This document shows positions 1-64,000 of a DNA stretch of 64,000 bases, one piece after another. Source of the stretch: Aureococcus anophagefferens (Eukaryota; Sar; Pelagophyceae; Pelagomonadales; Pelagomonadaceae); the NCBI RefSeq assembly GCF_000186865.1, contig NW_008705567.1, positions 1,806,379 through 1,870,378 on the forward strand, written 5' to 3'. Made by a program: the position numbers and the translations under genes. Numbering within the stretch: position 1 is the stretch's first letter; every line of letters begins with the position of its first letter. The notes under the pieces were generated by a model. The model did no database searches and had not been told where the DNA came from. It worked only from the letters and a program-made list of their open reading frames with translations.

Positions 1-597
1 GTCGGGAACCTCGTGCACCACGGCGGCGAGGGCGTGCTCGAGGAGACGGGCGCGGGCGGCGCGGGCCAGATGACGGAGAAGGGCAAGTCCGTGCCCCACG
101 GCCAGGCGCCGAGCCTCGTCGCCTGCGAGATCATGATCCAGAGCGTCGCCTACCTGGCGCACAAGATCGTCAACCCCCGGGCGCCGTTCGGCTCGTACTT
201 TGGCGCGCGCGCGTTCATCTCCGTGATCAAGATGCGCTTCCAGACGCTCCTGGTCCACCCCTACGTCCACGCCGAGGAGAAGTCCATCTTCCCCTGGCCC
301 CTGTCGGAGATCATCGAGGACCACAAGTGCCACATTGTGAACCACCACGTCGACGGCTCGTGCCTCGGCGTCATCGACTTCGCGCCTATGAACCGGCTCT
401 ACGACGGCCTGATGTACTTCCAGGCGTCCTTCTACCAGAGCGGCGCCGTCAAGCGCCGCACGCCGGGCCACTGGGTCCTCACCTTTGGCATGGAGTATTG
501 CCTCATCGCCCTGACCTTCGCGACCTTCGCGGGCTACATGGCCGCCGCGAAGGCCATCAAGGGCGGCCCCGTCGCCAAGTCCGTGAAGACCGCCTAG
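1..597 (+). CDS. Fatty acid hydroxylase / sterol desaturase-like protein, 3' part only
   Basis: The frame is open from the first base, so the gene starts outside the window; 198 codons are seen. A histidine-rich stretch near residues 107-118 (DHKCHIVNHH) followed by a conserved-looking RLYDGLMY segment resembles the last iron-binding box (HxxHH type) and following loop of the fatty acid hydroxylase superfamily, which oxidises lipids at the ER membrane. A hydrophobic segment (about 165-182) lies near the C-terminus, followed by a short basic tail. The earlier histidine boxes would lie upstream and cannot be checked. The family call is inference from one motif; another membrane di-iron enzyme is possible. 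Confidence 0.5.
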   Translation, partial: VGNLVHHGGEGVLEETGAGGAGQMTEKGKSVPHGQAPSLVACEIMIQSVAYLAHKIVNPRAPFGSYFGARAFISVIKMRFQTLLVHPYVHAEEKSIFPWPLSEIIEDHKCHIVNHHVDGSCLGVIDFAPMNRLYDGLMYFQASFYQSGAVKRRTPGHWVLTFGMEYCLIALTFATFAGYMAAAKAIKGGPVAKSVKTA

Positions 598-669
598 CGC
601 CGTCATTCCCACTACCCTGTATGAAAATAAGAGTTGAATTCTAAAGTTTTCATTACCCATTTTACCCTT

Positions 670-915
670 AACATATCCCGCCGGCGGGATATCATATCCC
701 GGATATGTTAAACGCCGCTTCAACTTGGACTTCAACCTCAAACCTTGCACTTCAACAGGGACCTCAACACAGCCGCTTGCCCTTCAAAAGGGACCTCAAC
801 ACCGCCGCTCACGCCTCATCGAGGACCTCTGACGCGCCGCCCACGCCTTAGGGTGCGCGACCCGCCCCATGCCACGTGCCAGAAGCCCTCCAGAAGCCCT
901 CCAGAACCCTTCCAG
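670..915 (+). repeat. Left terminal inverted repeat of the 670-2029 element
   Basis: This is the inverted partner of 1798-2029. It contains runs of CCTCAACA and of AGAAGCCCTCC-type short direct repeats. It carries 14 extra bases near 693-706 that partly repeat the terminal palindrome. The match to the right copy ends abruptly after CAGAACCCTTCCAG. Confidence 0.85.
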
Positions 916-1225
916 AGGAGCCAGGATACGCCTAGGATACCCGTAACGCAGTCTCACTCTGATCTGGGTTATGGGCCCATTTTCGCGCTGTGAGCCACCG
1001 CGCTACACCTGCTAGCTGTGCGCAGCTACACCGCTGCGAGCCTGCGCGCAGAGCGCGCCGCCCGCAGCAGATCCACCGCTCGCGAGCGGCGGATAGCCCC
1101 TGGAGCCAGAGCGCGCGCCGCCGCAGAGCCCGGCGTCGCGCCGCGCTCCGGTCCAGGCCCCACCAGCGCCCGCGCGGACCGCGCGCGGCGCAGCGGCGAG
1201 GACACCAGCACCCCGCCTTCCTACA

Positions 1226-1528
1226 ATGCCGCCGCGGACCCGCGCGGGCGCGGCCGGCGGCGGCGACGGCGACGACGAGCCGACGCTCCTCAGCATCGTC
1301 GAGCTGAACAAGCTCTTCAAAGACGTCGTCATCTTCACGCCGCAGAGCGGCGTCCATGACGCGAACAAGGCCCTCTTCAGGGCCTGGACGCGGTCGATCA
1401 TGCTCCACGCGCCCGTGCTCGAAATCGTCGGACGGCACGCCAAGGCCGACTTCGGAGACATCTACGACGGCGAGTGGGCCAAGATCGACCAGTCCGAGCG
1501 GCCGCAGGCCGAGCACATGCTCGCCTAG
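1226..1528 (+). CDS. Small ORF inside the transposon, function unknown
   Basis: A 100-codon frame with an ATG start and a GC-rich leader followed by a more protein-like segment (LLSIVELNKLFKDVVIF, then an acidic C-terminal half). No family is recognised. It lies between the inverted repeats, so it is cargo or a remnant of the element's own gene. The stop codon lies in CCTAGG, which could instead be a 3' splice site (CCTAG) joining on to the AT-rich frame that follows at 1530-1709. If so, this would be one exon of a longer protein. Reality of the gene is uncertain. Confidence 0.25.
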   Translation: MPPRTRAGAAGGGDGDDEPTLLSIVELNKLFKDVVIFTPQSGVHDANKALFRAWTRSIMLHAPVLEIVGRHAKADFGDIYDGEWAKIDQSERPQAEHMLA

Positions 1529-1529
1529 G

Positions 1530-1709
1530 CTCCATGCTGAGATTCGTTATCTAGATAAAATCATGATTACCGTAAACCAATTTTTGCAAATCGACCAGTA
1601 TATCTCTCGCATTTATGATGACTATAGATCAAATTCAAGATGCGAGCACTGCGGAATGTCATTTCAAGATACCAAATGTCTTGATTTGCACCACGTTAAA
1701 GAAACTTGA
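1530..1709 (+). other. AT-rich coding-like fragment with HNH-like CxxC...LDLHH motif
   Basis: This 180-bp stretch is far richer in A and T than the rest of the window. It is open in one frame and ends at TGA 1707-1709. The frame reads through a helical segment and then CEHCG ... LDLHHV, a spacing like the start of the zinc-binding and active-site region of HNH nucleases. The downstream part of an HNH fold is missing. It may be a fragment of an endonuclease gene captured by the transposon, perhaps from a virus or organelle of low GC. Both origin and function are inference. Confidence 0.3.
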
Positions 1710-1797
1710 AGGGCAGTTTACCAAGGCGAGGCAGTGGGGGAAATCAAAATCGCAAAATCGTAAGGGGTTTGGGGTATTTCGGGTCCGCGGAAGGGTT

Positions 1798-2029
1798 CTG
1801 GAAGGGTTCTGGAGGGCTTCTGGAGGGCTTCTGGCACGTGGCATGGGGCGGGTCGCGCACCCTAAGGCGTGGGCGGCGCGTCAGAGGTCCTCGATGAGGC
1901 GTGAGCGGCGGTGTTGAGGTCCCTTTTGAAGGGCAAGCGGCTGTGTTGAGGTCCCTGTTGAAGTGCAAGGTTTGAGGTTGAAGTCCAAGTTGAAGCGGCG
2001 TTTAACATATCCCGCCGGCGGGATATGTT
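1798..2029 (-). repeat. Right terminal inverted repeat of the 670-2029 element
   Basis: Inverted copy of 670-915 without the 14-bp insertion. It ends in a perfect 26-bp palindrome centred on CCGCCGGCGG (2004-2029). The terminal palindrome could fold into a hairpin in single-stranded DNA. Confidence 0.85.
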
Positions 2030-2188
2030 ACCCTTTTCCGTGGTCGGCGCGTCTTCCGACTTGTCTTCAAGTCCGGCGGAGTTTTTCCCGCGCGCTTCAA
2101 GTTGGAGGAGAATTCAGCAAATGTATCCACGGCGTGGATGTCAGGCGTCGAGGCCTTCGACGGAGAGTGACGACGCAGCCCCGACGCG

Positions 2189-3537
2189 ATGGGCGCGCTT
2201 AAGACGGCCGGGAAGCTCGTCGGGCTGTACGTGCTGGCCTATTTAGTCCAGGTCTGCTTCCTGATCAAGGACCATGTGCCTTTCACGCTGCAGCAGCGCC
2301 TGGCCCAGGCCAAGTGGTGGCTCCTGAACCCGCGCAGCCTCATGACGATGACGGAGGACGAGGTCATGGAGAGCTACCTGAGCAACACGGACCCGCCCCA
2401 GATCGAGATCCCCGTCATCGAGGGCACCTGGGAGGAGATCAAGGACGAGGTCATGAGCCTGGGCAAGGACTGGCCGCGCGCGCCCGCGTCCGCCGGCGGG
2501 CCTCGCTCGCGTCGCGCGGCCGGAGACGACGCACAGGACGCCATCGCTTCGTTCCTAGGCTCGTGCTCGTGAAGAACTTCAGCCACGGCTACCTCGACCA
2601 GTACGCGGACATGGAGGCCTTCATCGCGGCCACGGAGAACACGAAGCACAGCTTCACGACGGTGCACCTCGGCGCGAACGTGGGCCTGGGCAAGACGAGC
2701 GAGATGGTGGGCCTCCACGACGCCGTGCGCCGCATGGCCGGCGGCGAGCAGCTCTACGGCGGCTTCATCCTCGACCTGCTGGCCCAGCAGCCCAAGCTCA
2801 TGGCGGGCGTCGCCGCGACGCTCAAGCGGCTCGCGGACATCCCCGCGCTCGTGCGCTACAGCGACGAGGTCCACGACGCGAACCACCACGCCTTCGTCTA
2901 CCACGGCACGTGGCACTGGGCCATGCTCCACAACGCGCCCGTGCCCGACGCGTTCCTCCAGGTCGCGAACCGGAAGAAGTGGTACTTCACGGTGCCGGAC
3001 TACATCCCGCACATGCGCCCCGTGTGCCTGGGCATCGCGGGCTGCCGCTTCATGATGGACCCCCGCGACCAGAGCCGCATCCCCTTCCGCGAGGTCATCT
3101 CGGAGCCGGGCGACATGCTCCTCTTCCCGCCCTTCTGGCCCCACGGCGTCGCGAACCTCGAGGAGGAGTTCGGCTGGGGCGTCGGCGTGCGGCCGGGCGG
3201 CGGCAAGGACGCGTTCAAGACGTTCCTCTGGCCCCTCAAGGCGCAGAAGTCGGGCTACTGGGCCACCGTGAACTGGTTCCTCCGCTTCCTCACGCTCAAC
3301 ACCAAGGCGGACAACGGCAAGACCGACATCGACAGCCTCAAACAGAACGTCACGACGAACCTCGTCCTCAACACGCCCCACCTCGAGGCCCTCTCGCGGA
3401 ACATCACGGAGAAGATCGACCTCAACCACCCGCTGCGCACGGGCGGCCACAGCGCGCCCTACGCGGGGCCCCCGGCCATGCTCACGAAGACGGAGGCGGC
3501 CATGCTCGCGGGCGCGGGCGCGAAGGCCGAGCTCTAG
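2189..3537 (+). CDS. Membrane-anchored cupin/JmjC-like protein (HxA variant)
   Basis: Proposed exons 2189-2475 and 2559-3537 (421 aa), joined across an 83-bp GC-AG intron that restores frame between KDWP and LVLVKNFSHGY. Residues about 7-25 form an N-terminal membrane segment. The core resembles the cupin_8/JmjC-like fold of Fe(II)/2-oxoglutarate enzymes. LHNAP near residue 219 sits where the family has LHxDP, QVANRKKW matches the strand after it, and EPGDMLLFPPFWPH near residue 289 carries the second histidine. The usual acidic iron ligand is alanine. A relative at 11121-12227 shares the same order and the same change. The reaction and substrate are unknown. Confidence 0.7.
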
Positions 3538-3692
3538 GGCGCCCGCTTCCTATAAGTCCGCTGTTTGAACAGACGAGGGTCGCCAACTTGCCAGGCTGAG
3601 TTCTCAGTTTGAACACGCAAAGTTAGAGTACAAGGGGGGGGAACGGGGCTCGTCGCGGGGGGGCTATGGGCAAAAGGGGTCCGGGATGTTCC

Positions 3693-4703
3693 TCAGATCG
3701 CGGTCTCCGCGCTCCGCCGCGACTTGCGCGCGCCGCCCGCGCGGCCGCCCGCGCGCGGGCTCCGGCGCGCGGGCTCCTCGGCGCCGGGCTCGCCGAAGCC
3801 CGGCGCGAGGACGATGTCGCAGCTCCCGCGGAAGGTCGTCCGCCGCGCGGGCGCCCAGGAGTCGAAGAGCGGCGCCAGGCCCGTGACGGACACGTCGCCG
3901 GACGGCGCGAGCACGCGCGCCTCGCCGTCGCTGCAGACGAACTGGTCGCCGCCGGCGACGGCGGCGATGCGCTGCCAGTAGGCCGCGTCCTTCTCCGCGC
4001 GCAGGAGCGTGCGCTGGGCGAGGCGCCGGCTCCGCTCCGCGTCGCGGCGCCGGTTCCGCGTCCGGACGCGCGAGACCGCGCGCGACGCGAGACTCCGCGG
4101 GTTCAGGAGCGGGAAGAGGCGCCGCGGCGGGTCGAAGCTCGCTAGGTCCCGCAGGGCCGGCTCCGCGGCGGCCAGGGCGAACTCCGCGTGGCGCAGCGCC
4201 GCGAGGTGCGCCGCGGCCTCGTCGCCGAGCGCCTGCGCGTCGTCCGCGGCCAAACACTCGAACGTGGACACGACGGCGAAGTCGCCGCTCGTCGCGACGA
4301 AGCTCACGGTCTCCCCGGCGCCGTGGCGGCTCGATGTGTAGCGCACGTCGCCCGAGCCCCGCGCGACCTCGCAGCCGCCCGCGTCGAGGACCTCGAGCTC
4401 CGCGCGCGTCCCGCCGTCGCGGAGCTGCCACCGGAGCACGAGCTCCTTGTTGGCGAGCACGACCTTGCCGTGGACCATGGGGTAGTCCCAGGACGGGGCG
4501 ACGACGGCCACGGCCGGCTCGAGCGCTCGTTGTTCGCGGGCTCGGCGCTCCTCGAGCAGTGATTCTTGGAGGACGCCGGCCTCGGCGCGGAGCTGAGCTG
4601 CCTGCGCGTTGAGCCGGGCCGCCTCGGCCTGCCAGCCGCCCGCGGGCGTCGAGAGGGATGTTGTCGTTGGGAGGACCGCGAGCAAGGTGAGAGCACGTCT
4701 CAT
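3693..4703 (-). CDS. Secretory or plastid protein with coiled coil, unknown function
   Basis: The start is placed at the Met (4703) that opens a hydrophobic leader, MRRALTLLAVLPTTTSLSTP, typical of a signal peptide; a longer reading from 4739 would bury it. Residues about 24-60 are Ala/Glu/Arg-rich and likely coiled coil (LNAQAAQLRAEAGVLQESL). A beta-rich middle follows (WDYPMVHGKVVLANKELVLRW region), and the C-terminus is long and Arg/Ala-rich. 336 aa, no intron seen. No family recognised. The leader would suit export or, with the following region, import into a complex plastid. Confidence 0.55.
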   Translation of the reverse strand: MRRALTLLAVLPTTTSLSTPAGGWQAEAARLNAQAAQLRAEAGVLQESLLEERRAREQRALEPAVAVVAPSWDYPMVHGKVVLANKELVLRWQLRDGGTRAELEVLDAGGCEVARGSGDVRYTSSRHGAGETVSFVATSGDFAVVSTFECLAADDAQALGDEAAAHLAALRHAEFALAAAEPALRDLASFDPPRRLFPLLNPRSLASRAVSRVRTRNRRRDAERSRRLAQRTLLRAEKDAAYWQRIAAVAGGDQFVCSDGEARVLAPSGDVSVTGLAPLFDSWAPARRTTFRGSCDIVLAPGFGEPGAEEPARRSPRAGGRAGGARKSRRSAETAI

Positions 4704-4985
4704 TTTTCGTAAGACGCGCCGGCCGTCGCACGAACACACGAGCGCTCGAGTTTTTCTTCGTGAGGCGCGTCAACCGAGCGTCAATGTCCGCTTTTGTGGA
4801 CCTTGGCGAGCAACACCGACATTTGCCGCGCCGCCGATCGCGTCGTCGATTGGCAGCCTCGACTCGCGCGCCGCCGCAGCACGCGCCACACGCAACCACA
4901 CAACTACCACACAACACATCATTGGCGGCTGCAAACGTGGAGTGAGTGGCGCCTGCCACAACCGGCAACGCTCGCCGAAGCAGCC

Positions 4986-5951
4986 ATGAGTAGCTCCGGC
5001 GAGGCTGACAACTTCCGGCGGAGCCTCGTGCAGACGGTCTGGGCCGTCGCCTCGGCGACGGCCTTCGGTTTGATCCTCTGGTACGCGCGCGGCCGCGACA
5101 GCGCCATCGCCTTCTTCTCGGGCTACCTCGTCGAGCAGTCGCTGTCCGTCGACAACCTCTTCGTGTTCATCATGCTCTTCGAGTACTTTCGGGTGCCGCC
5201 GGCGTTCCAGCAGCGCGTGCTGTCCTGGGGCATCGTCGGCGCGATCCTCATGCGGGGCGTCATGATCGTCGCGGGCGTCGCGGCCGTGAAGCGATTCCGG
5301 TGGACGTCGCTGCTCTTCGCGGGCATCCTGCTGCTGTCGTCGGTGAAGCTGCTCATGGAGGGCGACGAGGACGAGGACGTCGGCGATAATCTGGTTATGC
5401 GGCTCTCGCGGAAGCTGGTCGGCGCGACGACGGAGTACGACGGCGACCGATTCTTCACCGTCGTCGACGGCGCGAAGCGCGCGACGCCGCTGCTGCTCTG
5501 CCTCGTCTGCGTCGAGCTCAGCGACGTCGTCTTCGCCGTCGACTCCATCCCCGCCGTGCTGGGCATCTCGACGGACCCCTTCGTCGTCTACTCGTCCAAC
5601 GTCTTCGCCATCGCGGGCCTCCGCGCGCTTTACGCGTTGGTGGCCAAGGCCGTCGACTCGATGGTCTACCTCAAGCCCGCGGTCTGCGCCGTGCTCGTCT
5701 TCATCTCCGTGAAGATGATCCTCGAGTACTTCCACTACGCCATCGGCACGGGCGCGTCGCTCTGCGTCGTCGTGTGCCTCCTCGCGCTCGGCGCGGCCGC
5801 GTCGCTGCTGGCGTCGAAGCGAAAAAAACACAAGACGGAGGACCACGCGCCGAACTACGACGCGGGCGACTTCGCGCCGGCGAGCCCGCTGCGGCAGCGC
5901 GAGCCCTTCGCCTACTCGGCCCAGGACGACCTGAGTCGCGTGCTCGTGTAA
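4986..5951 (+). CDS. TerC-family integral membrane protein
   Basis: 321 aa from the ATG at 4986; in-frame codons upstream lack convincing protein character. The TerC (PF03741) pattern is clear: WYARGRDSAIAFFSGYLVEQSLSVDNLFVFIMLF near residues 32-65 and CVELSDVVFAVDSIPAVLGIS near 175-197, each with the acidic residues inside membrane helices that mark the family. About nine hydrophobic segments are visible. Relatives act in metal (Mn2+, tellurite) or pH homeostasis, and the plant member is a thylakoid protein. A hydrophilic acidic loop lies near residues 122-130, and the C-terminal tail (from about 280) is basic, then polar. The compartment here is unknown. Confidence 0.9.
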   Translation: MSSSGEADNFRRSLVQTVWAVASATAFGLILWYARGRDSAIAFFSGYLVEQSLSVDNLFVFIMLFEYFRVPPAFQQRVLSWGIVGAILMRGVMIVAGVAAVKRFRWTSLLFAGILLLSSVKLLMEGDEDEDVGDNLVMRLSRKLVGATTEYDGDRFFTVVDGAKRATPLLLCLVCVELSDVVFAVDSIPAVLGISTDPFVVYSSNVFAIAGLRALYALVAKAVDSMVYLKPAVCAVLVFISVKMILEYFHYAIGTGASLCVVVCLLALGAAASLLASKRKKHKTEDHAPNYDAGDFAPASPLRQREPFAYSAQDDLSRVLV

Positions 5952-5979
5952 CGCGGTCGGAAATTTACACGGGCGGGGC

Positions 5980-7346
5980 CTAGCGCCGCGCGACGAGGCG
6001 CTCCGTGTCGAGGGCGCCGCTCTCGGGCGTCGCGTCGTCCGGCGGCGGCGGCGGCGGCGACTCCGGGTCGCTCGCGCGCGCGGTCCGCTGCGCGGCGCGC
6101 CGCTTGTCCTTGGCGTAGATGGACAGCGCGGTGCCGGAGAAGAAGAGGAGCGCGCCCCGGTAGTGGGCGGCCGTCGGCGTCTTGCCCTCGAGGACGACGA
6201 AGCTCAGCGCCACGGTGACGCCCTTGCGGACCGTCTTGACGAGCTCCGCGTTCGTCGCGCCGAACGCCTCAACGAGGCGGACGACGCACGAGATGGACGC
6301 GTAGCCGAAGATCTCGCTCGCGAACATCTTCGCCAAGATCTCCGGCTCCCGCGCGACGAAGGCGACCATGGCCTGGGGCTCGTCGGACGCCGCGAAGAAC
6401 GCGAGGCCGCCCGCCGCGGAGATCGCGTACGTGTACAAGATGAGCTCCGCGGGCCGCGGCGAGAACTCCTTGAAGATGTAGACCTAGGGGGGGGGGGTCG
6501 CGGTGCCGGTCGCTCGGAGACACGAGGACCGACCTGCTCGTAGGTCGACACGAAGACGTCGCAGAGGATCGCGGAGAGCGCGAGCGCGCCGCCGGCGACG
6601 GCCGACGGCGCGAGCGGGCCGAGGCGCCCGCCGGACGCCGCGGCGGCGGAGAGCGTCGCCGGCGCCGCGCCGTCGCCGATGATGCCCATGGCGAGGCCCA
6701 CGCCCAGGGCCGCGGCCGCCGCGAACTCGAGCGACGAGTAGCTGTGGCCGGAGCCGAGCATCGCCTGCGGCCGCGGCGCGTCGCGACGCGCGCGCGCTAA
6801 ACGGACGCACCATGCTCAGGAGCATCGTCGGGATGGGCTTGGCGCACTTGAACATGACGCGCGTGCTGTAGTCGATGTACGTGAGGCCTGCGATTGGGTT
6901 TCGAACGAGCGGCGGGCCGCTCGGACGCGGCGCGCGTCGCTGTTGTTCGCCAGGAACACGCTGAGGAAGCAGAAGACGGCGACGGCCAAATAGTGCCGGA
7001 GCGGCGTCGTGCGCTGGCCCGGCGTCCAGCCCGCCCGCGCGAGCTCCATGGACGCGAAGAGGCAGTAGGCGACGCTGTGGCTGAGCGTGAGGAACGACCG
7101 GTGGAGCGGCTTGAAGCCCGGCGTCGTCACGATGATCTCCTGCGACGCCGCGAAGCCGCAGGACACGAGGAAGAAGACGACGAAGAAGACGACGGCCTGC
7201 AGGGGCCGCACGCGCTTGTCCGCCTCGCCCTTGATGAGGTCGCGCATGGCGGGCTTCGTGCTCTTGGACGGCGACGACGGCGCCGTGTCCGGTGGCGCCG
7301 CTGCGCCGCTGCTGTCCGATGCGACCGCGAGCAGCGGCCGTTGCAT
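5980..7346 (-). CDS. SLC35B-type nucleotide-sulfate (PAPS) transporter
   Basis: Four exons are proposed: 7346-6941, 6887-6811, 6764-6534 and 6483-5980 (405 aa), all in frame. The first intron is GC-AG, the other two GT-AG, and all are only 46-53 bp. The joined protein has the alternating helices of the UAA/drug-metabolite transporter superfamily. NNSLTYIDYSTRVMFKCAKP matches the segment in human SLC35B2/B3 that reads NTSLGYLNYPTQVIFKCCK. These carry PAPS, the sulfate donor, from cytosol to Golgi, which suits the two sulfotransferase genes at 48.9 and 55.9 kb. The C-terminal tail is Pro- and acid-rich. Nucleotide-sugar transport is the alternative. The start at 7346 is one of several Met codons before the first helix. 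Confidence 0.75.
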
Positions 7347-7552
7347 GGGACGCCGGGCCCACCCGCGCGCAGCCTTCCGGAGCCCACCACGCGTCGTCGC
7401 GGCCGTGCGGGCAGCCCCCACGCAATGAACGAGGTCGGAGGATTCAGCATGGTGCCGGATCCAGCGGCCTCGCCAAAGCTTTGCCATTGCGCGCGCCGCT
7501 CCAAGTTTTCCTGCGCGCCGCCCGCCGTGTCCGTCGCGCGCCGCCTCTTGCC

Positions 7553-8299
7553 ATGGCCGACGACAACGTCGCTCGGTGCGCGCACCTGCTCCTAAAGCAC
7601 ACGGGCAGCCGCAACCCCGTGTCGCGGCGCACGAACCAGCGCATCACCATGACCAAGGCCGAGGCGCTCGACGAGCTCGAGGGCTGGATGGCCAAGATCT
7701 CCAATGCCCCGGACCCGGCCGCGGCCTTCCGCGACGCGTGCAAGAAGCGGTCCGACTGCGGGTCCTGCCGCGAGTCCGGGGACCTCGGCGACTTCCAGCG
7801 GGGCCAGATGCAGAAGCCCTTCGAGGACGCGACGTTCGCGCTCGCCGTCGGCGAGATGTCCGGCGTCGTCGACACGGACAGCGGCGTCCACGCGATCCTG
7901 CGGCTGCCGCTCCTCGCCGACGAGGGGGCGTCGCCGAAGCGGCAGAAGACGCAGGGCGTCCGCGCGGCGCACCTCCTCCTGAAGACGACGCGGTCGCGGA
8001 ACCCCGTCTCGCGGCGCACGGGCGAGCGCATCGCCCTCGCGCCGGAGGACGCGCGCGCGGAGCTCGAGGGCTACCTCGCCGAGGTCCTCGCCGCGCCGGA
8101 GCCGTCGCGCGTCTTCAGCGCCCTCGCGTCGAAGCGCAGCGACTGCAGCTCCTACAAGCAGGGCGGCGACCTCGGCCACTTCCAGAAGGGCGCGATGCAG
8201 GCGCCCTTCGAGGACGCCGCCTTCGGCCTCAAGGTCGGCGCCGTCTCCGGCATCGTCGAGACCGACTCGGGCCTCCACATCATCCTCCGCATCCAGTGA
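7553..8299 (+). CDS. Peptidyl-prolyl isomerase with two parvulin (Pin1-type) domains
   Basis: 248 aa, intronless. Two copies of the parvulin catalytic domain are joined head to tail. Copy 1 is about residues 7-123 (AHLLLKHTGSRNPVSRR, then KRSDC, GDLGDFQRGQMQKPFEDATF, DTDSGVHAILR). Copy 2 is about 138-248 (AHLLLKTTRSRNPVSRR, KRSDC, GDLGHFQKGAMQAPFEDAAF, ETDSGLHIILR). Pin1 relatives isomerise phospho-Ser/Thr-Pro bonds. The basic RNPVSRR loop, the active-site Cys of KRSDC and the final His are in both copies. No WW domain is present. AATAAA-like sequence follows at 8345. The start lies just 206 bp from the divergent transporter gene. Confidence 0.9.
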   Translation: MADDNVARCAHLLLKHTGSRNPVSRRTNQRITMTKAEALDELEGWMAKISNAPDPAAAFRDACKKRSDCGSCRESGDLGDFQRGQMQKPFEDATFALAVGEMSGVVDTDSGVHAILRLPLLADEGASPKRQKTQGVRAAHLLLKTTRSRNPVSRRTGERIALAPEDARAELEGYLAEVLAAPEPSRVFSALASKRSDCSSYKQGGDLGHFQKGAMQAPFEDAAFGLKVGAVSGIVETDSGLHIILRIQ

Positions 8300-8437
8300 G
8301 CGCGCGCCGCCGCATAAGTTCAAACAAAGCGAACTTGCAGCTCTAATAAATAAAATAGCCTGGGTTCGTGATGGTTCGAGCGTCCGGAATGCCCGTGTGC
8401 TGATGTATGCCTGCTCGGTGCCGCACCTTCCATCGTG

Positions 8438-9454
8438 ATGCTGCGCCTGGTCGCGCTGCTGCTCCTGCGGTGCCGCGCGGCGCCGACGGCCGACGAGTGG
8501 CCCCTCGTGCTCGCCGGCTCCGGCAAGGACGCGCTGCGGCCGCACTGCGACCCGACCACCGCCTCGGACCGGCCCTGCGACGCCATGTGCGTGCGCGAGA
8601 AGGCGTGCGTCAACGGGCCGCGGCGGATCGTCGCGCTCATGCTCCGCGGCGACGCGTTCCGCATTTGGGCGCACCAGGGCAACCAAGACACGTGCTGCGC
8701 GGGCTCCGAGGCCGCGCAGCGCGCCGTCGCCGCGGCGCACGACAGGCTCGTCATCGAGCCATTGGAACGGGCGGGCTACGACGTGCGCGTGTACATATCG
8801 TCGTACCACTGCACGAACGGCGAAGACTGGGCGTCGACGGCGCTGCCCGCGCTCTACGGGTCGCGGCTCCGGGGCCTCGCGTTGCGGAACCGGACGGCGG
8901 GCAGCCAGTGGGGCACGCTGTCGCGAGCGGTGGAGCTCGCGGCGTCCGACGCGCGGACGGTCGCCGACGGCCGGTCGGGCGCGCCGGAGACCCCCGGCGT
9001 CCGCGAGTGCCCCGTGCACCACGCGTTCGTCCTCCGCCTGGACATGCTCGTCAAGAAGTTCGACCTCTGCCTCCTCGCGGCGGACCGGCCCATGAACCGC
9101 CACGCCCTCGACGACGGCGGCGGCGCGGACCAGTTCCTCTACGCGCCCGGCCGCCTGTTTTCCTGCGTCGCGAGACACCGCCACCATCCCGCGGCCTATT
9201 CGTCCCGCGGCGCCCACGGCTTTCTCGACAAGATCGTCGAGTTCGCCGGCGGCGGACACAAGGCGTCGTCCTACCTCCAGGCCGGCCTCGGCCCGGACGC
9301 GGCGCTCGCCAAGGGCCGCGACGCGACGAAGTGCCGCGCGTTCCACGCGGACTGGATGTCCAAGTGGACCGCGGAGCAGGCCGCGCCGCGCGGGGGGCTC
9401 GCGGCGGCGCGCGCCGCGTGCTACCGCGCCCCCGGCGCCTTCTCCTTCGGCTAG
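8438..9454 (+). CDS. Secreted or Golgi-lumen protein, possibly glycosyltransferase-like
   Basis: 338 aa, intronless. The start at 8438 opens a signal peptide, MLRLVALLLLRCRAAPTA. The mature part has many cysteines (CDP, CDAMC, KACVNG, DTCCAG, YHC, CPVHH, FDLC), pointing to a disulfide-bonded luminal protein. RRIVALMLRGDAFRI and FVLRLDMLVKKFDLCLLAADRPM have the strand-helix look of nucleotide-sugar enzymes, but no DxD motif or named family can be assigned. The sequence ends shortly after a final Cys. Treat as a hypothetical secretory-pathway protein. Confidence 0.6.
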   Translation: MLRLVALLLLRCRAAPTADEWPLVLAGSGKDALRPHCDPTTASDRPCDAMCVREKACVNGPRRIVALMLRGDAFRIWAHQGNQDTCCAGSEAAQRAVAAAHDRLVIEPLERAGYDVRVYISSYHCTNGEDWASTALPALYGSRLRGLALRNRTAGSQWGTLSRAVELAASDARTVADGRSGAPETPGVRECPVHHAFVLRLDMLVKKFDLCLLAADRPMNRHALDDGGGADQFLYAPGRLFSCVARHRHHPAAYSSRGAHGFLDKIVEFAGGGHKASSYLQAGLGPDAALAKGRDATKCRAFHADWMSKWTAEQAAPRGGLAAARAACYRAPGAFSFG

Positions 9455-9465
9455 CGCGGTAACCC

Positions 9466-9971
9466 TCAGACGACGTCGCTCGGGGCCGCGCCGCCCTTGG
9501 CCGCGACGATGGGCTCGAGGACCTGGTCGCCGTCGTCGTCGCCCGCGGGCCGCCGCTGGCGGCGCCGCTCGGCGACGTGCTCCCGGTAGGAGCGCACGCA
9601 CCAGAGGCGGAGGAAGAAGAACGCGACGCCCGACGCGGCGCCGATGGGACCGTAGTGGTGGGGGCTGATCTGCTCCGACAGGGCGTAGGCGACGAGCCCG
9701 GCGAAGAAGAGGCTGAAGAGGAAGGCGCCGCAGAAGTCGCTCTAAGTTTTTGGGGACAAAGGTGGGCACTCATCATCATAGGCCTCTCGAGCGTGGGACG
9801 CCGCGGCCGCGCGTAGTAGACGTCGGCGCCCGTGTCCAAGGCGCGCGTCAGCGGCGAGCCCATCTGGAGCGCGCGGCGCAGCCGGTGGGTCCGGCGCGGA
9901 CGACGGCTCTGCTCGCGGCGGCCGGGCACGACGGACTCCATCGACACCGGGTGGGCAGCCTTCTTCAACAT
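9466..9971 (-). CDS. Small membrane protein with two hydrophobic segments
   Basis: Exons 9971-9813 and 9741-9466 are joined over a 71-bp GC-AG intron, giving 144 aa. The first exon is basic (RRTHRLRRAL) and ends in GADVYY. The second holds two close membrane segments, FCGAFLFSLFFAGLVAYAL and GAASGVAFFFLRLW, then an Arg-rich stretch and an acidic tail. The frame of exon 2 is far more protein-like than the alternatives across the same DNA. No family recognised. It starts 19 bp after the stop of the SDR gene on the same strand, an unusually tight tandem arrangement. Confidence 0.5.
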
Positions 9972-9990
9972 GGCTTCAAGCTCTTTCTTA

Positions 9991-10905
9991 TTAGCCGCGC
10001 AGCGCCGGGATCGACGGAGGGTCGTCGAGGACCGTGGCGTAGTCGCAGGTCTTGCCCGCGAGGGCCTCGAAGACGGAGGCGGCGTGGAGCGTCGGCGTGC
10101 CCTCGCCGACGGGCTTGGACGCGAGGTCGAAGGACTTGCCCAGGGCCGCGTCGTCGAACAGCGCCGCGCAGCAGACGCGCGCGACGTCCGCGCGCGCGAC
10201 GGAGCGGCTCTTGAGCCCCAGCAGGACGTCGTCGACCTCGACCGTGAGCTCGCGCTTGCCCGGCTCCTCGTCGACGAGGCCGCCCGGGTGGACGATCGTG
10301 AACGGCACGCCGCTGTCGACGAGGTAGCGCTCGGCCTTGCGCTTCCAGAGGAGGATGTCGCCGCCGGAGCCGTCGTCCTGCTTGCCGATGGTGTTGAGGA
10401 AGTTCTCGGGCTGCGTGCCGCCCATGGACGACACGAACACGAAGTGGGACACGCCGGCGGCCTTGGCCGCGTCGATCTGCTTCCTCGCGCCGAGCCAGTC
10501 GACCTCCTCGGGCGTGCCGCCCGGCGGGAAGGAGAACTCGGGCCGGCCGACGTCCGGGCGCCGGAGCAGCTTCTTGACCATGAGCTTGACGAGCGACCGC
10601 TTCCTGATCGCGGGCACGGCGGAAGTGCAGAGCACGACGGCGTCGCAGCCGGCCATGGCCTCCGCGAGCGCGGCCTCGTCGGCGACGTCGGCGGCGACGA
10701 CCTCGTCGCCGGCGGCGCCCGCGGCCTTGAGGGCCTTGGCCGCCTTGGCCGACCGCGCGAGGCCCAGGGGCGCGACGTCGGCGTAGTCGTCCTTGAGCTT
10801 TTTGAAGACGAGCTTCCCCGTGCGGCCGCCGGCGCCCGTCACGAGCACCTTCTTGAGCGCTGCGATGGGTGCGACGAGCGCGAGCAGCAGTGCGTGGCGC
10901 AGCAT
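9991..10905 (-). CDS. Atypical short-chain dehydrogenase (NAD(P)-binding, NmrA/ycf39-like)
   Basis: 304 aa from the Met at 10905 that opens a signal-like leader (MLRHALLLALVAPIAAL). It is followed at once by the Rossmann motif VLVTGAGGRTGKLV, the GxxGxxG type of atypical SDRs. VVAADVADEAALAEAMAGCDAVVLC and HFVFVSSMGG match the second and fourth strands of the fold; TIVHPGGLVDEEPG is the usual late segment. The classical YxxxK pair is not obvious, as in ycf39/HCF173 and NmrA relatives that often act as sensors or chaperones rather than enzymes. The leader suggests secretory or plastid entry. Confidence 0.8.
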   Translation of the reverse strand: MLRHALLLALVAPIAALKKVLVTGAGGRTGKLVFKKLKDDYADVAPLGLARSAKAAKALKAAGAAGDEVVAADVADEAALAEAMAGCDAVVLCTSAVPAIRKRSLVKLMVKKLLRRPDVGRPEFSFPPGGTPEEVDWLGARKQIDAAKAAGVSHFVFVSSMGGTQPENFLNTIGKQDDGSGGDILLWKRKAERYLVDSGVPFTIVHPGGLVDEEPGKRELTVEVDDVLLGLKSRSVARADVARVCCAALFDDAALGKSFDLASKPVGEGTPTLHAASVFEALAGKTCDYATVLDDPPSIPALRG

Positions 10906-11120
10906 GGCTGTCGAGGTCGCTGAGTCGATGGCCTGCGTCGATGGCCTGATCGAGGTGCGACGAGCGCTGCGACGATGGCCTGCGTCGATGGCGGCGAGGT
11001 CGCTGAGTCGGTGCATCTTGAACTGGTTGAACTCAGGCTGGCGAAGCAGCATCGGCCGACATCTATCGAATTTGTTTGGCCTTTCCCCCGTCATCGCGTA
11101 GGACTGCCGTCACGACCAAG

Positions 11121-12227
11121 ATGGCGCCCTCGAAGAAGGCGTCCGTGGGCATCGTGTTCGTGGGCATGATGCTGACGAAGTACCACGACATGATGATCAC
11201 GATGCTGCCCAAGCCGCTCGATGCCATGGCGCTGCGGATGTACTACCCGGACATGGAGACGCGCATGAACACGTTGACGGCGGGTGAGGTCGAATTGCCG
11301 CACATTACCTACGGGCTGCCCATGGATCCGCTGAAGGAGGGCGAGACGCTCGACAAGATTTTCAACCCCCGCGGCTACCCCACGCTCCTCAAGGGGGCGT
11401 TCGTCAAGGACCAGGACGAGGTCGTCGCGTTCCTGTCCGAGAAGAACAAGGGCAAGCAGATGCGCATGCTCAACTTCGAGAAGTACACGGACCCGCACTT
11501 TTCCATCTCCTGCGTCAAGGGCCTGGACGAGGTGATGACGGATTTCGACCAGTACGCGCGCGACAACCTCTTCACGAACTACTCGCGCGAGGGCAGCCCG
11601 TACTACGCGGGCTTCGAAGCGATCACGGACACCGAGGACGTCGAGAAGGTGCTCGGCATCAAGTCGGACCAGATGGGCGGCCGCGACTACAAGATGAACA
11701 ACCTCTTCACGTCGAACTTCCAGAACGACACGGCGTCGGCCGGCCTGCACTGCGCGCCGATCGACTCGCTGTCCATCCAGCTCGTCGGGACGAAGACCTG
11801 GTACTTCGTCGGGCCCGACGACCTCAAGGACATCCCGTCCACGCCCCTGCCCACGTTCATGCCCTTCCCCCACACCGACGACGAGCTCCTCAAAAAGGTC
11901 AAGCACGTCCACGTCATCAAGCAGGAGCCGGGCGACGCCATCTATTTCGGGCCCAACTGGTGCCACTCCGTCTGGACCGACGCGGGACCGAACGTCATGT
12001 TCAACCTCCGCTACCAGTCGCCGAAGCTGCTCAAGGGCGGCCCCAAGTACCTGTTCTTCAAGGCGCTGTTCCGGGGGATCAAGCACGGGTTCAAGTTCGG
12101 CAAGAACCCGCAGGACAACCGCGTCATCTTCGGCGACATCTACGAGTACCTCAACCACTACTTCACGGAGTGCGGACCGTCCAAGTCCGCGGAGGCGCTC
12201 TTCGCGACGGCGAAGCTCGCGCCCTGA
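11121..12227 (+). CDS. Membrane-anchored cupin/JmjC-like protein (HxA variant), second copy
   Basis: 368 aa, intronless. A short N-terminal hydrophobic segment (SVGIVFVGMML) is followed by a soluble domain. LHCAPIDSLSIQLVGTKTWYF near residue 209 and KQEPGDAIYFGPNWCH near 279 are the two halves of a cupin_8/JmjC-like iron site. As in 2189-3537, the residue two after the first histidine is Ala where hydroxylases have Asp or Glu. Gene order and anchor are shared with that gene, but the sequences are far apart, so the duplication is old. Substrate unknown; halogenase-like chemistry or loss of activity are both possible. Confidence 0.7.
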   Translation: MAPSKKASVGIVFVGMMLTKYHDMMITMLPKPLDAMALRMYYPDMETRMNTLTAGEVELPHITYGLPMDPLKEGETLDKIFNPRGYPTLLKGAFVKDQDEVVAFLSEKNKGKQMRMLNFEKYTDPHFSISCVKGLDEVMTDFDQYARDNLFTNYSREGSPYYAGFEAITDTEDVEKVLGIKSDQMGGRDYKMNNLFTSNFQNDTASAGLHCAPIDSLSIQLVGTKTWYFVGPDDLKDIPSTPLPTFMPFPHTDDELLKKVKHVHVIKQEPGDAIYFGPNWCHSVWTDAGPNVMFNLRYQSPKLLKGGPKYLFFKALFRGIKHGFKFGKNPQDNRVIFGDIYEYLNHYFTECGPSKSAEALFATAKLAP

Positions 12228-12476
12228 TCTCGCTCCCCGTTCGCTGTATCCCGCTTGAAGTCCTCCTCTGTAAGGGGCGGAGCTGTTCCCACCTAGTCGC
12301 CACGTGGGGCGCGGGTTTTGACAACTGACTCGTCACGCGGTGTCGCGCCGTCGAGGCGTCGAGCGCGGCGCACTGGCACATCCAAAAAGGCACGGTCGAC
12401 CTCACGTTGCCGATCGCAACAGACAGCGCGCCGGGCAGCCTCGAGTCTGTTGCTGCGAGCCAGCCACTCACGCGCG

Positions 12477-13433
12477 ATGGAGTGGTCCCACCTCGAGCTG
12501 CGCAAGGCGAGCAACCTGCGGAAGGAGGTCGACGAGGCGCTGCGGCGCTTCACGAGCGCCCTCGAGGACGACGACCCGTCGGACGTCGAGCCCATGAAGC
12601 GATGCTTCGAGGCGCGCATCGAGGAGCTCGAGGAGTTCTACCTCGAGCACGAGGACGACGAGCGGTCCATCCTCTTCGAGAAGCAGCGCATGCGGCTGCG
12701 GCGCGCGCTCGCCGCCGCCGCGCCGCCGCCCGCGGCGTCGCCCGCGCGCGACGAGCCGCCGCCGCCGCCGGAGCCCGCGGCGCCGCCGTCGGCGCCGCCG
12801 CCGGCGACGCCCGTGGCGCCGCCGTCGGCCGTGGCCGCGGCACAGGTGCCCAAGTCCACCGTGCGGTCCTCCGTGGGCTTCACGCCCGGCTACGCCGCGG
12901 GCCAGGGCGCCGCGCCGAGCACCGGCCGGCCGACGCCCGCGCCGAGCGCCGCCAAGGCGCCGGCCAAGCCCGCGGCGACGCCCAAGCCCCTCTACGCCTG
13001 GGAGGTGCGCGACGCGCCCGGCGCGCCCCGCGCGCCGACCCTCGAGACGGACCTGGGCGCCTTCCTCGCGACGGACGTCGCCGGCGTCTACGCGACCAGC
13101 GGCGCCGGCCAGCGTCGAGCGACAGGAGTGTTTTTTCGCGTGAATTTCGCCTGAAGATGGTGAAGAAATCCGACCCTGTCGCGCTTGGTAGGCGCCGGCG
13201 CGCCGAGCCGCGCGTACGTGGACCTCCAGGTCGTCCTCAGCGACGCCGAGTACGAGGAGCTCGGCGCCCTGCGGCGGGCCGCCGCGGCGAAGAAGAAGAA
13301 GGAGGCGCGCCTCGACGTCAAGAACAAGCGGGAGCCCTACATCAACTCCGCATTGCCTTATGTCGACGCACGCCGTGTGGAGGCCGCCATCTACCGCCCG
13401 GCGAGCAAGGACGGCGCCCGCTGGAACTACTGA
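12477..13433 (+). CDS. Coiled-coil protein with Pro/Ala-rich linker, unknown function
   Basis: Exons 12477-13101 and 13192-13433 (288 aa); the 90-bp GC-AG intron between them is an introner insertion (see 13102-13199). Residues 1-80 are charged and helical (NLRKEVDEALRRF, FEARIEELEEFYLEHEDDER). Next comes a long low-complexity Pro/Ala linker (about 80-165). The conserved-looking C-terminal part has a second charged helix (LSDAEYEELGALRRAAAAKK) and ends REPYINSALPYVDARRVEAAIYRP. No family is recognised. The exon join gives TSGAGAPSRAYVDL with codons intact. Confidence 0.6.
13102..13199 (+). mobile_element. Introner, short family, copy 1 (element 13110-13191)
   Basis: GCGCCGGC is present at 13102-13109 and again at 13192-13199, flanking an 82-bp element that begins CAGCGTC and ends CTTGGTAG. 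The host gene's intron runs from the GC of the first duplicate to the AG of the element. Subterminal inverted repeats GCGACAGG / CCTGTCGC lie just inside. The element is clearly lower in GC than its surroundings. Confidence 0.85.
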
Positions 13434-13583
13434 GAGGGCGGGGAGCGTCTAACATGGTGAGTCCGGGAATTATGTACGAGCGAGCGCGAGGGGAGCGGGG
13501 CGGCCGGGCGGCGGATTCGGCGCTCTCGCGCGAAATCCGGCGCCCGGGCGCCGCGGTCCCGTCGCGCTCCGATGAAGGTGCTT

Positions 13584-14708
13584 CTAGATGGAGTAGCCGT
13601 CGTAGGCGTCGACCTCGTACTGCCACGTCTCCGAGCGCTTCTGGACCTCCTGCTTGCGCTCGGGCGTGACCTCGGGGTCGAGGAGCTTGTTCAGGCCGAT
13701 GACCGTCATGCCCGTGGGCACGTCCTTGGTCACGACGGCCTGGGAGCCGACGGTCGCGCCGTCGCCGACCCTGATGTTGCCCAGCACGGTCGCCCCCGCG
13801 CCGAGCGTGCAGCGGTCGCCGACCTTGGGGTGGCGGTCGCCGCGGTCCTTGCCCGTGCCGCCCAAAGTCACCGAGTGGAGGATCGTGCAGTTGTCGCCGA
13901 TCACCGCCGTCTCGCCGATCACAATACCCGTGGCGTGGTCCATCAACAAGCCGCCGCCCAGCGACGCGGCCGGGTGGATGTCGACGGCCCAGAGCTCGGA
14001 GACGCGGTTCTGGATGGCGAGCGCGACGTGCTTCGACGTGAGGTCGCCGCCGCGCCAGAAGTCGGCGGAGACGCGCTGGGCCTGCGTCGCGTGGAAGCCC
14101 TTGAAGAACATGACGCACTGCAGGTAGGAGATGGCCGCGGGGTCCCTGGCGAGGATCGCCGTGACGTCCGCGCCGACCCTCGGGTCGTCCCTCAGAGCGC
14201 GCACGCAGGCCTCCTTGAGCTCGGCCCGTGGCAGCATGATGCACGAGGCCGCCCGCGCGAGGCGGCAGGCGAGCACCTCGCCCACGGCGTCCGCGAGGTC
14301 CTCGGACTTGAGGATCTGCGACTGCACGGCCGGGCCGAGGAGCGGCGAGCCCTCGAGGCCCGCGGCCTCGTCGAGGAGCCGCGCGAAGATGCGGTCGTCG
14401 CGCGCGCGCTCCTCGTCGCTGTAGGGCAGGCGCGCCAGCTGGGCCTCGTCGTCCTCGTCCGCGGGCGGCGCGGCCGGCGCCGACGACAGCGGCGCGGCCT
14501 GCTGCCGCTGCGCCGCGGGCCGCGGCAGCCGCGGCTCGTTCGTGGCCCGGTCGTCCGTGTAGGCGCTGTACCAGTTCTTCGGCGCCCCGCGGCACGCGAC
14601 CCGGCTCCGGCGCGGCCGCGGGGCGGCGCGGAGGCCGCCGCGCCGAAGCGCCGAAGCCGCGCACAACATCCAACCCGCGATGACGACGCGCCGAGCGCTC
14701 CTGGTCAT
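13584..14708 (-). CDS. SAT: Serine O-acetyltransferase, probably plastid-targeted
   Basis: 374 aa from the Met at 14708. It makes O-acetylserine, the first step of cysteine synthesis from serine and acetyl-CoA. The N-terminal leader (VVIAGWMLCAASALRR, then Arg-rich) resembles a bipartite plastid presequence. The SAT helical domain follows (LADAVGEVLACRLARA, DDPRVGADVTAILARDPAA, YLQCVMFFKGFHATQAQR). Then comes the left-handed hexapeptide-repeat catalytic part: DIHPAASLGGGLLMDHATG (substrate His and Asp), VIGETAVIGDNCTI, VTLGGTGKDRGDRHPKVGD, GAGATVLGNIRVGDGATVG. The C-terminus ends DGYSI, like the Ile tail that binds O-acetylserine sulfhydrylase. Intronless. Confidence 0.93.
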   Translation of the reverse strand: MTRSARRVVIAGWMLCAASALRRGGLRAAPRPRRSRVACRGAPKNWYSAYTDDRATNEPRLPRPAAQRQQAAPLSSAPAAPPADEDDEAQLARLPYSDEERARDDRIFARLLDEAAGLEGSPLLGPAVQSQILKSEDLADAVGEVLACRLARAASCIMLPRAELKEACVRALRDDPRVGADVTAILARDPAAISYLQCVMFFKGFHATQAQRVSADFWRGGDLTSKHVALAIQNRVSELWAVDIHPAASLGGGLLMDHATGIVIGETAVIGDNCTILHSVTLGGTGKDRGDRHPKVGDRCTLGAGATVLGNIRVGDGATVGSQAVVTKDVPTGMTVIGLNKLLDPEVTPERKQEVQKRSETWQYEVDAYDGYSI

Positions 14709-14904
14709 CCACGGACCGCGCCGCGAGGTGGCGGTGGCCGGTCGCTGGGTGCGCTGGTGCTGGCGGCGGCGCGCGACCAGCCGAACGCGCGCGCGGAGAG
14801 CGAGGTGTGGCGGCTGACGCTGGACGACAGACGCTGCCGGTGTGAGCTGCAAGGTTTGGGTTTGTCGCCAAGGTCGACTCGGTGCTGCCCTCCAGTACGT
14901 TCCA

Positions 14905-15123
14905 GGGTTTCGTTTTTTAGCCACCTGGGGGGGCCTTGGGGGGGGTTTGACGGGGGTGGGGGGGGTCGACTTCTGCTCGGGCCGGACGCGACAAGCCTCC
15001 TGAAAACGGCGCCCCAGTACGCGTCCAGGCCGCCGGGGGCCGCCGGGACGGGGGGTGGGGGGGTTGCTGAGGGCCCATAAAACCCCCCCCAAGGCCCCCG
15101 GGTGGGGCTAAAAAACGAAACCC
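14905..15123. repeat. Short inverted-repeat element (MITE-like)
   Basis: The ends are near-perfect inverted copies about 42-44 bp long: GGGTTTCGTTTTTTAGCC at 14905 and its reverse complement ending at 15123, both followed inward by G-rich runs and CCTTGGGGGG. The 219-bp unit occupies most of the 433-bp gap between the serine acetyltransferase start and the next gene. No clear target duplication was found. The long G tracts inside could form quadruplexes. Nothing else is seen in the gap. Confidence 0.6.
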
Positions 15124-15141
15124 AGTGGCTTCTGGTCGACC

Positions 15142-15837
15142 ATGATGCGCCTGCCACTCGTCGCCCTAGCCGTCGGCGCCGCCGCGGCTGCTAACGACAC
15201 GTGCTTCACGCAGAGCTGGGACGCCTGCGAGTGCGACGACATGACCTGCCGGGAAACGGGGCTGGGCTGGGACTGCCTCGCCACCTGCCACGAGCGGTTA
15301 ATGTCCGACGCCTGCACGGCTCTCTCGAGCAACTGCCCCCAGTACGACGCCGTGGCCTGCGGCGGTGTCGATGCTTGGTGCTGGAACGGCGAGGGTAGCT
15401 GCCCGCAGTGCCGCGACCAGGCCTGCGACGTCCGGCCGGGTTCGTTTTGCCACGGCGCGCCTTCCACGTGCAAGACCTCCTTCGCGTCGGGCGCGGCGGC
15501 GACCTGCGGCGCCGTCTGGGGCTTCCAGTGCGCGGGCGTCGGCGTCGCTGTCGAGGACACGCTCGCCGTCGTCGGCGACGGGGAAACGATCACCGCCGCG
15601 AGTTTGAAGGCCGCGCTCGCGGCCTGGGACGCGTATTCGACCAACGCCACGGGCGCGGCCTGCGACTGCTCCAAGAGCGGGTCCTGCCAGAAGGACGACC
15701 TCTGCCTGTTCGTCCAGGGGTCGCTCAACCGCACGGAGGGGCTGCCCTACGCGCCGCAGAAAGACGCCTCGGGCTTCGACCGCAATTGCTGCGCCGCGTG
15801 CCACGAGCACGGGCCGCCGCCGCCCCACGTTGACTAG
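15142..15837 (+). CDS. Secreted cysteine-rich protein
   Basis: 231 aa with a clear signal peptide (MMRLPLVALAVGAAAAA, cut before NDTCF). The mature chain has about 27 cysteines, in spacings such as CECDDMTC, CLATCHE, CPQCRDQAC, CDCSKSGSC, CCAACHE, and several N-glycosylation sequons (NDT, NAT, NRT). There is no transmembrane segment. It is likely a disulfide-rich extracellular or cell-surface protein; no known domain is recognised. Its start lies only 19 bp downstream of the inverted-repeat element. Confidence 0.7.
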   Translation: MMRLPLVALAVGAAAAANDTCFTQSWDACECDDMTCRETGLGWDCLATCHERLMSDACTALSSNCPQYDAVACGGVDAWCWNGEGSCPQCRDQACDVRPGSFCHGAPSTCKTSFASGAAATCGAVWGFQCAGVGVAVEDTLAVVGDGETITAASLKAALAAWDAYSTNATGAACDCSKSGSCQKDDLCLFVQGSLNRTEGLPYAPQKDASGFDRNCCAACHEHGPPPPHVD

Positions 15838-15841
15838 AAAA

Positions 15842-16615
15842 TTACTCGGAGGTCTTCGCCGCGCGGCGGCTGAGCTCGAGGTCGCGCGCGGCGGCCTCGG
15901 CGACGGCCGTCGGGTCGTCGGCGGTGGCGACGCCGCCGTCGATCTCCGGCGGCGCGTGCGCCGGCAGGTCGCCCTCGCGCACGAGCGTGAGCTGGATGAG
16001 CGCCACGAGGCCGTCGGACTTCTTGAGGTGGTAGAACGCGCGCACGGTGACGACGCCGTCGGCGTTCGCGGCCTTGAGCGCCTCGCCCTTGACGTGCGCC
16101 GCGCGGAACGTGAGCCCGTTCACGGTCATCTCCTCGTCCTCCTTGAGCGGCTGGTCTAGGGGCCGCTCGTTGCGCACGTAGGCCAGGAAGCCGCCCGCGC
16201 GCTGGAGCAGGCGGTGCGGGATCCGCGCGATGGCGAGCTCCGCCGCGCCGTGCTCGTAGAAGCCGATCGTGTGGATGTTGATCTTCTCGTCGGGCCCGAG
16301 CTCCCCCTCGCGCGTCCGGCCCGGCGCGTGGGCGAGGATGTAGCAGCCCCGGTTCGCGATCTGCGCCGCGACGGCGCTCCGCAGCTCGTCGGCCATCGGC
16401 GGCGGCGGCTTGTCGCCGGGCACGACGCACTTGTCCTTGTGCCCGGCCTTCCAGTCCTTCATCTGGCACTCGCGGTTGCAGTAGCGCACCTCCTTGCAGC
16501 GGCTGCAGGGCCGCAGGCGGATGTAGAGCGGGCCGTCGTTCTTCACGCCCATGTTCAGCTTCGCGCGCAGGCCGCAGGTCGCGCAGCGCTCGTCGGGCCA
16601 GCCCTGGTTATTCAT
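15842..16615 (-). CDS. MYND zinc-finger protein
   Basis: 257 aa from the Met at 16615. An N-terminal zinc cluster reads CATC ... CSRC ... YCNRECQMKDWKAGHKDKC (about residues 10-65), the MYND signature, which binds proline-rich partner peptides. A C-terminal domain (about 80-230) of mixed helix and strand has no known name: GCYILAHAPGR, IHTIGFYEHGAAELAIARIP, GFLAYVRNERPL. The tail is Ala/Arg-rich. No catalytic SET motif is present, so it is more likely an adaptor. It ends 4 bp from the stop of the convergent Cys-rich gene. Confidence 0.8.
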   Translation of the reverse strand: MNNQGWPDERCATCGLRAKLNMGVKNDGPLYIRLRPCSRCKEVRYCNRECQMKDWKAGHKDKCVVPGDKPPPPMADELRSAVAAQIANRGCYILAHAPGRTREGELGPDEKINIHTIGFYEHGAAELAIARIPHRLLQRAGGFLAYVRNERPLDQPLKEDEEMTVNGLTFRAAHVKGEALKAANADGVVTVRAFYHLKKSDGLVALIQLTLVREGDLPAHAPPEIDGGVATADDPTAVAEAAARDLELSRRAAKTSE

Positions 16616-16849
16616 GGCGTTTGTAAAAAGGTGCTGTGGTGTCTTTTTCGTCGCGTGCGCGTCGCGTTTGTCGGGAGGCACTGCCGTCGCTCGAGGCGGT
16701 GTGCTGCCCGCTGTGGCGAAGCGGCGCGCGGCGAGCCGCTCGAGCCACTCGATCGAGGAGTTCGAGCTGTGGACGGCGCTGAGCCCGAGCAGCGCCGACG
16801 CACCGCACCGCGGCTCACGCGCCACCGAAAGCGCGCTTAGACGGACAGG

Positions 16850-17475
16850 ATGCCCGCGTACCACAGCAAGTACGCCGGGGCCGAGACGGGCGACGAGGCC
16901 TGCGGCTGCGCGCTCCTGCCGCTGAAGACGAAGACGCGCGGCCCGGCGCCCCTCATGGCCGACGGCGAGGAGGACATCGTCGACGAGGTCATCAAGTACT
17001 ACCGGCCGAACAGCCTCTTCCGCAACTTCGAGGTCAAGGGCGGCGCGCGCCCGCGTCCCGCGCCGCGGCCGCCGCGCGCGGCGGTCGCGCGCGCGCGCGG
17101 GGCACTCGCCCGTCCCACGGAACACCCTCATTCGTCGCAGGCGCGGACCGGTCGCTCATCTACCTGACGCTGTCCATGCAGCAGTTCCTCAAGGAGTGCG
17201 AGCGGTTCAAGACGCGCGGCGAGGCCGAGAAGGCGCTGCACGCGCTCGTCATCAAGCAGTTCCCCATCCCCGGCGGCCCGGGCTGGTCCCTCGGCGGCAT
17301 GTTCCCGACGCCCGGCGACATCCAGGAGGGCGAGTCCTGGCGCCTCTACATGAAGCAGGCGCGCGAGGAGCTCTCGCTCCGCACGCTCGACGTCCTCTTC
17401 TACTCCGACGGCTCCAAGAACAAGTGGTGGGCGTCCTTCTCCAAGCGCAAGTTCATGGGCAAGGAGCTCAAGTAG
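16850..17475 (+). CDS. ARPC3: Actin-related protein 2/3 complex subunit 3 (p21-Arc)
   Basis: Exons 16850-17039 and 17141-17475 (174 aa; the family is about 178), joined by a 101-bp GC-AG intron. Start MPAYHSKY and ALLPLKTKTRGPAP match the ARPC3 N-terminus (MPAYHS...ALLPIR..FKGPAP). [42 protein letters not shown] and the end KWWASFSKRKFMGKEL are equally diagnostic. It is a structural subunit of the Arp2/3 complex that nucleates branched actin at membranes and endocytic sites. The intron falls between VKG and ADRSL, and the match across that join fixes the splice. Confidence 0.95.
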
Positions 17476-17608
17476 GGCGTGAGCGCAGCGTAAGGTCGGA
17501 GCTTCGGTCTTTAGGGAGGGTCCGCGCGCGCTCCGTCCGGGGCCCGGGACGTCCCGCGGCGCCTTCCGGCCGGAGCATCGCACACCGTCCGAGCATGTCC
17601 GCCGATCG

Positions 17609-17905
17609 TCAGTCCCACTTGCTCGGCGTCTTGGGCGTCATGAAGATGATGACGGCGTAGAACGCGATCGCCGCGGCGAACAACGTCGCGACCGCGTACG
17701 TCGCGTAGTTTTCGCCGTCGGCCAAAAGCAGCGACGACGCGCCGTCGAGCGCGGCGAGGTCGCGCGCCGCCGCGGGCGCGCCGAGCTGCAGGCCTTCGAG
17801 CGCGTCGGGGAGCGCCGCGGCGCGGCTCAGGCTCGGCAGGGTCGAGTGCGGCGCCAGAAAGCCCTGCGCCGACGCGATGAGCAGCGAGCAGAGGAACCAC
17901 GACAT
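17609..17905 (-). CDS. Small plastid-type single-span membrane protein, unknown
   Basis: 98 aa from the Met at 17905. The leader MSWFLCSLLIASAQGFLAP has a hydrophobic core and then a Phe right after the likely cleavage site (AQ-GF), the hallmark of plastid proteins in algae with red-derived complex plastids. A mature part of about 60 residues contains one hydrophobic span (ATYAVATLFAAAIAFYAVIIFM) and a short tail TPKTPSKWD. Size and topology resemble the small one-helix subunits of thylakoid complexes, but no named subunit matches by eye. Longer starts on the same frame would hide the signal peptide. Confidence 0.6.
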   Translation of the reverse strand: MSWFLCSLLIASAQGFLAPHSTLPSLSRAAALPDALEGLQLGAPAAARDLAALDGASSLLLADGENYATYAVATLFAAAIAFYAVIIFMTPKTPSKWD

Positions 17906-18074
17906 GTGTCGTGCGCGCGATGCGTGCGGGCGCGCGACGAGATGGAGCAGCGCACGATCTGCGCTGCTGCTGTGGACCACCTCTTAGCACGAAGGCAAGC
18001 AGATCGTCAGCTGCAAGCTGAGGTAAAGGAGCCGTCCGCAGCCATCAGACTTGCCATCAGTCAGCCTCGCACTC

Positions 18075-19718
18075 TTAGAACCACTGGCGCAGCTTCGCGG
18101 AGAGCCAGGAGCAGAGGCCACCGCTGCGGGCGGCGGCGGGGAGCGTCGGCGGCCGGTCGAGCGCGGGCGCGTCCGGCGCGGGCCGGCCCTTGATGCCGAC
18201 GGTGTTCGGGAAGAGGCAGCCGCCGTCGACGAGCGTCAGCGGCACGCCGAGGACCGCCTTCGCGGCCTCGACGCAGGCCCGCGCGACGGCGCGGTCGCCG
18301 TCCGCGAGGCCCGGCGCGGGCGCGTCGTCGAAGCCCCGCGCGGCCGCGTCGTGGAGCGGGCTCGTCGGGCGGGGCGGCCCCGCCTCTCCGGCGCGCGCCG
18401 CGTCCCGGCGCCGCGTGTCGCGCAGGGCCACGGCTGCGCGCTCGAGGATCGCGCGGTTGCCGTCCGCGGCGACGTCGACCGCGCCGAACTCGTCGCAGCG
18501 GAAGCAGCGGAGGAGGTGGCGGAGCGCGGCCGCGAGGACGTCGTGCCGCGTGTCGCCCACGAGCACGTCCCCCTCCCCGCCGTCGCCCGCGTCGCGCGCG
18601 GCCCCGAGCAGGTCGTCGTAGCGGAGCGCCGGCGCGCGGCTCACGGCGTCGTCGACCGCGGCCCGCGACCGCGCCTGGCAGAGCTCCGACCAGTCCCGGG
18701 CGTCGTCGAGCCACGCGGCCGCGTCCTCGGCGAGCCCGCGGCTCGAGAAGGTCCCGAGGGGCGGGTCGCCGCGCCGGAGCGCCGCGGCGAGGGCCGGCGA
18801 CGTCGCCAGCGTCGCGACGCGGGCCCCGGGGGCCTCGGACGCCCACGGCCGGTCGCCGTCGCGCCGGCTCTCGAGGAACGGCTCGAGGTTCCGGTGGCAG
18901 AAGGCGAGGGCCACGCGGGGGAGCGACCGCGCGAGGTCGCCGGCGAGGGCGGCGCAGGCGCCGTCGCAGACGTAGGTCCGCGCGGCCGACGCGCGCGCGG
19001 CCGACGCGTCGTCCGGCGCGAGCGCGGCGGCGACGGCGGCCGCCGCGGCGAAGCGCGCGGCGGCGTCGGGCCCCTCGGCGACGCCCCGGAGCCAGCGCGC
19101 GCCGTAGGTGGACCGCACGCCGAGGCGGCGGAAGGCCGCGTGGAGCGCGTCGCCGCCGGACGCGTCGGCGCCGCCGCAGCATAAAACGACGCTCGCGTCC
19201 CCCGGCGGCGCCGCGGTCGCCGCCCAGGCCCGGGCCGTGGCGACGGACGTCGTGACGAGGCGGCTCCCGACCTTGACGCCGGCGAGCATGGACGCGTCCT
19301 GGGGCCCGTCGCTCCAGAGCGGCGCCTTGTCGCCGAACTCGAGGAACACGAGCAGGTCGCCCTCGCACGCCCAGAGCGCGAAGGGCGAGCCGTCGCGCAC
19401 GAGCGACGCGAAGGGGCACGCCGCGAGCCGCGACGCCTCCGCGCACCTGACGGCGTCGGGCGCGGCCAGGCGCGCGCCGCCGCGCGCGACGGCGGCGACC
19501 TCGTAGACGAGGCCCTTGCCGGCGCCGGGCCTCGCGCCGAGGTAGTCCGCGTACTTGGCCGGGGCCGCGAGCTCGATCTCCCGGAGGCCGACGAAGGACA
19601 CGTCCGCGGGCTGGTTCTCCTCGTCGCTGCCGTCCAGGGGCTCATCCTCGTTTCCACTCCTGTCCATGCTGCCCCGCGCTTCAACAATAACTTGAATAAG
19701 TGCAAGTTTAGGCGGCAT
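18075..19718 (-). CDS. Large protein of unknown function
   Basis: 547 aa if started at 19718 (MPPKLALIQVIVEARGS); a second Met at 19667 (MDRSGNEDEP) gives 530 aa. The N-terminus is acidic, followed by a domain with well-formed strand-like segments: DVSFVGLREIELAAPAKYAD, PFALWACEGDLLVFLEFG, DASVVLCCGG, LPRVALAFCHRN. The C-terminal half is helical and Ala/Arg-rich (HDVLAAALRHLLRCFRCDEFG, ERAAVALRDTRRRDAARAG), ending with VPLTLVDGGCLFPNT. No family recognised. Its 5' end is only 25 bp from the start of the divergent gene at 19744, so either promoters overlap or the shorter start is right. Confidence 0.5.
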   Translation of the reverse strand: MPPKLALIQVIVEARGSMDRSGNEDEPLDGSDEENQPADVSFVGLREIELAAPAKYADYLGARPGAGKGLVYEVAAVARGGARLAAPDAVRCAEASRLAACPFASLVRDGSPFALWACEGDLLVFLEFGDKAPLWSDGPQDASMLAGVKVGSRLVTTSVATARAWAATAAPPGDASVVLCCGGADASGGDALHAAFRRLGVRSTYGARWLRGVAEGPDAAARFAAAAAVAAALAPDDASAARASAARTYVCDGACAALAGDLARSLPRVALAFCHRNLEPFLESRRDGDRPWASEAPGARVATLATSPALAAALRRGDPPLGTFSSRGLAEDAAAWLDDARDWSELCQARSRAAVDDAVSRAPALRYDDLLGAARDAGDGGEGDVLVGDTRHDVLAAALRHLLRCFRCDEFGAVDVAADGNRAILERAAVALRDTRRRDAARAGEAGPPRPTSPLHDAAARGFDDAPAPGLADGDRAVARACVEAAKAVLGVPLTLVDGGCLFPNTVGIKGRPAPDAPALDRPPTLPAAARSGGLCSWLSAKLRQWF

Positions 19719-19743
19719 CTTAAAGTAGAGAGCGGCCTCCGGG

Positions 19744-21167
19744 ATGACGGTGATGGCCGCGGTCGCGCGGGCAGCCCTCGTCCTCGCCGCCGTCGCGGAG
19801 AGCGAGCCGGTGTCGCGCAGCGAGCCCGAGCGGGGCCCGTACTGCGAGGACGTGCGCGTCCACGACTTCCACGGCGACAACGAGGGCTACGGGAACCAGA
19901 TGCACGCGCTGATCATGGCCGCGGAGATGGCCGTGCCCTGCAACATGACCCTGCTCATCCCGATGAAGGGCCGCTTCGGCCACATCTGCTCGCGCCTCGG
20001 CTGCGACGCGCCCTTCGTCCGGCGCCGCGACTTTGGGTACGGGCCCGCGGATTTCGAGGTCAACTACCAGCGGGGCTTCGGCGCGCGGTGCCAGGTCAAG
20101 CGGGCGCGGCCCTGCCGCTTCCGCCACGCGCACTGCCTCGAGCGCGCGGACGCGGACCCCATGGTCAAGACCTTGGCCATCCGCGAGGTGCTCGCGCTCC
20201 AGTCGCGCGTCGCGCCCGAATGCTCCGACGGCGCGCCGCCGCCGGAGTCGTTCGACGTCACGGTGCACTTCCGCGCGATCACGACGGCCTTCGAGGGGCG
20301 CGACGAGGCCCTGTTCCGCATGGACAGCGCGCAGATGAAGAAGCACGAGGCGGGCGAGGATCCGTCGCTCGACGAGTCGCCGTGGGCGGCGTACACGGAC
20401 CTCCCGCCGTTCGAGGAGGTCGCGAAGCCCGTCGTCGACTACCTCGAGCGCGAAGGCTTGCGGAAGAGAATCTTCCTCGCGGGCAACGTGCCCGCGGCCA
20501 AGGCCGCCGTCGCCGCGCGCTTCGTCGACGCGGGGGTTGTCGTGTGCGCCGTCGACGCCTGTGTTCTGGGACGTCCCGACCAAACTTTGAAATTCTCTAG
20601 CTCGGTCAAATCGAAGTCGATTTGGCTGATTTTTGGACGGATCGATTGCTCTCATCGAGTTCTCGAAGCACAGCGGATGTGCTCGTGTCAAAACATTCGA
20701 ATACGCTCACATTGAAGTTGATTTCCACACAGGTCGACGCGGACGCGGACGTCGTCCGCCATCCGAACAAGCTGGCCAACGACAATCTGGACATGCGCAA
20801 CGACCCGAGCTTGTGCGACGACTGTCTCGACGTGACCTTTGGCGAGTGGTCCTATCTGGCGAAAGCGACGAAGCTCGTCGTCCAGCTCGGCATGCACTGC
20901 GTCGGCGACGGCGACTGCTTGGATCCGCGGGAGCGGATTTATGGCCGTAGATCCTCGTTTTCCCTCTCCGCGGCGACGTTTGCGGCCGTGCCGTCGACGA
21001 TCATCGTCGACCCGGCCGCGCCCCTCGACCCCGCGGACTTCACGCCGCCGGGCTACCGGCCGCCGAAGGGCGTCGGCGGCCTGTCGATGTCCTGCTCCCT
21101 CCAGCCCGCGATGGACGCCATGCGCGCGGGGCGCCGGAGGCGCCTGGGGGGGCGTGGCGGGAGTTAA
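19744..21167 (+). CDS. Secretory glycosyltransferase-like protein (fucosyltransferase-like)
   Basis: Exons 19744-20550 and 20733-21167 (413 aa); the 182-bp GT-AG intron is an introner. A signal peptide opens the protein (MTVMAAVARAALVLAAVAE). GYGNQMHALIMAAEMA near residue 49 resembles the GxGNxxxxL nucleotide-sugar motif of fucosyltransferase-type GT-B enzymes. FDVTVHFRAI and RIFLAGNVPAAK fit the second domain. After the splice, VDADADVVRHPN and FGEWSYLAKATKLVV ... SSFSLSAATF continue it. The exon join leaves VVVCAVDADADV without lost codons. The enzyme class is inferred from fold-like motifs only. The C-terminus is basic. Confidence 0.5.
20551..20740 (-). mobile_element. Introner, long family, copy 1 (element 20559-20732)
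   Basis: GTCGACGC is duplicated at 20551-20558 and 20733-20740 around a 174-bp element with ends CTGTGT and ACACAG. The intron uses GT of the first duplicate and AG of the element. The sequence is the reverse complement of the copy at 33897-34099 (for example CAAAACATTCGAATACGC here, GCGTATTCGAATGTTTTG there), so it is inserted in the opposite orientation relative to its gene. It is strikingly AT-rich in this genome. Confidence 0.9.
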
Positions 21168-21351
21168 TGGAGTTTTTTTTTGCCGGCGAGTCGGCGGACG
21201 GCGTTCGCCTTTGGATCGCTCCATTTTACCACACTGAGTCGACCCGAGTCCACTCAACCCGATCGCCTATCTGCGCGCCACTCGACCTTGCGTGGCACCC
21301 CTCCCCCCCCCGGGCGCGCCCTCTGGACCTACGTGCTACCCGTGGACCCAC

Positions 21352-22803
21352 ATGGAAGCCCTGCCAGACGACGCCCTTACCAACATCGCGACATTCTTGG
21401 TGGGGGGCTATCCGATCGAGCGACGAAAATGGGCGGAATATGAAACGTTAAAGCACTCAACTTTCGAATTCATGCGGGAGAACTACGCTTATGCAGTACA
21501 ACAAAAACGCTCGCGAACGGATGTGCTCAACGTTCGCGGCGTGTCCGTCGCGTTCCGAGATTCGGTGCGGGCGGCGCTTCGAGCGCGCGCATCGAAAGAC
21601 ACGATCGTCTTTGAGCCACCCAAGGGTATTCTCGAGGACCCACCGGTAGATTCCGTGGTAGACCCCCGAATCATCTCGGCGGTCGGGGCCGTCTACGGAG
21701 TCACGTTCAATTACTTGTTGTTCACCGGGAAGTCCTCGGTCGCGTTGGATTCGGTTTCATCATTCGTGGCGAACACAAGCGGCAGACTGGAGCGCATTAC
21801 TGTTCAGCGATCCGCAATATCAGCGGAGAGGTTCCTCGACATTTGTCGAGCATGTCCGCGTTTACGTGCGCTTAGGTTACTTGGACCGGTCCCGGAGATC
21901 AAGGCGAAGTGGCTCGACATCGCTGAGAGTGTGGCGCGCGCCTGCCCACACCTCACGGAGCTCGACGGCAATCCGTTCATGAGCTCAGCTGACACGAGTG
22001 GAGCTGAAAGTTGGGAGATGCACTTCCCAGAGCTGGATCGTCTCACGTTCGGTACGGTACGGAGCGACTCTCGAGCTCCGGTCGATTTCCAGGGGATCGA
22101 GCAGAGCGCCCTGCGATGCTCGAAAGCGACAGAGTGCTGCTTCCGCAACTGCTGCGTTTCACCGGGTCTGATGGAGTGCATCTTGCGGACTTCTTTGTGT
22201 GCTCGTCTGCAGCACGTCAATTTTGACAACGTTGCTCGCATCTCAGAGGAGACGATCGTCGCTTGCGCGGCTGGTTGTCATCAGCTCCGGAGCATACAGC
22301 TACCAAATATCTGCAGGCTTGATGCTACGTCTGTTTCCAAATTTCAGGCCTCGTTTTACGTTTCGCTCTTTGACGCGCGGCCCGAACTCGAATACATCGC
22401 GTTTCCATCCTCCGCCGTCTTCGGATTCAACGACGCCTGTTTCGAAGCCATATGCAGGTTCAGTTTGAATGACCTTGCTCTGAACGACGCGGGAGCGCTC
22501 TCGCCTGGGTCCCTGGTTGACACGATCTTGTCACATCCGTGCTCCCGGACGCTCAAATTCTTCTCCTTGTGGAGGCCTCAGGGGAGCAACTTTTACAATT
22601 GGGACTTCATCGCTCCTTCAGACTTGCTCAAACTCGTAGAAGGCTGTCCACTATTACTCAATTTCAGCTGCGATGCGAACAGTCAGCTGTTTGCATCAAG
22701 TTCTTGGGCAACATCGCCCAAACCGGAATTCCATGATGACGTCTGCAGGGCAAAGATCATCCTCAAAAAGCGAGGCGGTTCTTTCGAGGTAGAATACTCG
22801 TAA
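21352..22803 (+). CDS. F-box-like / leucine-rich-repeat protein, low-GC gene
   Basis: 483 aa from the Met at 21352, chosen because MEALPDDALTNIATFLV there is an F-box-like start; an upstream in-frame Met adds only 20 unlikely residues. The rest shows irregular LRRs of the Cys-containing F-box type: CRACPRLRALRLLG, SVARACPHLTELDGNP, LQHVNFDNVARISEETIVACAAGCHQLRSIQLPN, LVEGCPLLLNFSC. Such proteins select substrates for SCF ubiquitin ligases. GC content and codon use are visibly lower than in neighbouring genes, and no intron is seen. This suggests a different history, such as a recently copied or transferred family member. Confidence 0.7.
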   Translation: MEALPDDALTNIATFLVGGYPIERRKWAEYETLKHSTFEFMRENYAYAVQQKRSRTDVLNVRGVSVAFRDSVRAALRARASKDTIVFEPPKGILEDPPVDSVVDPRIISAVGAVYGVTFNYLLFTGKSSVALDSVSSFVANTSGRLERITVQRSAISAERFLDICRACPRLRALRLLGPVPEIKAKWLDIAESVARACPHLTELDGNPFMSSADTSGAESWEMHFPELDRLTFGTVRSDSRAPVDFQGIEQSALRCSKATECCFRNCCVSPGLMECILRTSLCARLQHVNFDNVARISEETIVACAAGCHQLRSIQLPNICRLDATSVSKFQASFYVSLFDARPELEYIAFPSSAVFGFNDACFEAICRFSLNDLALNDAGALSPGSLVDTILSHPCSRTLKFFSLWRPQGSNFYNWDFIAPSDLLKLVEGCPLLLNFSCDANSQLFASSSWATSPKPEFHDDVCRAKIILKKRGGSFEVEYS

Positions 22804-22821
22804 TCATATAATTATAATTCA

Positions 22822-23685
22822 CTAGTCGCGGTAGAGGGCGCCCCGCGCGAGGGCCGCGTTGTAGAAGTCCGCGACGTCGCGGAGCCGCTCGCAGAGTCGC
22901 GCCGCGCCGAGCTCGCCGCGCGCGGCCGCGGCGAGCGCGGAGAGCGCCGCGGACTCCGTCGCGTCGACGGGCCGCGGGTGGAAGTGCTCCGACGGACTCA
23001 AGCCAGTCCATCGCGGCCCGTCGGGGTCGGCCTCGAGGACGACGGCCTGGAAGCCCCCCAACGCTACGAAGCAGGCCGCGAGGCCCCGGGGCAGCGCGCG
23101 GTTGAGCTCCGGGAGCGCGAGGCCGTCGCGGAGCCGCCGTGCGACGACGCTTTCGTCCTCGGCGTCGCCGCCGCAGCACCAGGCGCGGCGTTTCGGCGCG
23201 GCGGCGCGCGCGTGCGCCGCGAGTTCGTGCGCGACGCGGCGCGCGCCGTCGTCGTCCGGGAACTTCGCCGCGAGGCCGCACCGTCGGAGCGCGCCCGCGC
23301 ACGCGTCCGGCGACCGCGCCAGGTGATTGATGTCTAAGATGCAATAATTCGGCGACGCGTCGGGCAAACTCGTGCGGCTGCAGGGGCCGTGGACTCGTCT
23401 CCAGAGATGGAACCGTATGCGTCGCAGGTGTGGGAAGGACCAGGCGTCGGCGGCGAATTCACTGGCGCTCGTGATTTGTTCGAGGTGTTTACCATCGATG
23501 GCGCCGGCGTAGAGGCCGTGCAAGGCCATCGCTCGGACCAAAGCTTGCGGCGGCGCTGGCAGTCTTTTGGCTTCAGCGAGCTGTGGACATTTTGGGTAGA
23601 AGAGGACCTCGACTGACCAGGCGGAGTTCCTGGACCGCTTTTGTGAAGACATGGAAAGGCAAAGAGACTTTATGGACGCACTCAA
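22822..23685 (-). CDS. Hypothetical protein with two-part composition, possibly chimeric
   Basis: One frame of 287 codons runs through a lower-GC 5' part (about 23340-23685) and a very GC-rich 3' part. The 5' part has ALHGLYAGAIDGKHLEQITSA and FPHLRRIRFHLWRRV, which look like LRR-type pieces of the neighbouring F-box/LRR family. The 3' part (NHLARSPDACAGALRRC to the end RGALYRD) is a compact Ala-rich globular-looking segment of unknown family. Either the gene is a fusion, or the 5' part is a remnant and the true gene starts downstream through an intron I could not place. Confidence 0.4.
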   Translation of the reverse strand: MSASIKSLCLSMSSQKRSRNSAWSVEVLFYPKCPQLAEAKRLPAPPQALVRAMALHGLYAGAIDGKHLEQITSASEFAADAWSFPHLRRIRFHLWRRVHGPCSRTSLPDASPNYCILDINHLARSPDACAGALRRCGLAAKFPDDDGARRVAHELAAHARAAAPKRRAWCCGGDAEDESVVARRLRDGLALPELNRALPRGLAACFVALGGFQAVVLEADPDGPRWTGLSPSEHFHPRPVDATESAALSALAAAARGELGAARLCERLRDVADFYNAALARGALYRD

Positions 23686-23787
23686 CGGTGAGTCCCCGGT
23701 TAAGGATTTGCGGCGCTGGCTCGCGAATCCCCCGCGATCTTTCGAAGAAGAGGACCACGGCAGACTTTTCTTAGCACGCGCCCAGAC

Positions 23788-26112
23788 CTAGGGCGACACG
23801 GCGACCTTGGCCTGCTTGCCGCCCGGCGCCTCGAGGTCCGCGGCCTTGCGCTTGGCGACGGCGAGCGTCGCGTCGGGGAAGCCGGCGAGCTCGGCGACCT
23901 TGATGCCGAAGGACTCGAGGCAGGGCCCGTCCCTGACCTCGTAGAGGAACGTGATCTTGCCCGTGTCGTCGTCGACGTGCGCGGACACGTGCCGGTTCCG
24001 CGCTCGTCCCGGGTGGTCGTCCGCGAGCTGCGTGAGCTCGTGGAAGTGGGTCGCGAAGAGGCACTTGGCCTTGGACTCGAGGAGGATGTGCTCGGAGATG
24101 GCCCAGGCGAGGCCGAAGCCGTCGTACGTCGACGTGCCGCGGCCGAGCTCGTCGATGATCACGAGGCTCCGCGGCGTCGCGACGTGGAGGATCTGGGACG
24201 CCTCGAGCATCTCGGCCATGAAGGTCGACACGCCCTTGGTGAGCGAGTCGCCCGCGCCGACGCGCGCGAGCACGGAGTCGAAGAGCGGCAGCGCCGCCGC
24301 CTCGCACGGCACGAGGCTCCCCGCCTGCGCCATGACGGCCAGGGCCGCGAGGCCCCGGATGTAGGTCGACTTGCCGCCCATGTTCGGGCCCGTCACCAAC
24401 ACCAGGCTTCCCGCGTCGCCGCCGAGCGCGTAGTCGTTCGCGATGAACGTGACGCCGTCGCGATGTTCGACGACCGGGTGCCGCGCGCCCTTCAACTCGA
24501 GCGGCGCGCCGTCGCCCGCCGCCAGCGCCGGCCGGCAGTAAGCGCCGCCGGGCGCGAAGGCCGCGGCCGTGGCGAAGGCCGTCAGCGCGTCTAAACGCGC
24601 GAGCGCGCCGCCGCACCGCGCGAAGACGGGCGCGTACGTCGCGGCCGTCTTGACGAGCTCCGCCGTGAGCGCCCGCTGGCTCTGCTCGTAGTCGCCCTTC
24701 GCGGCCTGGTAGGCCCCGCAGGCTTTGACGAGGGCCTCCGTCGTGAAGTAGACGCCGTTCTTGAGGTACGAGAGGATCTCCAATCCGTCCTTGCCCGTCC
24801 GGACTTGCTTCAGCGACTTCTCGTCGTAGCGCCGCACGCAGCGGAAGACGCGGCCGCGCGCGGCGTCCTTGTCGAGCTTCACGGGCCACTTGGCGCGCTC
24901 GCCGCCGGCCTTGTAGCCCCGCGCGCCCACCGCGTCGCAGTCGTCGACGGCGCGGTTCACGGCCTCGTGCGCGTCGTCGATCGCGCCGCGCGCCTCGCGC
25001 ATGGCCGTCGCGTGCTCGACGAGCTCCTCGTCGACGGAGGCTTTCAGGAGCACTTCCGGCAGGAACTCGAGGTCCAGCGTCGCGTCGGCCATGTCGCAGT
25101 AGCCGCGGAGGTCGCGCTGGGCCTTCTTCAAAGCGGGCAGCAGCTCCGCGGCGAGCGCGTTCGCCGCGTCGCAGGGCACGGCGGCCAACGCGTCGACGAC
25201 CTCGGGCAGGACGCGCGACGCGAGGACGTGGAGCTTGTGGAGGTCGAGGAGCGTCGCCTTGCCGGACCGGAGCTTCGCGGCGAACGCGCCCAAGTCCGGC
25301 ACGCGGCCCGTCCGGCCCTTCGCGGCGCCGCCGAGGGCCACGCGCAGGCCGTCGCGCGCCTCGCCCTCGTCGCGCAGCACCTCGACGACGTCGTGGCGCC
25401 GCGTGATCTCGCCGAGGTCCAGCGACGGCTGGCGGAGCCACGCCTCGACCAAGGCGTAGCCCGCCTTGGTCTTGCAGGGCCCGCCCAACACCTCGAGGAG
25501 CGACCCGGCGCCGAGGCCGTCATTTCCGCCGTCGCTGCCCGGCACGAGGTTCACGGCCTCGGCCGCCGCGGAGTCGAGGCGCATGTGGGACCCCAAAGCG
25601 CCGGGCCAGAGCTCGCACGCGCCCGCGTCCGCGGCGCGCTCCTCGCGGAGGCCCCGGTGCTCGAGGAGCAGCGCCGCCGCCCGCGCCGCGAGGGGCGGCG
25701 CGAGGCAGGCCTCGTGGCGCGCGACGCCCGCGTCGCCGCAGGCGAAGCGCAGGCACTTGGTGGTTTGTTCGGCGACGTCGCGCGCGGACCGCGGCCAGCC
25801 GGCCTTGGCGAGGTCCTGGAGCGCGTGCTCGACGCCGTGCTGGGCCAGCAGGCCCTCGACCTTGGCGTGGGCCTTGTCGATCACGACGAGGCCCGGCTTC
25901 TCGCGCACGAGCAGCGCGTCGAGCGACAGCAGGAACTGGCTGTCGTCGAAGCTGTAGACGTGGAGCGACGACCGCACGGGGCTCTCGTCGTCGTCGCCCG
26001 CCGGCGCGTTCGCGACGCAGGGCTTGGAGAGCACGCAGCCGACCTTGTAGGACCCGCGCGACTCGTCCAGCGCCGAAACACAGAGTGCGAGGACCGTGGT
26101 GTCGTCCGACAT
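23788..26112 (-). CDS. MSH2: DNA mismatch repair protein MSH2
   Basis: 774 aa, intronless. MSH2 pairs with MSH6 or MSH3 in the nucleus to recognise mismatches. Present are a short connector region (residues 1-150), a lever/clamp region with FRCVRRYDEKSLKQVRTGKDG, and the C-terminal ATPase: Walker A GPNMGGKSTYIRGL near 576, GDSLTKGVSTFMAEM (signature), IIDELGRGTSTYDGFGLAWAI near 654 (Walker B), and LFATHFHELTQLAD. The end FGIKVAELAGFPD with AKRKAADLE matches MSH2 rather than MSH3/6. At 774 residues it is shorter than human MSH2 (934); most of the missing length is at the N-terminus, where the mismatch-contacting domain is reduced. Confidence 0.93.
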   Translation of the reverse strand: MSDDTTVLALCVSALDESRGSYKVGCVLSKPCVANAPAGDDDESPVRSSLHVYSFDDSQFLLSLDALLVREKPGLVVIDKAHAKVEGLLAQHGVEHALQDLAKAGWPRSARDVAEQTTKCLRFACGDAGVARHEACLAPPLAARAAALLLEHRGLREERAADAGACELWPGALGSHMRLDSAAAEAVNLVPGSDGGNDGLGAGSLLEVLGGPCKTKAGYALVEAWLRQPSLDLGEITRRHDVVEVLRDEGEARDGLRVALGGAAKGRTGRVPDLGAFAAKLRSGKATLLDLHKLHVLASRVLPEVVDALAAVPCDAANALAAELLPALKKAQRDLRGYCDMADATLDLEFLPEVLLKASVDEELVEHATAMREARGAIDDAHEAVNRAVDDCDAVGARGYKAGGERAKWPVKLDKDAARGRVFRCVRRYDEKSLKQVRTGKDGLEILSYLKNGVYFTTEALVKACGAYQAAKGDYEQSQRALTAELVKTAATYAPVFARCGGALARLDALTAFATAAAFAPGGAYCRPALAAGDGAPLELKGARHPVVEHRDGVTFIANDYALGGDAGSLVLVTGPNMGGKSTYIRGLAALAVMAQAGSLVPCEAAALPLFDSVLARVGAGDSLTKGVSTFMAEMLEASQILHVATPRSLVIIDELGRGTSTYDGFGLAWAISEHILLESKAKCLFATHFHELTQLADDHPGRARNRHVSAHVDDDTGKITFLYEVRDGPCLESFGIKVAELAGFPDATLAVAKRKAADLEAPGGKQAKVAVSP

Positions 26113-26404
26113 CGCTACGACGTGCGCGGTCTTGCCGACGGAGCTCGAGATCGACGTCGTTGTCTAGCGCGCGACGGCGTGTGGCGCGAGCGTGCGGGCG
26201 TTGACAGAGCGCGGCGCGGGCGGCGCGGGGCGACACTGCCTCTGCCTGTTTTGAAAATCTTCTCCCAACCAGCCAGCGCTGCCGCCGGTGCGCCGGCCGC
26301 CGCGACGCGTCGCCCGTCCGACGGCTTGGGACGTGTAACATGGGGCATGGGGAGGGGGAGCTTTCTCTCTGGGAATGGGACTTCAAGGGAGCCTCAGCCG
26401 CCGC

Positions 26405-28096
26405 TCAGCCGCCGGCGGGCGCGGGCGGCGGCGCGGCGTTGACCGCGGCGAGGAACGCGTCGACGGCGGCCGCGGAGCGCGCGCCGAGCTCGGCGAGGGC
26501 GTCGAGGGCGCCGGCGGCGCCGGCGACGCCGTCGAGGCGCAGCGCGGCGACCGCGGCCTTGAGGAGGCGCGTCGCCGCGGCGCCGACGGCCTTGGCGACG
26601 TCGCGCGGCCGCGCGCCGTCGAGGTCGTCGGCGGCGGCGTCGAGGCGCGCGGCGACGTCGTCGACGGCGGCGTCGAGGGGCGGCCCGCCGCCGGGGCGGC
26701 GGCGCGCGGGGCCCGGGCGCGCGGGGCCGGCCGCGCGGCCGCGGCGGAGGAAGCGCGCGAGGGACTTGGGCGACGCGGCCGCGTCGGGCGCGACTTGGTG
26801 GGCGAAGAAGCGGCGCTGGGGCGTCGCGGGCGTCGCGGGGCTGCCCACGGAGGGCAGCCGCGGCGAGTTCGGCGGCGCGGCGGGCGCGACGGCGACGGGC
26901 GCGACCGCGCGGGGCCGCGCGGCGTCGGCGACGGCCGCGCAGGCCGACGCGAGGCTCGCGGCCTCGGCGTCGTCGACGACGGCCCGCGACGCCGCGAGCC
27001 AGGGCAGCGCGCGGAGGTCCGCGAGCGTCGCGCGGCGCCGCGGGTCGACGACGAGCGCCGAGAGCGCGAACGCGGCCGCGTCGGGTGACGCGCTCGCCTG
27101 GCGCAGCGTCGCCGGCAGGGCGTTCACGGCGCGCTGGAGGCGCGCGCGGAAGACGTCCGCGTCGCGGTCGCTGCCGTAGCACGGCAGCCACTTGTAGGAG
27201 AACCACGCGCGGCCGAGCAGGAGCTCCGCGGCGACGCAGCCGACGCTCCAGACGTCGGCGCGGAAGGGGTCGTAGCCGCCCGCGCGCAGCGCCATCTCCG
27301 GCGGGTAGAAGCCGCGGGACCCGCAGAACGCACTCGCCGTCGCGCCGCGGTCGTAGAACCGCGCGAGCCCCAGGTCCGTGACCTTGACGGTCCCCACAAA
27401 GTCCGCGGACGCGTCCTCGCCGACGAGCACGTTCTCGGCCTTGACGTCGTGGTGGACGACGCCCATGCGCTCCAGCGCGCCGAGCGCGACCGCGACCTGC
27501 GAGAGCACGGACCGCGACGCCTTTTCCGAGAGCGCGGCCGCGCCCTCGCCGCCGAGGCGCGTCACGAGGGCGTACAGATCCTCGCCGCCGTGCTCGAGGA
27601 CGAGGTAGAGCTTCGCCGGCGTCTGGATGGCCTCGACGAGCCGCGCGACGCCCGCGTGGCGGCACGCGCGGCAGGCGCGGACCTCGTTCGCGAGCGCCAA
27701 AAGGGCCTTGTGGCGCGACGCGCGGGCCTTGTCGACGACCTTGACGGCGTAGCGCTCCTGCGAGCCGTCGGCGACGCCGAGGCGCACGACGGCCGACGAC
27801 CCGGCGCCGACGGTCGGGCCGAGCGCGTAGCGGCCGACGCGGTCCTCGGCCTCCGCGACGGCGGCGTCGAGGGGCGGCAGCGCCGCGAGGTCCCCCGGCG
27901 CGCCGGCGAGGCGGCCCCAGAGGAGGGCCACGCTCTCCTCCTGGAGCGTCGAGTACTTGTTCTTCAGCACGCGCACGTCGGCGATGCGCTTCTGGAGCTC
28001 GTCCTCGAGGTAGTCGTGGCGCTCCACGAGCTCGTTGTAGGCCGCCGCGAGCTCGATGGGGTCGCTGTACGCGGCCATGAGCGCCACGCGCCGCAT
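26405..28096 (-). CDS. Serine/threonine protein kinase with N-terminal coiled coil
   Basis: 563 aa from the Met at 28096 (another Met at 28078). Residues about 10-60 form a coiled coil (AAAYNELVERHDYLEDELQKRIADVRVLKNKY). The kinase domain is about 90-385: glycine loop GPTVGAGSSAVVRLG, Lys in YAVKVVDK, catalytic loop VHHDVKAENVLV (His in place of the usual Arg of HRD), DLG in place of DFG, GSRGFYPPEM in place of APE, and ADVWSVGCVAAELLLG. All catalytic Lys/Asp/Asn are kept, so it should be active. The lack of HRD Arg argues against control by activation-loop phosphorylation. An Ala/Arg-rich tail follows with two helical segments. The kinase group is not identified. Confidence 0.85.
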   Translation of the reverse strand: MRRVALMAAYSDPIELAAAYNELVERHDYLEDELQKRIADVRVLKNKYSTLQEESVALLWGRLAGAPGDLAALPPLDAAVAEAEDRVGRYALGPTVGAGSSAVVRLGVADGSQERYAVKVVDKARASRHKALLALANEVRACRACRHAGVARLVEAIQTPAKLYLVLEHGGEDLYALVTRLGGEGAAALSEKASRSVLSQVAVALGALERMGVVHHDVKAENVLVGEDASADFVGTVKVTDLGLARFYDRGATASAFCGSRGFYPPEMALRAGGYDPFRADVWSVGCVAAELLLGRAWFSYKWLPCYGSDRDADVFRARLQRAVNALPATLRQASASPDAAAFALSALVVDPRRRATLADLRALPWLAASRAVVDDAEAASLASACAAVADAARPRAVAPVAVAPAAPPNSPRLPSVGSPATPATPQRRFFAHQVAPDAAASPKSLARFLRRGRAAGPARPGPARRRPGGGPPLDAAVDDVAARLDAAADDLDGARPRDVAKAVGAAATRLLKAAVAALRLDGVAGAAGALDALAELGARSAAAVDAFLAAVNAAPPPAPAGG

Positions 28097-28330
28097 GTCC
28101 CGGGGGGGTTCGGGGGGGGCGCGGGGGGCGCGGGGGCTGCGGAAGATGCGGCTCGAGCCTTCGCGCGGCTTGCGCAAGGGCAGCGTTGAGACGAGGGCAC
28201 CCGGAAGTTTCAGGTGCTGTTCAACTTTGGCGCCGCGCGGAGCTGCGGCCTGTCGGGGCCCGACCTGGTGCAGCACCTGCGAACCTCGACGCATTCGGCG
28301 CGGCTCCGGCCCGCCTGAACCTTGGTCGAC

Positions 28331-29584
28331 ATGCTGGAGCCGCGCAGGATGAAGCCGAAAAACGACGCAAAGTGGCAGAAGCTGCGGGACAAGGCCGTGC
28401 GAGAAAAATGCGGCGCGGCTAACCGAGTCGACGCCGTCAAGCTCATCGACGCCCACATGGCGGCGGCCGGCGGCCTGCGCAAGGAGAACCGGAAGATTTT
28501 GAATGGCTGCCACTTCCTCGACGACGGCCTCGTCATCGGCGACCTCCAGCCCAACGGCACGTCCGACGGCACGTTCGAGCTCGGCGCGTCGCGGTCGGGG
28601 CTCTTCTTCTCGACCGAGTTGCCGTCGTGGTTCGCGGGCACGCTCCAGCTCGACGCGCCGCCGGCCCTCGCGGACCGCATCGACGCGGAGCTGCGCGCCA
28701 TGCGCGCGGGCGGCGTCGACGCGGACGGGAAGAACTGGAAGCCCTGGGGCCACCACGAGCAGGACAAGGGCAAGGGCGCGCGGCGGCCCACGGCGGCCGA
28801 GGGGGGCGTGCCGACGAAGCGCGCGTACCTGCCGCCCAACGAGCTGCGCTTCGCGGTCATCGACGCCGCGCGGCGCGACGAGGCCGTGCGGGGCCTCGAG
28901 CTGACGCGCATGGACAAGACGTGGGGCGGCATCACGCGCGACGTCGTCGCCGCGGTCCGCAGGGCCATGGGCGACGACGCGCTGCCCCTGCTGACCAAGA
29001 AGCCGCGGGACTGGCGCCGGCGCGAGGTCGGCGCCACGGGCGTGATCAAGTTCGACGAGGGCGACGTCGGCATCAACGTCAACCACATGAACGCGAGCGG
29101 CTACTACCCGTTCCACACGGACGACCGCGGCCGACTCAACGAGCTGCCCGACATCGACGGCAGCGGCGACAACATCGTGACCTACAGCGAGACCGCGTCG
29201 CTCATCCTCATCGCGCCGCGCGAAAAGGGCTACGGCAAGGGCTGCATCGGCCTCCACGTGCGGCCGCGCCAGCTCTGGGGCATGCGCGTGCTCGCGATCG
29301 CGGACGAGGCAAAGGACGAGGGCATCCACGTCGACTGGAACGTCCGCGAGGACGCCGTCCACGCGGTGCTCAACGCGACGAACGAGCCCCGCTTCTCCGT
29401 CAACTTCCGCCTCGGCGGCTTCGACAAGATCTTCCACGACGACGCGAAACCGGCGGACGTGCCGAAGGCGCTCGCCTTCGCCGGCGCCGGCAAGCGCATG
29501 CGCGACGCCGCCGCCGCCGACGACGACGCGCCGAAGGTGCCCCGGAAGGTCGCGAAGGAGCTCGAGATCGCCATGTACACCTAG
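28331..29584 (+). CDS. AlkB-like 2-oxoglutarate/Fe(II) dioxygenase candidate
   Basis: 417 aa from the ATG at 28331, intronless. The second half carries the ligand order of AlkB-type dioxygenases: NHMNASGYYPFHTDDRGRL (HxD iron motif near residue 262), ETASLILIAPREKGYG, then DAVHAVLNATNEPRFSVNFRLGGF (second His and the RxxxxxR that binds 2-oxoglutarate and substrate). The N-terminal third is basic and without named domain (KWQKLRDKAVREKCGAANR). A KRMRDAAAADDDAPKVPRKVAKE tail looks like a nuclear signal. AlkB relatives repair or demethylate nucleic acid or protein; the substrate here is unknown. The call rests on motif order, not overall similarity. Confidence 0.55.
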   Translation: MLEPRRMKPKNDAKWQKLRDKAVREKCGAANRVDAVKLIDAHMAAAGGLRKENRKILNGCHFLDDGLVIGDLQPNGTSDGTFELGASRSGLFFSTELPSWFAGTLQLDAPPALADRIDAELRAMRAGGVDADGKNWKPWGHHEQDKGKGARRPTAAEGGVPTKRAYLPPNELRFAVIDAARRDEAVRGLELTRMDKTWGGITRDVVAAVRRAMGDDALPLLTKKPRDWRRREVGATGVIKFDEGDVGINVNHMNASGYYPFHTDDRGRLNELPDIDGSGDNIVTYSETASLILIAPREKGYGKGCIGLHVRPRQLWGMRVLAIADEAKDEGIHVDWNVREDAVHAVLNATNEPRFSVNFRLGGFDKIFHDDAKPADVPKALAFAGAGKRMRDAAAADDDAPKVPRKVAKELEIAMYT

Positions 29585-29625
29585 TAAGTCCTTGCTAGTC
29601 CTGCTCTGGATTTGACCAGCACATT

Positions 29626-31938
29626 TTAGAGGGGCGCGTCGACGAGCGCGCGCGCCGCGGCGCGGAGGGGCTCCCGGTCGTACTTGGCGATCCGACGATC
29701 GTAAGTCAAGAGACCGTCGCACTCCGTCTCCGTATCGACGCTCTGCGTGAGGATCGCGGACGACATGCCCGCGCGGCGGAAGCCCTTGTGGCCCGCGCGC
29801 GTATGATTCCGCGGCGAGAAGGAAAGGAGCGTCCCGTAGCGCGTGCAGCTGTCCGCAAAGTCCCAGGCCACGCAGGCGTCCAGCGCGTCGCAGGCTTGCC
29901 CGCAGCCGTCCAGCGACGTGCCTTCGAGCTCGTCGATCGCCTCGCCGTCGACGGCGTAGAACCCGTCGAGCGGCGCCAAAACGGTCGCGGTGCCGTTGAT
30001 CACGCCCGCGATGTTGCCCAAGAGGTCCGCCGCGGCGGCCGTCATCGCCTCGCGGCCCGCGGCCCCGCTGAAGACCTCGTAGCCCGCCCAGTGCGCCGTC
30101 GCGAGGCAGCCGGAGACGTTGGAGCCGTTGGCCCAGCCCGGGCTCTGGTCGGGCTCCCAGTCCTCGACCACCGACACGAAACCGCCGATCTCGCCGACGA
30201 GCGACGGCCGGCGCGCGCTCGCGTTCCACGGCGCCATCTTCAGGTCCGCGGGCTTTCGCGCGTAGCGGTGCTCGTCCTTGACGTCTCCAAACCCGGCGTC
30301 GTCGCAGCCGGAGCAGATGTCCAAGAGCCGGCCGTCGCGCGCGGCGCGCGCGACCGCGCTGACTCTCGCATACCATGCCAGATCCGGTTCGCGCTCGTGG
30401 TCGTACTTCGTGGCGCACGCTTCGTTGAAGGCGTCCCACTGGACGATGGACGGGTGGCCGCGCCGCGTCGCGACGAGTCGCGCGAATTCGCGGAGGTAGA
30501 TGTCCTGCATCGTCGCGTAGTTCGACCGGTTGCCGTAGCCGCCGCACTGCGGCGCGGGCATGTCCTGCCAGACCATCAGCCCGAGCGCGTCCGCGTGGGA
30601 GTACCAGCGCCGCGACTCGACCTTGAGGTGGTGCCGCTGCGCGTTGAAGCCCAGGTCCCTCTGGGCCGCGACGTCGAAGGCGATCGCGGCGTCGCTCGGC
30701 GGGGTGTAGACGCCGTCGGGCCAGAAGCCCTGGTCGAGCACGCCGAACTGGAAGACGGGCGCGCCGTTGAGCGACGGCCGCGGCACGCCGCGCGCGTCGA
30801 GCGCGACGGAGATGGTCCGGATGCCGAAATAGGTCCGGAACTCGTCGAGGACCGCGCCTTCCGAGTCGCGCACGCGGACCGTCGCGCGGTAGAGCTCCGG
30901 CGCTCCGGGCCGCCAGAGCCGCGCGGGCGCGCGCACGCGGAGCACGGGAGGCGCGTCCGCGAGGCGCCAGGAGATTCCCGCGTCGCCGTCGACGGCCACC
31001 TCGACGGCGTCCGCGCCGGCGGAAACGAGCGCGGCCGCGTCGACAACATCGAGCGCGACGCCGTCGAGGGCGGCCGTCGGCGTCGCGACGAAGCCGTCGG
31101 GCGGCACCGTCGCCGCGGACGCGAGGCCCTCGAGCCAGACGGCCTGCCAGATGCCCGAGGTGCACGCGTAGCCGACGCCGAACGCGTGCCCGAGCTTGCC
31201 GCAGTTCTGCTTGCCGTGCGGCTGCGGGCCCCGCTCGTTCGGATCGTAGACCCCGACGACGAGCTCGTGCTCGTCGCGCGCGCCGACGAGGTCCGTGACG
31301 TCGAACGAGAAGGCGTCGTAGCCGCCCCGGTGCGACCCGAGGAAGACGCCGTCGACGTAGACCCGGGCCTCCCAGTCGACGGCCTCGAAGTGGAGCGCGA
31401 CCTACCACGCACGTCGGTGACGACCTTTTCGTCATTTTCTCGGTCAAAAGCTCTCGAAAATCGTCACGGCCACAGGACGTCCTGGGACGCCGAGCGCGAC
31501 GCGCGGCGCGTCGATCGTCGCCGAGAAGGTCCGCCGGTACCACGCGGCGTCGCGGGCCGTCGTGTTCCGCACGCCCGAGAGCGCCGACTCGATGGGGAAC
31601 GGCACGAGGATCGTCTCCGGCAGGTCGCCGCCGCCGAAGGGCGGCGACGAGAGGTCCGCGGCGAAGCGGTCGAGCTCCCAGACGCCGTCGAGCGAGCACC
31701 AGGCCGCGCGCCGCATGAGCGGGTTCGGATGGTCGTCGACGCCCGGCGTCGCCGTCACGTTCAGGCCCCAGTCCGTGAGGAGCTGCGTGCGATTGCCGTA
31801 GGGCGGGATCGACGGCGCGAGCCGCGGTCCACGCCAGGCGTGGGGAGACTTCGAGCATTCCGCCGCGCCGGCGAGGCGCAGCGCGAGGAAGCAGGCGAGC
31901 GTGCGCCGCGGGTCTGCGGCCGATGCGAGGGCCATCAT
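29626..31938 (-). CDS. Secreted glycoside hydrolase family 2 enzyme
   Basis: Exons 31938-31501 and 31401-29626 (737 aa), separated by a GT-AG introner intron. A signal peptide (ACFLALRLAGAAEC) is followed by the GH2 sugar-binding domain (AWYRRTFSATIDAPR, then after splicing VALHFEAVDWEARVYVDGVFLGSHRGGYDAFSFDVTDLV). Next come an immunoglobulin-like domain and a TIM barrel (DLGFNAQRHHLK, LGLMVWQDMPAPQ, and acid/base Glu in VQWDAFNEA near residue 471; EIGGF near 550 is the candidate nucleophile). This is the beta-galactosidase/beta-mannosidase/glucuronidase group. After the barrel lies a Cys-rich PAN-like piece (LDGCGQACDALDACVAWDF). Likely acts in the secretory pathway or outside the cell on plant- or algal-type glycans. 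Confidence 0.85.
31394..31500 (-). mobile_element. Introner, short family, copy 2 (element 31402-31492)
   Basis: In the sense of the gene, GTCGCGCT occurs just before and just after a 91-bp element that starts CGGCGTCCC and ends GCGTGGTAG. The intron is from the GT of the first duplicate (31500) to the AG of the element (31402). Inverted GTGACGA / TCGTCAC blocks lie inside. Removal restores the conserved GH2 strand RVALHFEAVDW, confirming the boundaries. Confidence 0.9.
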
Positions 31939-32157
31939 TCCTTCGTATGCGCCGGCGGGCTGGCGCGTCTATTGGGCTAGGGAGAGCCGGGCCATCGTCG
32001 CCTTCGGGCTGCACCTCGAGGCAAACGATGGCATCTTGAACCGCTCTCCGCGAGCGCATGGCCAAGGTCAAGGCGTAGTCGAGCCGCCCGCAGCGCCTGA
32101 CACCGCGCCGCAGCGCCCGACACCGCGAGGCGCGTTCGCAGCGCTCGGCGCGCCGCG

Positions 32158-35100
32158 ATGGCCAACCCGTTCAACATCGGCGTCTGCGTCGTCATGCAGC
32201 TCCTGCTGCCCGACGACCGCCTCAACGACATGGACGAGGCCAGCGACGACGAGGCGCCGGCGCGGCCCGAGCTCGCCGCCGAGGAGCTCTTCGCCGTGGC
32301 CCAGTTCCTGCTCGACGAGATCCAGGCCATCGAGGGCGTCGAGGACGCCGTCGCGACGATGCCGTGGTTCGCCGTCCTCGCGCGGCTCGCGCGGTGCTTC
32401 GACGCGTCGGAACCCCCCGCGGCCGACGGCCTCGGCGACCGCGTCGCCGGCTGGTGCGCGCGCGAGCTCGAGGGCCTGACGGCGTCGCCCGACGCGCTCG
32501 TCGACTTCCTCGACGACCTGCGGCGCCGCCTCGAGAAGCCGTCGGCGGGCGAGAAGGCGCGGCGCGGCGCGTGCTTCACGACGCACGTCGACGGCGAGTC
32601 GGTCTTCGGCCTCTTCCTCCGGCGCACGCTGCTCGACGCGTCGCTGCGCCACTTCGACAGCGTCGTCGGGACCTACGACCGCCTCGTCGTCTACCAGAGC
32701 GCGTACCGCGAGGACGTCGCCGCCGCGCCGCCCGCGCCGCCGCCCGCGGCGGCCGCGGCGGCGCCGCGGGGCCGCGCGGGGTCCTTCGACGAGGAAACCT
32801 CGCCGCCCGCGCCGCCGGCGCCGCCGCCGGTCGTCGCCGCGTCGTCGTCGTCGCGCCGCGCGTTCTACCTGTCGCTGCTTACCGCGCGGCAGCTCGAGCT
32901 TTATCTGGAGCGCCGCATCCTGAGCGTGTCCGCGGACGTCGGCACGTCGACGCTCGAGGAGACGGAGCGCGAGCTCGCCTTCCTCGAGGCGCTGGAGCCG
33001 GAGCTGCCGCGCGCGTCGTTCCTCCGCTACCTCTCGTGCGTGCACCACCGCGAGCTCCTCGGGGCGCTGGACGCGCTCCACCGCTACTTCGACTACGCGC
33101 GGGCCCGCGGCGGCCCGCGGAGCCCCAACGACGCCAAGTCGGCGCGGGGCGTCGCCCAGTACGCGGCGCTGAATCTGGCGGCGGTCCACGTGCGCTTCGG
33201 CCACCACGGCTTGGCGGCGATCGCGATCGACGAGGCCGTGCGCGTCGCGCAGCAGCGCCACGACCACGCCTGCGTGACCTTCGCCCTGTCCTGGCTCAAG
33301 CACGTCGACGAGCAGGAGCGCGAGGCCGACGCGGACCGGCACGGGCCGCCGCTGCCGGGCGAGGACGACGGCGGCGGCGCGAACGTCGACGCGCTCCGGC
33401 GCGCCGCGGGCCGGGCCAAGGAGCTGGGGCTCGGCGACCTCGAGGCGGCGTCGACGCTCGCGTTCACCGTCGACTGCGTGCGCCACGGCATGCCCTCCGA
33501 CGAGCTCCAGCTGAGCCCGTCGACGCCGGCGTACCAGCCGAGCGACCTCCACGTGTCCGCGCTCGCGGCCTGGGAGCTTTTAGGCCGCGCGACGAAGGCT
33601 TTGGAGGTGCCCGGCGAGCGCGACGGCCCGGCGGCGCACCACCTGGCCATGACGCCCCAGCAGCGCCTCGCGCGGGACGCGGAGCAGCGGCGCCGGGGGC
33701 TGCTCGGCGAGGCCGAGGGCGCGGGGCTGGGCAAGGACGCGGCGATCACGGAGCGGCGCACGGTGGCCACGGACGCGCCGCGGACCGTCGTCGCCCAGGC
33801 GGCGGCGAAGCGCCACGCCGTCGCGGGCGGCGTCTGGACCCACTTCGGGTTCCGCCGCATGTCGAACCTCGCGTCGCGCGCGCTCCTCGCGACGGCCTGT
33901 GTGGAAATCAAATCTTCAACCCGACTTCAATGTGCGCGTATTCGAATGTTTTGACACGAGAACTTCCGCCGTGCTTCGAGAACTCGCTGAGAGCAATCGA
34001 TTCGTCCAAAAGTCAGCCGAATCGACGTCGATTTGACCGAGCTAGAGAATTCTGAAGTTTGGCCCCGACGTCCCAGCTCACTGGTTGATTTGCACACAGG
34101 CGACGGCGCGGCGCGCCGCGGAGCGCCAGGCGCGGCGCGCGGGCTCCCGGGGCGCGCGGCCGGCCGACGGCGACGCCTGCGGCGGCCTCGTGCCCCACGC
34201 GATCCGCGAGAGCGCGGCCGCGGATTTGGCGTTCGCCGCGCTCTACGGCGACTTCCGGCCCCGGGAGCGCGACCGCGACGGCGGCGGCGCGCGCGTGGCC
34301 TACGCCGTGGCCCTGCGGCGCCTCGAGCGCCTGGGGGCCCACGCGTCGAACCGCGTGTCCTCGAACATCGCCATCCGCGCGGAGTACCTGCTCAAGTTCG
34401 AGTGGGCGCTGCACCGCGGCGCGAACAAGCGCGCCGAGGCGCTCGCGTCCGCGCTGCTGGGCGTGAGCCCCGTCCAGGCCGACCTGGGGCCCGAGGCCCA
34501 CGTCGAGGCCGTGCGCGCGTCCGCGCGCCTCCTGGCGCGGCGCGAGCGCTGGGAGCGCGCCGTGAAGACGATGAACGAGCTCGAGCGCTACTGCGGGCGC
34601 AAGGGCCTGTGGGCGCAGCAGGCGGAGTGCCTCATGCTCGGCGCGCACTGGCGCCTGGACGCCTGCCCCCAGTCGCCCGTGCCGGCGCTCAGCCCCGCGC
34701 TCCGGTGCCTCGCGCTCTGCGAGAAGTTCGCGCTCGACCACCTCCACGCGGAGGCGGCCTTCGCGCTCGGCCGCGTCAACGTCTACCTCGGCAGCGTCGC
34801 CAAGGCGCGGAGCCTCATCCAGGGCGCCCTGCCCAAGCTCCTGGGCCACAGCCACGTCCAGCTCCAGGGCGACGCGTGGTACGCCCTGGCGGAGACGGAG
34901 CTCCGCGAGAAGGCCTACGCGACGAAGTCGCCCGAGATCCACAAGGACGTCGTCGCCGAGGGCCTCAAGGACTTCTCGCGGCCCCTCACCTACTACGGCC
35001 GCGCCCTCGAGGCCTTCACCTACGTCCAGAACTGGAAGCGCATGCAGGACGCCCACTACTACCTGAGCATGATCCACCACCAGCTCGTCGACGCGACGGA

Positions 35101-35284
35101 CGACGCCTGCGAGAACAAGGCGAAGCGCGACTACCACGCGGACCGCGCCCTCAAGCTCAACGACGACCTCAACCGGAGCCAGCAGGACCTCATGTTCTTC
35201 CGGCCCATCTGGATCCTCCCGGCCGAGTGGGGCGAGTACGAGCACGACGACCAGACGAGGCGCGACGCGGAGCCGCGCGTCTGA
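32158..35284 (+). CDS. ANAPC5: Anaphase-promoting complex subunit 5
   Basis: Exons 32158-33888 and 34100-35284 (971 aa), split by a 211-bp GC-AG introner intron. The diagnostic APC5 region is FLRYLSCVHHRELLGALDALHRYFDYARA followed by YAALNLAAVHVRFGHHGLAAIAIDEAVRVAQQRHDHACVTFALSWL, the subunit's TPR core. Further helical repeats fill the second exon (AEYLLKFEWALHRGANKRAEALASALL, HAEAAFALGRVNVYLGSVAKARSLI). APC5 is a scaffold of the cell-cycle ubiquitin ligase APC/C in the nucleus. A Pro/Ala insertion (about residues 190-225) is species-specific. It diverges from the GH2 gene with a 219-bp shared promoter region. Confidence 0.9.
33889..34107 (+). mobile_element. Introner, long family, copy 2 (element 33897-34099)
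   Basis: GCGACGGC is duplicated at 33889-33896 and 34100-34107 around a 203-bp element with ends CTGTGTGGAAATCAA and, reversed, CTGTGTGCAAATCAA. The intron runs from GC of the first duplicate to AG of the element. It is the same family as 20559-20732 but in the other orientation, and has about 30 extra bases, mostly near the right end. Splicing joins CTC to GCG and keeps ALLATARR intact. Confidence 0.92.
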
Positions 35285-35317
35285 TAAGTACGGTCCTCTG
35301 ACCCCGCTCCGCGGCGT
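35228..35317 (+). repeat. Direct repeat, left copy, spanning the APC5 stop
   Basis: The last 18 codons of APC5 and about 35 bases beyond (GGGGCGAGTACG ... CCGCTCCGCGGCGT) recur at 37743-37823 with a 9-bp deletion and a few changes. Both copies keep the reading to TGATAA. Confidence 0.85.
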
Positions 35318-35877
35318 TTTGCGACAGGGAGCCGTCGCCACGGCGTGATTTGCCTTGACGCGTCTCTAAACGTAGGGGGCCCGGGAGGAACCGCGGGGGA
35401 CGGGAGGCTCAGAGGGGTCTCACAGGCGCCGGAGGCGCCAGTGGACGGCGGCGTGAATTTGCCGCTGGCGATCGTTTCTACGTTTCTCCACAGAAATCAG
35501 CACTCAGACACGGCATCATCGTCTCGTGCGCGCCGGCGCGGGCTTTGTGCGCGCTCTCGCGCCGTTTGGGGGGTTGTCACGCGTCGCCCGCCCGCGACAG
35601 AGTGCATCGCCCGACGCGCGCCTCAGAGGGGGACCCCGAAGGCGTTGAGAACGGCGAAGGGGCCGAAGAAACGTCGAGCTCGCGAAACTCGACCGCAAAA
35701 GCCCCCTGGCGCGCGCACGCCCTCGCGTACCCGCCAAGACGCGGCTTACACATCTGCAGTGGCGTGCGCGCGCGTGGGAGCGCCCCCAAAGGCGACGCGC
35801 GCGCGCGCTCGGTCGACCGGCTCGAGCCGCTTCGCCGAGATCGCGGCGCAGGTCCAGTACGCCCCGCCCTCGACATC
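35285..35877. other. 593-bp interval without a supported gene
   Basis: Between the APC5 stop and the LRR gene start. The frame of the LRR gene's first exon stays open upstream to 35545, but without an ATG and with low-complexity Arg/Pro-rich translation. It is more likely leader, or an exon I cannot define. The first 33 bases belong to the direct repeat also found at 37743-37823. No RNA gene or repeat array is seen. Confidence 0.5.
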
Positions 35878-37638
35878 ATGCTGCGCCGCATCAAGAAGTT
35901 CACGGTCTACTCCTCGGCGATCGTTGTTGGCCAGGCCTCTCGCGCCCTCGACAACGCGCCCTTCGCCGGGCAAGATGAGTCCGAGGACGCCAAGAACCTG
36001 CTCCGTCGACTCTCCGACGGAGTCTCCGTATGCGACGATAAAGAAGAACCCTACCACGAACTCCGGACCAACCAGTTCTGGAAGTTCTTTGACTATTGCA
36101 TCGACCTGGATGAGACGGAGCTGCGAGTTCCCCCCGCGTCCCCGACGCGCGGCGCGGCGCGCGACCGACCCTCGGCGTCGCAGGCACCTCGAGTACAACG
36201 AGTTCGACGGCGGCCCGAGCGATGGGATCCCGCACGAGATCGGCGAGCTCACGGCGCTGACGTACCTGCGAGTTCCCGCCGCGTCCCCAACCCCCGGCGC
36301 GGCGCGCGACCGCCCCTCGGCGTCGTAGGTCGCTCCAAAACAACAAGATCGACGGCACGCTCCCCGTCGAGATCGGCCAGCTCACGAAGCTGCAGTACCT
36401 GCGAGTTCCCCCCGCGTCCCCGACGCCCGGCGCGCCGCGCGACCGCCCCTCGGCGTCGCAGGAACCTCTACTCCAGCTACATCACCGGTACGATCCCGAC
36501 CGAGATCGGCCTGCTCTCGGCGCTGACGTACCTGCGAGTTCCCCCCGCGTCCCCGACGCCCGGCGCGGCGCGCGAGCGCCCCCTCGTAGGAACTTCTACA
36601 ACAAGCAGATCACCGGCCCGATCCCGACCGAGATCGGCCAGCTCACGGCGCTGAAGTACCTGCGAGTTCCCCCCGCGTCCCCGACGCCCGGCGCGGCGCG
36701 CGAACCGCCCCTCGGCGCCGCAGGCGGCTCTGGGAGTGCGGCATCACCGGCCCGATCCCGACCGAGATCGGCCAGCTCACGGCGCTGACGGAGCTGCGAG
36801 TTCCCCCCGCGTCCCCGACCCCCGGCGAGGCGCGCGACCGCCCCTCGGCGTCGCAGGTACCTCACCGACAACAAGATCAACGGCCCGATCCCGACCGAGA
36901 TCGGTCAGCTCACGAAGCTGGGGTTGCTGCGAGTTCCCCCCGCGTCCCCGACGCCCGGCGCGGCGCGCGACCGTCCCTCGGCGTCGTAGGTGGCTCGAAA
37001 ACAACAAGATCGACGGCCCGATCCCGACCGAGATCGGCCAGCTCACGGCGCTGACGACCCTGCGAGTTCCCCCCGCGTCCCCGACGCCCGGCGCGCCGCG
37101 CGACCGCCCCTCGGCGTCGCAGGTACCTCACCAACACCAAGATCACCGGCACGCTCCCCGTCGAGTTCGGCCAGCTCACGAAGCTGACGTACCTGCGAGT
37201 TCCCCCCGCGTCCCCGACGCCCGGCGCGCCGCGCGACCGTCCCTCGGCGTCGCAGGTACCTCAACGACAACGAGATCAACGGCACGCTCCCCGTCGAGTT
37301 CGGACAGCTCACGAACCTGAAGTCCCTGCGAGTTCCCCCCGCGCCCCCGACGCCCGGCGCGCCGCGCGACCGCGCCTCGGCGTCACAGGTGGCTCTACCA
37401 CAACCACATCACCGGCACGTTCCCTCTCGCCCTCTGCGACGTCGAGAATTGCATCGCCGAGGATAATTCTCTCATCGTCAGGACCTCGCCGTGCGACGAC
37501 TACAACAACTTCGTCGCGCCGCGCGTCAGGCCGGTTTGCTGCGATATCATCGGAGAAAACGGGGAGACTTGCGCCGCCGCGGCCGCGGGCCTCGCCGCGC
37601 TCTCCGCGGCCCTCGCCGGCGTCGTCATGCTCGCCTAG
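35878..37638 (+). CDS. Leucine-rich-repeat surface protein built of single-repeat exons
   Basis: Eleven exons: 35878-36122, 36184-36267, 36329-36400, 36462-36533, 36590-36661, 36724-36795, 36857-36928, 36990-37061, 37123-37194, 37256-37327, 37389-37638 (384 aa). The first is a leader with a weak signal-like start (MLRRIKKFTVYSSAIVV) and a conserved-looking acidic region. Each middle exon encodes one plant-type LRR of 24 residues (28 in the first), such as WLENNKIDGPIPTEIGQL. The last gives a capping segment with cysteines and ends in a hydrophobic Ala-rich tail (AGLAALSAALAGVVMLA) like a GPI-anchor signal. All ten introns are GC-AG and of one phase, so repeats can be added or lost without frame change. 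Probably a cell-surface recognition or adhesion protein. Confidence 0.85.
36123..37388 (+). repeat. Tandem array of about 133-bp exon-intron units
   Basis: Ten introns of 56-62 bp (eight are exactly 61) alternate with 72-bp exons. The introns are almost the same sequence: each starts GCGAGTTCC, continues CGCGTCCCCGACGCCCGGCG with few changes, and ends CGTCGCAG or CGTCGTAG. The exons differ more than the introns, mainly at the LRR surface positions. The array arose by repeated duplication of an exon plus its intron. Confidence 0.92.
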
Positions 37639-37742
37639 GCGCCCACGAAGCACGCCCTGAGCCGCGATCCGCGCCCCGCCCGCCGGACTTGATCGTAAGC
37701 CCCGCCGGACTTGATCGTCGAGGCGCACGTCGGGCCCATAGA

Positions 37743-37823
37743 GGGGCGAGTACGACCAGACGAGGCGCGACGCGGAGCCACGCGTCTGATAATTAGGAGG
37801 CTCTTACCCCCGCTCCGCGGCGT
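37743..37823 (+). repeat. Direct repeat, right copy (fragment of APC5 3' end)
   Basis: A second copy of the APC5 tail (ACCAGACGAGGCGCGACGCG, then TCTGATAA and CCGCTCCGCGGCGT) that is not part of any gene on this strand. Just before it, 37716-37740 repeats the 3' tail of the gene at 37804-38900. The pair of copies brackets the LRR gene. Confidence 0.85.
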
Positions 37824-38900
37824 CCGCCAGGGCGTCGTCGAGGCGCATGTCGGGCCGATAGTACTGGGCCGCGAGGTCCTTCTCGAAGGCCTCGGGCTCG
37901 TCGCCGAGCGCGACGGCGCCCCTGACGCGGTCCCGCGCGCGGTCCGGAACGCGCCGCTGTAGGGGTCGTCGAGATCCGCCAGGATCTGCAGGATGGCGTA
38001 GAAGGACGTCGTCATGAAGACGAAGAGCGCCCGCACGGGCGTCTCCGCGAGGAAGCCCGCGAGCGTCGCGGACCGCGACCCCGAGATCGTGTCCGCGCGG
38101 AGCAGGAAGCAGTAGAGCAGGCTGGCCATGAGGCAGGCCATCGTCAGGTAGAGCCCCGGCGGGAACGCGGACTCGAGCACGCTCCGCCGCTCCTGGCGCG
38201 CGGCGTTGAGCCGCACGAGCAGCGTCTCCGTCTTGTCGATGGTGATGGCGGCGGAGCCGGGCGAGAAGCCGAAGTTGGGGCCGCTGGTGATCGCGTCGCC
38301 GCACTCCGCGAGGACGTCGAGCAGCGCCGTCACGCGCGACGACTGCGCCGACCAGTGCGCGCGCCAGTACGAAGTGCCGCTGCCCGCGCCGATCTCCTTG
38401 GACACGACGATGGACCGCCGCATCTCGAAGATGTACGTCGAGAGGATGGCCATGGATCGTCGGAGCCGGCCCTTGTCCCACCGGAAGAGCTTCGTGTGCT
38501 GCTGCGCGATGGTCTCGAGCAGCGACGCCTCGTCGCAGAGGCTCTTGCGCAGCTCCTGCTGCCGCTGCCGCAGGACGCTGACGGCCGTCGAGATCAGCGT
38601 GCCGAGCGTGATGGACAGGGCGCCGATGACGACGCTCTCGAGGCCGCTGAAGGCCGAGAAGGCGGCTTCCGTTTGCGCGCTGAGCAAGATGGCCCTCGAT
38701 TCCGCGAGCCGCGGCAGGAAGCACCAGCTCGACACGACGACGACGACGAGCGAGATGGGCTGCCGGATCACGGCGTTTAGGAGCCGCTCCGCGCGATCCC
38801 TCCGCCTACTCCCGTAAAGCAGCTCGAAGCGGTTCCAGTCTTCCTCGTGGCCTTCGTCCGCGGCATCATTCGACCGCCGCCGAAGAAACGCGTCATCCAT
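37804..38900 (-). CDS. Membrane protein, bestrophin-like (DUF4239 type), with a frame break
   Basis: Start at 38900 (MDDAFLRRRSND). Hydrophobic segments occur near the N-terminus (PISLVVVVVSSWCFLPRL; GLESVVIGALSITLGTLIS) and after residue 230 (GLYLTMACLMASLLYCFLL; VRALFVFMTTSFYAILQILADL). LADLDDPYSGAF near the end matches the DLDRPFSGxF signature of DUF4239 proteins. Just after it the sensible frame switches by one base (about 37925-37955) to GDEPEAFEKDLAAQYYRPD and the stop at 37804. No intron fits in the space, so this is a one-base deletion in the gene or an assembly error. If real, the uncorrected frame runs on to 37635 with an unrelated tail. Confidence 0.6.
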
Positions 38901-39065
38901 GATCGCCCGCCGCGCGCCTCTCGTTCTGCCGATTGCATGGCCACGAGGTGAGATCAGTGACGACGTACGGATGGCGCAACTTGTGAGCACGACGATGGCG
39001 CGCACTGCTGCCCCGTTCAAGCATTCTTTCTTGACCGGCAACTTGCATCAGCGAAAATCTAGATC

Positions 39066-40673
39066 TTAGTCCGAGTCGCTCGCGTTCCTCATGGACGCGC
39101 GCCGGGCCGCGATGGCCGCGGCCATGGGGTTGCTCGCGGGCATGGGCGGCGGGCCGCGGCCCGGCGCGGGCGCCGCGGGCGCGTCGGCCGCGTCCAGCTT
39201 CGACTTGTCGAAGCCGCTGATGGCCGCGAGGAGGTTCGCGGGCTGGGCCGTCGCGCGGCGCGGCGGCGGCGGCGGCGGCTTCGCGGCCGGCGGCTCGGGC
39301 GCGGACGCGCGGCGCGGCGGCGGCGGCGGCGGCGACGCGCGCTTCGGCTCCGACGACGGCCGGTCTGCCTTCTTCTTTTTGACCGAGGCCTTCCGCGCGC
39401 GCGCCGACGGCGGCGGCCGGCTCCGGGGCTCGTCGGCGGCCTCGGCGTTCAGGTTCGTCGCGGAGCCGCCCCTGACGCCCGCGGCGGCCAGCGCGGCGGC
39501 CAGCGCGTCGATCAGGGGCGCGTCCGGCGCGTCGCGGCCCGCCGGCGGCTCGACCGCGAGCGCCGCGGCGCGGTCGAAGGCGCCGTCGCCGGCGACGGCG
39601 TCGAGGCAGCGCGCGAGGGCGCCCCGGGACTTGGCGGGCGCGCGCGACGCCGCGTAGCGCGCGGCCCCGCGCCGGCAGACGGCGGCGAAGCGCGGCGTGA
39701 GCGCGGCCGCGTCGAGGTCGAGCGCCAAGCGGCTCGACTCGGAGTCGGAGCGGCCCCGCGCGTCGTCGTCGGGCTTGAGCTTCCGCTCGGCCTGCTCGAC
39801 GCGCTTCGCCTCGCGGCGCAGGGCGCCGATGAGGACGGCCTCGCGGTGGAGCGGCGCGCCGAGCCACCGGCCGACGGCGTCCGCGCGCGCGGCGAGCTCG
39901 GCCGCCTCGGCCTCGAGCGCGTCGCCGCAGCGCTTCAGCGAGGCCCCGCCCTTGGCGTGGTCCCGGAAGACGTCGCGCTCCGCGTCGGCGAGGGCCCGGA
40001 GCGCGGCGGCGAGGCCGCCCGTCGCCGCGGCGTGCGCGGCGCCCGCGTCGGCGACGGCGCGCGCGGCCCGGGCCGCGGCGGCCGCGGCGGTCTCGACGCG
40101 CTGGGCGGCGTCGATGACGGGCGGCACCCAGCCCTGGGGCGTGCCGCCCAAAGCCTGGCGCCAGGCCTTCTCCGGGCCCGCGGGGTCCTCGTCGCGCCGC
40201 GGGTCCGCCGCGCGCAGCGTCTGGCACGCGACGCGCGCGTCGTCCTCGTCGCTGCGCAGGAGCGCCGCGCGCAGCCGCTCCCACTCGCCGTAGGGCGCGA
40301 CCTTCAAAAAGGCCTCGACGACGGCGTCGCGCGACGCGTAGCGGTGCTCGCAGACGGCGTCGAGCCACGCGGTCAGCGCGCGGCCGCGCCGCGCGGTGTG
40401 CGCCGCGCGCGACTCCGTGGGGTCGGCGAAGAGGCCGCCGAGCAGGGACGACTCGGGCAGGTGGCCCTTGAGGCCCGGGTAGCGCCGCTCGAGCGACGCG
40501 GCCAGCGCCCGGAAGTCCGTGAAGCGCCGCCGCACGCAGACGCAGGCGCCCCGGGACTGGGCCGTGCACGACGCCACGGCGTAGGAGACGTGCGCGCCGA
40601 AGACCGACGACTGCTCGTAGATGGGCGCGCCGACGACGACGTGGCGCCGGCTCGCGGACCGCGGCGACGACAT
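39066..40673 (-). CDS. PX-domain protein, sorting-nexin-like
   Basis: 535 aa from the Met at 40673. The PX domain spans about residues 10-120: VVVGAPIYEQSSVFGAHVSYAV, RRRFTDFRALAASLERRYPG, LPESSLLGGL and RRGRALTAWLDAV. The RRRFTDF and RRGRAL arginines are those that hold phosphatidylinositol 3-phosphate in endosomal PX proteins. A long Ala-rich helical region (about 180-400) follows, with ADAERDVFRDHAKGGASLKRCGDALE, plausibly a BAR-type coiled coil. The tail is Pro- and Lys-rich and ends in a WH2-like MAAAIAARRASMRNASDSD segment. Likely an endosomal membrane-shaping protein linked to actin. Confidence 0.8.
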   Translation of the reverse strand: MSSPRSASRRHVVVGAPIYEQSSVFGAHVSYAVASCTAQSRGACVCVRRRFTDFRALAASLERRYPGLKGHLPESSLLGGLFADPTESRAAHTARRGRALTAWLDAVCEHRYASRDAVVEAFLKVAPYGEWERLRAALLRSDEDDARVACQTLRAADPRRDEDPAGPEKAWRQALGGTPQGWVPPVIDAAQRVETAAAAAARAARAVADAGAAHAAATGGLAAALRALADAERDVFRDHAKGGASLKRCGDALEAEAAELAARADAVGRWLGAPLHREAVLIGALRREAKRVEQAERKLKPDDDARGRSDSESSRLALDLDAAALTPRFAAVCRRGAARYAASRAPAKSRGALARCLDAVAGDGAFDRAAALAVEPPAGRDAPDAPLIDALAAALAAAGVRGGSATNLNAEAADEPRSRPPPSARARKASVKKKKADRPSSEPKRASPPPPPPRRASAPEPPAAKPPPPPPRRATAQPANLLAAISGFDKSKLDAADAPAAPAPGRGPPPMPASNPMAAAIAARRASMRNASDSD

Positions 40674-40785
40674 GGGGCTGCCCCGGGGACGAGTGGATGG
40701 CCGTGCTCTCCGACGGCACCGTGCTCGGCACGGTGCCGTCGCATCGCCGGGCTGCCTCATCTGGCTGCCTCTTGCCGTCAGCGCG

Positions 40786-41940
40786 ATGGTCTGGCGCATC
40801 ATGTGCGCCGACGTGGGCCCCGCGCACGCGCGCATGCAGCTCTGGGAGGTCATGGGCCCGTCGGACGGCGCGCCGAACCTGGCGCACGACCGCTGGTACC
40901 AGTCCTGCCTCTTCGGGGACCTCGAGTCGCTGGCGCGGCGCTTCCTGCTCGACTGCTCGTTCCCCGTGCCCGACGGCGAGGAGGCGAGCGTGCGCTGCAG
41001 CGGCCGCTACGCCGGCGCCGTCGTCCACGGCGCCTGCGTCGCCATGTGCGCCCGCGCGGCCGGCGCGCGGGGCCCGCCGGGCTGGGCCGCGGACGCGCGC
41101 GCGGACCTCGAGGTCGCGCTCGGCGCCGTCGTCAAGCGCGCGGTGCTCCTCGAGACCTTCGTCGCCGAGGCCTACGGCCTGGCGCTCTGCCCCGAGGCCG
41201 ACGTCGCGCCGCTGCCGGACCAGCGCGCGCCCGCGCCGGGCGCCGCGCGCGCGTGCGTCGCGTGCGGCGCGGCCCTCGAGGAGGCGCTCCTGCTGCCGGA
41301 CCCGTCGGGCGACGCGCCGGCCTACGTGGCCGTCCGCGGCGACGGCGGCCGCACGGACTTCTGCGCGCGCACGGACCTCGAGTGGGAGCTCCGGCGGTGG
41401 CTCGTGGACCGCGACGGCGCGGCGCCCGTCGCGGCCGTCGTCTCCGGGCCGGGCCTCGCGAACATCTACGAGTTCCTCGCGGCGCGGCGCGGCGACGGCG
41501 CGGGCGAGGCGATCCTGGCCGTGCCGCCGCCGGAGCGGCCCCGGGCCGTCGCGGACGCGGCCGTCAACGACGACGCGCTCGCGCTCCGCGCGGCGACGCT
41601 CTTCCTCGAGGCCTTCGGCGCCGAGCTCCGCCAGGTCGCGCTGCGGGGGTCGCCGAGCGGCGGGCTCTACCTCGTCGCCGGCGGCGGCGTGCTCGACACG
41701 CTCGCGCCGCTCCTGCCGCTCCTCGCCGACGCGTACGCGAACGGCGACGCGCGCGCGGCCGCGGACCTCAAACACCTGCCCCTGCTCCTGGCGAAGAACG
41801 GCGACCTCGCCATCCTCGGCGCGCGCTGCCGCGCCATGCGCTGCCTCGGCGACAAGCGGCGCAAGGCGCTCCGCACGTCCATCCCGCACGGCGCGACGCG
41901 CCTCATCGACAAGTCCTCCTGGGCCGGGTTCTTCGGGTAG
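40786..41940 (+). CDS. Glucokinase-family protein lacking catalytic residues
   Basis: 384 aa from the Met at 40786. The fold matches bacterial-type glucokinases (PF02685): MCADVGPAHARMQLWEV in place of the DxGGTNxR phosphate loop, VRGDGGRTDFCARTDLEWELRRWL, VVSGPGLANIYEFLA, ALRAATLFLEAFGAELRQVALRG, GGLYLVAGGGVLDTLAPLL, and a final NGDLAILGARC. Where active enzymes have NDF with the catalytic Asp, this one reads ETFVAEAYGL, and the GG of the first phosphate loop is PA. It is therefore likely unable to phosphorylate glucose and may sense sugar or regulate a partner. It diverges from the PX gene with 112 bp between starts. Confidence 0.75.
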   Translation: MVWRIMCADVGPAHARMQLWEVMGPSDGAPNLAHDRWYQSCLFGDLESLARRFLLDCSFPVPDGEEASVRCSGRYAGAVVHGACVAMCARAAGARGPPGWAADARADLEVALGAVVKRAVLLETFVAEAYGLALCPEADVAPLPDQRAPAPGAARACVACGAALEEALLLPDPSGDAPAYVAVRGDGGRTDFCARTDLEWELRRWLVDRDGAAPVAAVVSGPGLANIYEFLAARRGDGAGEAILAVPPPERPRAVADAAVNDDALALRAATLFLEAFGAELRQVALRGSPSGGLYLVAGGGVLDTLAPLLPLLADAYANGDARAAADLKHLPLLLAKNGDLAILGARCRAMRCLGDKRRKALRTSIPHGATRLIDKSSWAGFFG

Positions 41941-42210
41941 TTTCGGTTTTCGGTGGCGTGTGTTTTTTGGGCCAGGGTAGGCGTGGGCGCGTCCCAGGCG
42001 TCGTCGTACGCCTCGTCGTCGACGCCTAGCCTACGCCTCTGGCTTCGAGTAGGCCTTCAAGTTGGGCGACGGGCTTGCTGTGAAAGACGCTTTCAGCTGT
42101 GAAAGACGCGCGCCCGGAATCGACGTCGGTCTTCGATCCGACCCGGGGGGGGGGGCGCCCAGCCGCGAGCGGGGCCCCCATGTAGTGTGCCCGAGGCCCC
42201 TGACGACAAC

Positions 42211-44262
42211 ATGACGCCCCACGCCCAACTTCGCGCCGTCCTCGCGGAGCTCGGGATGCAGAAGTACCTTCTTCGATTCCTCGAGGAGGAGATCGGCGAC
42301 GACATCCTCCACGAGATCGCCCGAGACGACGCCTTCCTCATCCACGTCGGCATGAAGATGGGCGAGCGCGTCCGCTTCCGCCGCGCGATCGCCGCCCGGG
42401 CCGAGGCGGTCGTCCGCGACGAACCGACGCATCGAGTCACCGCGTCGAACTCCTTCGACGAATCGCCGCCCCCCGGCCTCGACGAGGGCGCGCCCGCCGC
42501 CGCCGCGTCGGCGGCCCCCGCCGCCGCCGCGCCCGCCGCCGACCCGGAGGCGGAGTGCGCCATCTGCTTCGAGGAGCTCGCGGATACGGTCCGCGTCGAC
42601 TGCGCCGGCGGCCACGAGTTCTGCCGCCGCTGCTGGCTCGGGTGGCACCAGCAGCTCGTGCTCAAGAGCAGCTCGTCGACGACGTGCCCGAGCTGCCGCG
42701 CCGACGTCCAGGTCGTGCTCGACGTCGCGACGATGAGGCCCTTCGAGCCGGACAAGGCGTGGACCGTCGACGACCTGCCGGCCGCGGCGCCCCCGCGGCG
42801 CGCGGCGCCCCTGTCGGCGACCGAGTTCCCGGCCCTCGCGGCGCCGAGCCTCGAGGCGCGGTCGCGCGCGGCGGCCGCGGCCGACGCGCGCGCCGCGGCC
42901 GCCGCGCTCGCGTCGGACCGGCGCGCGGCGGAGGCCGCGGCCTCGGCGGCGCTGGACGCCGCGGCCGCGTCCGCGGCGTTCGACGCGCTCGCGGCCGAGT
43001 TCGACCGGCTCGGCGCCGAGGCCGACGCGGCCGCCTGCGCGGCCATGGACGCCGAGGCCGGCGCCGCGGCGCTCTCGGCCATGGACGCCGCCGCCGCGCG
43101 GGCCGCGCTCGCGGCCATGGACGCCGCCGCCGCCGCCGCGGCGCGGGGGGCCATGGACGCCGAGGCCGCGCGGGCCGAGCTCGCGGAGCTCTTCCGGCAG
43201 GAGGAGGCCGAGGCCGCGGCGGCCGCGGTCGCGAAGGACGCCGAGGAGGCCGCGGCGGCCGTGGCGGCCGCGGAGGCCGCGGAGGCCGCCCGGTTCTGGG
43301 AGGCCGAGGCCCTGGCCGCCGAGGCCGCCGCCGCCGCCCAGGCCGCCGCGGCCGCCAAGGCCGCGCTCGCGTCCGCGGCCGCGGCCACGTCCGCGGCCGA
43401 GGCCAAGGCCGCGGCCAAGGCCGAGGCCGCGGCCGAGAAGGGCCAGCGCGCCGACGCGCCGGCGTTCACGCCGGCGGCCGGCGACGCCGGGGCCGCGTCC
43501 AGCGCGGCCGCCGCCTACGTCGCCGGGCTCATCGCGGGCCGCGACCGCGGCGGGCATCATGTCCACGTCTCCCCGGCGGCGGCCGCCCCGGCGGCCGCGC
43601 GGGCGCCCCGGGCCACGCCCTTGACGAGCCCTCCCCGGCGGGAGCCGGTCGTCCTCCAGGCGCTGCCGAAGGGCGCGCCGATGCCGCCGGCGTTCTTCCC
43701 CCCGGCGGGCGCGCCGGCCTGCTTCCCGGACCCTCGCGCGCCGCCGTTCCCGCCGCCGACGCTCTCGCCCGGCATCGCCGCCGCTCTGCGCGCCCTTCCC
43801 GACGGGCGGCCCTTCCCGACGCCTACGGGCGGCCCTTCCCGCTCTGCGGCCCTTCCCGACGCCTACGCCGCCTACGCGCCGCAGCCCAGCAAGTCCAAGA
43901 CGCGGCGGCGCAACCGCAACAGGGGTAGTGGCGACGGCGGCTACAAGGCCGGCAACGCCGCGGGCTACAAGGCCGGCCACGCCGCGGCCATGCAGCAGGC
44001 GCGCTTCGCCGTGCAGCAGGCGCAGTTCGCGGCCATGGAGCTCGCCCAGGCCAAGTCGGCCGGCGCGGGCCCGGCCGCGCCCTTCCCGTCGTCGCACTAC
44101 GTCGCCGACGGCATCTACGCGGGCCGCGACGAGGCGGCCGCGCCGCAGTGGACCGAGCCCGCCACGCCGGGCGCCCTGCGCGTCCAGCCCGCGCCGCTCT
44201 ACGCGTCGGCCCACTACGCCGACCTCGTCCGCAGCGCCGACGAGGCCGCGCGCCTGAACTGA
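42211..44262 (+). CDS. SAM-like and RING-finger protein with long Ala-rich helix
   Basis: 683 aa from the ATG at 42211. An N-terminal SAM-like helical domain (about 3-65: AQLRAVLAELGMQKYLLRFLEEEIGDDILHEIA, then MGERVRFRRAI) is followed by a Pro/Ala spacer and a RING finger at about 115-162 (CAICFEEL, CAGGHEFCRRCWLGW, CPSCRAD). Such RING fingers recruit E2 enzymes for ubiquitin transfer. Then comes about 200 residues of nearly pure Ala/Glu/Asp helix containing repeats of AMDA. A Pro-rich part and a tail with KTRRRNRNRGSG follow. The RING is close to that of 45971-47020, including WLGW and the following LKSSxSTTCPSCRADV. Confidence 0.8.
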   Translation: MTPHAQLRAVLAELGMQKYLLRFLEEEIGDDILHEIARDDAFLIHVGMKMGERVRFRRAIAARAEAVVRDEPTHRVTASNSFDESPPPGLDEGAPAAAASAAPAAAAPAADPEAECAICFEELADTVRVDCAGGHEFCRRCWLGWHQQLVLKSSSSTTCPSCRADVQVVLDVATMRPFEPDKAWTVDDLPAAAPPRRAAPLSATEFPALAAPSLEARSRAAAAADARAAAAALASDRRAAEAAASAALDAAAASAAFDALAAEFDRLGAEADAAACAAMDAEAGAAALSAMDAAAARAALAAMDAAAAAAARGAMDAEAARAELAELFRQEEAEAAAAAVAKDAEEAAAAVAAAEAAEAARFWEAEALAAEAAAAAQAAAAAKAALASAAAATSAAEAKAAAKAEAAAEKGQRADAPAFTPAAGDAGAASSAAAAYVAGLIAGRDRGGHHVHVSPAAAAPAAARAPRATPLTSPPRREPVVLQALPKGAPMPPAFFPPAGAPACFPDPRAPPFPPPTLSPGIAAALRALPDGRPFPTPTGGPSRSAALPDAYAAYAPQPSKSKTRRRNRNRGSGDGGYKAGNAAGYKAGHAAAMQQARFAVQQAQFAAMELAQAKSAGAGPAAPFPSSHYVADGIYAGRDEAAAPQWTEPATPGALRVQPAPLYASAHYADLVRSADEAARLN

Positions 44263-44385
44263 AACTCCGATGATCTGATAATGCCTGTGTATTTCTCCGT
44301 GAGCCGGCCGCGCGTAGCGCCTCGGTTACTACTACTAGAAGTACGAGGCGCGCGATTCGCCGCCGGCGGGCCAAGGTCTGGGGCC

Positions 44386-45828
44386 TCACGCGGTCCCGCT
44401 ACCGGGCGACGCTCGGCCTCTCGCGCTCGTCCCGTTCGCGAGCGCCGTGTAGCGCGTCGCGTAGGGCACGCACGGCGGGAGCAACGGCGGGGGAAACCGC
44501 ACGGGCGAAACCGGCGGCGTCAGCGGGAAGGCGGCCAGCGGCGGCGGCGGCGGCAGCGGGAAGCCGGCCAGCGGCGGCGGCGGCGGCGGCGGGAACCCAA
44601 AGGGCGGCGGGGGCGGCGGCGGCAGGAGCGGCGGAAAGGGGAGCGCCAGCATGGGCGGCGTCGTCAGCGGGGTGCCGCTGGTCTTCGGCCGGCGCGAGCG
44701 GCGCCCCGCTCGCTCGTCCGCCGCGTCGCAGAGGCCGGCCCCGCGCGCGACGGGATCGTGCGCGAAGGCGCAGGCCGCGCCCATGGGGCAGCCGCCCGCG
44801 TAGACCCAGGCCCGGCAGGGCTCGGCGCCGATCGGCGGCCGGGGCCAGCACGGCGCCGGCCTGTGCTGCGACACGAAAATTTTGATCCGCCGCTCCTCGC
44901 TCATGCGCTTCGGCGCGCCCCCCCGCTCGGCCTCGGCCTCCTCGCGGCGCCGCTGCCACGCGCGCACGCGCCGCGCCTCGGCGTCCACGGCCGCGCCGCG
45001 TCGGCCCGCGGCCTCGTCCCGGGCCTCGGCCGCCGCGTCGGCCCGGAGCCGCGCCGCCGCGTCGGCCTCGGCGCGCGCCGCCGCGGCCGTCTCCGCCTCG
45101 GCGCGCGCGGACGCGGCCCAGCCCCAGCCCTTGGCGTCCGCCGGCGCCGCGGCCGGTGTCGCGGCGGCCCACACGGGGTCCAGCTCCTGCGCGCCGACGA
45201 CGCCGGCCGCGGCGCTCGGCTCCTGCTCCTCGGGCACCTGGAGCGTTTCGAGCACCGTCGCGAGCTGGTCGAGGACGTCGCAGGAGGGCTCGCGCCGGTG
45301 CCGCGGCGGATCGACGGGCGGCGGCTCGACCCGCACCGGCTCTCGCTCGACCGGCGGCTCTTCCTCGACCCGCGGCGGCGGCGCGCGCGGCTCGCGCGCG
45401 AGCGCGTCGGCGATGGTGAGGAGGTCCGCGACGCCGGGCTTCTTCTTGAACTGAAACTCCCTGCCGCCGATGGTGACGACCTTGCGCGGCGGGGGCGAAG
45501 GGGGGGGCTGGGCCCAGGCGGCGCCCTTCTTGCGCGCGGCCGGCGAAGACGCTGGCGAGAGATCGAATCCGAGGTCGTCGACGGAGCTCGACGCGGACAC
45601 GCGGTTCACGAGGAGGCTCGGCGCGTCGTGCTTCTCGACGTACCTCCGAAAGCGGATGATTTCGCCGATTTTGAGGCCGAGGCCTTTCAACAGCGCGTCG
45701 TTGTCCGCGATTTCTCCGAGGACGTCGTCGTCGATTTCTTCGGCTAGGAAGCGAGGCAGATGATGGGTCATGTTGAGCGCCTCGAGCATGGCGTGGAGAC
45801 GAGTGTTCGTGCCCCCCGGGGCCGACAT
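44386..45828 (-). CDS. SAM-like and CCCH zinc-finger protein
   Basis: 480 aa from the Met at 45828. The N-terminal SAM-like domain (about 8-68: LHAMLEALNMTHHLPRFLAEEIDDDVLGEIA, LGLKIGEIIRFRRYV) is closely related to that of its neighbour at 42211. After a disordered acidic/Pro region and a charged Ala/Glu/Arg helix (about 235-310) comes a single CCCH finger near 337-355 (CRAWVYAGGCPMGAACAFAH, spacing C-x8-C-x5-C-x3-H), the kind that binds RNA. The C-terminus is a long run of Pro blocks broken by Leu, Phe or Ala. Probably an RNA-associated protein that could meet the RING proteins through SAM-SAM contacts. Confidence 0.8.
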   Translation of the reverse strand: MSAPGGTNTRLHAMLEALNMTHHLPRFLAEEIDDDVLGEIADNDALLKGLGLKIGEIIRFRRYVEKHDAPSLLVNRVSASSSVDDLGFDLSPASSPAARKKGAAWAQPPPSPPPRKVVTIGGREFQFKKKPGVADLLTIADALAREPRAPPPRVEEEPPVEREPVRVEPPPVDPPRHRREPSCDVLDQLATVLETLQVPEEQEPSAAAGVVGAQELDPVWAAATPAAAPADAKGWGWAASARAEAETAAAARAEADAAARLRADAAAEARDEAAGRRGAAVDAEARRVRAWQRRREEAEAERGGAPKRMSEERRIKIFVSQHRPAPCWPRPPIGAEPCRAWVYAGGCPMGAACAFAHDPVARGAGLCDAADERAGRRSRRPKTSGTPLTTPPMLALPFPPLLPPPPPPPFGFPPPPPPPLAGFPLPPPPPLAAFPLTPPVSPVRFPPPLLPPCVPYATRYTALANGTSARGRASPGSGTA

Positions 45829-45970
45829 CGTCGGGCTTTATGGGACCCGGCAGAGTGTGACGGCCGACGGATGCGGCCTCAGAGAGAGCGTTTCGAGCTC
45901 GGACTTTCACATGAGTTCAAGTCCGTCACCGTCAATTCACCGTCGCGGGGGCGCCGGACTGGCGGCACGC

Positions 45971-47020
45971 TTAGAACCCGGTCCAGTCGAGGGGCGAGGG
46001 CGGGATCGGGGCCTGGGGCGCGCCGGCGGCCAGCGGCCGGAGCATGGACTCGAAGGACTCGACGGCGACCGCGGGCCGGAGGGCCGGCTGCCGCATGCGC
46101 GACTCGAGCCACGAGCCCGCGGACGCCGCGTCGAGCGCCCGCCGCGGCGGGTCGCCGGGCTGCCACAGCGACCCGCCGCCCCGGTGCTGCCGCGACGGCG
46201 CGGCCTCGGCGGCCGGGCGGCGGGGCCGCGAGACGGGCGCGGGCGTCGGCGCCTCCGCGGGCGCGACTTGCGTCCGCTTGCGCTCGCGCTGCCGCTCCTT
46301 CTTCGCGGCTTTCGCTGCGGCGCGCCGCGCCTGAACGGCCGCGCGTCGTTGCGCTTCCGCTTCGGCCTCCGCGCGGCGCCGCGATTCCGCCGCGACCGTC
46401 GCGCGGCGTCGCGATTCCGCCGCGGCCGTCGCCCGCGCGTCCGCGCGCGCCGCGTCCGGAGTGACCGAAGCCGGTCCGCGCGGCCGCGCCGACGCCTCGC
46501 GCCGCGGAACCGCGACGCCCGCGCCGCCCCACGCGGGGGCCCGGTCCGCCTCGAAGGGCTTCATCGTCGCCGTGTCGAGCACGAGCTTGACGTCGGCGCG
46601 GCAGCTCGGGCACGTCGTCGACGTGCTGCTCTTGAGTATGAGCTGTTTGCACCACCCGAGCCAGCAGCGCCGGCAGAATTCGTGGCCGCCCGCGCAGTCG
46701 ACGCGGACCGGGTTCGCGAGCTCGTCGAAGCAGATCGCGCACGATCGCTCGTCGTCGTCTTCCGCGCGCGCGCCGTCGTCGACCGTCGGCGTCACGACCG
46801 CCGCGGCCCTCGAGGTCACGGGCGAGGAAGACGTTTGACGATTTTTGATCGCCTCTTTGAATCGCTTTCGCGGGCCGAGCGGCGGGATGAGCTCCTTGAT
46901 GTCGTCGTCGTCGAGGAACTCGCAACATTTGATATCGAGTTCTTCCGCTTCGAACTTTGAAATGAATCGCGTCAGCTCGAGACCCGCGAGTAGGGACGCG
47001 AGTTCGTTACAAGACGACAT
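45971..47020 (-). CDS. SAM-like and RING-finger protein, second copy
   Basis: 349 aa. The N-terminal SAM-like domain (about 4-62: ELASLLAGLELTRFISKFEAEELDIKCCEFL, IPPLGPRKRFKEAI) precedes a RING finger at about 93-140 (CAICFDEL, VDCAGGHEFCRRCWLGW, CPSCRADV), nearly the same as in the 42211 gene. A basic helix rich in Arg/Lys/Ala (KAAKKERQRERKR) follows, then a disordered tail. It is shorter than its relative because the long Ala helix is missing. Composition of the SAM and RING part is a little less GC-rich. Probable E3 ubiquitin ligase; the substrate is unknown. Confidence 0.82.
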   Translation of the reverse strand: MSSCNELASLLAGLELTRFISKFEAEELDIKCCEFLDDDDIKELIPPLGPRKRFKEAIKNRQTSSSPVTSRAAAVVTPTVDDGARAEDDDERSCAICFDELANPVRVDCAGGHEFCRRCWLGWCKQLILKSSTSTTCPSCRADVKLVLDTATMKPFEADRAPAWGGAGVAVPRREASARPRGPASVTPDAARADARATAAAESRRRATVAAESRRRAEAEAEAQRRAAVQARRAAAKAAKKERQRERKRTQVAPAEAPTPAPVSRPRRPAAEAAPSRQHRGGGSLWQPGDPPRRALDAASAGSWLESRMRQPALRPAVAVESFESMLRPLAAGAPQAPIPPSPLDWTGF

Positions 47021-47174
47021 GAGATCGGCCGCGGCGGCGCCGGGTCGAGCAAATACCGGTAGAACGATCGAGGTCCGGGCGGCCAGGTCCTCCGCGCTCG
47101 GCGGACAACTCGGCCGACCGGTAGGCTACCGGTCCAAGGACTGGCAAAATCACCCCTGTTGACCGGGCTCAACA

Positions 47175-48215
47175 TTAAGAACCCTTGAGCGCCGCCTCCG
47201 CGGCGTCGAGCAACGCGCCGGCGTCATCGTCCGCGACGTCGAGCTCCGCGAGCATCGCGGCCGTCGCGGCGCGGCCCGGCGCGAGGAGCGCGTCCAGCGA
47301 CGCGCCCTCGAGGCCGAGGCACTCGACGGCGCCGCGGCAGCGGTCGAGGCCCAGGCTCGCGAGCAGGCCCGCGACGTCGCCGACGGCCGGCGGCGGCGGC
47401 GGCGGCGGCGCGGTCGGCGCGGCGGCGGCGGCCGGCGGCGGGTCCCGCGGCGCCTCGAAGAGCACGTCCGTCCGCAGGACGTACTTGACGCCCGCGACGA
47501 CCTCGCACCCCGCGTGGAACAGGCCGTGCTCGAAGAGCACGACCCTCCCGACGCGCGGCGCGACGGCCGCGGGGCTCGACGCGGGCGCCGCGGCGTCGAG
47601 GAACGCCGTGTCGCCGCCCTCGAAGCCGTCCGTCAGGTAGACCAACACGGTCACCAGACTCCGCCGGTCCGGCGGGTAGTCCACGACGAGGTCGTAGTGC
47701 GGCTCGAAGCGCTCGCCCGGCGCGTAGCGCAGCACGCGGAGCCGCTCGTTGAGGCCCAGCGGCGGCCGCTCGCCGCGCGAGTCCGCGAAGGCCGCCAGCG
47801 CGGCGCCCGCGCGCGCCTCGAGCCGCGCCCAGAGGCCGTCGCTCACGCCGGCGTCGTGGAAGACGCCGAGCGAGTAGTTGCGCGGGTTCTGGATGGCGAC
47901 GCTGTAGCCCTCGCCCGCCGCCTCGGTGACCTTTTGCAGCTTCGTCGCGTCGCCGTGGACCGCGACGAGCGACGCGCACTCCGCGGCGCTCAGGACGCCG
48001 TCGAGCACGAGCGCGAGGCACTCGGAGCTCGCGCGGCCGGCCTGCGACACGCGCCGCGGCAGCGCGACGTCGAAGGCTGTCGATGACGACGACGCGCACG
48101 CGCTGGCGCCGGACGACACTGGCGTCGCTGCGACGCTGGGCGACGCCGGCATCGCTGCGATGTTCTGGGGAAGCATCGCTGCTGGCGCCGGCATCGAGCC
48201 AGCCGACACGCACAT
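47175..48215 (-). CDS. Prolyl 4-hydroxylase-type dioxygenase with C-terminal SAM-like domain
   Basis: 346 aa from the Met at 48215. The P4Hc fold (about 60-250) shows LDGVLSAAECASLVA, RYAPGERFEPHYDLVVDY (iron HxD near residue 172), SLVTVLVYLTDGFEGGDTAFL, and FEHGLFHAGCEVVAGVKYVLRTDVLF with the second His near 232 and the 2-oxoglutarate Lys. All ligands are present, so it should be active. A Pro/Ala linker leads to about 60 residues, VAGLLASLGLDRCRGAVECL ... LLAPGRAATAAMLAELDV, that fit a SAM domain. A hydroxylase joined to SAM next to three other SAM genes is unusual. The N-terminus is low complexity. Confidence 0.8.
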   Translation of the reverse strand: MCVSAGSMPAPAAMLPQNIAAMPASPSVAATPVSSGASACASSSSTAFDVALPRRVSQAGRASSECLALVLDGVLSAAECASLVAVHGDATKLQKVTEAAGEGYSVAIQNPRNYSLGVFHDAGVSDGLWARLEARAGAALAAFADSRGERPPLGLNERLRVLRYAPGERFEPHYDLVVDYPPDRRSLVTVLVYLTDGFEGGDTAFLDAAAPASSPAAVAPRVGRVVLFEHGLFHAGCEVVAGVKYVLRTDVLFEAPRDPPPAAAAAPTAPPPPPPPAVGDVAGLLASLGLDRCRGAVECLGLEGASLDALLAPGRAATAAMLAELDVADDDAGALLDAAEAALKGS

Positions 48216-48429
48216 CGTCGCCACAAGCCAGATTCAAGGCTGCAACAACTCGATGTTGAACCACGCCTCCCGACGCCTAGCACGATTAGAGCGCCGACGC
48301 GTCTCTCCCAGCAGCGCCGACGCGTCTCTCCCAACTTACCCAGCTGGCAGACGAAGAGGGAGTACGCTCCCCACCGCGCGCCGCGCCCGCCCGCCGCCCG
48401 CGCCCGCGTCCGCTCGCCTCGTCGCGTCA

Positions 48430-48828
48430 TCATGACCTCGACTGTTGTCGCTGGACGAGCGCCTCGTTGACGGCCTGCGGCGGCGCAAACACAGTCACGC
48501 AACGGCGCGTCTCGCGCGGGCGCGGTAGGCGCGCGTTCATGCAGTCGACGTAACGATCGATGCAGTTCGCGAGGCACATCTGCTCGTTGCGGTCGAGCTG
48601 GCCCGAGCCCTTGCCCGTGGCGCACTTCGCGAAGCACTTCTCCGTCATCTTCGTCATGAGCTCGCGCTGCGCTTGCTCGTTCACTTGCGAGCGCAGCTAC
48701 GGAACGCAGGGGGCTCGGCCGTCGGCGGCGCCGGGGCGGGCGCGCGGCGGTCGCGCGCGGTGCGCGCGTCGCCGCGCGGTCGCGCGTCGCACCTGCTGCA
48801 GCGCCTGGGCCTGCTCCTCGGCGCTCAT
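48430..48828 (-). CDS. TIM13: Mitochondrial small Tim chaperone, Tim13 type
   Basis: Exons 48828-48793 (only 36 bp) and 48696-48430, joined by a 96-bp GT-AG intron, give 100 aa. MSAEEQAQALQQ followed by LRSQVNEQAQRELMTKMTEKCF matches Tim13. The twin CX3C motifs are CFAKC and CLANC, with GQLDRNEQMCLANCIDRYVD between and after them. Small Tims form hexamers in the intermembrane space and escort hydrophobic precursors to TIM22 or SAM. The C-terminal tail beyond residue 65 is longer and more basic than usual. The short first exon was found only by matching the family N-terminus. Confidence 0.88.
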
Positions 48829-48906
48829 CGTGGTGCGCGGCGGCCTGGCTCGCCGAGGTGGTGCTCTCCGAGAAGTTCGAGGTTGCAGGGCACCTTAGGC
48901 CTCCCC

Positions 48907-50360
48907 TCAGAGGTCGAAGCGGGCCTTGTAGGCGGCGAAGCGGGCGTTGATGGCGTCCTTCTCGAGGCCGAAGTCGCGGCAGTCGTACTTGTGGTGGCCC
49001 GCGCGGCCGTCGCGCTTGTTCGCGTCGAGGTAGGCCTGCATCTTCGCGACGGTCGCGTCGCTGAGGTCCTTGCCCGCGAAGGCGTAGATCTCGCGGACGT
49101 TGGCGATGGGGTCCGCGACGAGGTCCGTCATCTTGAGGTCGTGGATGTCGGCGTCGGGCGCCTTTTTACGGAAGTCGAGGGACGCGTCGACCATGCGGCC
49201 GAGGTACTCGACGATCTTCGACTCGAAGCCGAACGGCGACTTGCCGCTTTCGGGCGCGTCGACGCGGTGGACGACCTTCCAGACGTTGGCGAGGAGGGAG
49301 CAGAGGGACGTCGCGACGGCGACGGGCTCGCGGTGGAGGCAGACGACCTTGGCGTCCGGGAGCGCCTTGAAGAGCGAGCCGAGCGAGAAGAGGTGCGCCG
49401 GGTCCTTTAGGAGCCAGTCCCTCGGGTCGTCGAGCCCCTTGGCCCCGCAGGCCTTGACGACGCCGAGCTGGGCCTTGTAGAACGCGTAGTCGCGGTCCCG
49501 GTCCGCCTCGTCGTCCATCCACGCGTCGAGGCGGTCCGTGAGGCCGAAGACCCACCAGAGCACGTAGGGCGCGCCGCACCCGTTCTCGAGCGCCGTGCGG
49601 CACTCCGTCGGGCCGGCCCAGTGCTCGTAGTGGATGTGCTTCGTCTTGTCGAACATGTACTGCTGGCCGCCCAGCAGGCCCTCCGTCAGCCCCGCGACGG
49701 CCCTCGCCGTCGACGGCCCGCCGACGGCGCACGGCGTCGTCGCGTCCGGCGCCGCGAGCTGGCGCCACGTGTCGCCGTCGCAGGCCAGGAGCTCCAGGAG
49801 CAGCGTCGTGCCGGACCGCGGCGGGCCCACGATGACGAGCGGCGACCCGACGGGCGCCTCGTCGATCTTCGGGTTCGCGAACCGCGCGGCCGTGACGTGG
49901 AGGTCCGCGACGAGCTGCCGCGTGAGGCGCCGCTCGAGCACGAGGATGGAGCCCGTGCCCAGGCGCAGGTCGCGGCCGCCGGCGACGCAGCCCGCGAGCG
50001 TCTTGTCGTCGTCCATGCGCGCGCACGCGTCGATCGCGGCCTGCAGCCGCTCGTCGATGCGCTCCCACGTCACGTGGTAGCACTCGTTGCTCAGGCCGCT
50101 CGCGGCCAGCGCCTTGCGCCGCAGCTTCGCCGGCGTCACCTTCCAGCGCAGCAGCGACACGGCGCTCAGCACGCCCGTCGCCACGAGCCACCGGTCCAGG
50201 AAATCCGCCAAAGGGATGAGCACCTACGACGCGGGCTGCCTCGGATGCTCATTTCGTGGACGCGAGGACGCCGCGCCCGCGCGCTGCCCGCGATCCAGGT
50301 CTGCCGCTCCACGTTCTTCGCCACCACGGGCACGCTCTGGACGACGGGCGGCGCGCTCAT
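48907..50360 (-). CDS. Sulfotransferase-family protein
   Basis: Exons 50360-50292 and 50223-48907, joined by a 68-bp GC-AG intron (461 aa). The N-terminus may hold a membrane anchor (VLIPLADFLDRWLVATGVLSAV). The 5'-phosphosulfate loop is VIVGPPRSGTTLLLELLA near residue 154, and KVVCLHREPVAVATSLCSL is the 3'-phosphate site. WLLKDPAHLFSLGSLF and YPDAKV-like segments fit the Sulfotransfer_3 group, which moves sulfate from PAPS to lipids, sugars or small molecules. Together with the SLC35B gene at 6-7 kb and the sulfotransferase at 55.9 kb it suggests active sulfation in this organism. Confidence 0.85.
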
Positions 50361-50453
50361 GGCGTCCTCTGCGAGACGTCGACGACGTCGCGAATGCGGT
50401 CACGAATTATATCGGGGCAGCTTGCCCTGCTCGTTGCAGGGCATTAAAGCGAC

Positions 50454-51758
50454 ATGGTGCGCCTCGGGCTGGCCGCGCTCGTCGCGGCCGCCGTCCACGC
50501 CTCGCGCCGGCCGCTGCCGCCGGGCTTCGCGCTGTGCCGCGGACCGAAGCAGGTCAAGTACAGCGCGGCGTGGCTCGCGTCGCGGAAGCTGCTGGCGGCG
50601 CTGCCCGAGAGCTTCCTGAACACGTCGCGCCTCGCGAAGCCGGGCACGATGATGGAGGCGGCGTCGTTCCTGCTGCTCGAGGGCCCGCCGGGTCTGCCCG
50701 GGCCGAGGGCGCTCAAGACGCTGGACCTGCTCGACTTCTACGTCGAGCACCTCAGCTGGTACGAGCGGCGGCTCCTCGTCGCGGGCAAGCACTTGGGCAA
50801 GGACGCGGGCCGGGCGCCCGTGGCCTACGGGCGGCGCGTCATGGGCGCGCGCGTCGACCGCGGCACGGCGGCGTTCACCGACCGCCGCCCGCCGCCCGGC
50901 GGCGTCGCGGTCATGCCCTTTTACGCCGCGGGCCAGGGCCAGGGCCCGAGCAGCCGGAGTCTAAGGGCGTCGTACCTCAACGCGACCCTGGCCTCCGTGC
51001 GGGCGACGCTCACGCGCGACGTCGTCGTGGCCGTGACGAACAGGGGCGACCTGGACACGGCGCTCGCCCACGGGCCGTTGCTCGACGCGCTCTACCTCCC
51101 GGACCTGCCCGACCCCAACAAATTGGGCGCGGCGACGCTCATCGCGCTCGCCCGCCTCGTCGCCGCGCCCCGGGGCGGCGCCGACCCGCTCCAGCGCGAC
51201 GGCTGGCTCTACGACTTTTCCGGGACGAGCCGGCGGCGCTGGGCCGAATCGTCCGACGCGGGCTTCGTCGGCTCGTACCGGGCCCGCGAGACGGGCGCGG
51301 TCCCCGCCGCCTGGCGCGACGCGGCCTGGGTCTACTACACGGAGAGCGACCAGATCGTGCGGGCGCGAGGCGCGGCCGACCTGCTGGCCGCGGCGGAGGC
51401 GGCGGACGTCCTCGTGCTGCCGCACCGGGCCGTGCCGATGCCGCTGCCCGAGGACTTCCCGGAAACGCGGCTCGACGCGCGCGAGCGGGCCGCGCTCCTC
51501 GGGACGCCGGAGCTCGTCGACAACGCGCGCTGGGGCGCCGCGGCGCTCGACCGCGCGGCCGACTCGTGCTGCTTCGACCGCGCGGAGGACGCGTGCACGC
51601 ACAAGAACGCGCGGCCCGTCGACGAGCTCCGCGAGTCCACGTCGCTGCTCCGCGGCGACGACGGCGGCTTCGCCATCGTCCCCGGCGAGGGCAACTTCCT
51701 CAAGATGGCGTTCCGCACGTGCCGGCACACGCGCGGGCGCTGCGGCGGCGGCGCGTAA
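50454..51758 (+). CDS. Secretory-pathway protein, glycosyltransferase-like, unknown
   Basis: 434 aa, intronless, with a signal peptide (MVRLGLAALVAAAVHAS). Strand-helix segments include VAVMPFYAAGQG, SVRATLTRDVVVAVTNRGDLDTAL, LYLPDLPDPNKLGAATLIALARL, and WVYYTESDQIVRARGAADLL. A YTExDQ motif at the end of a strand is often seen in uncharacterised algal proteins with a GT-A-like look. Near the C-terminus, paired cysteines (SCCFDRAEDAC, CRHTRGRC) suggest disulfides. No named family is assigned. The start is 93 bp from the divergent sulfotransferase gene. Confidence 0.6.
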   Translation: MVRLGLAALVAAAVHASRRPLPPGFALCRGPKQVKYSAAWLASRKLLAALPESFLNTSRLAKPGTMMEAASFLLLEGPPGLPGPRALKTLDLLDFYVEHLSWYERRLLVAGKHLGKDAGRAPVAYGRRVMGARVDRGTAAFTDRRPPPGGVAVMPFYAAGQGQGPSSRSLRASYLNATLASVRATLTRDVVVAVTNRGDLDTALAHGPLLDALYLPDLPDPNKLGAATLIALARLVAAPRGGADPLQRDGWLYDFSGTSRRRWAESSDAGFVGSYRARETGAVPAAWRDAAWVYYTESDQIVRARGAADLLAAAEAADVLVLPHRAVPMPLPEDFPETRLDARERAALLGTPELVDNARWGAAALDRAADSCCFDRAEDACTHKNARPVDELRESTSLLRGDDGGFAIVPGEGNFLKMAFRTCRHTRGRCGGGA

Positions 51759-51802
51759 ATTTTGTTGCATGTCAACTTGAAGTCTGAGGGGGCTGCTTGA
51801 CG

Positions 51803-52567
51803 ATGAGCGCCATCCTCGACGCATTCGAGATCCGCTGGCAGCCTCTGCTGGGCTGTGTCGGCCTCGGCTTGCTCTGGTGCCAAGACAAGGATGAGCGGAA
51901 GATGGTCATGGGCGCCGGCGCCGTGCTCGTCGTCGCCCTCGGTCGCATCGCGATGGACGGCGCCGACTGGATGTCCTTGACGGCCGTGTGTAGTGTAGCT
52001 GGTTATACGCTCTTCGAGCGTTTCACAAAACTACCCGGAAAAATGGAGCCCGAAGGCGTGTGGACCGCGCCGACGAAGCCCGCACAGCCGTCCGAGGGCC
52101 GAAAGGCATTCGCGCGGCTCTGCGCCGGCGGCCAGGTCTACTCCGGCGATCCGCCGAAGGCCGTCGACCACACAGTAGGCGATGCCATCGTGATCGAGGC
52201 CGTCGCCGCCGCGGCGCCGCCGAATCTCCGGGCGCTCACGGAAACGGCGCTTCTGAATTTCGGGCCCCGGCTGCTCTGCGCGCTCGCGTCCGAGTTCCAG
52301 GTCGCCTTCTTCCTGAGCGGAGCGCGCTACGTCGCCATCCCCGGCGCGCACCTGCGCCACGTCGTCGTCGCCGTCGCGACGGACGGCTCGGGTGACGACG
52401 CGCCGACGTTCGTCGTCGGCCTCCTCGCCGCCGGCAACGACATCTTCGAAGGCCGCTGGCACTACCGCTGCGGCCCGCCGCGAGCGAACCGCAAAGAGAC
52501 GCTCGACGACGCCGAGTTCGCGACGTGGTGGGCCACGGAGGGACGCGCGCTCCTGCTCATGGCTTAA
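51803..52567 (+). CDS. Protein of unknown function with N-terminal membrane segments
   Basis: 254 aa from the ATG at 51803. Two or three hydrophobic segments (LLGCVGLGLLW, MGAGAVLVVALGRIAM, SLTAVCSVAGYTLF) are followed by a soluble domain of about 170 residues with strands FQVAFFLSGARYVAIPG and HVVVAVATDG, ending near EFATWWATEGRALLLMA. No family recognised. The last 11 bases overlap the end of the convergent gene at 52557-54158. Confidence 0.55.
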   Translation: MSAILDAFEIRWQPLLGCVGLGLLWCQDKDERKMVMGAGAVLVVALGRIAMDGADWMSLTAVCSVAGYTLFERFTKLPGKMEPEGVWTAPTKPAQPSEGRKAFARLCAGGQVYSGDPPKAVDHTVGDAIVIEAVAAAAPPNLRALTETALLNFGPRLLCALASEFQVAFFLSGARYVAIPGAHLRHVVVAVATDGSGDDAPTFVVGLLAAGNDIFEGRWHYRCGPPRANRKETLDDAEFATWWATEGRALLLMA

Positions 52568-54158
52568 AGGCGTACTTCGGCGACGGGAGGTCGCCCTCGT
52601 AGACGCCCGCGAAGGCCGCGCCGCAGCGGGAGCCGAGGTGGGGCGTGCAGGCGTCGGCGCCGTCGTAGCCCCGCGTCCAGAGTTTCACGAGCTCGCGCTG
52701 CCAGGCGTCGGAGACGGCGTTGCCCCAGTTCGAGGACAGCGAGATCTCGTTGACGGCCACGGACCCGTCGGGCGCGACGAAGACGTCGCAGCGCACGTAG
52801 TCCGCGCCGACGCCCGTCGCCAGCGCGTCGCAGACGCGCCAGACCTCGGGGAAGGACTTCGCCGCGTCGCCGTACTTGGCGCGGAACACGCGACGGACGT
52901 CCGCGTACTCCGCGAGGCACGTCGCGCGCTCCGTGGCCCGGACGCCCTCGCAGGCGTCGTCGGCGTCGGCGGCGCCGTCGTCGACGGCCGGGTCCGTGTC
53001 GTAGCGGAACCACGACTCCCGCGCCTTGCGGTGCGCGCGGACGTGGCTGCGCGGGTTCGTGTAGCGCCGCGAGAAGAAGCGGCCGTCGCGCGCGAGGTAG
53101 GGCCACTTGTAGGCCGCCCAGCCGTCGCGCAGCACCACAAACTCCGCCGTGTTCTTGTACTGGGGCTTGCCCAGCACGAGCTCGCCCTCGGCGTCGACCG
53201 TGAGCACGGCCTGCACCGCGCGGCCCCAGAAGACCTCGACCATGAGCTCGAGGGGCCGCGCCGCGCGCGCCTCGCCGCCGAAGTCGCCCGGGTTGACGAC
53301 GTCCTGGACGATGAGGCAGGCGTCGATGGACGCGTAGAGCGGGTTGCTCTGCGCCGCCCAGGACGCCCGGTCGACGAACTTCTCGCGCATCCGGTCCGTC
53401 GTCCACCGGACGTAGTCGTCGACGCGGCCCCGCGCGTCGGCCTCGGACGGCAGGAAGATCGTCGACTTCTGCTGGTGGATGTGGCCGACCTTCAGAATCG
53501 CCGGGTAGGCGCATCGCTCGAGGCCCGGGTCCTTCGCGTCGGCCTCGCCGAGGAGGTAGCTCCGGAGGCGGCCGCCGTCGCCGTAGTCCGCCGCGCGCCA
53601 CTCGAGGCGCACGCGCGGGTGGGGCAGCCGCAGCTGGCGGAGCATGCGGAACATGGCGCACTTGTCCTTCTCGATGACGAAGCGGTTGTCGCCCGCGTAC
53701 TTGAGCCGCTTCGCCCAGAGCGCCATGCGCGCGATGATGAGGTCGCTCCAGGTGCCGGGCGCCTTGCGGTGGCCGAGCTCCTCGTGGGCCTTGAGGTCGA
53801 AGTAGTCCCAGAGCAGGAACGACTCGCGCCGCTTCGACGCCTGGGCCCACTGCCGCTCCATGTACTCGCGGACGCGCCGCGCGCCGCGGTCCTCCTCGGG
53901 CCGCGCGCTCGGCGCCCCCGGCGGGCTCACGAGGTTGTCGAGGTCGATGAGCAGGTTGTTGAGGACGACGCCCAGATCGAAGAAGACGAGCAGGAACAGG
54001 CAGCTGCACAGGCAGCACAGGCCGCCGCGCGAGCATCGCCGCAGCTTCGTCCACCGCGCCTGCGCCAGCGACGACCGGTTCACGAGCGGCCGCAGCGCCA
54101 ATTTCTTGTCGTCGCTCTTCGGCAGGAGCCGCTTCCGGCCCAGCGCGTCGCCGCGCAT
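52557..54158 (-). CDS. Type II membrane protein with TupA-like ATP-grasp domain
   Basis: 533 aa from the Met at 54158. A short basic cytosolic end, then one span (LCCLCSCLFLLVFFDLGVVL, about 43-62), puts the rest in the Golgi or ER lumen. The large domain matches TupA-like ATP-grasp proteins (PF14305): LWAKRLKYAGDNRFVIEKDKCAMF, YPAILKVGHIHQQKS, and GADYVRCDVFVAPDGSVAVNEISLSSNWGN. TupA-type enzymes join amino or hydroxy acids to surface polysaccharide in bacteria. Use by an alga in its secretory pathway would fit cell-coat glycan building. Its final codons overlap the convergent gene by 11 bp. Confidence 0.7.
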   Translation of the reverse strand: MRGDALGRKRLLPKSDDKKLALRPLVNRSSLAQARWTKLRRCSRGGLCCLCSCLFLLVFFDLGVVLNNLLIDLDNLVSPPGAPSARPEEDRGARRVREYMERQWAQASKRRESFLLWDYFDLKAHEELGHRKAPGTWSDLIIARMALWAKRLKYAGDNRFVIEKDKCAMFRMLRQLRLPHPRVRLEWRAADYGDGGRLRSYLLGEADAKDPGLERCAYPAILKVGHIHQQKSTIFLPSEADARGRVDDYVRWTTDRMREKFVDRASWAAQSNPLYASIDACLIVQDVVNPGDFGGEARAARPLELMVEVFWGRAVQAVLTVDAEGELVLGKPQYKNTAEFVVLRDGWAAYKWPYLARDGRFFSRRYTNPRSHVRAHRKARESWFRYDTDPAVDDGAADADDACEGVRATERATCLAEYADVRRVFRAKYGDAAKSFPEVWRVCDALATGVGADYVRCDVFVAPDGSVAVNEISLSSNWGNAVSDAWQRELVKLWTRGYDGADACTPHLGSRCGAAFAGVYEGDLPSPKYAFKP

Positions 54159-54370
54159 CGCGCTCGACGGCGCGACGCTGCGACGCTGCGACGCTGCGAC
54201 GATGCGATGGACGATGCGAATGCAATGATGGGCAGCTTTTTCGTCCGTTGGGGCAGCTCGAGCTCCGGCCGAAGCTGAAGCCGGTGAAGCAGCCCCACTA
54301 CTTCCAAAACTCAAACCGGCTTAGCTGCCCGCCGCCCGCGCTGCCGCACGCCGCGGAGGTCCCGGGCGCC

Positions 54371-54925
54371 ATGGACGATAATGTGCGCCGCTCCTCCCCG
54401 CCGCGCCGCGGACGACGCCGCCCCCGGGGCGTTTCCGACCGGTGGGGCAGCCTTCCGACGCCTAGGTATCCGTCACCTTCGACGACAAGTACCGCATCCG
54501 CGTCTTGGACGTCGAGAAGTACGCGCACACGGAGGAGCTCAGCGAGGCCAGCGGCAGCTTCGTCGCGAGCGCGGCGCCGGCGCCCGTGGACGCGCGGCTT
54601 CGCGCGCGCGCGCGCGCCGCGGGCCGCCGCGACGCGGCGCCCGCTCGCAGAGAACCAGGAGTTCAGCCAGCTCATCACGGGCATCGTCGAGGTCCTCGAC
54701 TCGAACGCGCAGCGCATCGAGAAGGCCAAGCTCAAGGCCATCGGCATGCGGAACCGGGTGCTCAGCGAGCGCGAGAACCGCGACCAGCACCGACGCGCGC
54801 TCCAGGCGATGATCGCGGAGAAGACGGCGGAGCTCGAGCGGTACCAGACCCAGCACCAGTCGCTGAGCCAGGTCGAGGCCGAGCAGCGCGCCCTCGTCGA
54901 CAAGCTCGGCAACTCGGAGGTCTAG
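54371..54925 (+). CDS. IFT20: Intraflagellar transport protein IFT20
   Basis: Exons 54371-54382 (12 bp), 54466-54568 and 54651-54925 (129 aa; the family is about 132). The first intron is GT-AG and the second GC-AG. The join gives MDDNVSVTFDDKYRIRVLD and SGSFVAKNQEFSQLI, matching the human pattern DFVDKIGQFQKIV. The long coiled coil (IEKAKLKAIGMRNRVLSERENRDQHRRALQAMIAEKTAELERYQ ... KVEAEQ-like SQVEAEQRALVDKL) is the IFT20 signature. IFT20 is part of IFT-B and links Golgi export to cilia. Its presence implies that the organism or a life stage builds a flagellum, or keeps the Golgi role. The 12-bp first exon is a prediction. Confidence 0.85.
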   Translation: MDDNVRRSSPPRRGRRRPRGVSDRWGSLPTPRYPSPSTTSTASASWTSRSTRTRRSSARPAAASSRARRRRPWTRGFARARAPRAAATRRPLAENQEFSQLITGIVEVLDSNAQRIEKAKLKAIGMRNRVLSERENRDQHRRALQAMIAEKTAELERYQTQHQSLSQVEAEQRALVDKLGNSEV

Positions 54926-54995
54926 ACGCTCCGCCGCGCGCGCTGTTTTAACGACCCGTCGCTGTTCTTCCCCACCGACGCCGCTCCGCAGCTCT

Positions 54996-55748
54996 TTAGA
55001 ACCGCTTCGGGAGGAACCGCTCCATGCGCTCCCGCTCCGCGGCCTCCTCCTCGTAGTCGAGGGGCACGTTGCCCTCGGCGTCCTTCGCGAGGAACGCGGC
55101 GCACCAGACGATCGTGTCGCTGTCCTTGGTCAGGGAGATCTCGAGCTTGCGGTTGCGCTCGTTGTAGGTCCAGGTGCAGCCCTCGCAGATGATCGGGTTG
55201 TAGAGGACGTCGTCGAGGATGCAGTCCTCGCCGACGAAGACGCGGAGGCGCCGGTAGTTGAAGAGCACGTCGATCTCGTCCTTCTTCGTGCCCGGGTTCA
55301 GCTTCATGACGATCTCGACCTCGCCGGGGTCCTGCGTCTGGCTCCACTTGAGCTTCTCCATGTAGTCCTCGGGCGTCTCGCACCGGAGGCCGGCGAGCGG
55401 GTTCTTCAGCGAGAACTTCTCCGGCTTCGCCAGGGGCTCGCCGTCCTCGCCGAACTCCACGTTCTCGTCGGCGGCCGAGAGCACGTCGCGCTCCACGGAC
55501 TTTTCCGAGATCCAGCCCACCACGGGCGTCTTGATTTTGAGGCGGACCTTGCCGTCGCTCGTGTGCTTCGACCGGTACACCGTCATCTGCGTCCCCACGG
55601 GCAGCGTCGCGATGAGGGGCGAGTCGAGCTCGACGTCGCCGCGCACGATGACCCCCTTCTTGACGCGCGGCGGGCAGACGTACAGCATGGGCTCGTCGAA
55701 CTTGCCCACGGCGTCGAAGGTGCGCGGGGCGTCGCCGAAGCGCGACAT
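54996..55748 (-). CDS. CS-domain (p23/NUDC-like) protein
   Basis: 250 aa from the Met at 55748. An N-terminal part has an SH3-like strand set (GVIVRGDVELDSPLIATLPVGTQMTVYR, KTPVVGWISEKSV). The C-terminal CS domain reads WSQTQDPGEVEIVMKLNPGTKKDEIDVLFNYRRLRVFVG, then CTWTYNERNRKLEISLTKDSDTIVWCAAF. CS proteins are co-chaperones, often of Hsp90 or of dynein/cilia assembly. The domain order is not that of p23 (domain first), so the specific role is unknown. It converges on IFT20 with 70 bp between stops and diverges from the sulfotransferase gene. Confidence 0.75.
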   Translation of the reverse strand: MSRFGDAPRTFDAVGKFDEPMLYVCPPRVKKGVIVRGDVELDSPLIATLPVGTQMTVYRSKHTSDGKVRLKIKTPVVGWISEKSVERDVLSAADENVEFGEDGEPLAKPEKFSLKNPLAGLRCETPEDYMEKLKWSQTQDPGEVEIVMKLNPGTKKDEIDVLFNYRRLRVFVGEDCILDDVLYNPIICEGCTWTYNERNRKLEISLTKDSDTIVWCAAFLAKDAEGNVPLDYEEEAAERERMERFLPKRF

Positions 55749-55925
55749 CTCTGTCTTTTTTTCTCGGAAGCTTTTACGGCGATCGACGCGCCGCCGCCGC
55801 CGTCGACGACGACGAATGCGGGTGGGCGACTGCGCCGTCGAAGTGGTCTCCGCACCAGACGCTCGGGCTGCCTTGGACGGCAATGAGAAATTCAACAAGC
55901 TCATGTTGCCGTGAGCGAGCGGGGC

Positions 55926-57011
55926 ATGGCCGCGCAAGAGCAGGCTCCTTGCTCCCCAAGCGCGACGCGTTCCACCAATTTCCCATTGCCGCTCCCCGCG
56001 CGCTTCCTGGAAGCGTCGGAAGCCGTCGGCGAGACGGTCGTGCTCGCGAGCTACCCGCGGTCCGGCAACTCCCTCTTGCGGTCGCTCCTCGAGTCGATCA
56101 GCGGCGTCGTCACGGGCTCGGACACGGCGCCGAACCGCACGCTGTCGCTGGCGCTCCAGGAGTGCGGCGTGCGCGGCGAGGGTGTCATCGACGAGCGCGC
56201 CTGGGTCGTCAAGAGCCACTACCCGGAGCGGCGCGGCTGCGCGCGCTTCGCGGCGAAACGCGCGATCCTGCTCGTGCGGAACCCCTGGGACGTCATCGAC
56301 TCCTACTTCAACATGACCCTGACGAACAGCCACAACACGACGATGCGCGACGACCAGTACGCGCGCTTCGAGGAGCTCTTCCGCGGCCTCGCCAGGGCCG
56401 AGGCCGACGTCTGGGCGAGGTTCAACCGCTGGTGGCTCCGGGCGCCGATCCCGCTGCTCGTCGTGCGCTACGAGGACCTCGTGCACCACCGGCACCGCAC
56501 GCTGCGGCGCGTCGCCTGGTTCCTCCGGGGCTGCGACCCGCTCGAGGGCACGGGCTGGGCCGATCGCGTCGACGCGGCGTGCGGCGCGGAGCTCGACGCG
56601 TCGGGCTTCTACGCGCCGCGCCGCGGCGGCGCGCGGCGCGTCGGGTCGTCGCTGCGGCGTTTTGATGATGCGTTGCGCGGCGAGGTCGAGGACATCTGCG
56701 GGTCCATGCTCGCGGATTTCGGCTACGACGCGGGCCGGGGGTTTCCCGAGACCGTCGACGTCGCGCCGCGGGCGCTCCGCGCGCCCGTGCCGCCGGGCGA
56801 CGGCGACCACGACGTCGACGACTCCGGGGCGCTCCTGCTCAACGGCGGCCGCGAGGTGCGGGACAAGGACTCGCCCTTCGGGCGCTACATGACGACGTTC
56901 CGCCGGTCGCTGACGGAGCCCGTCGTGGCCGACGACGGCGCGGAGCTCAACGCGCACGAGGTCGCCGCGGCGCGCGCGCGCGGGGACGCGCCGCTCCGGG
57001 TCGCGCGGTAA
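55926..57011 (+). CDS. Sulfotransferase (WSC-like/carbohydrate type)
   Basis: 361 aa from the ATG at 55926. The PAPS-binding loop is VVLASYPRSGNSLLRSLLE near residue 43; AILLVRNPWDVIDSYFNM is the 3'-phosphate site with the family's RNPxDVxxS pattern; LLVVRYEDLVHHRHRTLRRVAWFL is the usual late helix. The form YPRSGN with RNPWDVI is that of sulfotransferases acting on sugars or WSC-domain proteins. There is no signal peptide or anchor in this frame, so it is either cytosolic or has an unseen 5' exon. It lies next to the assembly gap. Confidence 0.85.
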   Translation: MAAQEQAPCSPSATRSTNFPLPLPARFLEASEAVGETVVLASYPRSGNSLLRSLLESISGVVTGSDTAPNRTLSLALQECGVRGEGVIDERAWVVKSHYPERRGCARFAAKRAILLVRNPWDVIDSYFNMTLTNSHNTTMRDDQYARFEELFRGLARAEADVWARFNRWWLRAPIPLLVVRYEDLVHHRHRTLRRVAWFLRGCDPLEGTGWADRVDAACGAELDASGFYAPRRGGARRVGSSLRRFDDALRGEVEDICGSMLADFGYDAGRGFPETVDVAPRALRAPVPPGDGDHDVDDSGALLLNGGREVRDKDSPFGRYMTTFRRSLTEPVVADDGAELNAHEVAAARARGDAPLRVAR

Positions 57012-57048
57012 CCCCCGTTTTTACCACCGCGCGAGCTCGTTCGTTTCT

Positions 57049-57131
57049 GTGTGATAGGGAAAAGGANNNNNNNNNNNNNNNNNNNNNNNNNNNNNNNNNN
57101 NNNNNNNNNNNNNNNNTTTTCCCTATCACAC
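57049..57131. repeat. Inverted repeat flanking an assembly gap
   Basis: GTGTGATAGGGAAAA at 57049-57063 and its exact reverse complement at 57117-57131 face each other across 50 N (57067-57116, a placeholder length). To the right, 57130-57182 repeats CTCCTCG / TCGCTNCGCTC motifs. The gap therefore lies inside a palindromic structure, probably a mobile element or a hairpin that stopped the assembly. Confidence 0.7.
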
Positions 57132-57287
57132 TCCTCGTCGCTTCGCTCCTCGGGGTCGCTCCGCTCCTCCTCGCTACGCTCGGTGCGCGATGTTGAAGTT
57201 CAATTGAACGGATGAGTCAGCATTTCCATTGCATTCTCCTCACTTAGATATTTTCACGTCAATCGCGCGTCGACAATTCTTCAGACC

Positions 57288-57635
57288 TTGTTCTTATTCT
57301 TCCTCGCCGGTTTCTATTTCTTTCTCGGTTTCACGGGGAAGCGCGTCAAAGGCGTCGAAATTGCAGGCGGCTGTTTGCTGGGAGTCTTGGGCATCTTTGG
57401 TGTTGCGGGAGCGGCCTACTGGAAGAACAAACAGACCGTCGATGATGATGATTCTCTCGCAGCACACCACATGGAGGAAAACAAACCTTGCACGGCCGGA
57501 TGCGGTCTAGAGTTCTTCGTCGGCGTCTCTACCGTCGTCATGGGCATCGGCATGTGCGGCGCTGCGTTCAAGGCACCTGCGCTCGTGGAGAAGGGCGCTG
57601 ACCTCGAAGGCCCGACGGGGACCGAGATGGCCTAA
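57288..57635 (+). CDS. Small multi-span membrane protein, 5' end unresolved
   Basis: 115 codons are open from 57288 but begin without ATG, and a likely 3' splice site (CTTCAG) lies just upstream at about 57279-57284, so an earlier exon is expected within or before the gap. Hydrophobic segments: LFFLAGFYFFLGF, GGCLLGVLGIFGVAGAAYW, FFVGVSTVVMGIGMCGAAF. CTAGCGLEFF holds two close cysteines. The tail is EGPTGTEMA. No family recognised. The 5' part has lower GC than its surroundings. Confidence 0.5.
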   Translation: MFLFFLAGFYFFLGFTGKRVKGVEIAGGCLLGVLGIFGVAGAAYWKNKQTVDDDDSLAAHHMEENKPCTAGCGLEFFVGVSTVVMGIGMCGAAFKAPALVEKGADLEGPTGTEMA

Positions 57636-57804
57636 GCAAAAGCAAAAGAGACGGGCCTGGCCGCCCCGCGGTAAAAGCGGCGGCCAAGAAGACGGCCTCC
57701 CCCAGCGAGGCGATGCGCGCCCCCCCTCCCCCCCAAGAGGACGGCGGAGCTCCCCACCACGCGCGCGCGCCCCCACCCACACTTCCGCCGGGAGCCCTAA
57801 ACTC

Positions 57805-58542
57805 TTACCGCGCCGCCCCGGCGCTCTTCTCGACGATCTCGCGGAGCGTGTCGTAGTCGCACCGGTCCTCGCCGAGCGTCTTGAGGAAGCCGGACGCGAG
57901 CGCGACGGCGCGCGGGCCCCACGCGTCCGTTGCGGCGGCGTCGGCCTCGAGGGCGGCGGCGACGGCGCCGGCGAAGGGGTCCCCCGTGTTCCGCGGGCCC
58001 CGGGACCGGCGGAAGACGGCCCGGAGCGCGCCGTCCCGGCCGTCCGAGGCGAGCTCCGAGGCGCTCGAGTCGTCGTCGTCCGAGTCCGCGGAGAAGGCGG
58101 ACGCGCTCTCCGAGTACTCGGCCGCGGGGTACGCCGGCGGCTCCGGCGACGGCGCGCGCTTCGGGGTCGGTCGCCCGCCGCCGGCGGTGGCCTCCCGCGC
58201 TTCCCGGAGCGCGCGCACGCGGCGGAGCCGCTCCTTCGCGTCCGCGCCCGCGAGCAGCTCGCGCGTCGACGGGATCACCGGCGCCGGCGGCCGCGGCGGC
58301 GGCGACGGCGCGGCGGCGGGGGGCGCCACGTAGCCCGGCGTCGGCGACGGCGGCGCGAGCGCCGCGCGGCAGCCCGCCTTCTTCGCGGCCTTTTCGATGA
58401 AGCTGTTCGTGACCTCCTTGAGATGTGTCAAAGCGCCGTCGCGGTCCTTCGGGCCCTTGAGGAGCGCATCCAGCTCCTCGAGGGCCCGGTCGCGCTGGGA
58501 CGTGGGTCGGCGCTCCGAGATGACAGCGGCATTGAACGCCAT
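57805..58542 (-). CDS. Disordered Pro/Ser/Asp-rich protein, unknown
   Basis: 245 aa. The N-terminus MAFNAAVISERRPTSQRDRALEELDALLKGPKDRDGALTHLKEVTNSFIEKAAKKAG is a helical domain. Then comes a Pro-rich linker, a Ser/Asp acidic tract (SESASAFSADSDDDDSSASE) and a folded-looking end (GPRAVALASGFLKTLGEDRCDYDTLREIVEKSA). No family recognised. It may act as an adaptor; the acidic Ser tract is a possible CK2 target. Confidence 0.5.
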   Translation of the reverse strand: MAFNAAVISERRPTSQRDRALEELDALLKGPKDRDGALTHLKEVTNSFIEKAAKKAGCRAALAPPSPTPGYVAPPAAAPSPPPRPPAPVIPSTRELLAGADAKERLRRVRALREAREATAGGGRPTPKRAPSPEPPAYPAAEYSESASAFSADSDDDDSSASELASDGRDGALRAVFRRSRGPRNTGDPFAGAVAAALEADAAATDAWGPRAVALASGFLKTLGEDRCDYDTLREIVEKSAGAAR

Positions 58543-58725
58543 GGTTTGTGCCTTTCAATACTCAGAGATGAAGGCCGTCGTGCACCATTAGTGAGCGGGC
58601 TGCTACCGGTTCATCATACGTCCAACGTCGAGGCAGTTGAGGCGTTGCAAACTTCGAGCGGCGGCTCCAAAATCGGCTGCGCCGGTCGCGTCCATCTGCT
58701 TAGTGTACTGCCGAAGAATTGCAGA

Positions 58726-60674
58726 ATGCGCTGCTCACTGGCCATACCACTCCTCGCGAGCGCCGCGTGCGCGTTCAAGCCGCCCACGCCGCAGCAGGTC
58801 CGCGCCAGCGTTCGAATTTTATGCGCCAGCTGGCAAAACAACCGTTGGCCGCTGCGCGCGCACACAAACTCACCCACTCCCCCCCTCGCAGACGAAAGAG
58901 GTCAAGGACTTCCTGGGCAACGCCGCCAAGCAGTTCAAGAGCGCCCTGCCGACCGTCGACGCCGGCGCTTTGAAGGAGGACGCGGAGCGGAAGGCGACGG
59001 CGGCGCGGCTCCGCGCGGCGGCGGCGGACCGCATGCGCGCGCCGGCCCAGCTCGACGAGGACCAGGTCGCGAAGATGGAGGCCCTGGGCTACGCCTACGA
59101 CGCGGAGAAGCGCACGTGGACCCACGGCGCGAAGCGCCGCGGCCCGTCGCCCGACGAGCCGCGGTTCGGCCGGAGCGACGACGTCGACGCGTACACGGAG
59201 GAGCTGTGGTTCACGGCCGCCGCCGCGGAGTTCGACGACGAGCAGGTGCTCGTCGAGCCCTTCCGCCGCAAGGCCAAGTTCGCCCGCAAGCCGCCGCCGG
59301 CCGTCGAGGACCGCGCGGCGTCGGAGAGTTTAGCCAGCCAGGAACCGCTCCGGCGCCTCGGCTTCGCGTACGACGCGGACACGGGCCGCTGGAGCCGCGG
59401 CGCCGCGCGCCGCACGGCGCGCACGGTGGAGATCCTCTCGCGGAAGCGCACGTTGAAGGTGTCGGCCGTCGAGGACTGGGACATGGCCGCGGTGAACCGC
59501 TTGGACTTTCTGCTCACGCAGACGCTCATGGAGGCGCCCGAGAACGTCTGGGGCGGCGCGCTGCGCTGGGCGCGCGAGCCCGCGTTCCCGCTCATCTGGC
59601 TCGCCCTCCAGACCAAGGTCTGGGACGCCTGGGCCGAATCGACGCCCGTGCTCGGCGACGCCTTCGTCGAGCCGACGTCCGCGCTGCTCCCCGCGACGGA
59701 CGAGGCGCGGCTCGCGCTCGGCGCCTCCGCGGGCGTCTTCCTCGTCGCCGCCTGGCTCCAGAAGGCGGCCTGGGCGGGCTCGTCCGGGTCCCTGGCCGTC
59801 GGCGCCGCCGAAAGAGCGATCGCCGACGACGCGTTCGGCGCCGTCGCGCCGGCGTCCGCGGCGACGCGCGCGGAGCTGGGCCTGCCCTACCGCCTCGTCG
59901 CCGCCGCGCTCGTCGCCGCGTCGGCGTTACCGCGGGCGGCCTTCCTCCACCAGTACGCGCAGCAGAAGCTCGAGTACGACCTCTTCGCGATGGCGGGGCT
60001 CGACGGCGTCATCGGCGACTTCGGCGCGTCCGCCGCGGCCGCGGGCGTCGCGGGCTCCATCCTCGCCGTCGGCGCGCTCTCGGGGCTCGGCGAGGCCCAG
60101 CGTCCCGTGGCCGTGACGACCTTTGAGAGATTCGGGGTGGGAAAACAACGAGAAATCGTCACCGTCGTGCTTGGTAGGCGAGGCCGCGACGTGGAACTGG
60201 GTGCGCGCGCCGGCGACGGACCGCGACGAACTCAACGCCATCGCGAACGAGCTCGAGACGGACCAGCTGCGCGTGCGCAAGCTCGAGGAGCGCGCGGAGA
60301 GCCTCGACCCGGCGCGCGACGGCCCGGCCGTCGTCAAGGTCGCCTTCCAATCCGCGGAGCGCGCGGTCCGCGAGGCCGACGCCTTCGAGCGCGTCGCCGA
60401 CTCCTGGCTGCTCCACTTCCACGACACGTCGTCCGTCGAGGTCGAGATCGACGACGCGTCGCGGGAGCGCAAGGCCGACGGCGCCGTCGGCTCCGCGGTG
60501 CTCAGCGGCGCCGCGGCGGCGGCGGCCTACGCGGCGACGGGCTACGACCTGCGCGCCGTCGCGGGGCTCCACGGCGCGGGCGCCCTCGTCGACGCGCTCG
60601 CGCCGACGGCCGCGGAGCTGAAGACGGCCAAGGTCGCGGCCCTCGACGTCCCGGCCGCGGACGCCAAAAACTAG
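58726..60674 (+). CDS. Plastid-targeted membrane protein, unknown function
   Basis: Exons 58726-58797, 58892-60089 and 60178-60674 (588 aa). The first intron is a 94-bp GT-AG; the second is an introner (GC-AG, 88 bp). The first exon is a signal peptide with a Phe after the cut (MRCSLAIPLLASAACAF-KPP), as in complex-plastid precursors. Two copies of a short motif follow: LGYAYDAEKRTWTHGAKRR and LGFAYDADTGRWSRGAARR. Hydrophobic segments (ARLALGASAGVFLVAAWL, YRLVAAALVAASALP, GASAAAAGVAGSILAVGAL) then suggest a plastid membrane. The end is charged and helical. No named family; probably specific to these algae. Confidence 0.65.
60090..60185 (+). mobile_element. Introner, short family, copy 3 (element 60098-60177)
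   Basis: GCGAGGCC is duplicated at 60090-60097 and 60178-60185 around an 80-bp element starting CAGCGTCCC and ending GCTTGGTAG. The intron uses GC of the first duplicate and AG of the element. It shares TGGCCGTGACGA and GTCACC-CGTGC-TGGTAG blocks with the 31402-31492 copy. Splicing restores SGLGEAATWNW. Confidence 0.9.
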
Positions 60675-60735
60675 AAGCGCGACGACCCATCGGACATGCA
60701 CATACCCTGCACATACTTTAATGTCCATACGAAGC

Positions 60736-61542
60736 TTACTCATGCGCGTCGAGGAACGCGGCGAGCCGCGCGACGTAGTCGTCGCCGTCCTCGAGGAGCG
60801 CGTGGTGCGACCGGCCCGGGAGCTCGTCGACGCGGACGTCGGCGATATTACGCCAGGGGTCGACGCAGGGTTCGGTGACGAAGTCGTGCTCGCCGCGGAG
60901 CACGTACGTCGGGCACCGCACGGCCGAGAACGTCTTCGCCTCGAGGCCCCGGATCGCCGCGGTGCCGCGCCACGCGTCGCCCGCGCGCGCGTAGGCCGCG
61001 TCGATGTGCTCCCGGCCGGCGGCGCCGCCGCGGTAGTTGTGGGTGTCCAGGAACGCCTCGACGCCGCCGCAGGCCTCCGCGAGCCGCGCCGCCTCGGCCT
61101 CGACGACGGGCACGGACGCCGGCGCGTTCGACAGCGTCAGCGACCGCGGCGCGCCGTCGGCGACGCAGTGGAGGAAGGCGAGCAGGCCGCCCCAGGACTG
61201 GCCGTAGAGGTGGTAGTCGTCCAAGTCGTTGGCCTTCAATACGTTGCGCAGGTCGTGGACCGCGCCGACGCAGCCGTAGCGCTGGTCGCCGGCTTCGGGC
61301 CGGTCGCTGCGGCCGCAGCCCAGCTGGTCCCAGAAGAGCACCGGCCGGTCCAGGGCTTCCAATGGGAAGAGGTAGTCGCTGGGCACCTGGGGACCGCCGT
61401 GGCAGACGACGAGCGGCGGCTGGGCCGTCGGCGCTTTGGACCAGCCGTACCAGAGCTTGGCGCCCTCCGAGATGGCGAAGCCTTCGGAGCTGAGCGCGGC
61501 GCAGCGCGCGGCGAGCGCGAGCAGCGCGGCGCAGCGAGTCAT
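60736..61542 (-). CDS. Alpha/beta hydrolase, proline iminopeptidase-like
   Basis: 268 aa from the Met at 61542 (an in-frame upstream codon set without ATG exists). A hydrophobic leader (CAALLALAARCAAL) precedes the hydrolase. VVCHGGPQVPSDYLFPLEAL is the oxyanion HGGP, LFWDQLGCGRSDRPEAG is the DQxGxGxS block, the nucleophile elbow is GQSWGG near residue 113, the acid is in RGEHDFVTEP, and the base is in GRSHHALLE. HGGP with GQSWGG defines the S33 proline iminopeptidases, which remove N-terminal proline from peptides. It is a small member without a long cap insertion. The leader suggests secretion or plastid entry. Confidence 0.85.
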   Translation of the reverse strand: MTRCAALLALAARCAALSSEGFAISEGAKLWYGWSKAPTAQPPLVVCHGGPQVPSDYLFPLEALDRPVLFWDQLGCGRSDRPEAGDQRYGCVGAVHDLRNVLKANDLDDYHLYGQSWGGLLAFLHCVADGAPRSLTLSNAPASVPVVEAEAARLAEACGGVEAFLDTHNYRGGAAGREHIDAAYARAGDAWRGTAAIRGLEAKTFSAVRCPTYVLRGEHDFVTEPCVDPWRNIADVRVDELPGRSHHALLEDGDDYVARLAAFLDAHE

Positions 61543-61669
61543 TGGCAGCAGTGGCAATCAGTGCTCTCTCCTCATGCGGGCGCTCGAGAAAGAAGTTCAA
61601 TCAAAACAGCAACCCACTACAACATCGCACCTTGAAGCGCGAATGGCAGGTCGGTTTCGAGTTCCAAAA

Positions 61670-63166
61670 TTAGTTGATGAGGGGGCTCTCGACGGAGGAC
61701 AGGTCCGCGCCGCGCGAATTGGGCTTCGAGCCCGCGAGGAACCGCTCGATCTCCTCGAGGGTCATGCCCTTGGTCTCGGGCACGTTGCGGTTGATGAAGT
61801 GGAGCGCGTAGAGGTCGAGCACGGCGAAGATGCCGAAGAGGACCGTGAGGTACCACGTGCTCCCGAGGAGGGCCTTGAGCCCCGTCTGCGCCACGGGGAA
61901 CAGGAAGGACACGAGCATGTTGCTCGCGAAGTTCGCCTGGACGGCGAGCGCGACGGCCTGGCCGCGGACCTCGAGGGGGAACACCTCGGAGATGAGCAGC
62001 CAGGCGATGGGGCCGAAGCCGACCTGGTAGCCCGCGATGTAGACGAAGATGAGGCCGACGATGGCGCCCTTCTGCGCCGAGAAGCCGCCCGACGGGTCGA
62101 AGTCGTAGAACGCGAGGGCCAGCGCCGCGAGCGCCAGAAACATGGAGCCCACGCCGACGAAGAGCAGCTCGCGCCGGCCGCGCCGGTCCACGGTGACGAC
62201 CGCGAACAGCGTCGCGAAGAGCTTGAAGACGCCCACGAAGACCGTCGCTACCGTGCCGATGCCCGCGGCGTCGAAGATCGTCGACGCGTAGTAGAGCACG
62301 GAGGGCTGGCCCGTGAGCTGCTGCAGCAGCACGACGCCCAGGCCCGCCGTCAGCGCGCGCCGGTACTTGGCGTCCAGCAGCGACCGGGGCTCGCCGCGCG
62401 CGCCGTCGTCGCCGCCGCCGCCGCCGTCGTCGAGCTCCGCGACGGCCGCCTCCAGGAGCGCGTCGTCGTTCGGGTAGACGAAGGTCAGCGACGCGCGCGC
62501 GCCCGCCGCGTCGCCCTTCAAGGACAGCCAGCGCGCCGACGGCGGCAGGCAATAGGCGCCCCAGTAGAGGAGCAGCGCGAGGGGTATGGACGCCGCGTAG
62601 GTGTAGCGCCAGCCGCCGGCCGTCTCCCGCAGCGCGAAGCCGAGGCCGTAGCCGAGGCAGATGCCGACGACGATGGCCGCCTCCTTGAGCGACACGAGCG
62701 TGCCGCGGATCGCCGCGGGCGACATCTCCGCGATGTAGCTCGGCGCGCCGTGCATGACGAAGCCGCAGCCCACGCCGTAGACGAAGCGGCCTAAAACGAG
62801 GAGGAAGAGGCCGTCGCCCGCGCCGGACTCGTAGGGCCCGACGCCGCCGCCGAGGAACTCGCACGCGGCGCCGAGGACGTAGAGCGCCGCGCCCAGCAGC
62901 AGCTCGCGGCGCCGCCCGAGGTCGTCGGCGACCTTGAAGACGATCGACGCGCCGACGAAGGCGCCGCCGACGCCCCCGGACGTCACGAGGCCCTGGAGCG
63001 CCGACGACCGGGCGACGAGGTCGTACCAGGACACGCCGCTGAACTTGGCGGACTGGAGCTGCGTGAGCACGTAGGACGTGGCGCCGATGTCGTAGCCGAA
63101 GAGCAGGCCGCCGAGGGCCGGGAAGAAGAAGATGCGCGCGACGGCGAGCCGGTCGTAGCCGCCCAT
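61670..63166 (-). CDS. MFS sugar/proton symporter
   Basis: 498 aa, 12 membrane segments, intronless. Sugar-porter signatures: GGLLFGYDIGATSYVL in TM1, DDLGRRRELLLG (between TM2 and TM3), RFVYGVGCGF, PSYIAEMSPAAIRGTLVSLKEAAIVVG, the QQLTGQPSVLYYASTIF motif of TM7 that lines the sugar site, DRRGRRELLFVG, GFGPIAWLLISEVFPLEVRGQA, and VPETKGMTLEEIE at the C-terminus. A Gly/Asp-rich loop lies between TM6 and TM7. It is likely to import or export hexose at the plasma membrane or vacuole. Confidence 0.93.
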   Translation of the reverse strand: MGGYDRLAVARIFFFPALGGLLFGYDIGATSYVLTQLQSAKFSGVSWYDLVARSSALQGLVTSGGVGGAFVGASIVFKVADDLGRRRELLLGAALYVLGAACEFLGGGVGPYESGAGDGLFLLVLGRFVYGVGCGFVMHGAPSYIAEMSPAAIRGTLVSLKEAAIVVGICLGYGLGFALRETAGGWRYTYAASIPLALLLYWGAYCLPPSARWLSLKGDAAGARASLTFVYPNDDALLEAAVAELDDGGGGGDDGARGEPRSLLDAKYRRALTAGLGVVLLQQLTGQPSVLYYASTIFDAAGIGTVATVFVGVFKLFATLFAVVTVDRRGRRELLFVGVGSMFLALAALALAFYDFDPSGGFSAQKGAIVGLIFVYIAGYQVGFGPIAWLLISEVFPLEVRGQAVALAVQANFASNMLVSFLFPVAQTGLKALLGSTWYLTVLFGIFAVLDLYALHFINRNVPETKGMTLEEIERFLAGSKPNSRGADLSSVESPLIN

Positions 63167-63403
63167 GAGCGTGTGTCTTCGGACTGTCGATGGAGTCAGG
63201 CTCTGCGCAACAAGACCTCAGGAGCTTGTGGCAGTCGCCAATCAGCATGCATGGCCGATGATGGCCTGCAACACAAAGAGCTAACTTCAAGGATGCGATG
63301 TTTGCCTAGAAGACGCGTGCGTCCAGATTTTGTGGAAGGCCGCCCGCGCGATCAACACAGCCAATCGCCGCAGCTGTCGCCGTTCCGCATCGAACACGTG
63401 AGG

Positions 63404-64000
63404 ATGAGCGACGAGAAGTCCGCCAAGGCGGAGCTCAAGGACGAGATGCTCAAGCAGGTGAAGAGCCCCCAGTTCGTCGTCGTGGCGCTGCTCTTCGTCG
63501 TCTTCGAGCTCGTCATCGTCTTCGGCATCGACACGAGCAGCCGCCGCGAGGAGCTCCAGTGGCACTGGCTGTCGCTCTACTTCCTCATCCTCTGCGGCCT
63601 CACGCCCATCACCATGGACAGCAAGCTCTTCTTCCGGGGCGGCATCGCGGACGACGCGACGGACACGCAGTCGAGCGCGCTCGTCGGCTCGTCCGCGTTC
63701 ATCTCCTGGATCTTCGCCAAGTCCATCACGAACGCGTCGAAGAAGGGCGGCTCCTACGGCATCTGCGGCGGCTTCGGCTACGCCGCCTGGTACCTCGCCT
63801 TCCCGTCCGCGGCCGTCGCGTGCTACCAGCTCCGCCGCAAGGGCTACAAGTCGCTGCCCGGCGCCATCCACGCCAAGTACGGCACCTGCGCCGTGCTCGT
63901 CTTCGCCTGCTGCGTGCTCTACCGCCTCTACAACGAGGTCTGGTCGAACTCGCGCGTCATCGCGGATTTCTACGGCCGCGAGACGAAGAACTACAAGCTC
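63404..64000 (+). CDS. Sodium:solute symporter family protein, 5' part
   Basis: The ATG at 63404 opens a frame without stop to the end of the window (199 codons seen). A short charged N-terminus (SDEKSAKAELKDEMLKQV) is followed by membrane segments FVVVALLFVVFELVIVFGI, WLSLYFLILCGLTPI, and then SSAFISWIFAKSITNASKKG with GGFGYAAWYLAFPSAAVACYQLRRKGYKSLPGAIHAKYG, the pattern of SSS transporters near TM2-TM3. Such carriers move urea, amino acids, sugars or ions with Na+ or H+. The substrate cannot be told. A frame starting earlier is blocked by stops upstream. Confidence 0.75.
   Translation, partial: MSDEKSAKAELKDEMLKQVKSPQFVVVALLFVVFELVIVFGIDTSSRREELQWHWLSLYFLILCGLTPITMDSKLFFRGGIADDATDTQSSALVGSSAFISWIFAKSITNASKKGGSYGICGGFGYAAWYLAFPSAAVACYQLRRKGYKSLPGAIHAKYGTCAVLVFACCVLYRLYNEVWSNSRVIADFYGRETKNYKL

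Follow-up and report, generated by a model that had tools for sequence, protein, structure and literature searches.

A leucine-rich repeat gene with one repeat per exon

The window, a 64,000-nucleotide stretch of the Aureococcus anophagefferens genome (G000:C7:1806379-1870378), contains at positions 35878-37638 of the forward strand an 11-exon gene that, after in-silico splicing, reads as a single open frame of 384 amino acids and a stop codon. Its exons measure 245, 84, eight times 72 (exons 3-10) and 250 bp, each 72-bp exon encoding one 24-residue leucine-rich repeat (LRR). The ten introns begin at 36123, 36268, 36401, 36534, 36662, 36796, 36929, 37062, 37195 and 37328 and measure, in that order, 61, 61, 61, 56, 62, 61, 61, 61, 61 and 61 bp. 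Eight consecutive 72-bp exons of one repeat each and introns of a single phase had been described in the initial annotation, and both observations hold: ten of ten introns are in phase 2, splitting a codon after its second base (CT|G). At the sequence level the gene forms a tandem array of a 133-bp unit (9.0 copies, 84% match), and all ten exact occurrences of the 12-mer CTGCGAGTTCCC in the window fall within this gene. The features are as follows, with exon boundaries from in-silico splicing and with the repeats that are visible in protein models of other strains (P0008, P0012 and P0076) marked.

35878..36122, + strand: exon 1, with the start codon, an N-terminus resembling a signal sequence by eye, and the pre-LRR region
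36123..36183, + strand: intron 1, 61 bp, GC-AG, phase 2
36184..36267, + strand: exon 2, 84 bp, longer first LRR
36268..36328, + strand: intron 2, 61 bp
36329..36400, + strand: exon 3, 72-bp LRR
36401..36461, + strand: intron 3, 61 bp, same sequence as intron 8 and as the copy at G000:C28:108822
36462..36533, + strand: exon 4, 72-bp LRR, visible in P0008 and P0012
36534..36589, + strand: intron 4, 56 bp, shortened 3' part like that of the solo copy in a CBS gene (G000:C7:2074890)
36590..36661, + strand: exon 5, 72-bp LRR, visible in P0012 and P0076
36662..36723, + strand: intron 5, 62 bp
36724..36795, + strand: exon 6, 72-bp LRR, visible in P0008 and P0076
36796..36856, + strand: intron 6, 61 bp
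36857..36928, + strand: exon 7, 72-bp LRR, CAG|GTACC at its start forming a false GT donor
36929..36989, + strand: intron 7, 61 bp
36990..37061, + strand: exon 8, 72-bp LRR
37062..37122, + strand: intron 8, 61 bp, query of the genome-wide BLAST search
37123..37194, + strand: exon 9, 72-bp LRR, visible in P0008, P0012 and P0076
37195..37255, + strand: intron 9, 61 bp
37256..37327, + strand: exon 10, 72-bp LRR, visible in P0076
37328..37388, + strand: intron 10, 61 bp
37389..37638, + strand: exon 11, with the last LRR, a cap that contains cysteines, a hydrophobic C-terminal tail resembling a GPI type by eye, and the stop codon

All ten introns carry GCGAGT at the 5' end and CAG or TAG at the 3' end, and are of the GC-AG rather than the GT-AG type. 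The consensus of the 24-residue LRR class is LxxLxxLxLxxNxxxGxIPxxIG, and the GC-AG reading, the sole one that gives known splice dinucleotides, yields canonical repeats of this kind; excision restores the frame although intron length varies modulo 3. From these properties of the sequence, the introns are probably spliced at the GC-AG boundaries. No transcript of the gene was found among the matches listed.

A Pfam scan of the window protein matched nine families, all of them LRR, and placed LRR_14, LRR_1, LRR_4 and LRR_8 above the cut-off across a tandem LRR domain; the same scan found neither a ROC-COR GTPase domain nor a kinase domain. The plant LRR receptor kinases GSO1, FLS2 and ERL1 are among its best PDB sequence matches. 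By eye, the N-terminus resembles a signal peptide and the C-terminus a GPI-type tail. The protein is probably located at the cell surface, and it and its relatives may act in recognition.

The 3' end of the upstream gene (35178-35337) recurs just downstream of the LRR gene (37678-37840; 72% over 166 aligned bases, the core almost identical by eye), and 37835-37861 is repeated at 37715-37741 with 25 of 27 bases matching; the LRR gene may have been inserted at this locus with duplication of its flanks. Elsewhere in the window, tandem repeats of 11 bp and 32 bp make up two blocks about 1 kb apart (718-916 and 1789-1995), which appear by eye to be mutual reverse complements and lie in a stretch of lower GC content.

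A gene family that shares one intron

Other genes with the same intron, anticipated in the initial annotation, are present in the genome. A BLAST search with intron 8 across 49.05 Mb in 86 contigs returned at least 52 matches, a lower bound, which we classed by their flanking sequence. Forty-six of them lie in at least nine LRR arrays, some truncated or degenerate, one (C28:108822, identical over 61 of 61 bases) is flanked by an LRR exon on just one side, one (C13) is placed after a family exon 1, and four, again as lower-bound BLAST counts, are copies without an LRR on either side. A pattern search that allowed up to 3 mismatches gave 39 matches to the 5' part of the intron and 46 to its 3' part, and its reversed-pattern control gave 0. 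The last 15 intron bases have exact matches at 41 places (control 0); 12 of these, together with the 3-mismatch match at C25:412089, were considered as further dispersed introns, and none proved to be an intron copy. These 13 align at best over 15-40 model positions at the 3' end (E 0.008-0.19), and 12 of them sit in a frame that is open over 351 bp. The 23-base intron core has no exact match among viral contigs, a set that may omit records from the genome of the window.

Across seven loci of the family, 27 of 31 internal exons are exactly 72 bp long, the rest measuring 69, 69, 84 and 102 bp. Repeat number varies between paralogues, and their tails, judged by eye, are of different kinds: some carry a transmembrane-like helix, others Ser/Thr/Pro repeats or cysteine repeats. 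Outside the GC-AG-intron family, seven further LRR loci matched a composite LRR query; in the three that we examined, a single open frame runs through several repeats, uninterrupted by introns. One degenerate family member (L049, G000:C21:277441-280499, minus strand) has donors decayed to GCAAAT or GCGATC and holds two LRRs in one exon, as though an intron had been lost. Among the matches listed from the open-licence PMC literature, we found no paper that describes this gene family.

Introns and synonymous sites diverge alike while amino acids change faster

Near-identity of the ten introns of about 61 bp, and their greater conservation relative to exons, were central to the initial annotation. 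We measured divergence over 38 introns and the 27 exons of exactly 72 bp at the seven loci, setting aside the exons of 84, 102, 69 and 69 bp, the solo copies, the degenerate C21a array, the truncated C7b array and the truncated first intron of C4a. Introns differ by 0.079 on average, and by 0.086 in the core without the splice ends. For the exons, pS is 0.095 and pN 0.251, a pN/pS of 2.6 that is a counting estimate over non-independent pairs and not a codon-model test; bootstrap ranges are 2.0-3.6 for pN/pS and 2.5-3.9 for pN/intron. The window gene thus does have ten introns, of 56-62 bp, belonging to a family with a mean difference of 7.9%, and in raw numbers introns are more conserved than exons, but synonymous sites (9.5%) are about as conserved as introns, so the high intron identity needs no special crossover role. 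Codon-bias saturation is ruled out as the cause of the low pS: with codons drawn independently, pS is expected to be 0.36-0.42, and the counted value lies so far below this that synonymous sites must be young rather than saturated. The open reading frame at 26405-32071 was dropped as a yardstick of codon usage, as its base composition by codon position is not that of a coding frame.

Amino-acid change is unevenly distributed over the repeat. In the 27 exons, pN is 0.53 at codons 2, 4, 5, 7 and 24, which by LRR convention we take to be the exposed concave beta-strand positions, and 0.16 elsewhere. The pN/pS ratio is no higher at the concave codons (2.1, 0.527/0.249) than at the others (2.2, 0.165/0.073), since counted pS rises at the concave codons as well. 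What is concentrated on the concave face is thus the amount of amino-acid change, with no higher ratio seen there. Diversification of amino-acid-changing sites over the repeat as a whole (pN/pS 2.6) agrees with the variable exon residues of the initial annotation.

Constraint on the introns, such as splicing signals required in a GC-AG intron, or gene conversion acting on introns only, would also keep them alike, and the invariance of both intron ends in 25 copies chosen for alignment would fit such a process, as would a slight clustering of introns by gene, those within one gene being slightly more alike (p 0.046). The core, however, differs slightly more than the whole intron and comes near the synonymous value, and we regard this explanation as very unlikely. 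Special conservation of the introns is itself ruled out, synonymous sites and intron core diverging about equally. The contrast between introns and exons is best read as the mark of a repeat family that is still young and in which diversifying selection has sped up amino-acid change.

Probable past exchange between repeats and stable visible order in strains

Because the introns share one phase and each exon holds one repeat, exchange within introns preserves the reading frame, as the initial annotation had pointed out in describing the locus as a recombination machine. Exon similarity is correlated neither with gene of origin (r -0.04) nor with the similarity of neighbouring introns (r -0.15 and -0.09), and collinearity was detected in none of six paralogue pairs tested (exons, p 0.25-0.88; introns, p 0.27-1.0). 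Repeat numbers also differ between paralogues. Past exchange between LRR units is likely on these grounds, although selection erasing the history of the exons and the small number of intron differences could account in part for the non-collinearity and the missing exon-intron correlation, and although 9 of the 27 exons have their nearest relative in their own gene, compared with 63 of 351 exon pairs that fall within genes. Conversion that homogenises introns possibly contributes to their likeness as well, given the within-gene p of 0.046 and the share of exons whose nearest relative is in the same gene.

Protein models from other strains provide a view of repeat order within the species. The best matches to exon 1 are the A. 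anophagefferens proteins JL720_2075 (100%), JL722_12193 (99%) and JL720_7222 (100% over 52%), and residues 1-82 of the window protein are 100% identical to P0012 and 99% to P0008. JL720_2075, JL722_12193 and JL720_7222 represent the window gene as it occurs in other strains, and their models include translated intron sequence. The public models mis-splice the GC-AG introns, and the comparison covers the visible repeats: those of exons 4, 6 and 9 in P0008, 4, 5 and 9 in P0012, and 5, 6, 9 and 10 in P0076, along with four of six repeats in P0122, a strain model of the C14 array gene. In all four models the visible repeats keep the order of the window genome, with 20-23 of 23-24 residues matching, and the two further C14 models P0125 and P0126 (JL720 and JL722) agree by eye. 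Variation in repeat order among isolates, which had been predicted, was not seen in these repeats.

The repeats missing from the strain models can be explained by false GT-AG splicing. The sequence CAG|GTACC opens both exon 7 and exon 9, and a two-unit deletion of exons 7-8 in the strain proteins was ruled out on the reasoning that a GT-AG predictor acting at CAG|GTACC gives exactly such a join. In P0008, P0012, P0076, P0122, P0125 and P0126 alike, GC-AG introns are read as coding or mis-spliced, and other genes with GC donors may therefore be misannotated too. The C14 array gene (L010/L028) ends in a cysteine-rich tail repeat (SAASSCSGLSKKEC...), which by eye is present three times in G000, three in JL720, two in JL722 and two in JL721, so its tail repeat number differs between strains; tails of a similar kind are found at the end of other proteins, for example P0131, P0136 and P0141.

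These observations bear on whether the locus is an active generator of diversity, in which introns serve as crossover tracts that still alter repeat number or order in populations or individuals. The single phase and the near-identical introns make this mechanically possible, repeat numbers differ among paralogues whose orders are not detectably collinear, and exon shuffling has been proposed for brown-algal ROCO genes (PMC11378527). Against it, not one of 351 exon pairs is identical and the 27 exons differ pairwise at 6 or more of 72 positions, so that none of the exons examined stems from a recent duplication of a unit; the same visible repeats stand in the same order in the strain proteins; and somatically recombined ROCO loci are, according to PMC11378527, not reported. 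Ongoing exchange is accordingly unlikely. Of the recombination machine, support extends to the frame-preserving single phase with one repeat per exon, the diversified amino-acid sites, the sharing of the intron with other genes, and paralogues that differ in repeat number and are not detectably collinear, with no currently active exchange seen.

Intron copies outside LRR genes

The intron has four solo copies without a flanking LRR. At C4:2322040, excision at GCGAGT/CAG joins LGGGGE to MWGETADPSDI, and a GH20 Pfam match (residues 50-108) crosses the junction; at C7:2074890, excision at GCGAGT/TAG joins KRCH to MLVVVDKA within a CBS match (54-106). Two of the four copies, those in the GH20 and CBS genes, thus keep the boundaries of the LRR introns, and excision restores the domain. 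The copy at C18:740652 lies in a YHYH gene whose Pfam match (98-226) starts downstream of the junction, and the join read there needs a GT donor. At C4:538755, where no Pfam family was matched, all five cuts tried keep the frame open and one of them begins with GT.

The GH20-gene copy comes within 2 differences of a C12-array intron. The CBS-gene copy is nearest to window intron 4, with which it shares the 56-bp length and the shortened 3' part; the two have 9 differences, a larger distance than LRR introns usually show among themselves, and the next nearest introns stand at 18. The GH20 and CBS copies fit separate copying from different LRR introns, with a putative direction and route, whereas each of the remaining two solo copies stands further from its nearest intron, at 8 and 13 differences. 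It is conceivable, and we propose it tentatively, that the GC-AG intron of the LRR arrays is mobile and has been copied from different LRR introns into the GH20 hexosaminidase-like and CBS genes, by reverse splicing or a similar route without target-site duplication, the LRR arrays being a source of new introns.

No target-site duplication was found at the four solo copies, where the longest word shared between boundaries is 3-4 bp, a length expected by chance (the probability of at least 4 is 0.485). Terminal inverted repeats were looked for by folding three introns, and no end-to-end pairing was found (z -1.72 to 0.09); inspected by eye, the ends of most copies show no inverted likeness beyond the 4-bp GCGA...TCGC.

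If, conversely, each LRR boundary had recently gained its own mobile intron, as by introner insertion, the introns would be younger than the exons. The same intron does occur at four places without an LRR on either side, and introners are known in Aureococcus, including a short family of about 77 bp (PMC9860276). Synonymous exon sites are nevertheless about as young as the introns, from which it follows that exons and introns were mostly copied together. The solo copies are also without a target-site duplication, as opposed to the 8 bp given for that Aureococcus sp. family, the three folded introns form no end-to-end hairpin, and dispersed matches number only 4 of 52, the 13 further short-word matches not being copies. 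We consider such insertion at each boundary very unlikely.

Proposed origin of the family

Taken together, the evidence makes it probable that this is a young family of likely surface LRR genes that grew by tandem amplification of exon and intron, whose exons diversified for recognition and which underwent past unequal exchange. In this scenario, an LRR exon and its attached 61-bp GC-AG intron would have multiplied in tandem as one unit of 133 bp, with the resulting LRR genes then spreading to several contigs. Introns and synonymous sites would have drifted by about 8-10% since amplification, and amino-acid change would have proceeded faster, with its largest amount on the concave face formed by the beta-strands, so that the recognition proteins came to differ in their surfaces. 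The differing repeat numbers and orders of the paralogues would go back to earlier unequal exchange between units; in the strains examined, the visible order is stable. Unequal crossover and shuffling are the mechanism by which we infer the arrays to have grown.

The gene extends the design of one LRR per 72-bp exon from brown algae to a pelagophyte-type alga and a different LRR protein, and each 61-bp intron serves as an internal neutral yardstick next to an exon that evolves fast. Should the solo copies be real transpositions, they are events with a plausible donor through which spliceosomal intron gain without a DNA transposon, a long-standing question, can be tested. GC donors can, in addition, break the public gene models of such LRR genes.

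Comparison with known systems

Introner elements are described from Aureococcus and other algae. Those of A. anophagefferens are given as about 210 bp long, with canonical motifs, direct repeats and terminal inverted repeats (PMC9481584, PMC7789003). In a metagenome genome of Aureococcus sp., an introner family is exemplified by an element of about 77 bp (positions 3289-3365) that carries both splice sites, and the family leaves an 8-bp target-site duplication (PMC9860276), so short introners exist in the genus. Like these elements, the LRR-array intron has copies of similar sequence in unrelated genes of such an alga, although only 4 of the at least 52 matches have no LRR on either side. It differs from the A. 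anophagefferens introners of about 210 bp in its length of 56-62 bp, its GC-AG boundaries and the lack of any target-site duplication at the solo copies, and from the described introners in that most of its copies sit in tandem LRR arrays.

Lamprey VLRs likewise present a diversified LRR recognition surface, and are assembled somatically from an incomplete germline gene and separate germline cassettes; the window gene, by contrast, is complete in the germline assembly. Plant LRR receptor kinases share with the window protein the 24-residue LxxLxxLxLxxNxxxGxIPxxIG repeats, but the window protein lacks a kinase domain and its gene has one intron per repeat. The LRR exons of the luteinizing-hormone/gonadotrophin receptor are not known to form a multigene array like the window family. 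That receptor, as cited in PMC11378527, has LRR exons of similar size and phase-2 introns like the window gene, and near-identical introns are not mentioned in the passage that cites it.

The closest likeness is to the brown-algal LRR-ROCO genes, in which, according to PMC11378527, which cites Zambounis et al. 2012, each LRR exon is 72 bp long and in phase 2, exon shuffling has been inferred, and positively selected sites are reported on the concave face. Both cases thus combine one 72-bp phase-2 exon per LRR with a stramenopile alga, and the architecture of the window gene is therefore known in kind. The window protein departs from the ROCO proteins in having no ROC-COR domain, in its LxGxIP-type repeats and in the tails of its family, which by eye are hydrophobic, Ser/Thr/Pro-rich, cysteine-repeat or transmembrane, and its gene departs from theirs in its near-identical GC-AG introns of 56-62 bp. 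Relative to the brown-algal genes, both the class of protein and the intron are different, and what looks new is the intron, with its copies outside LRR genes.
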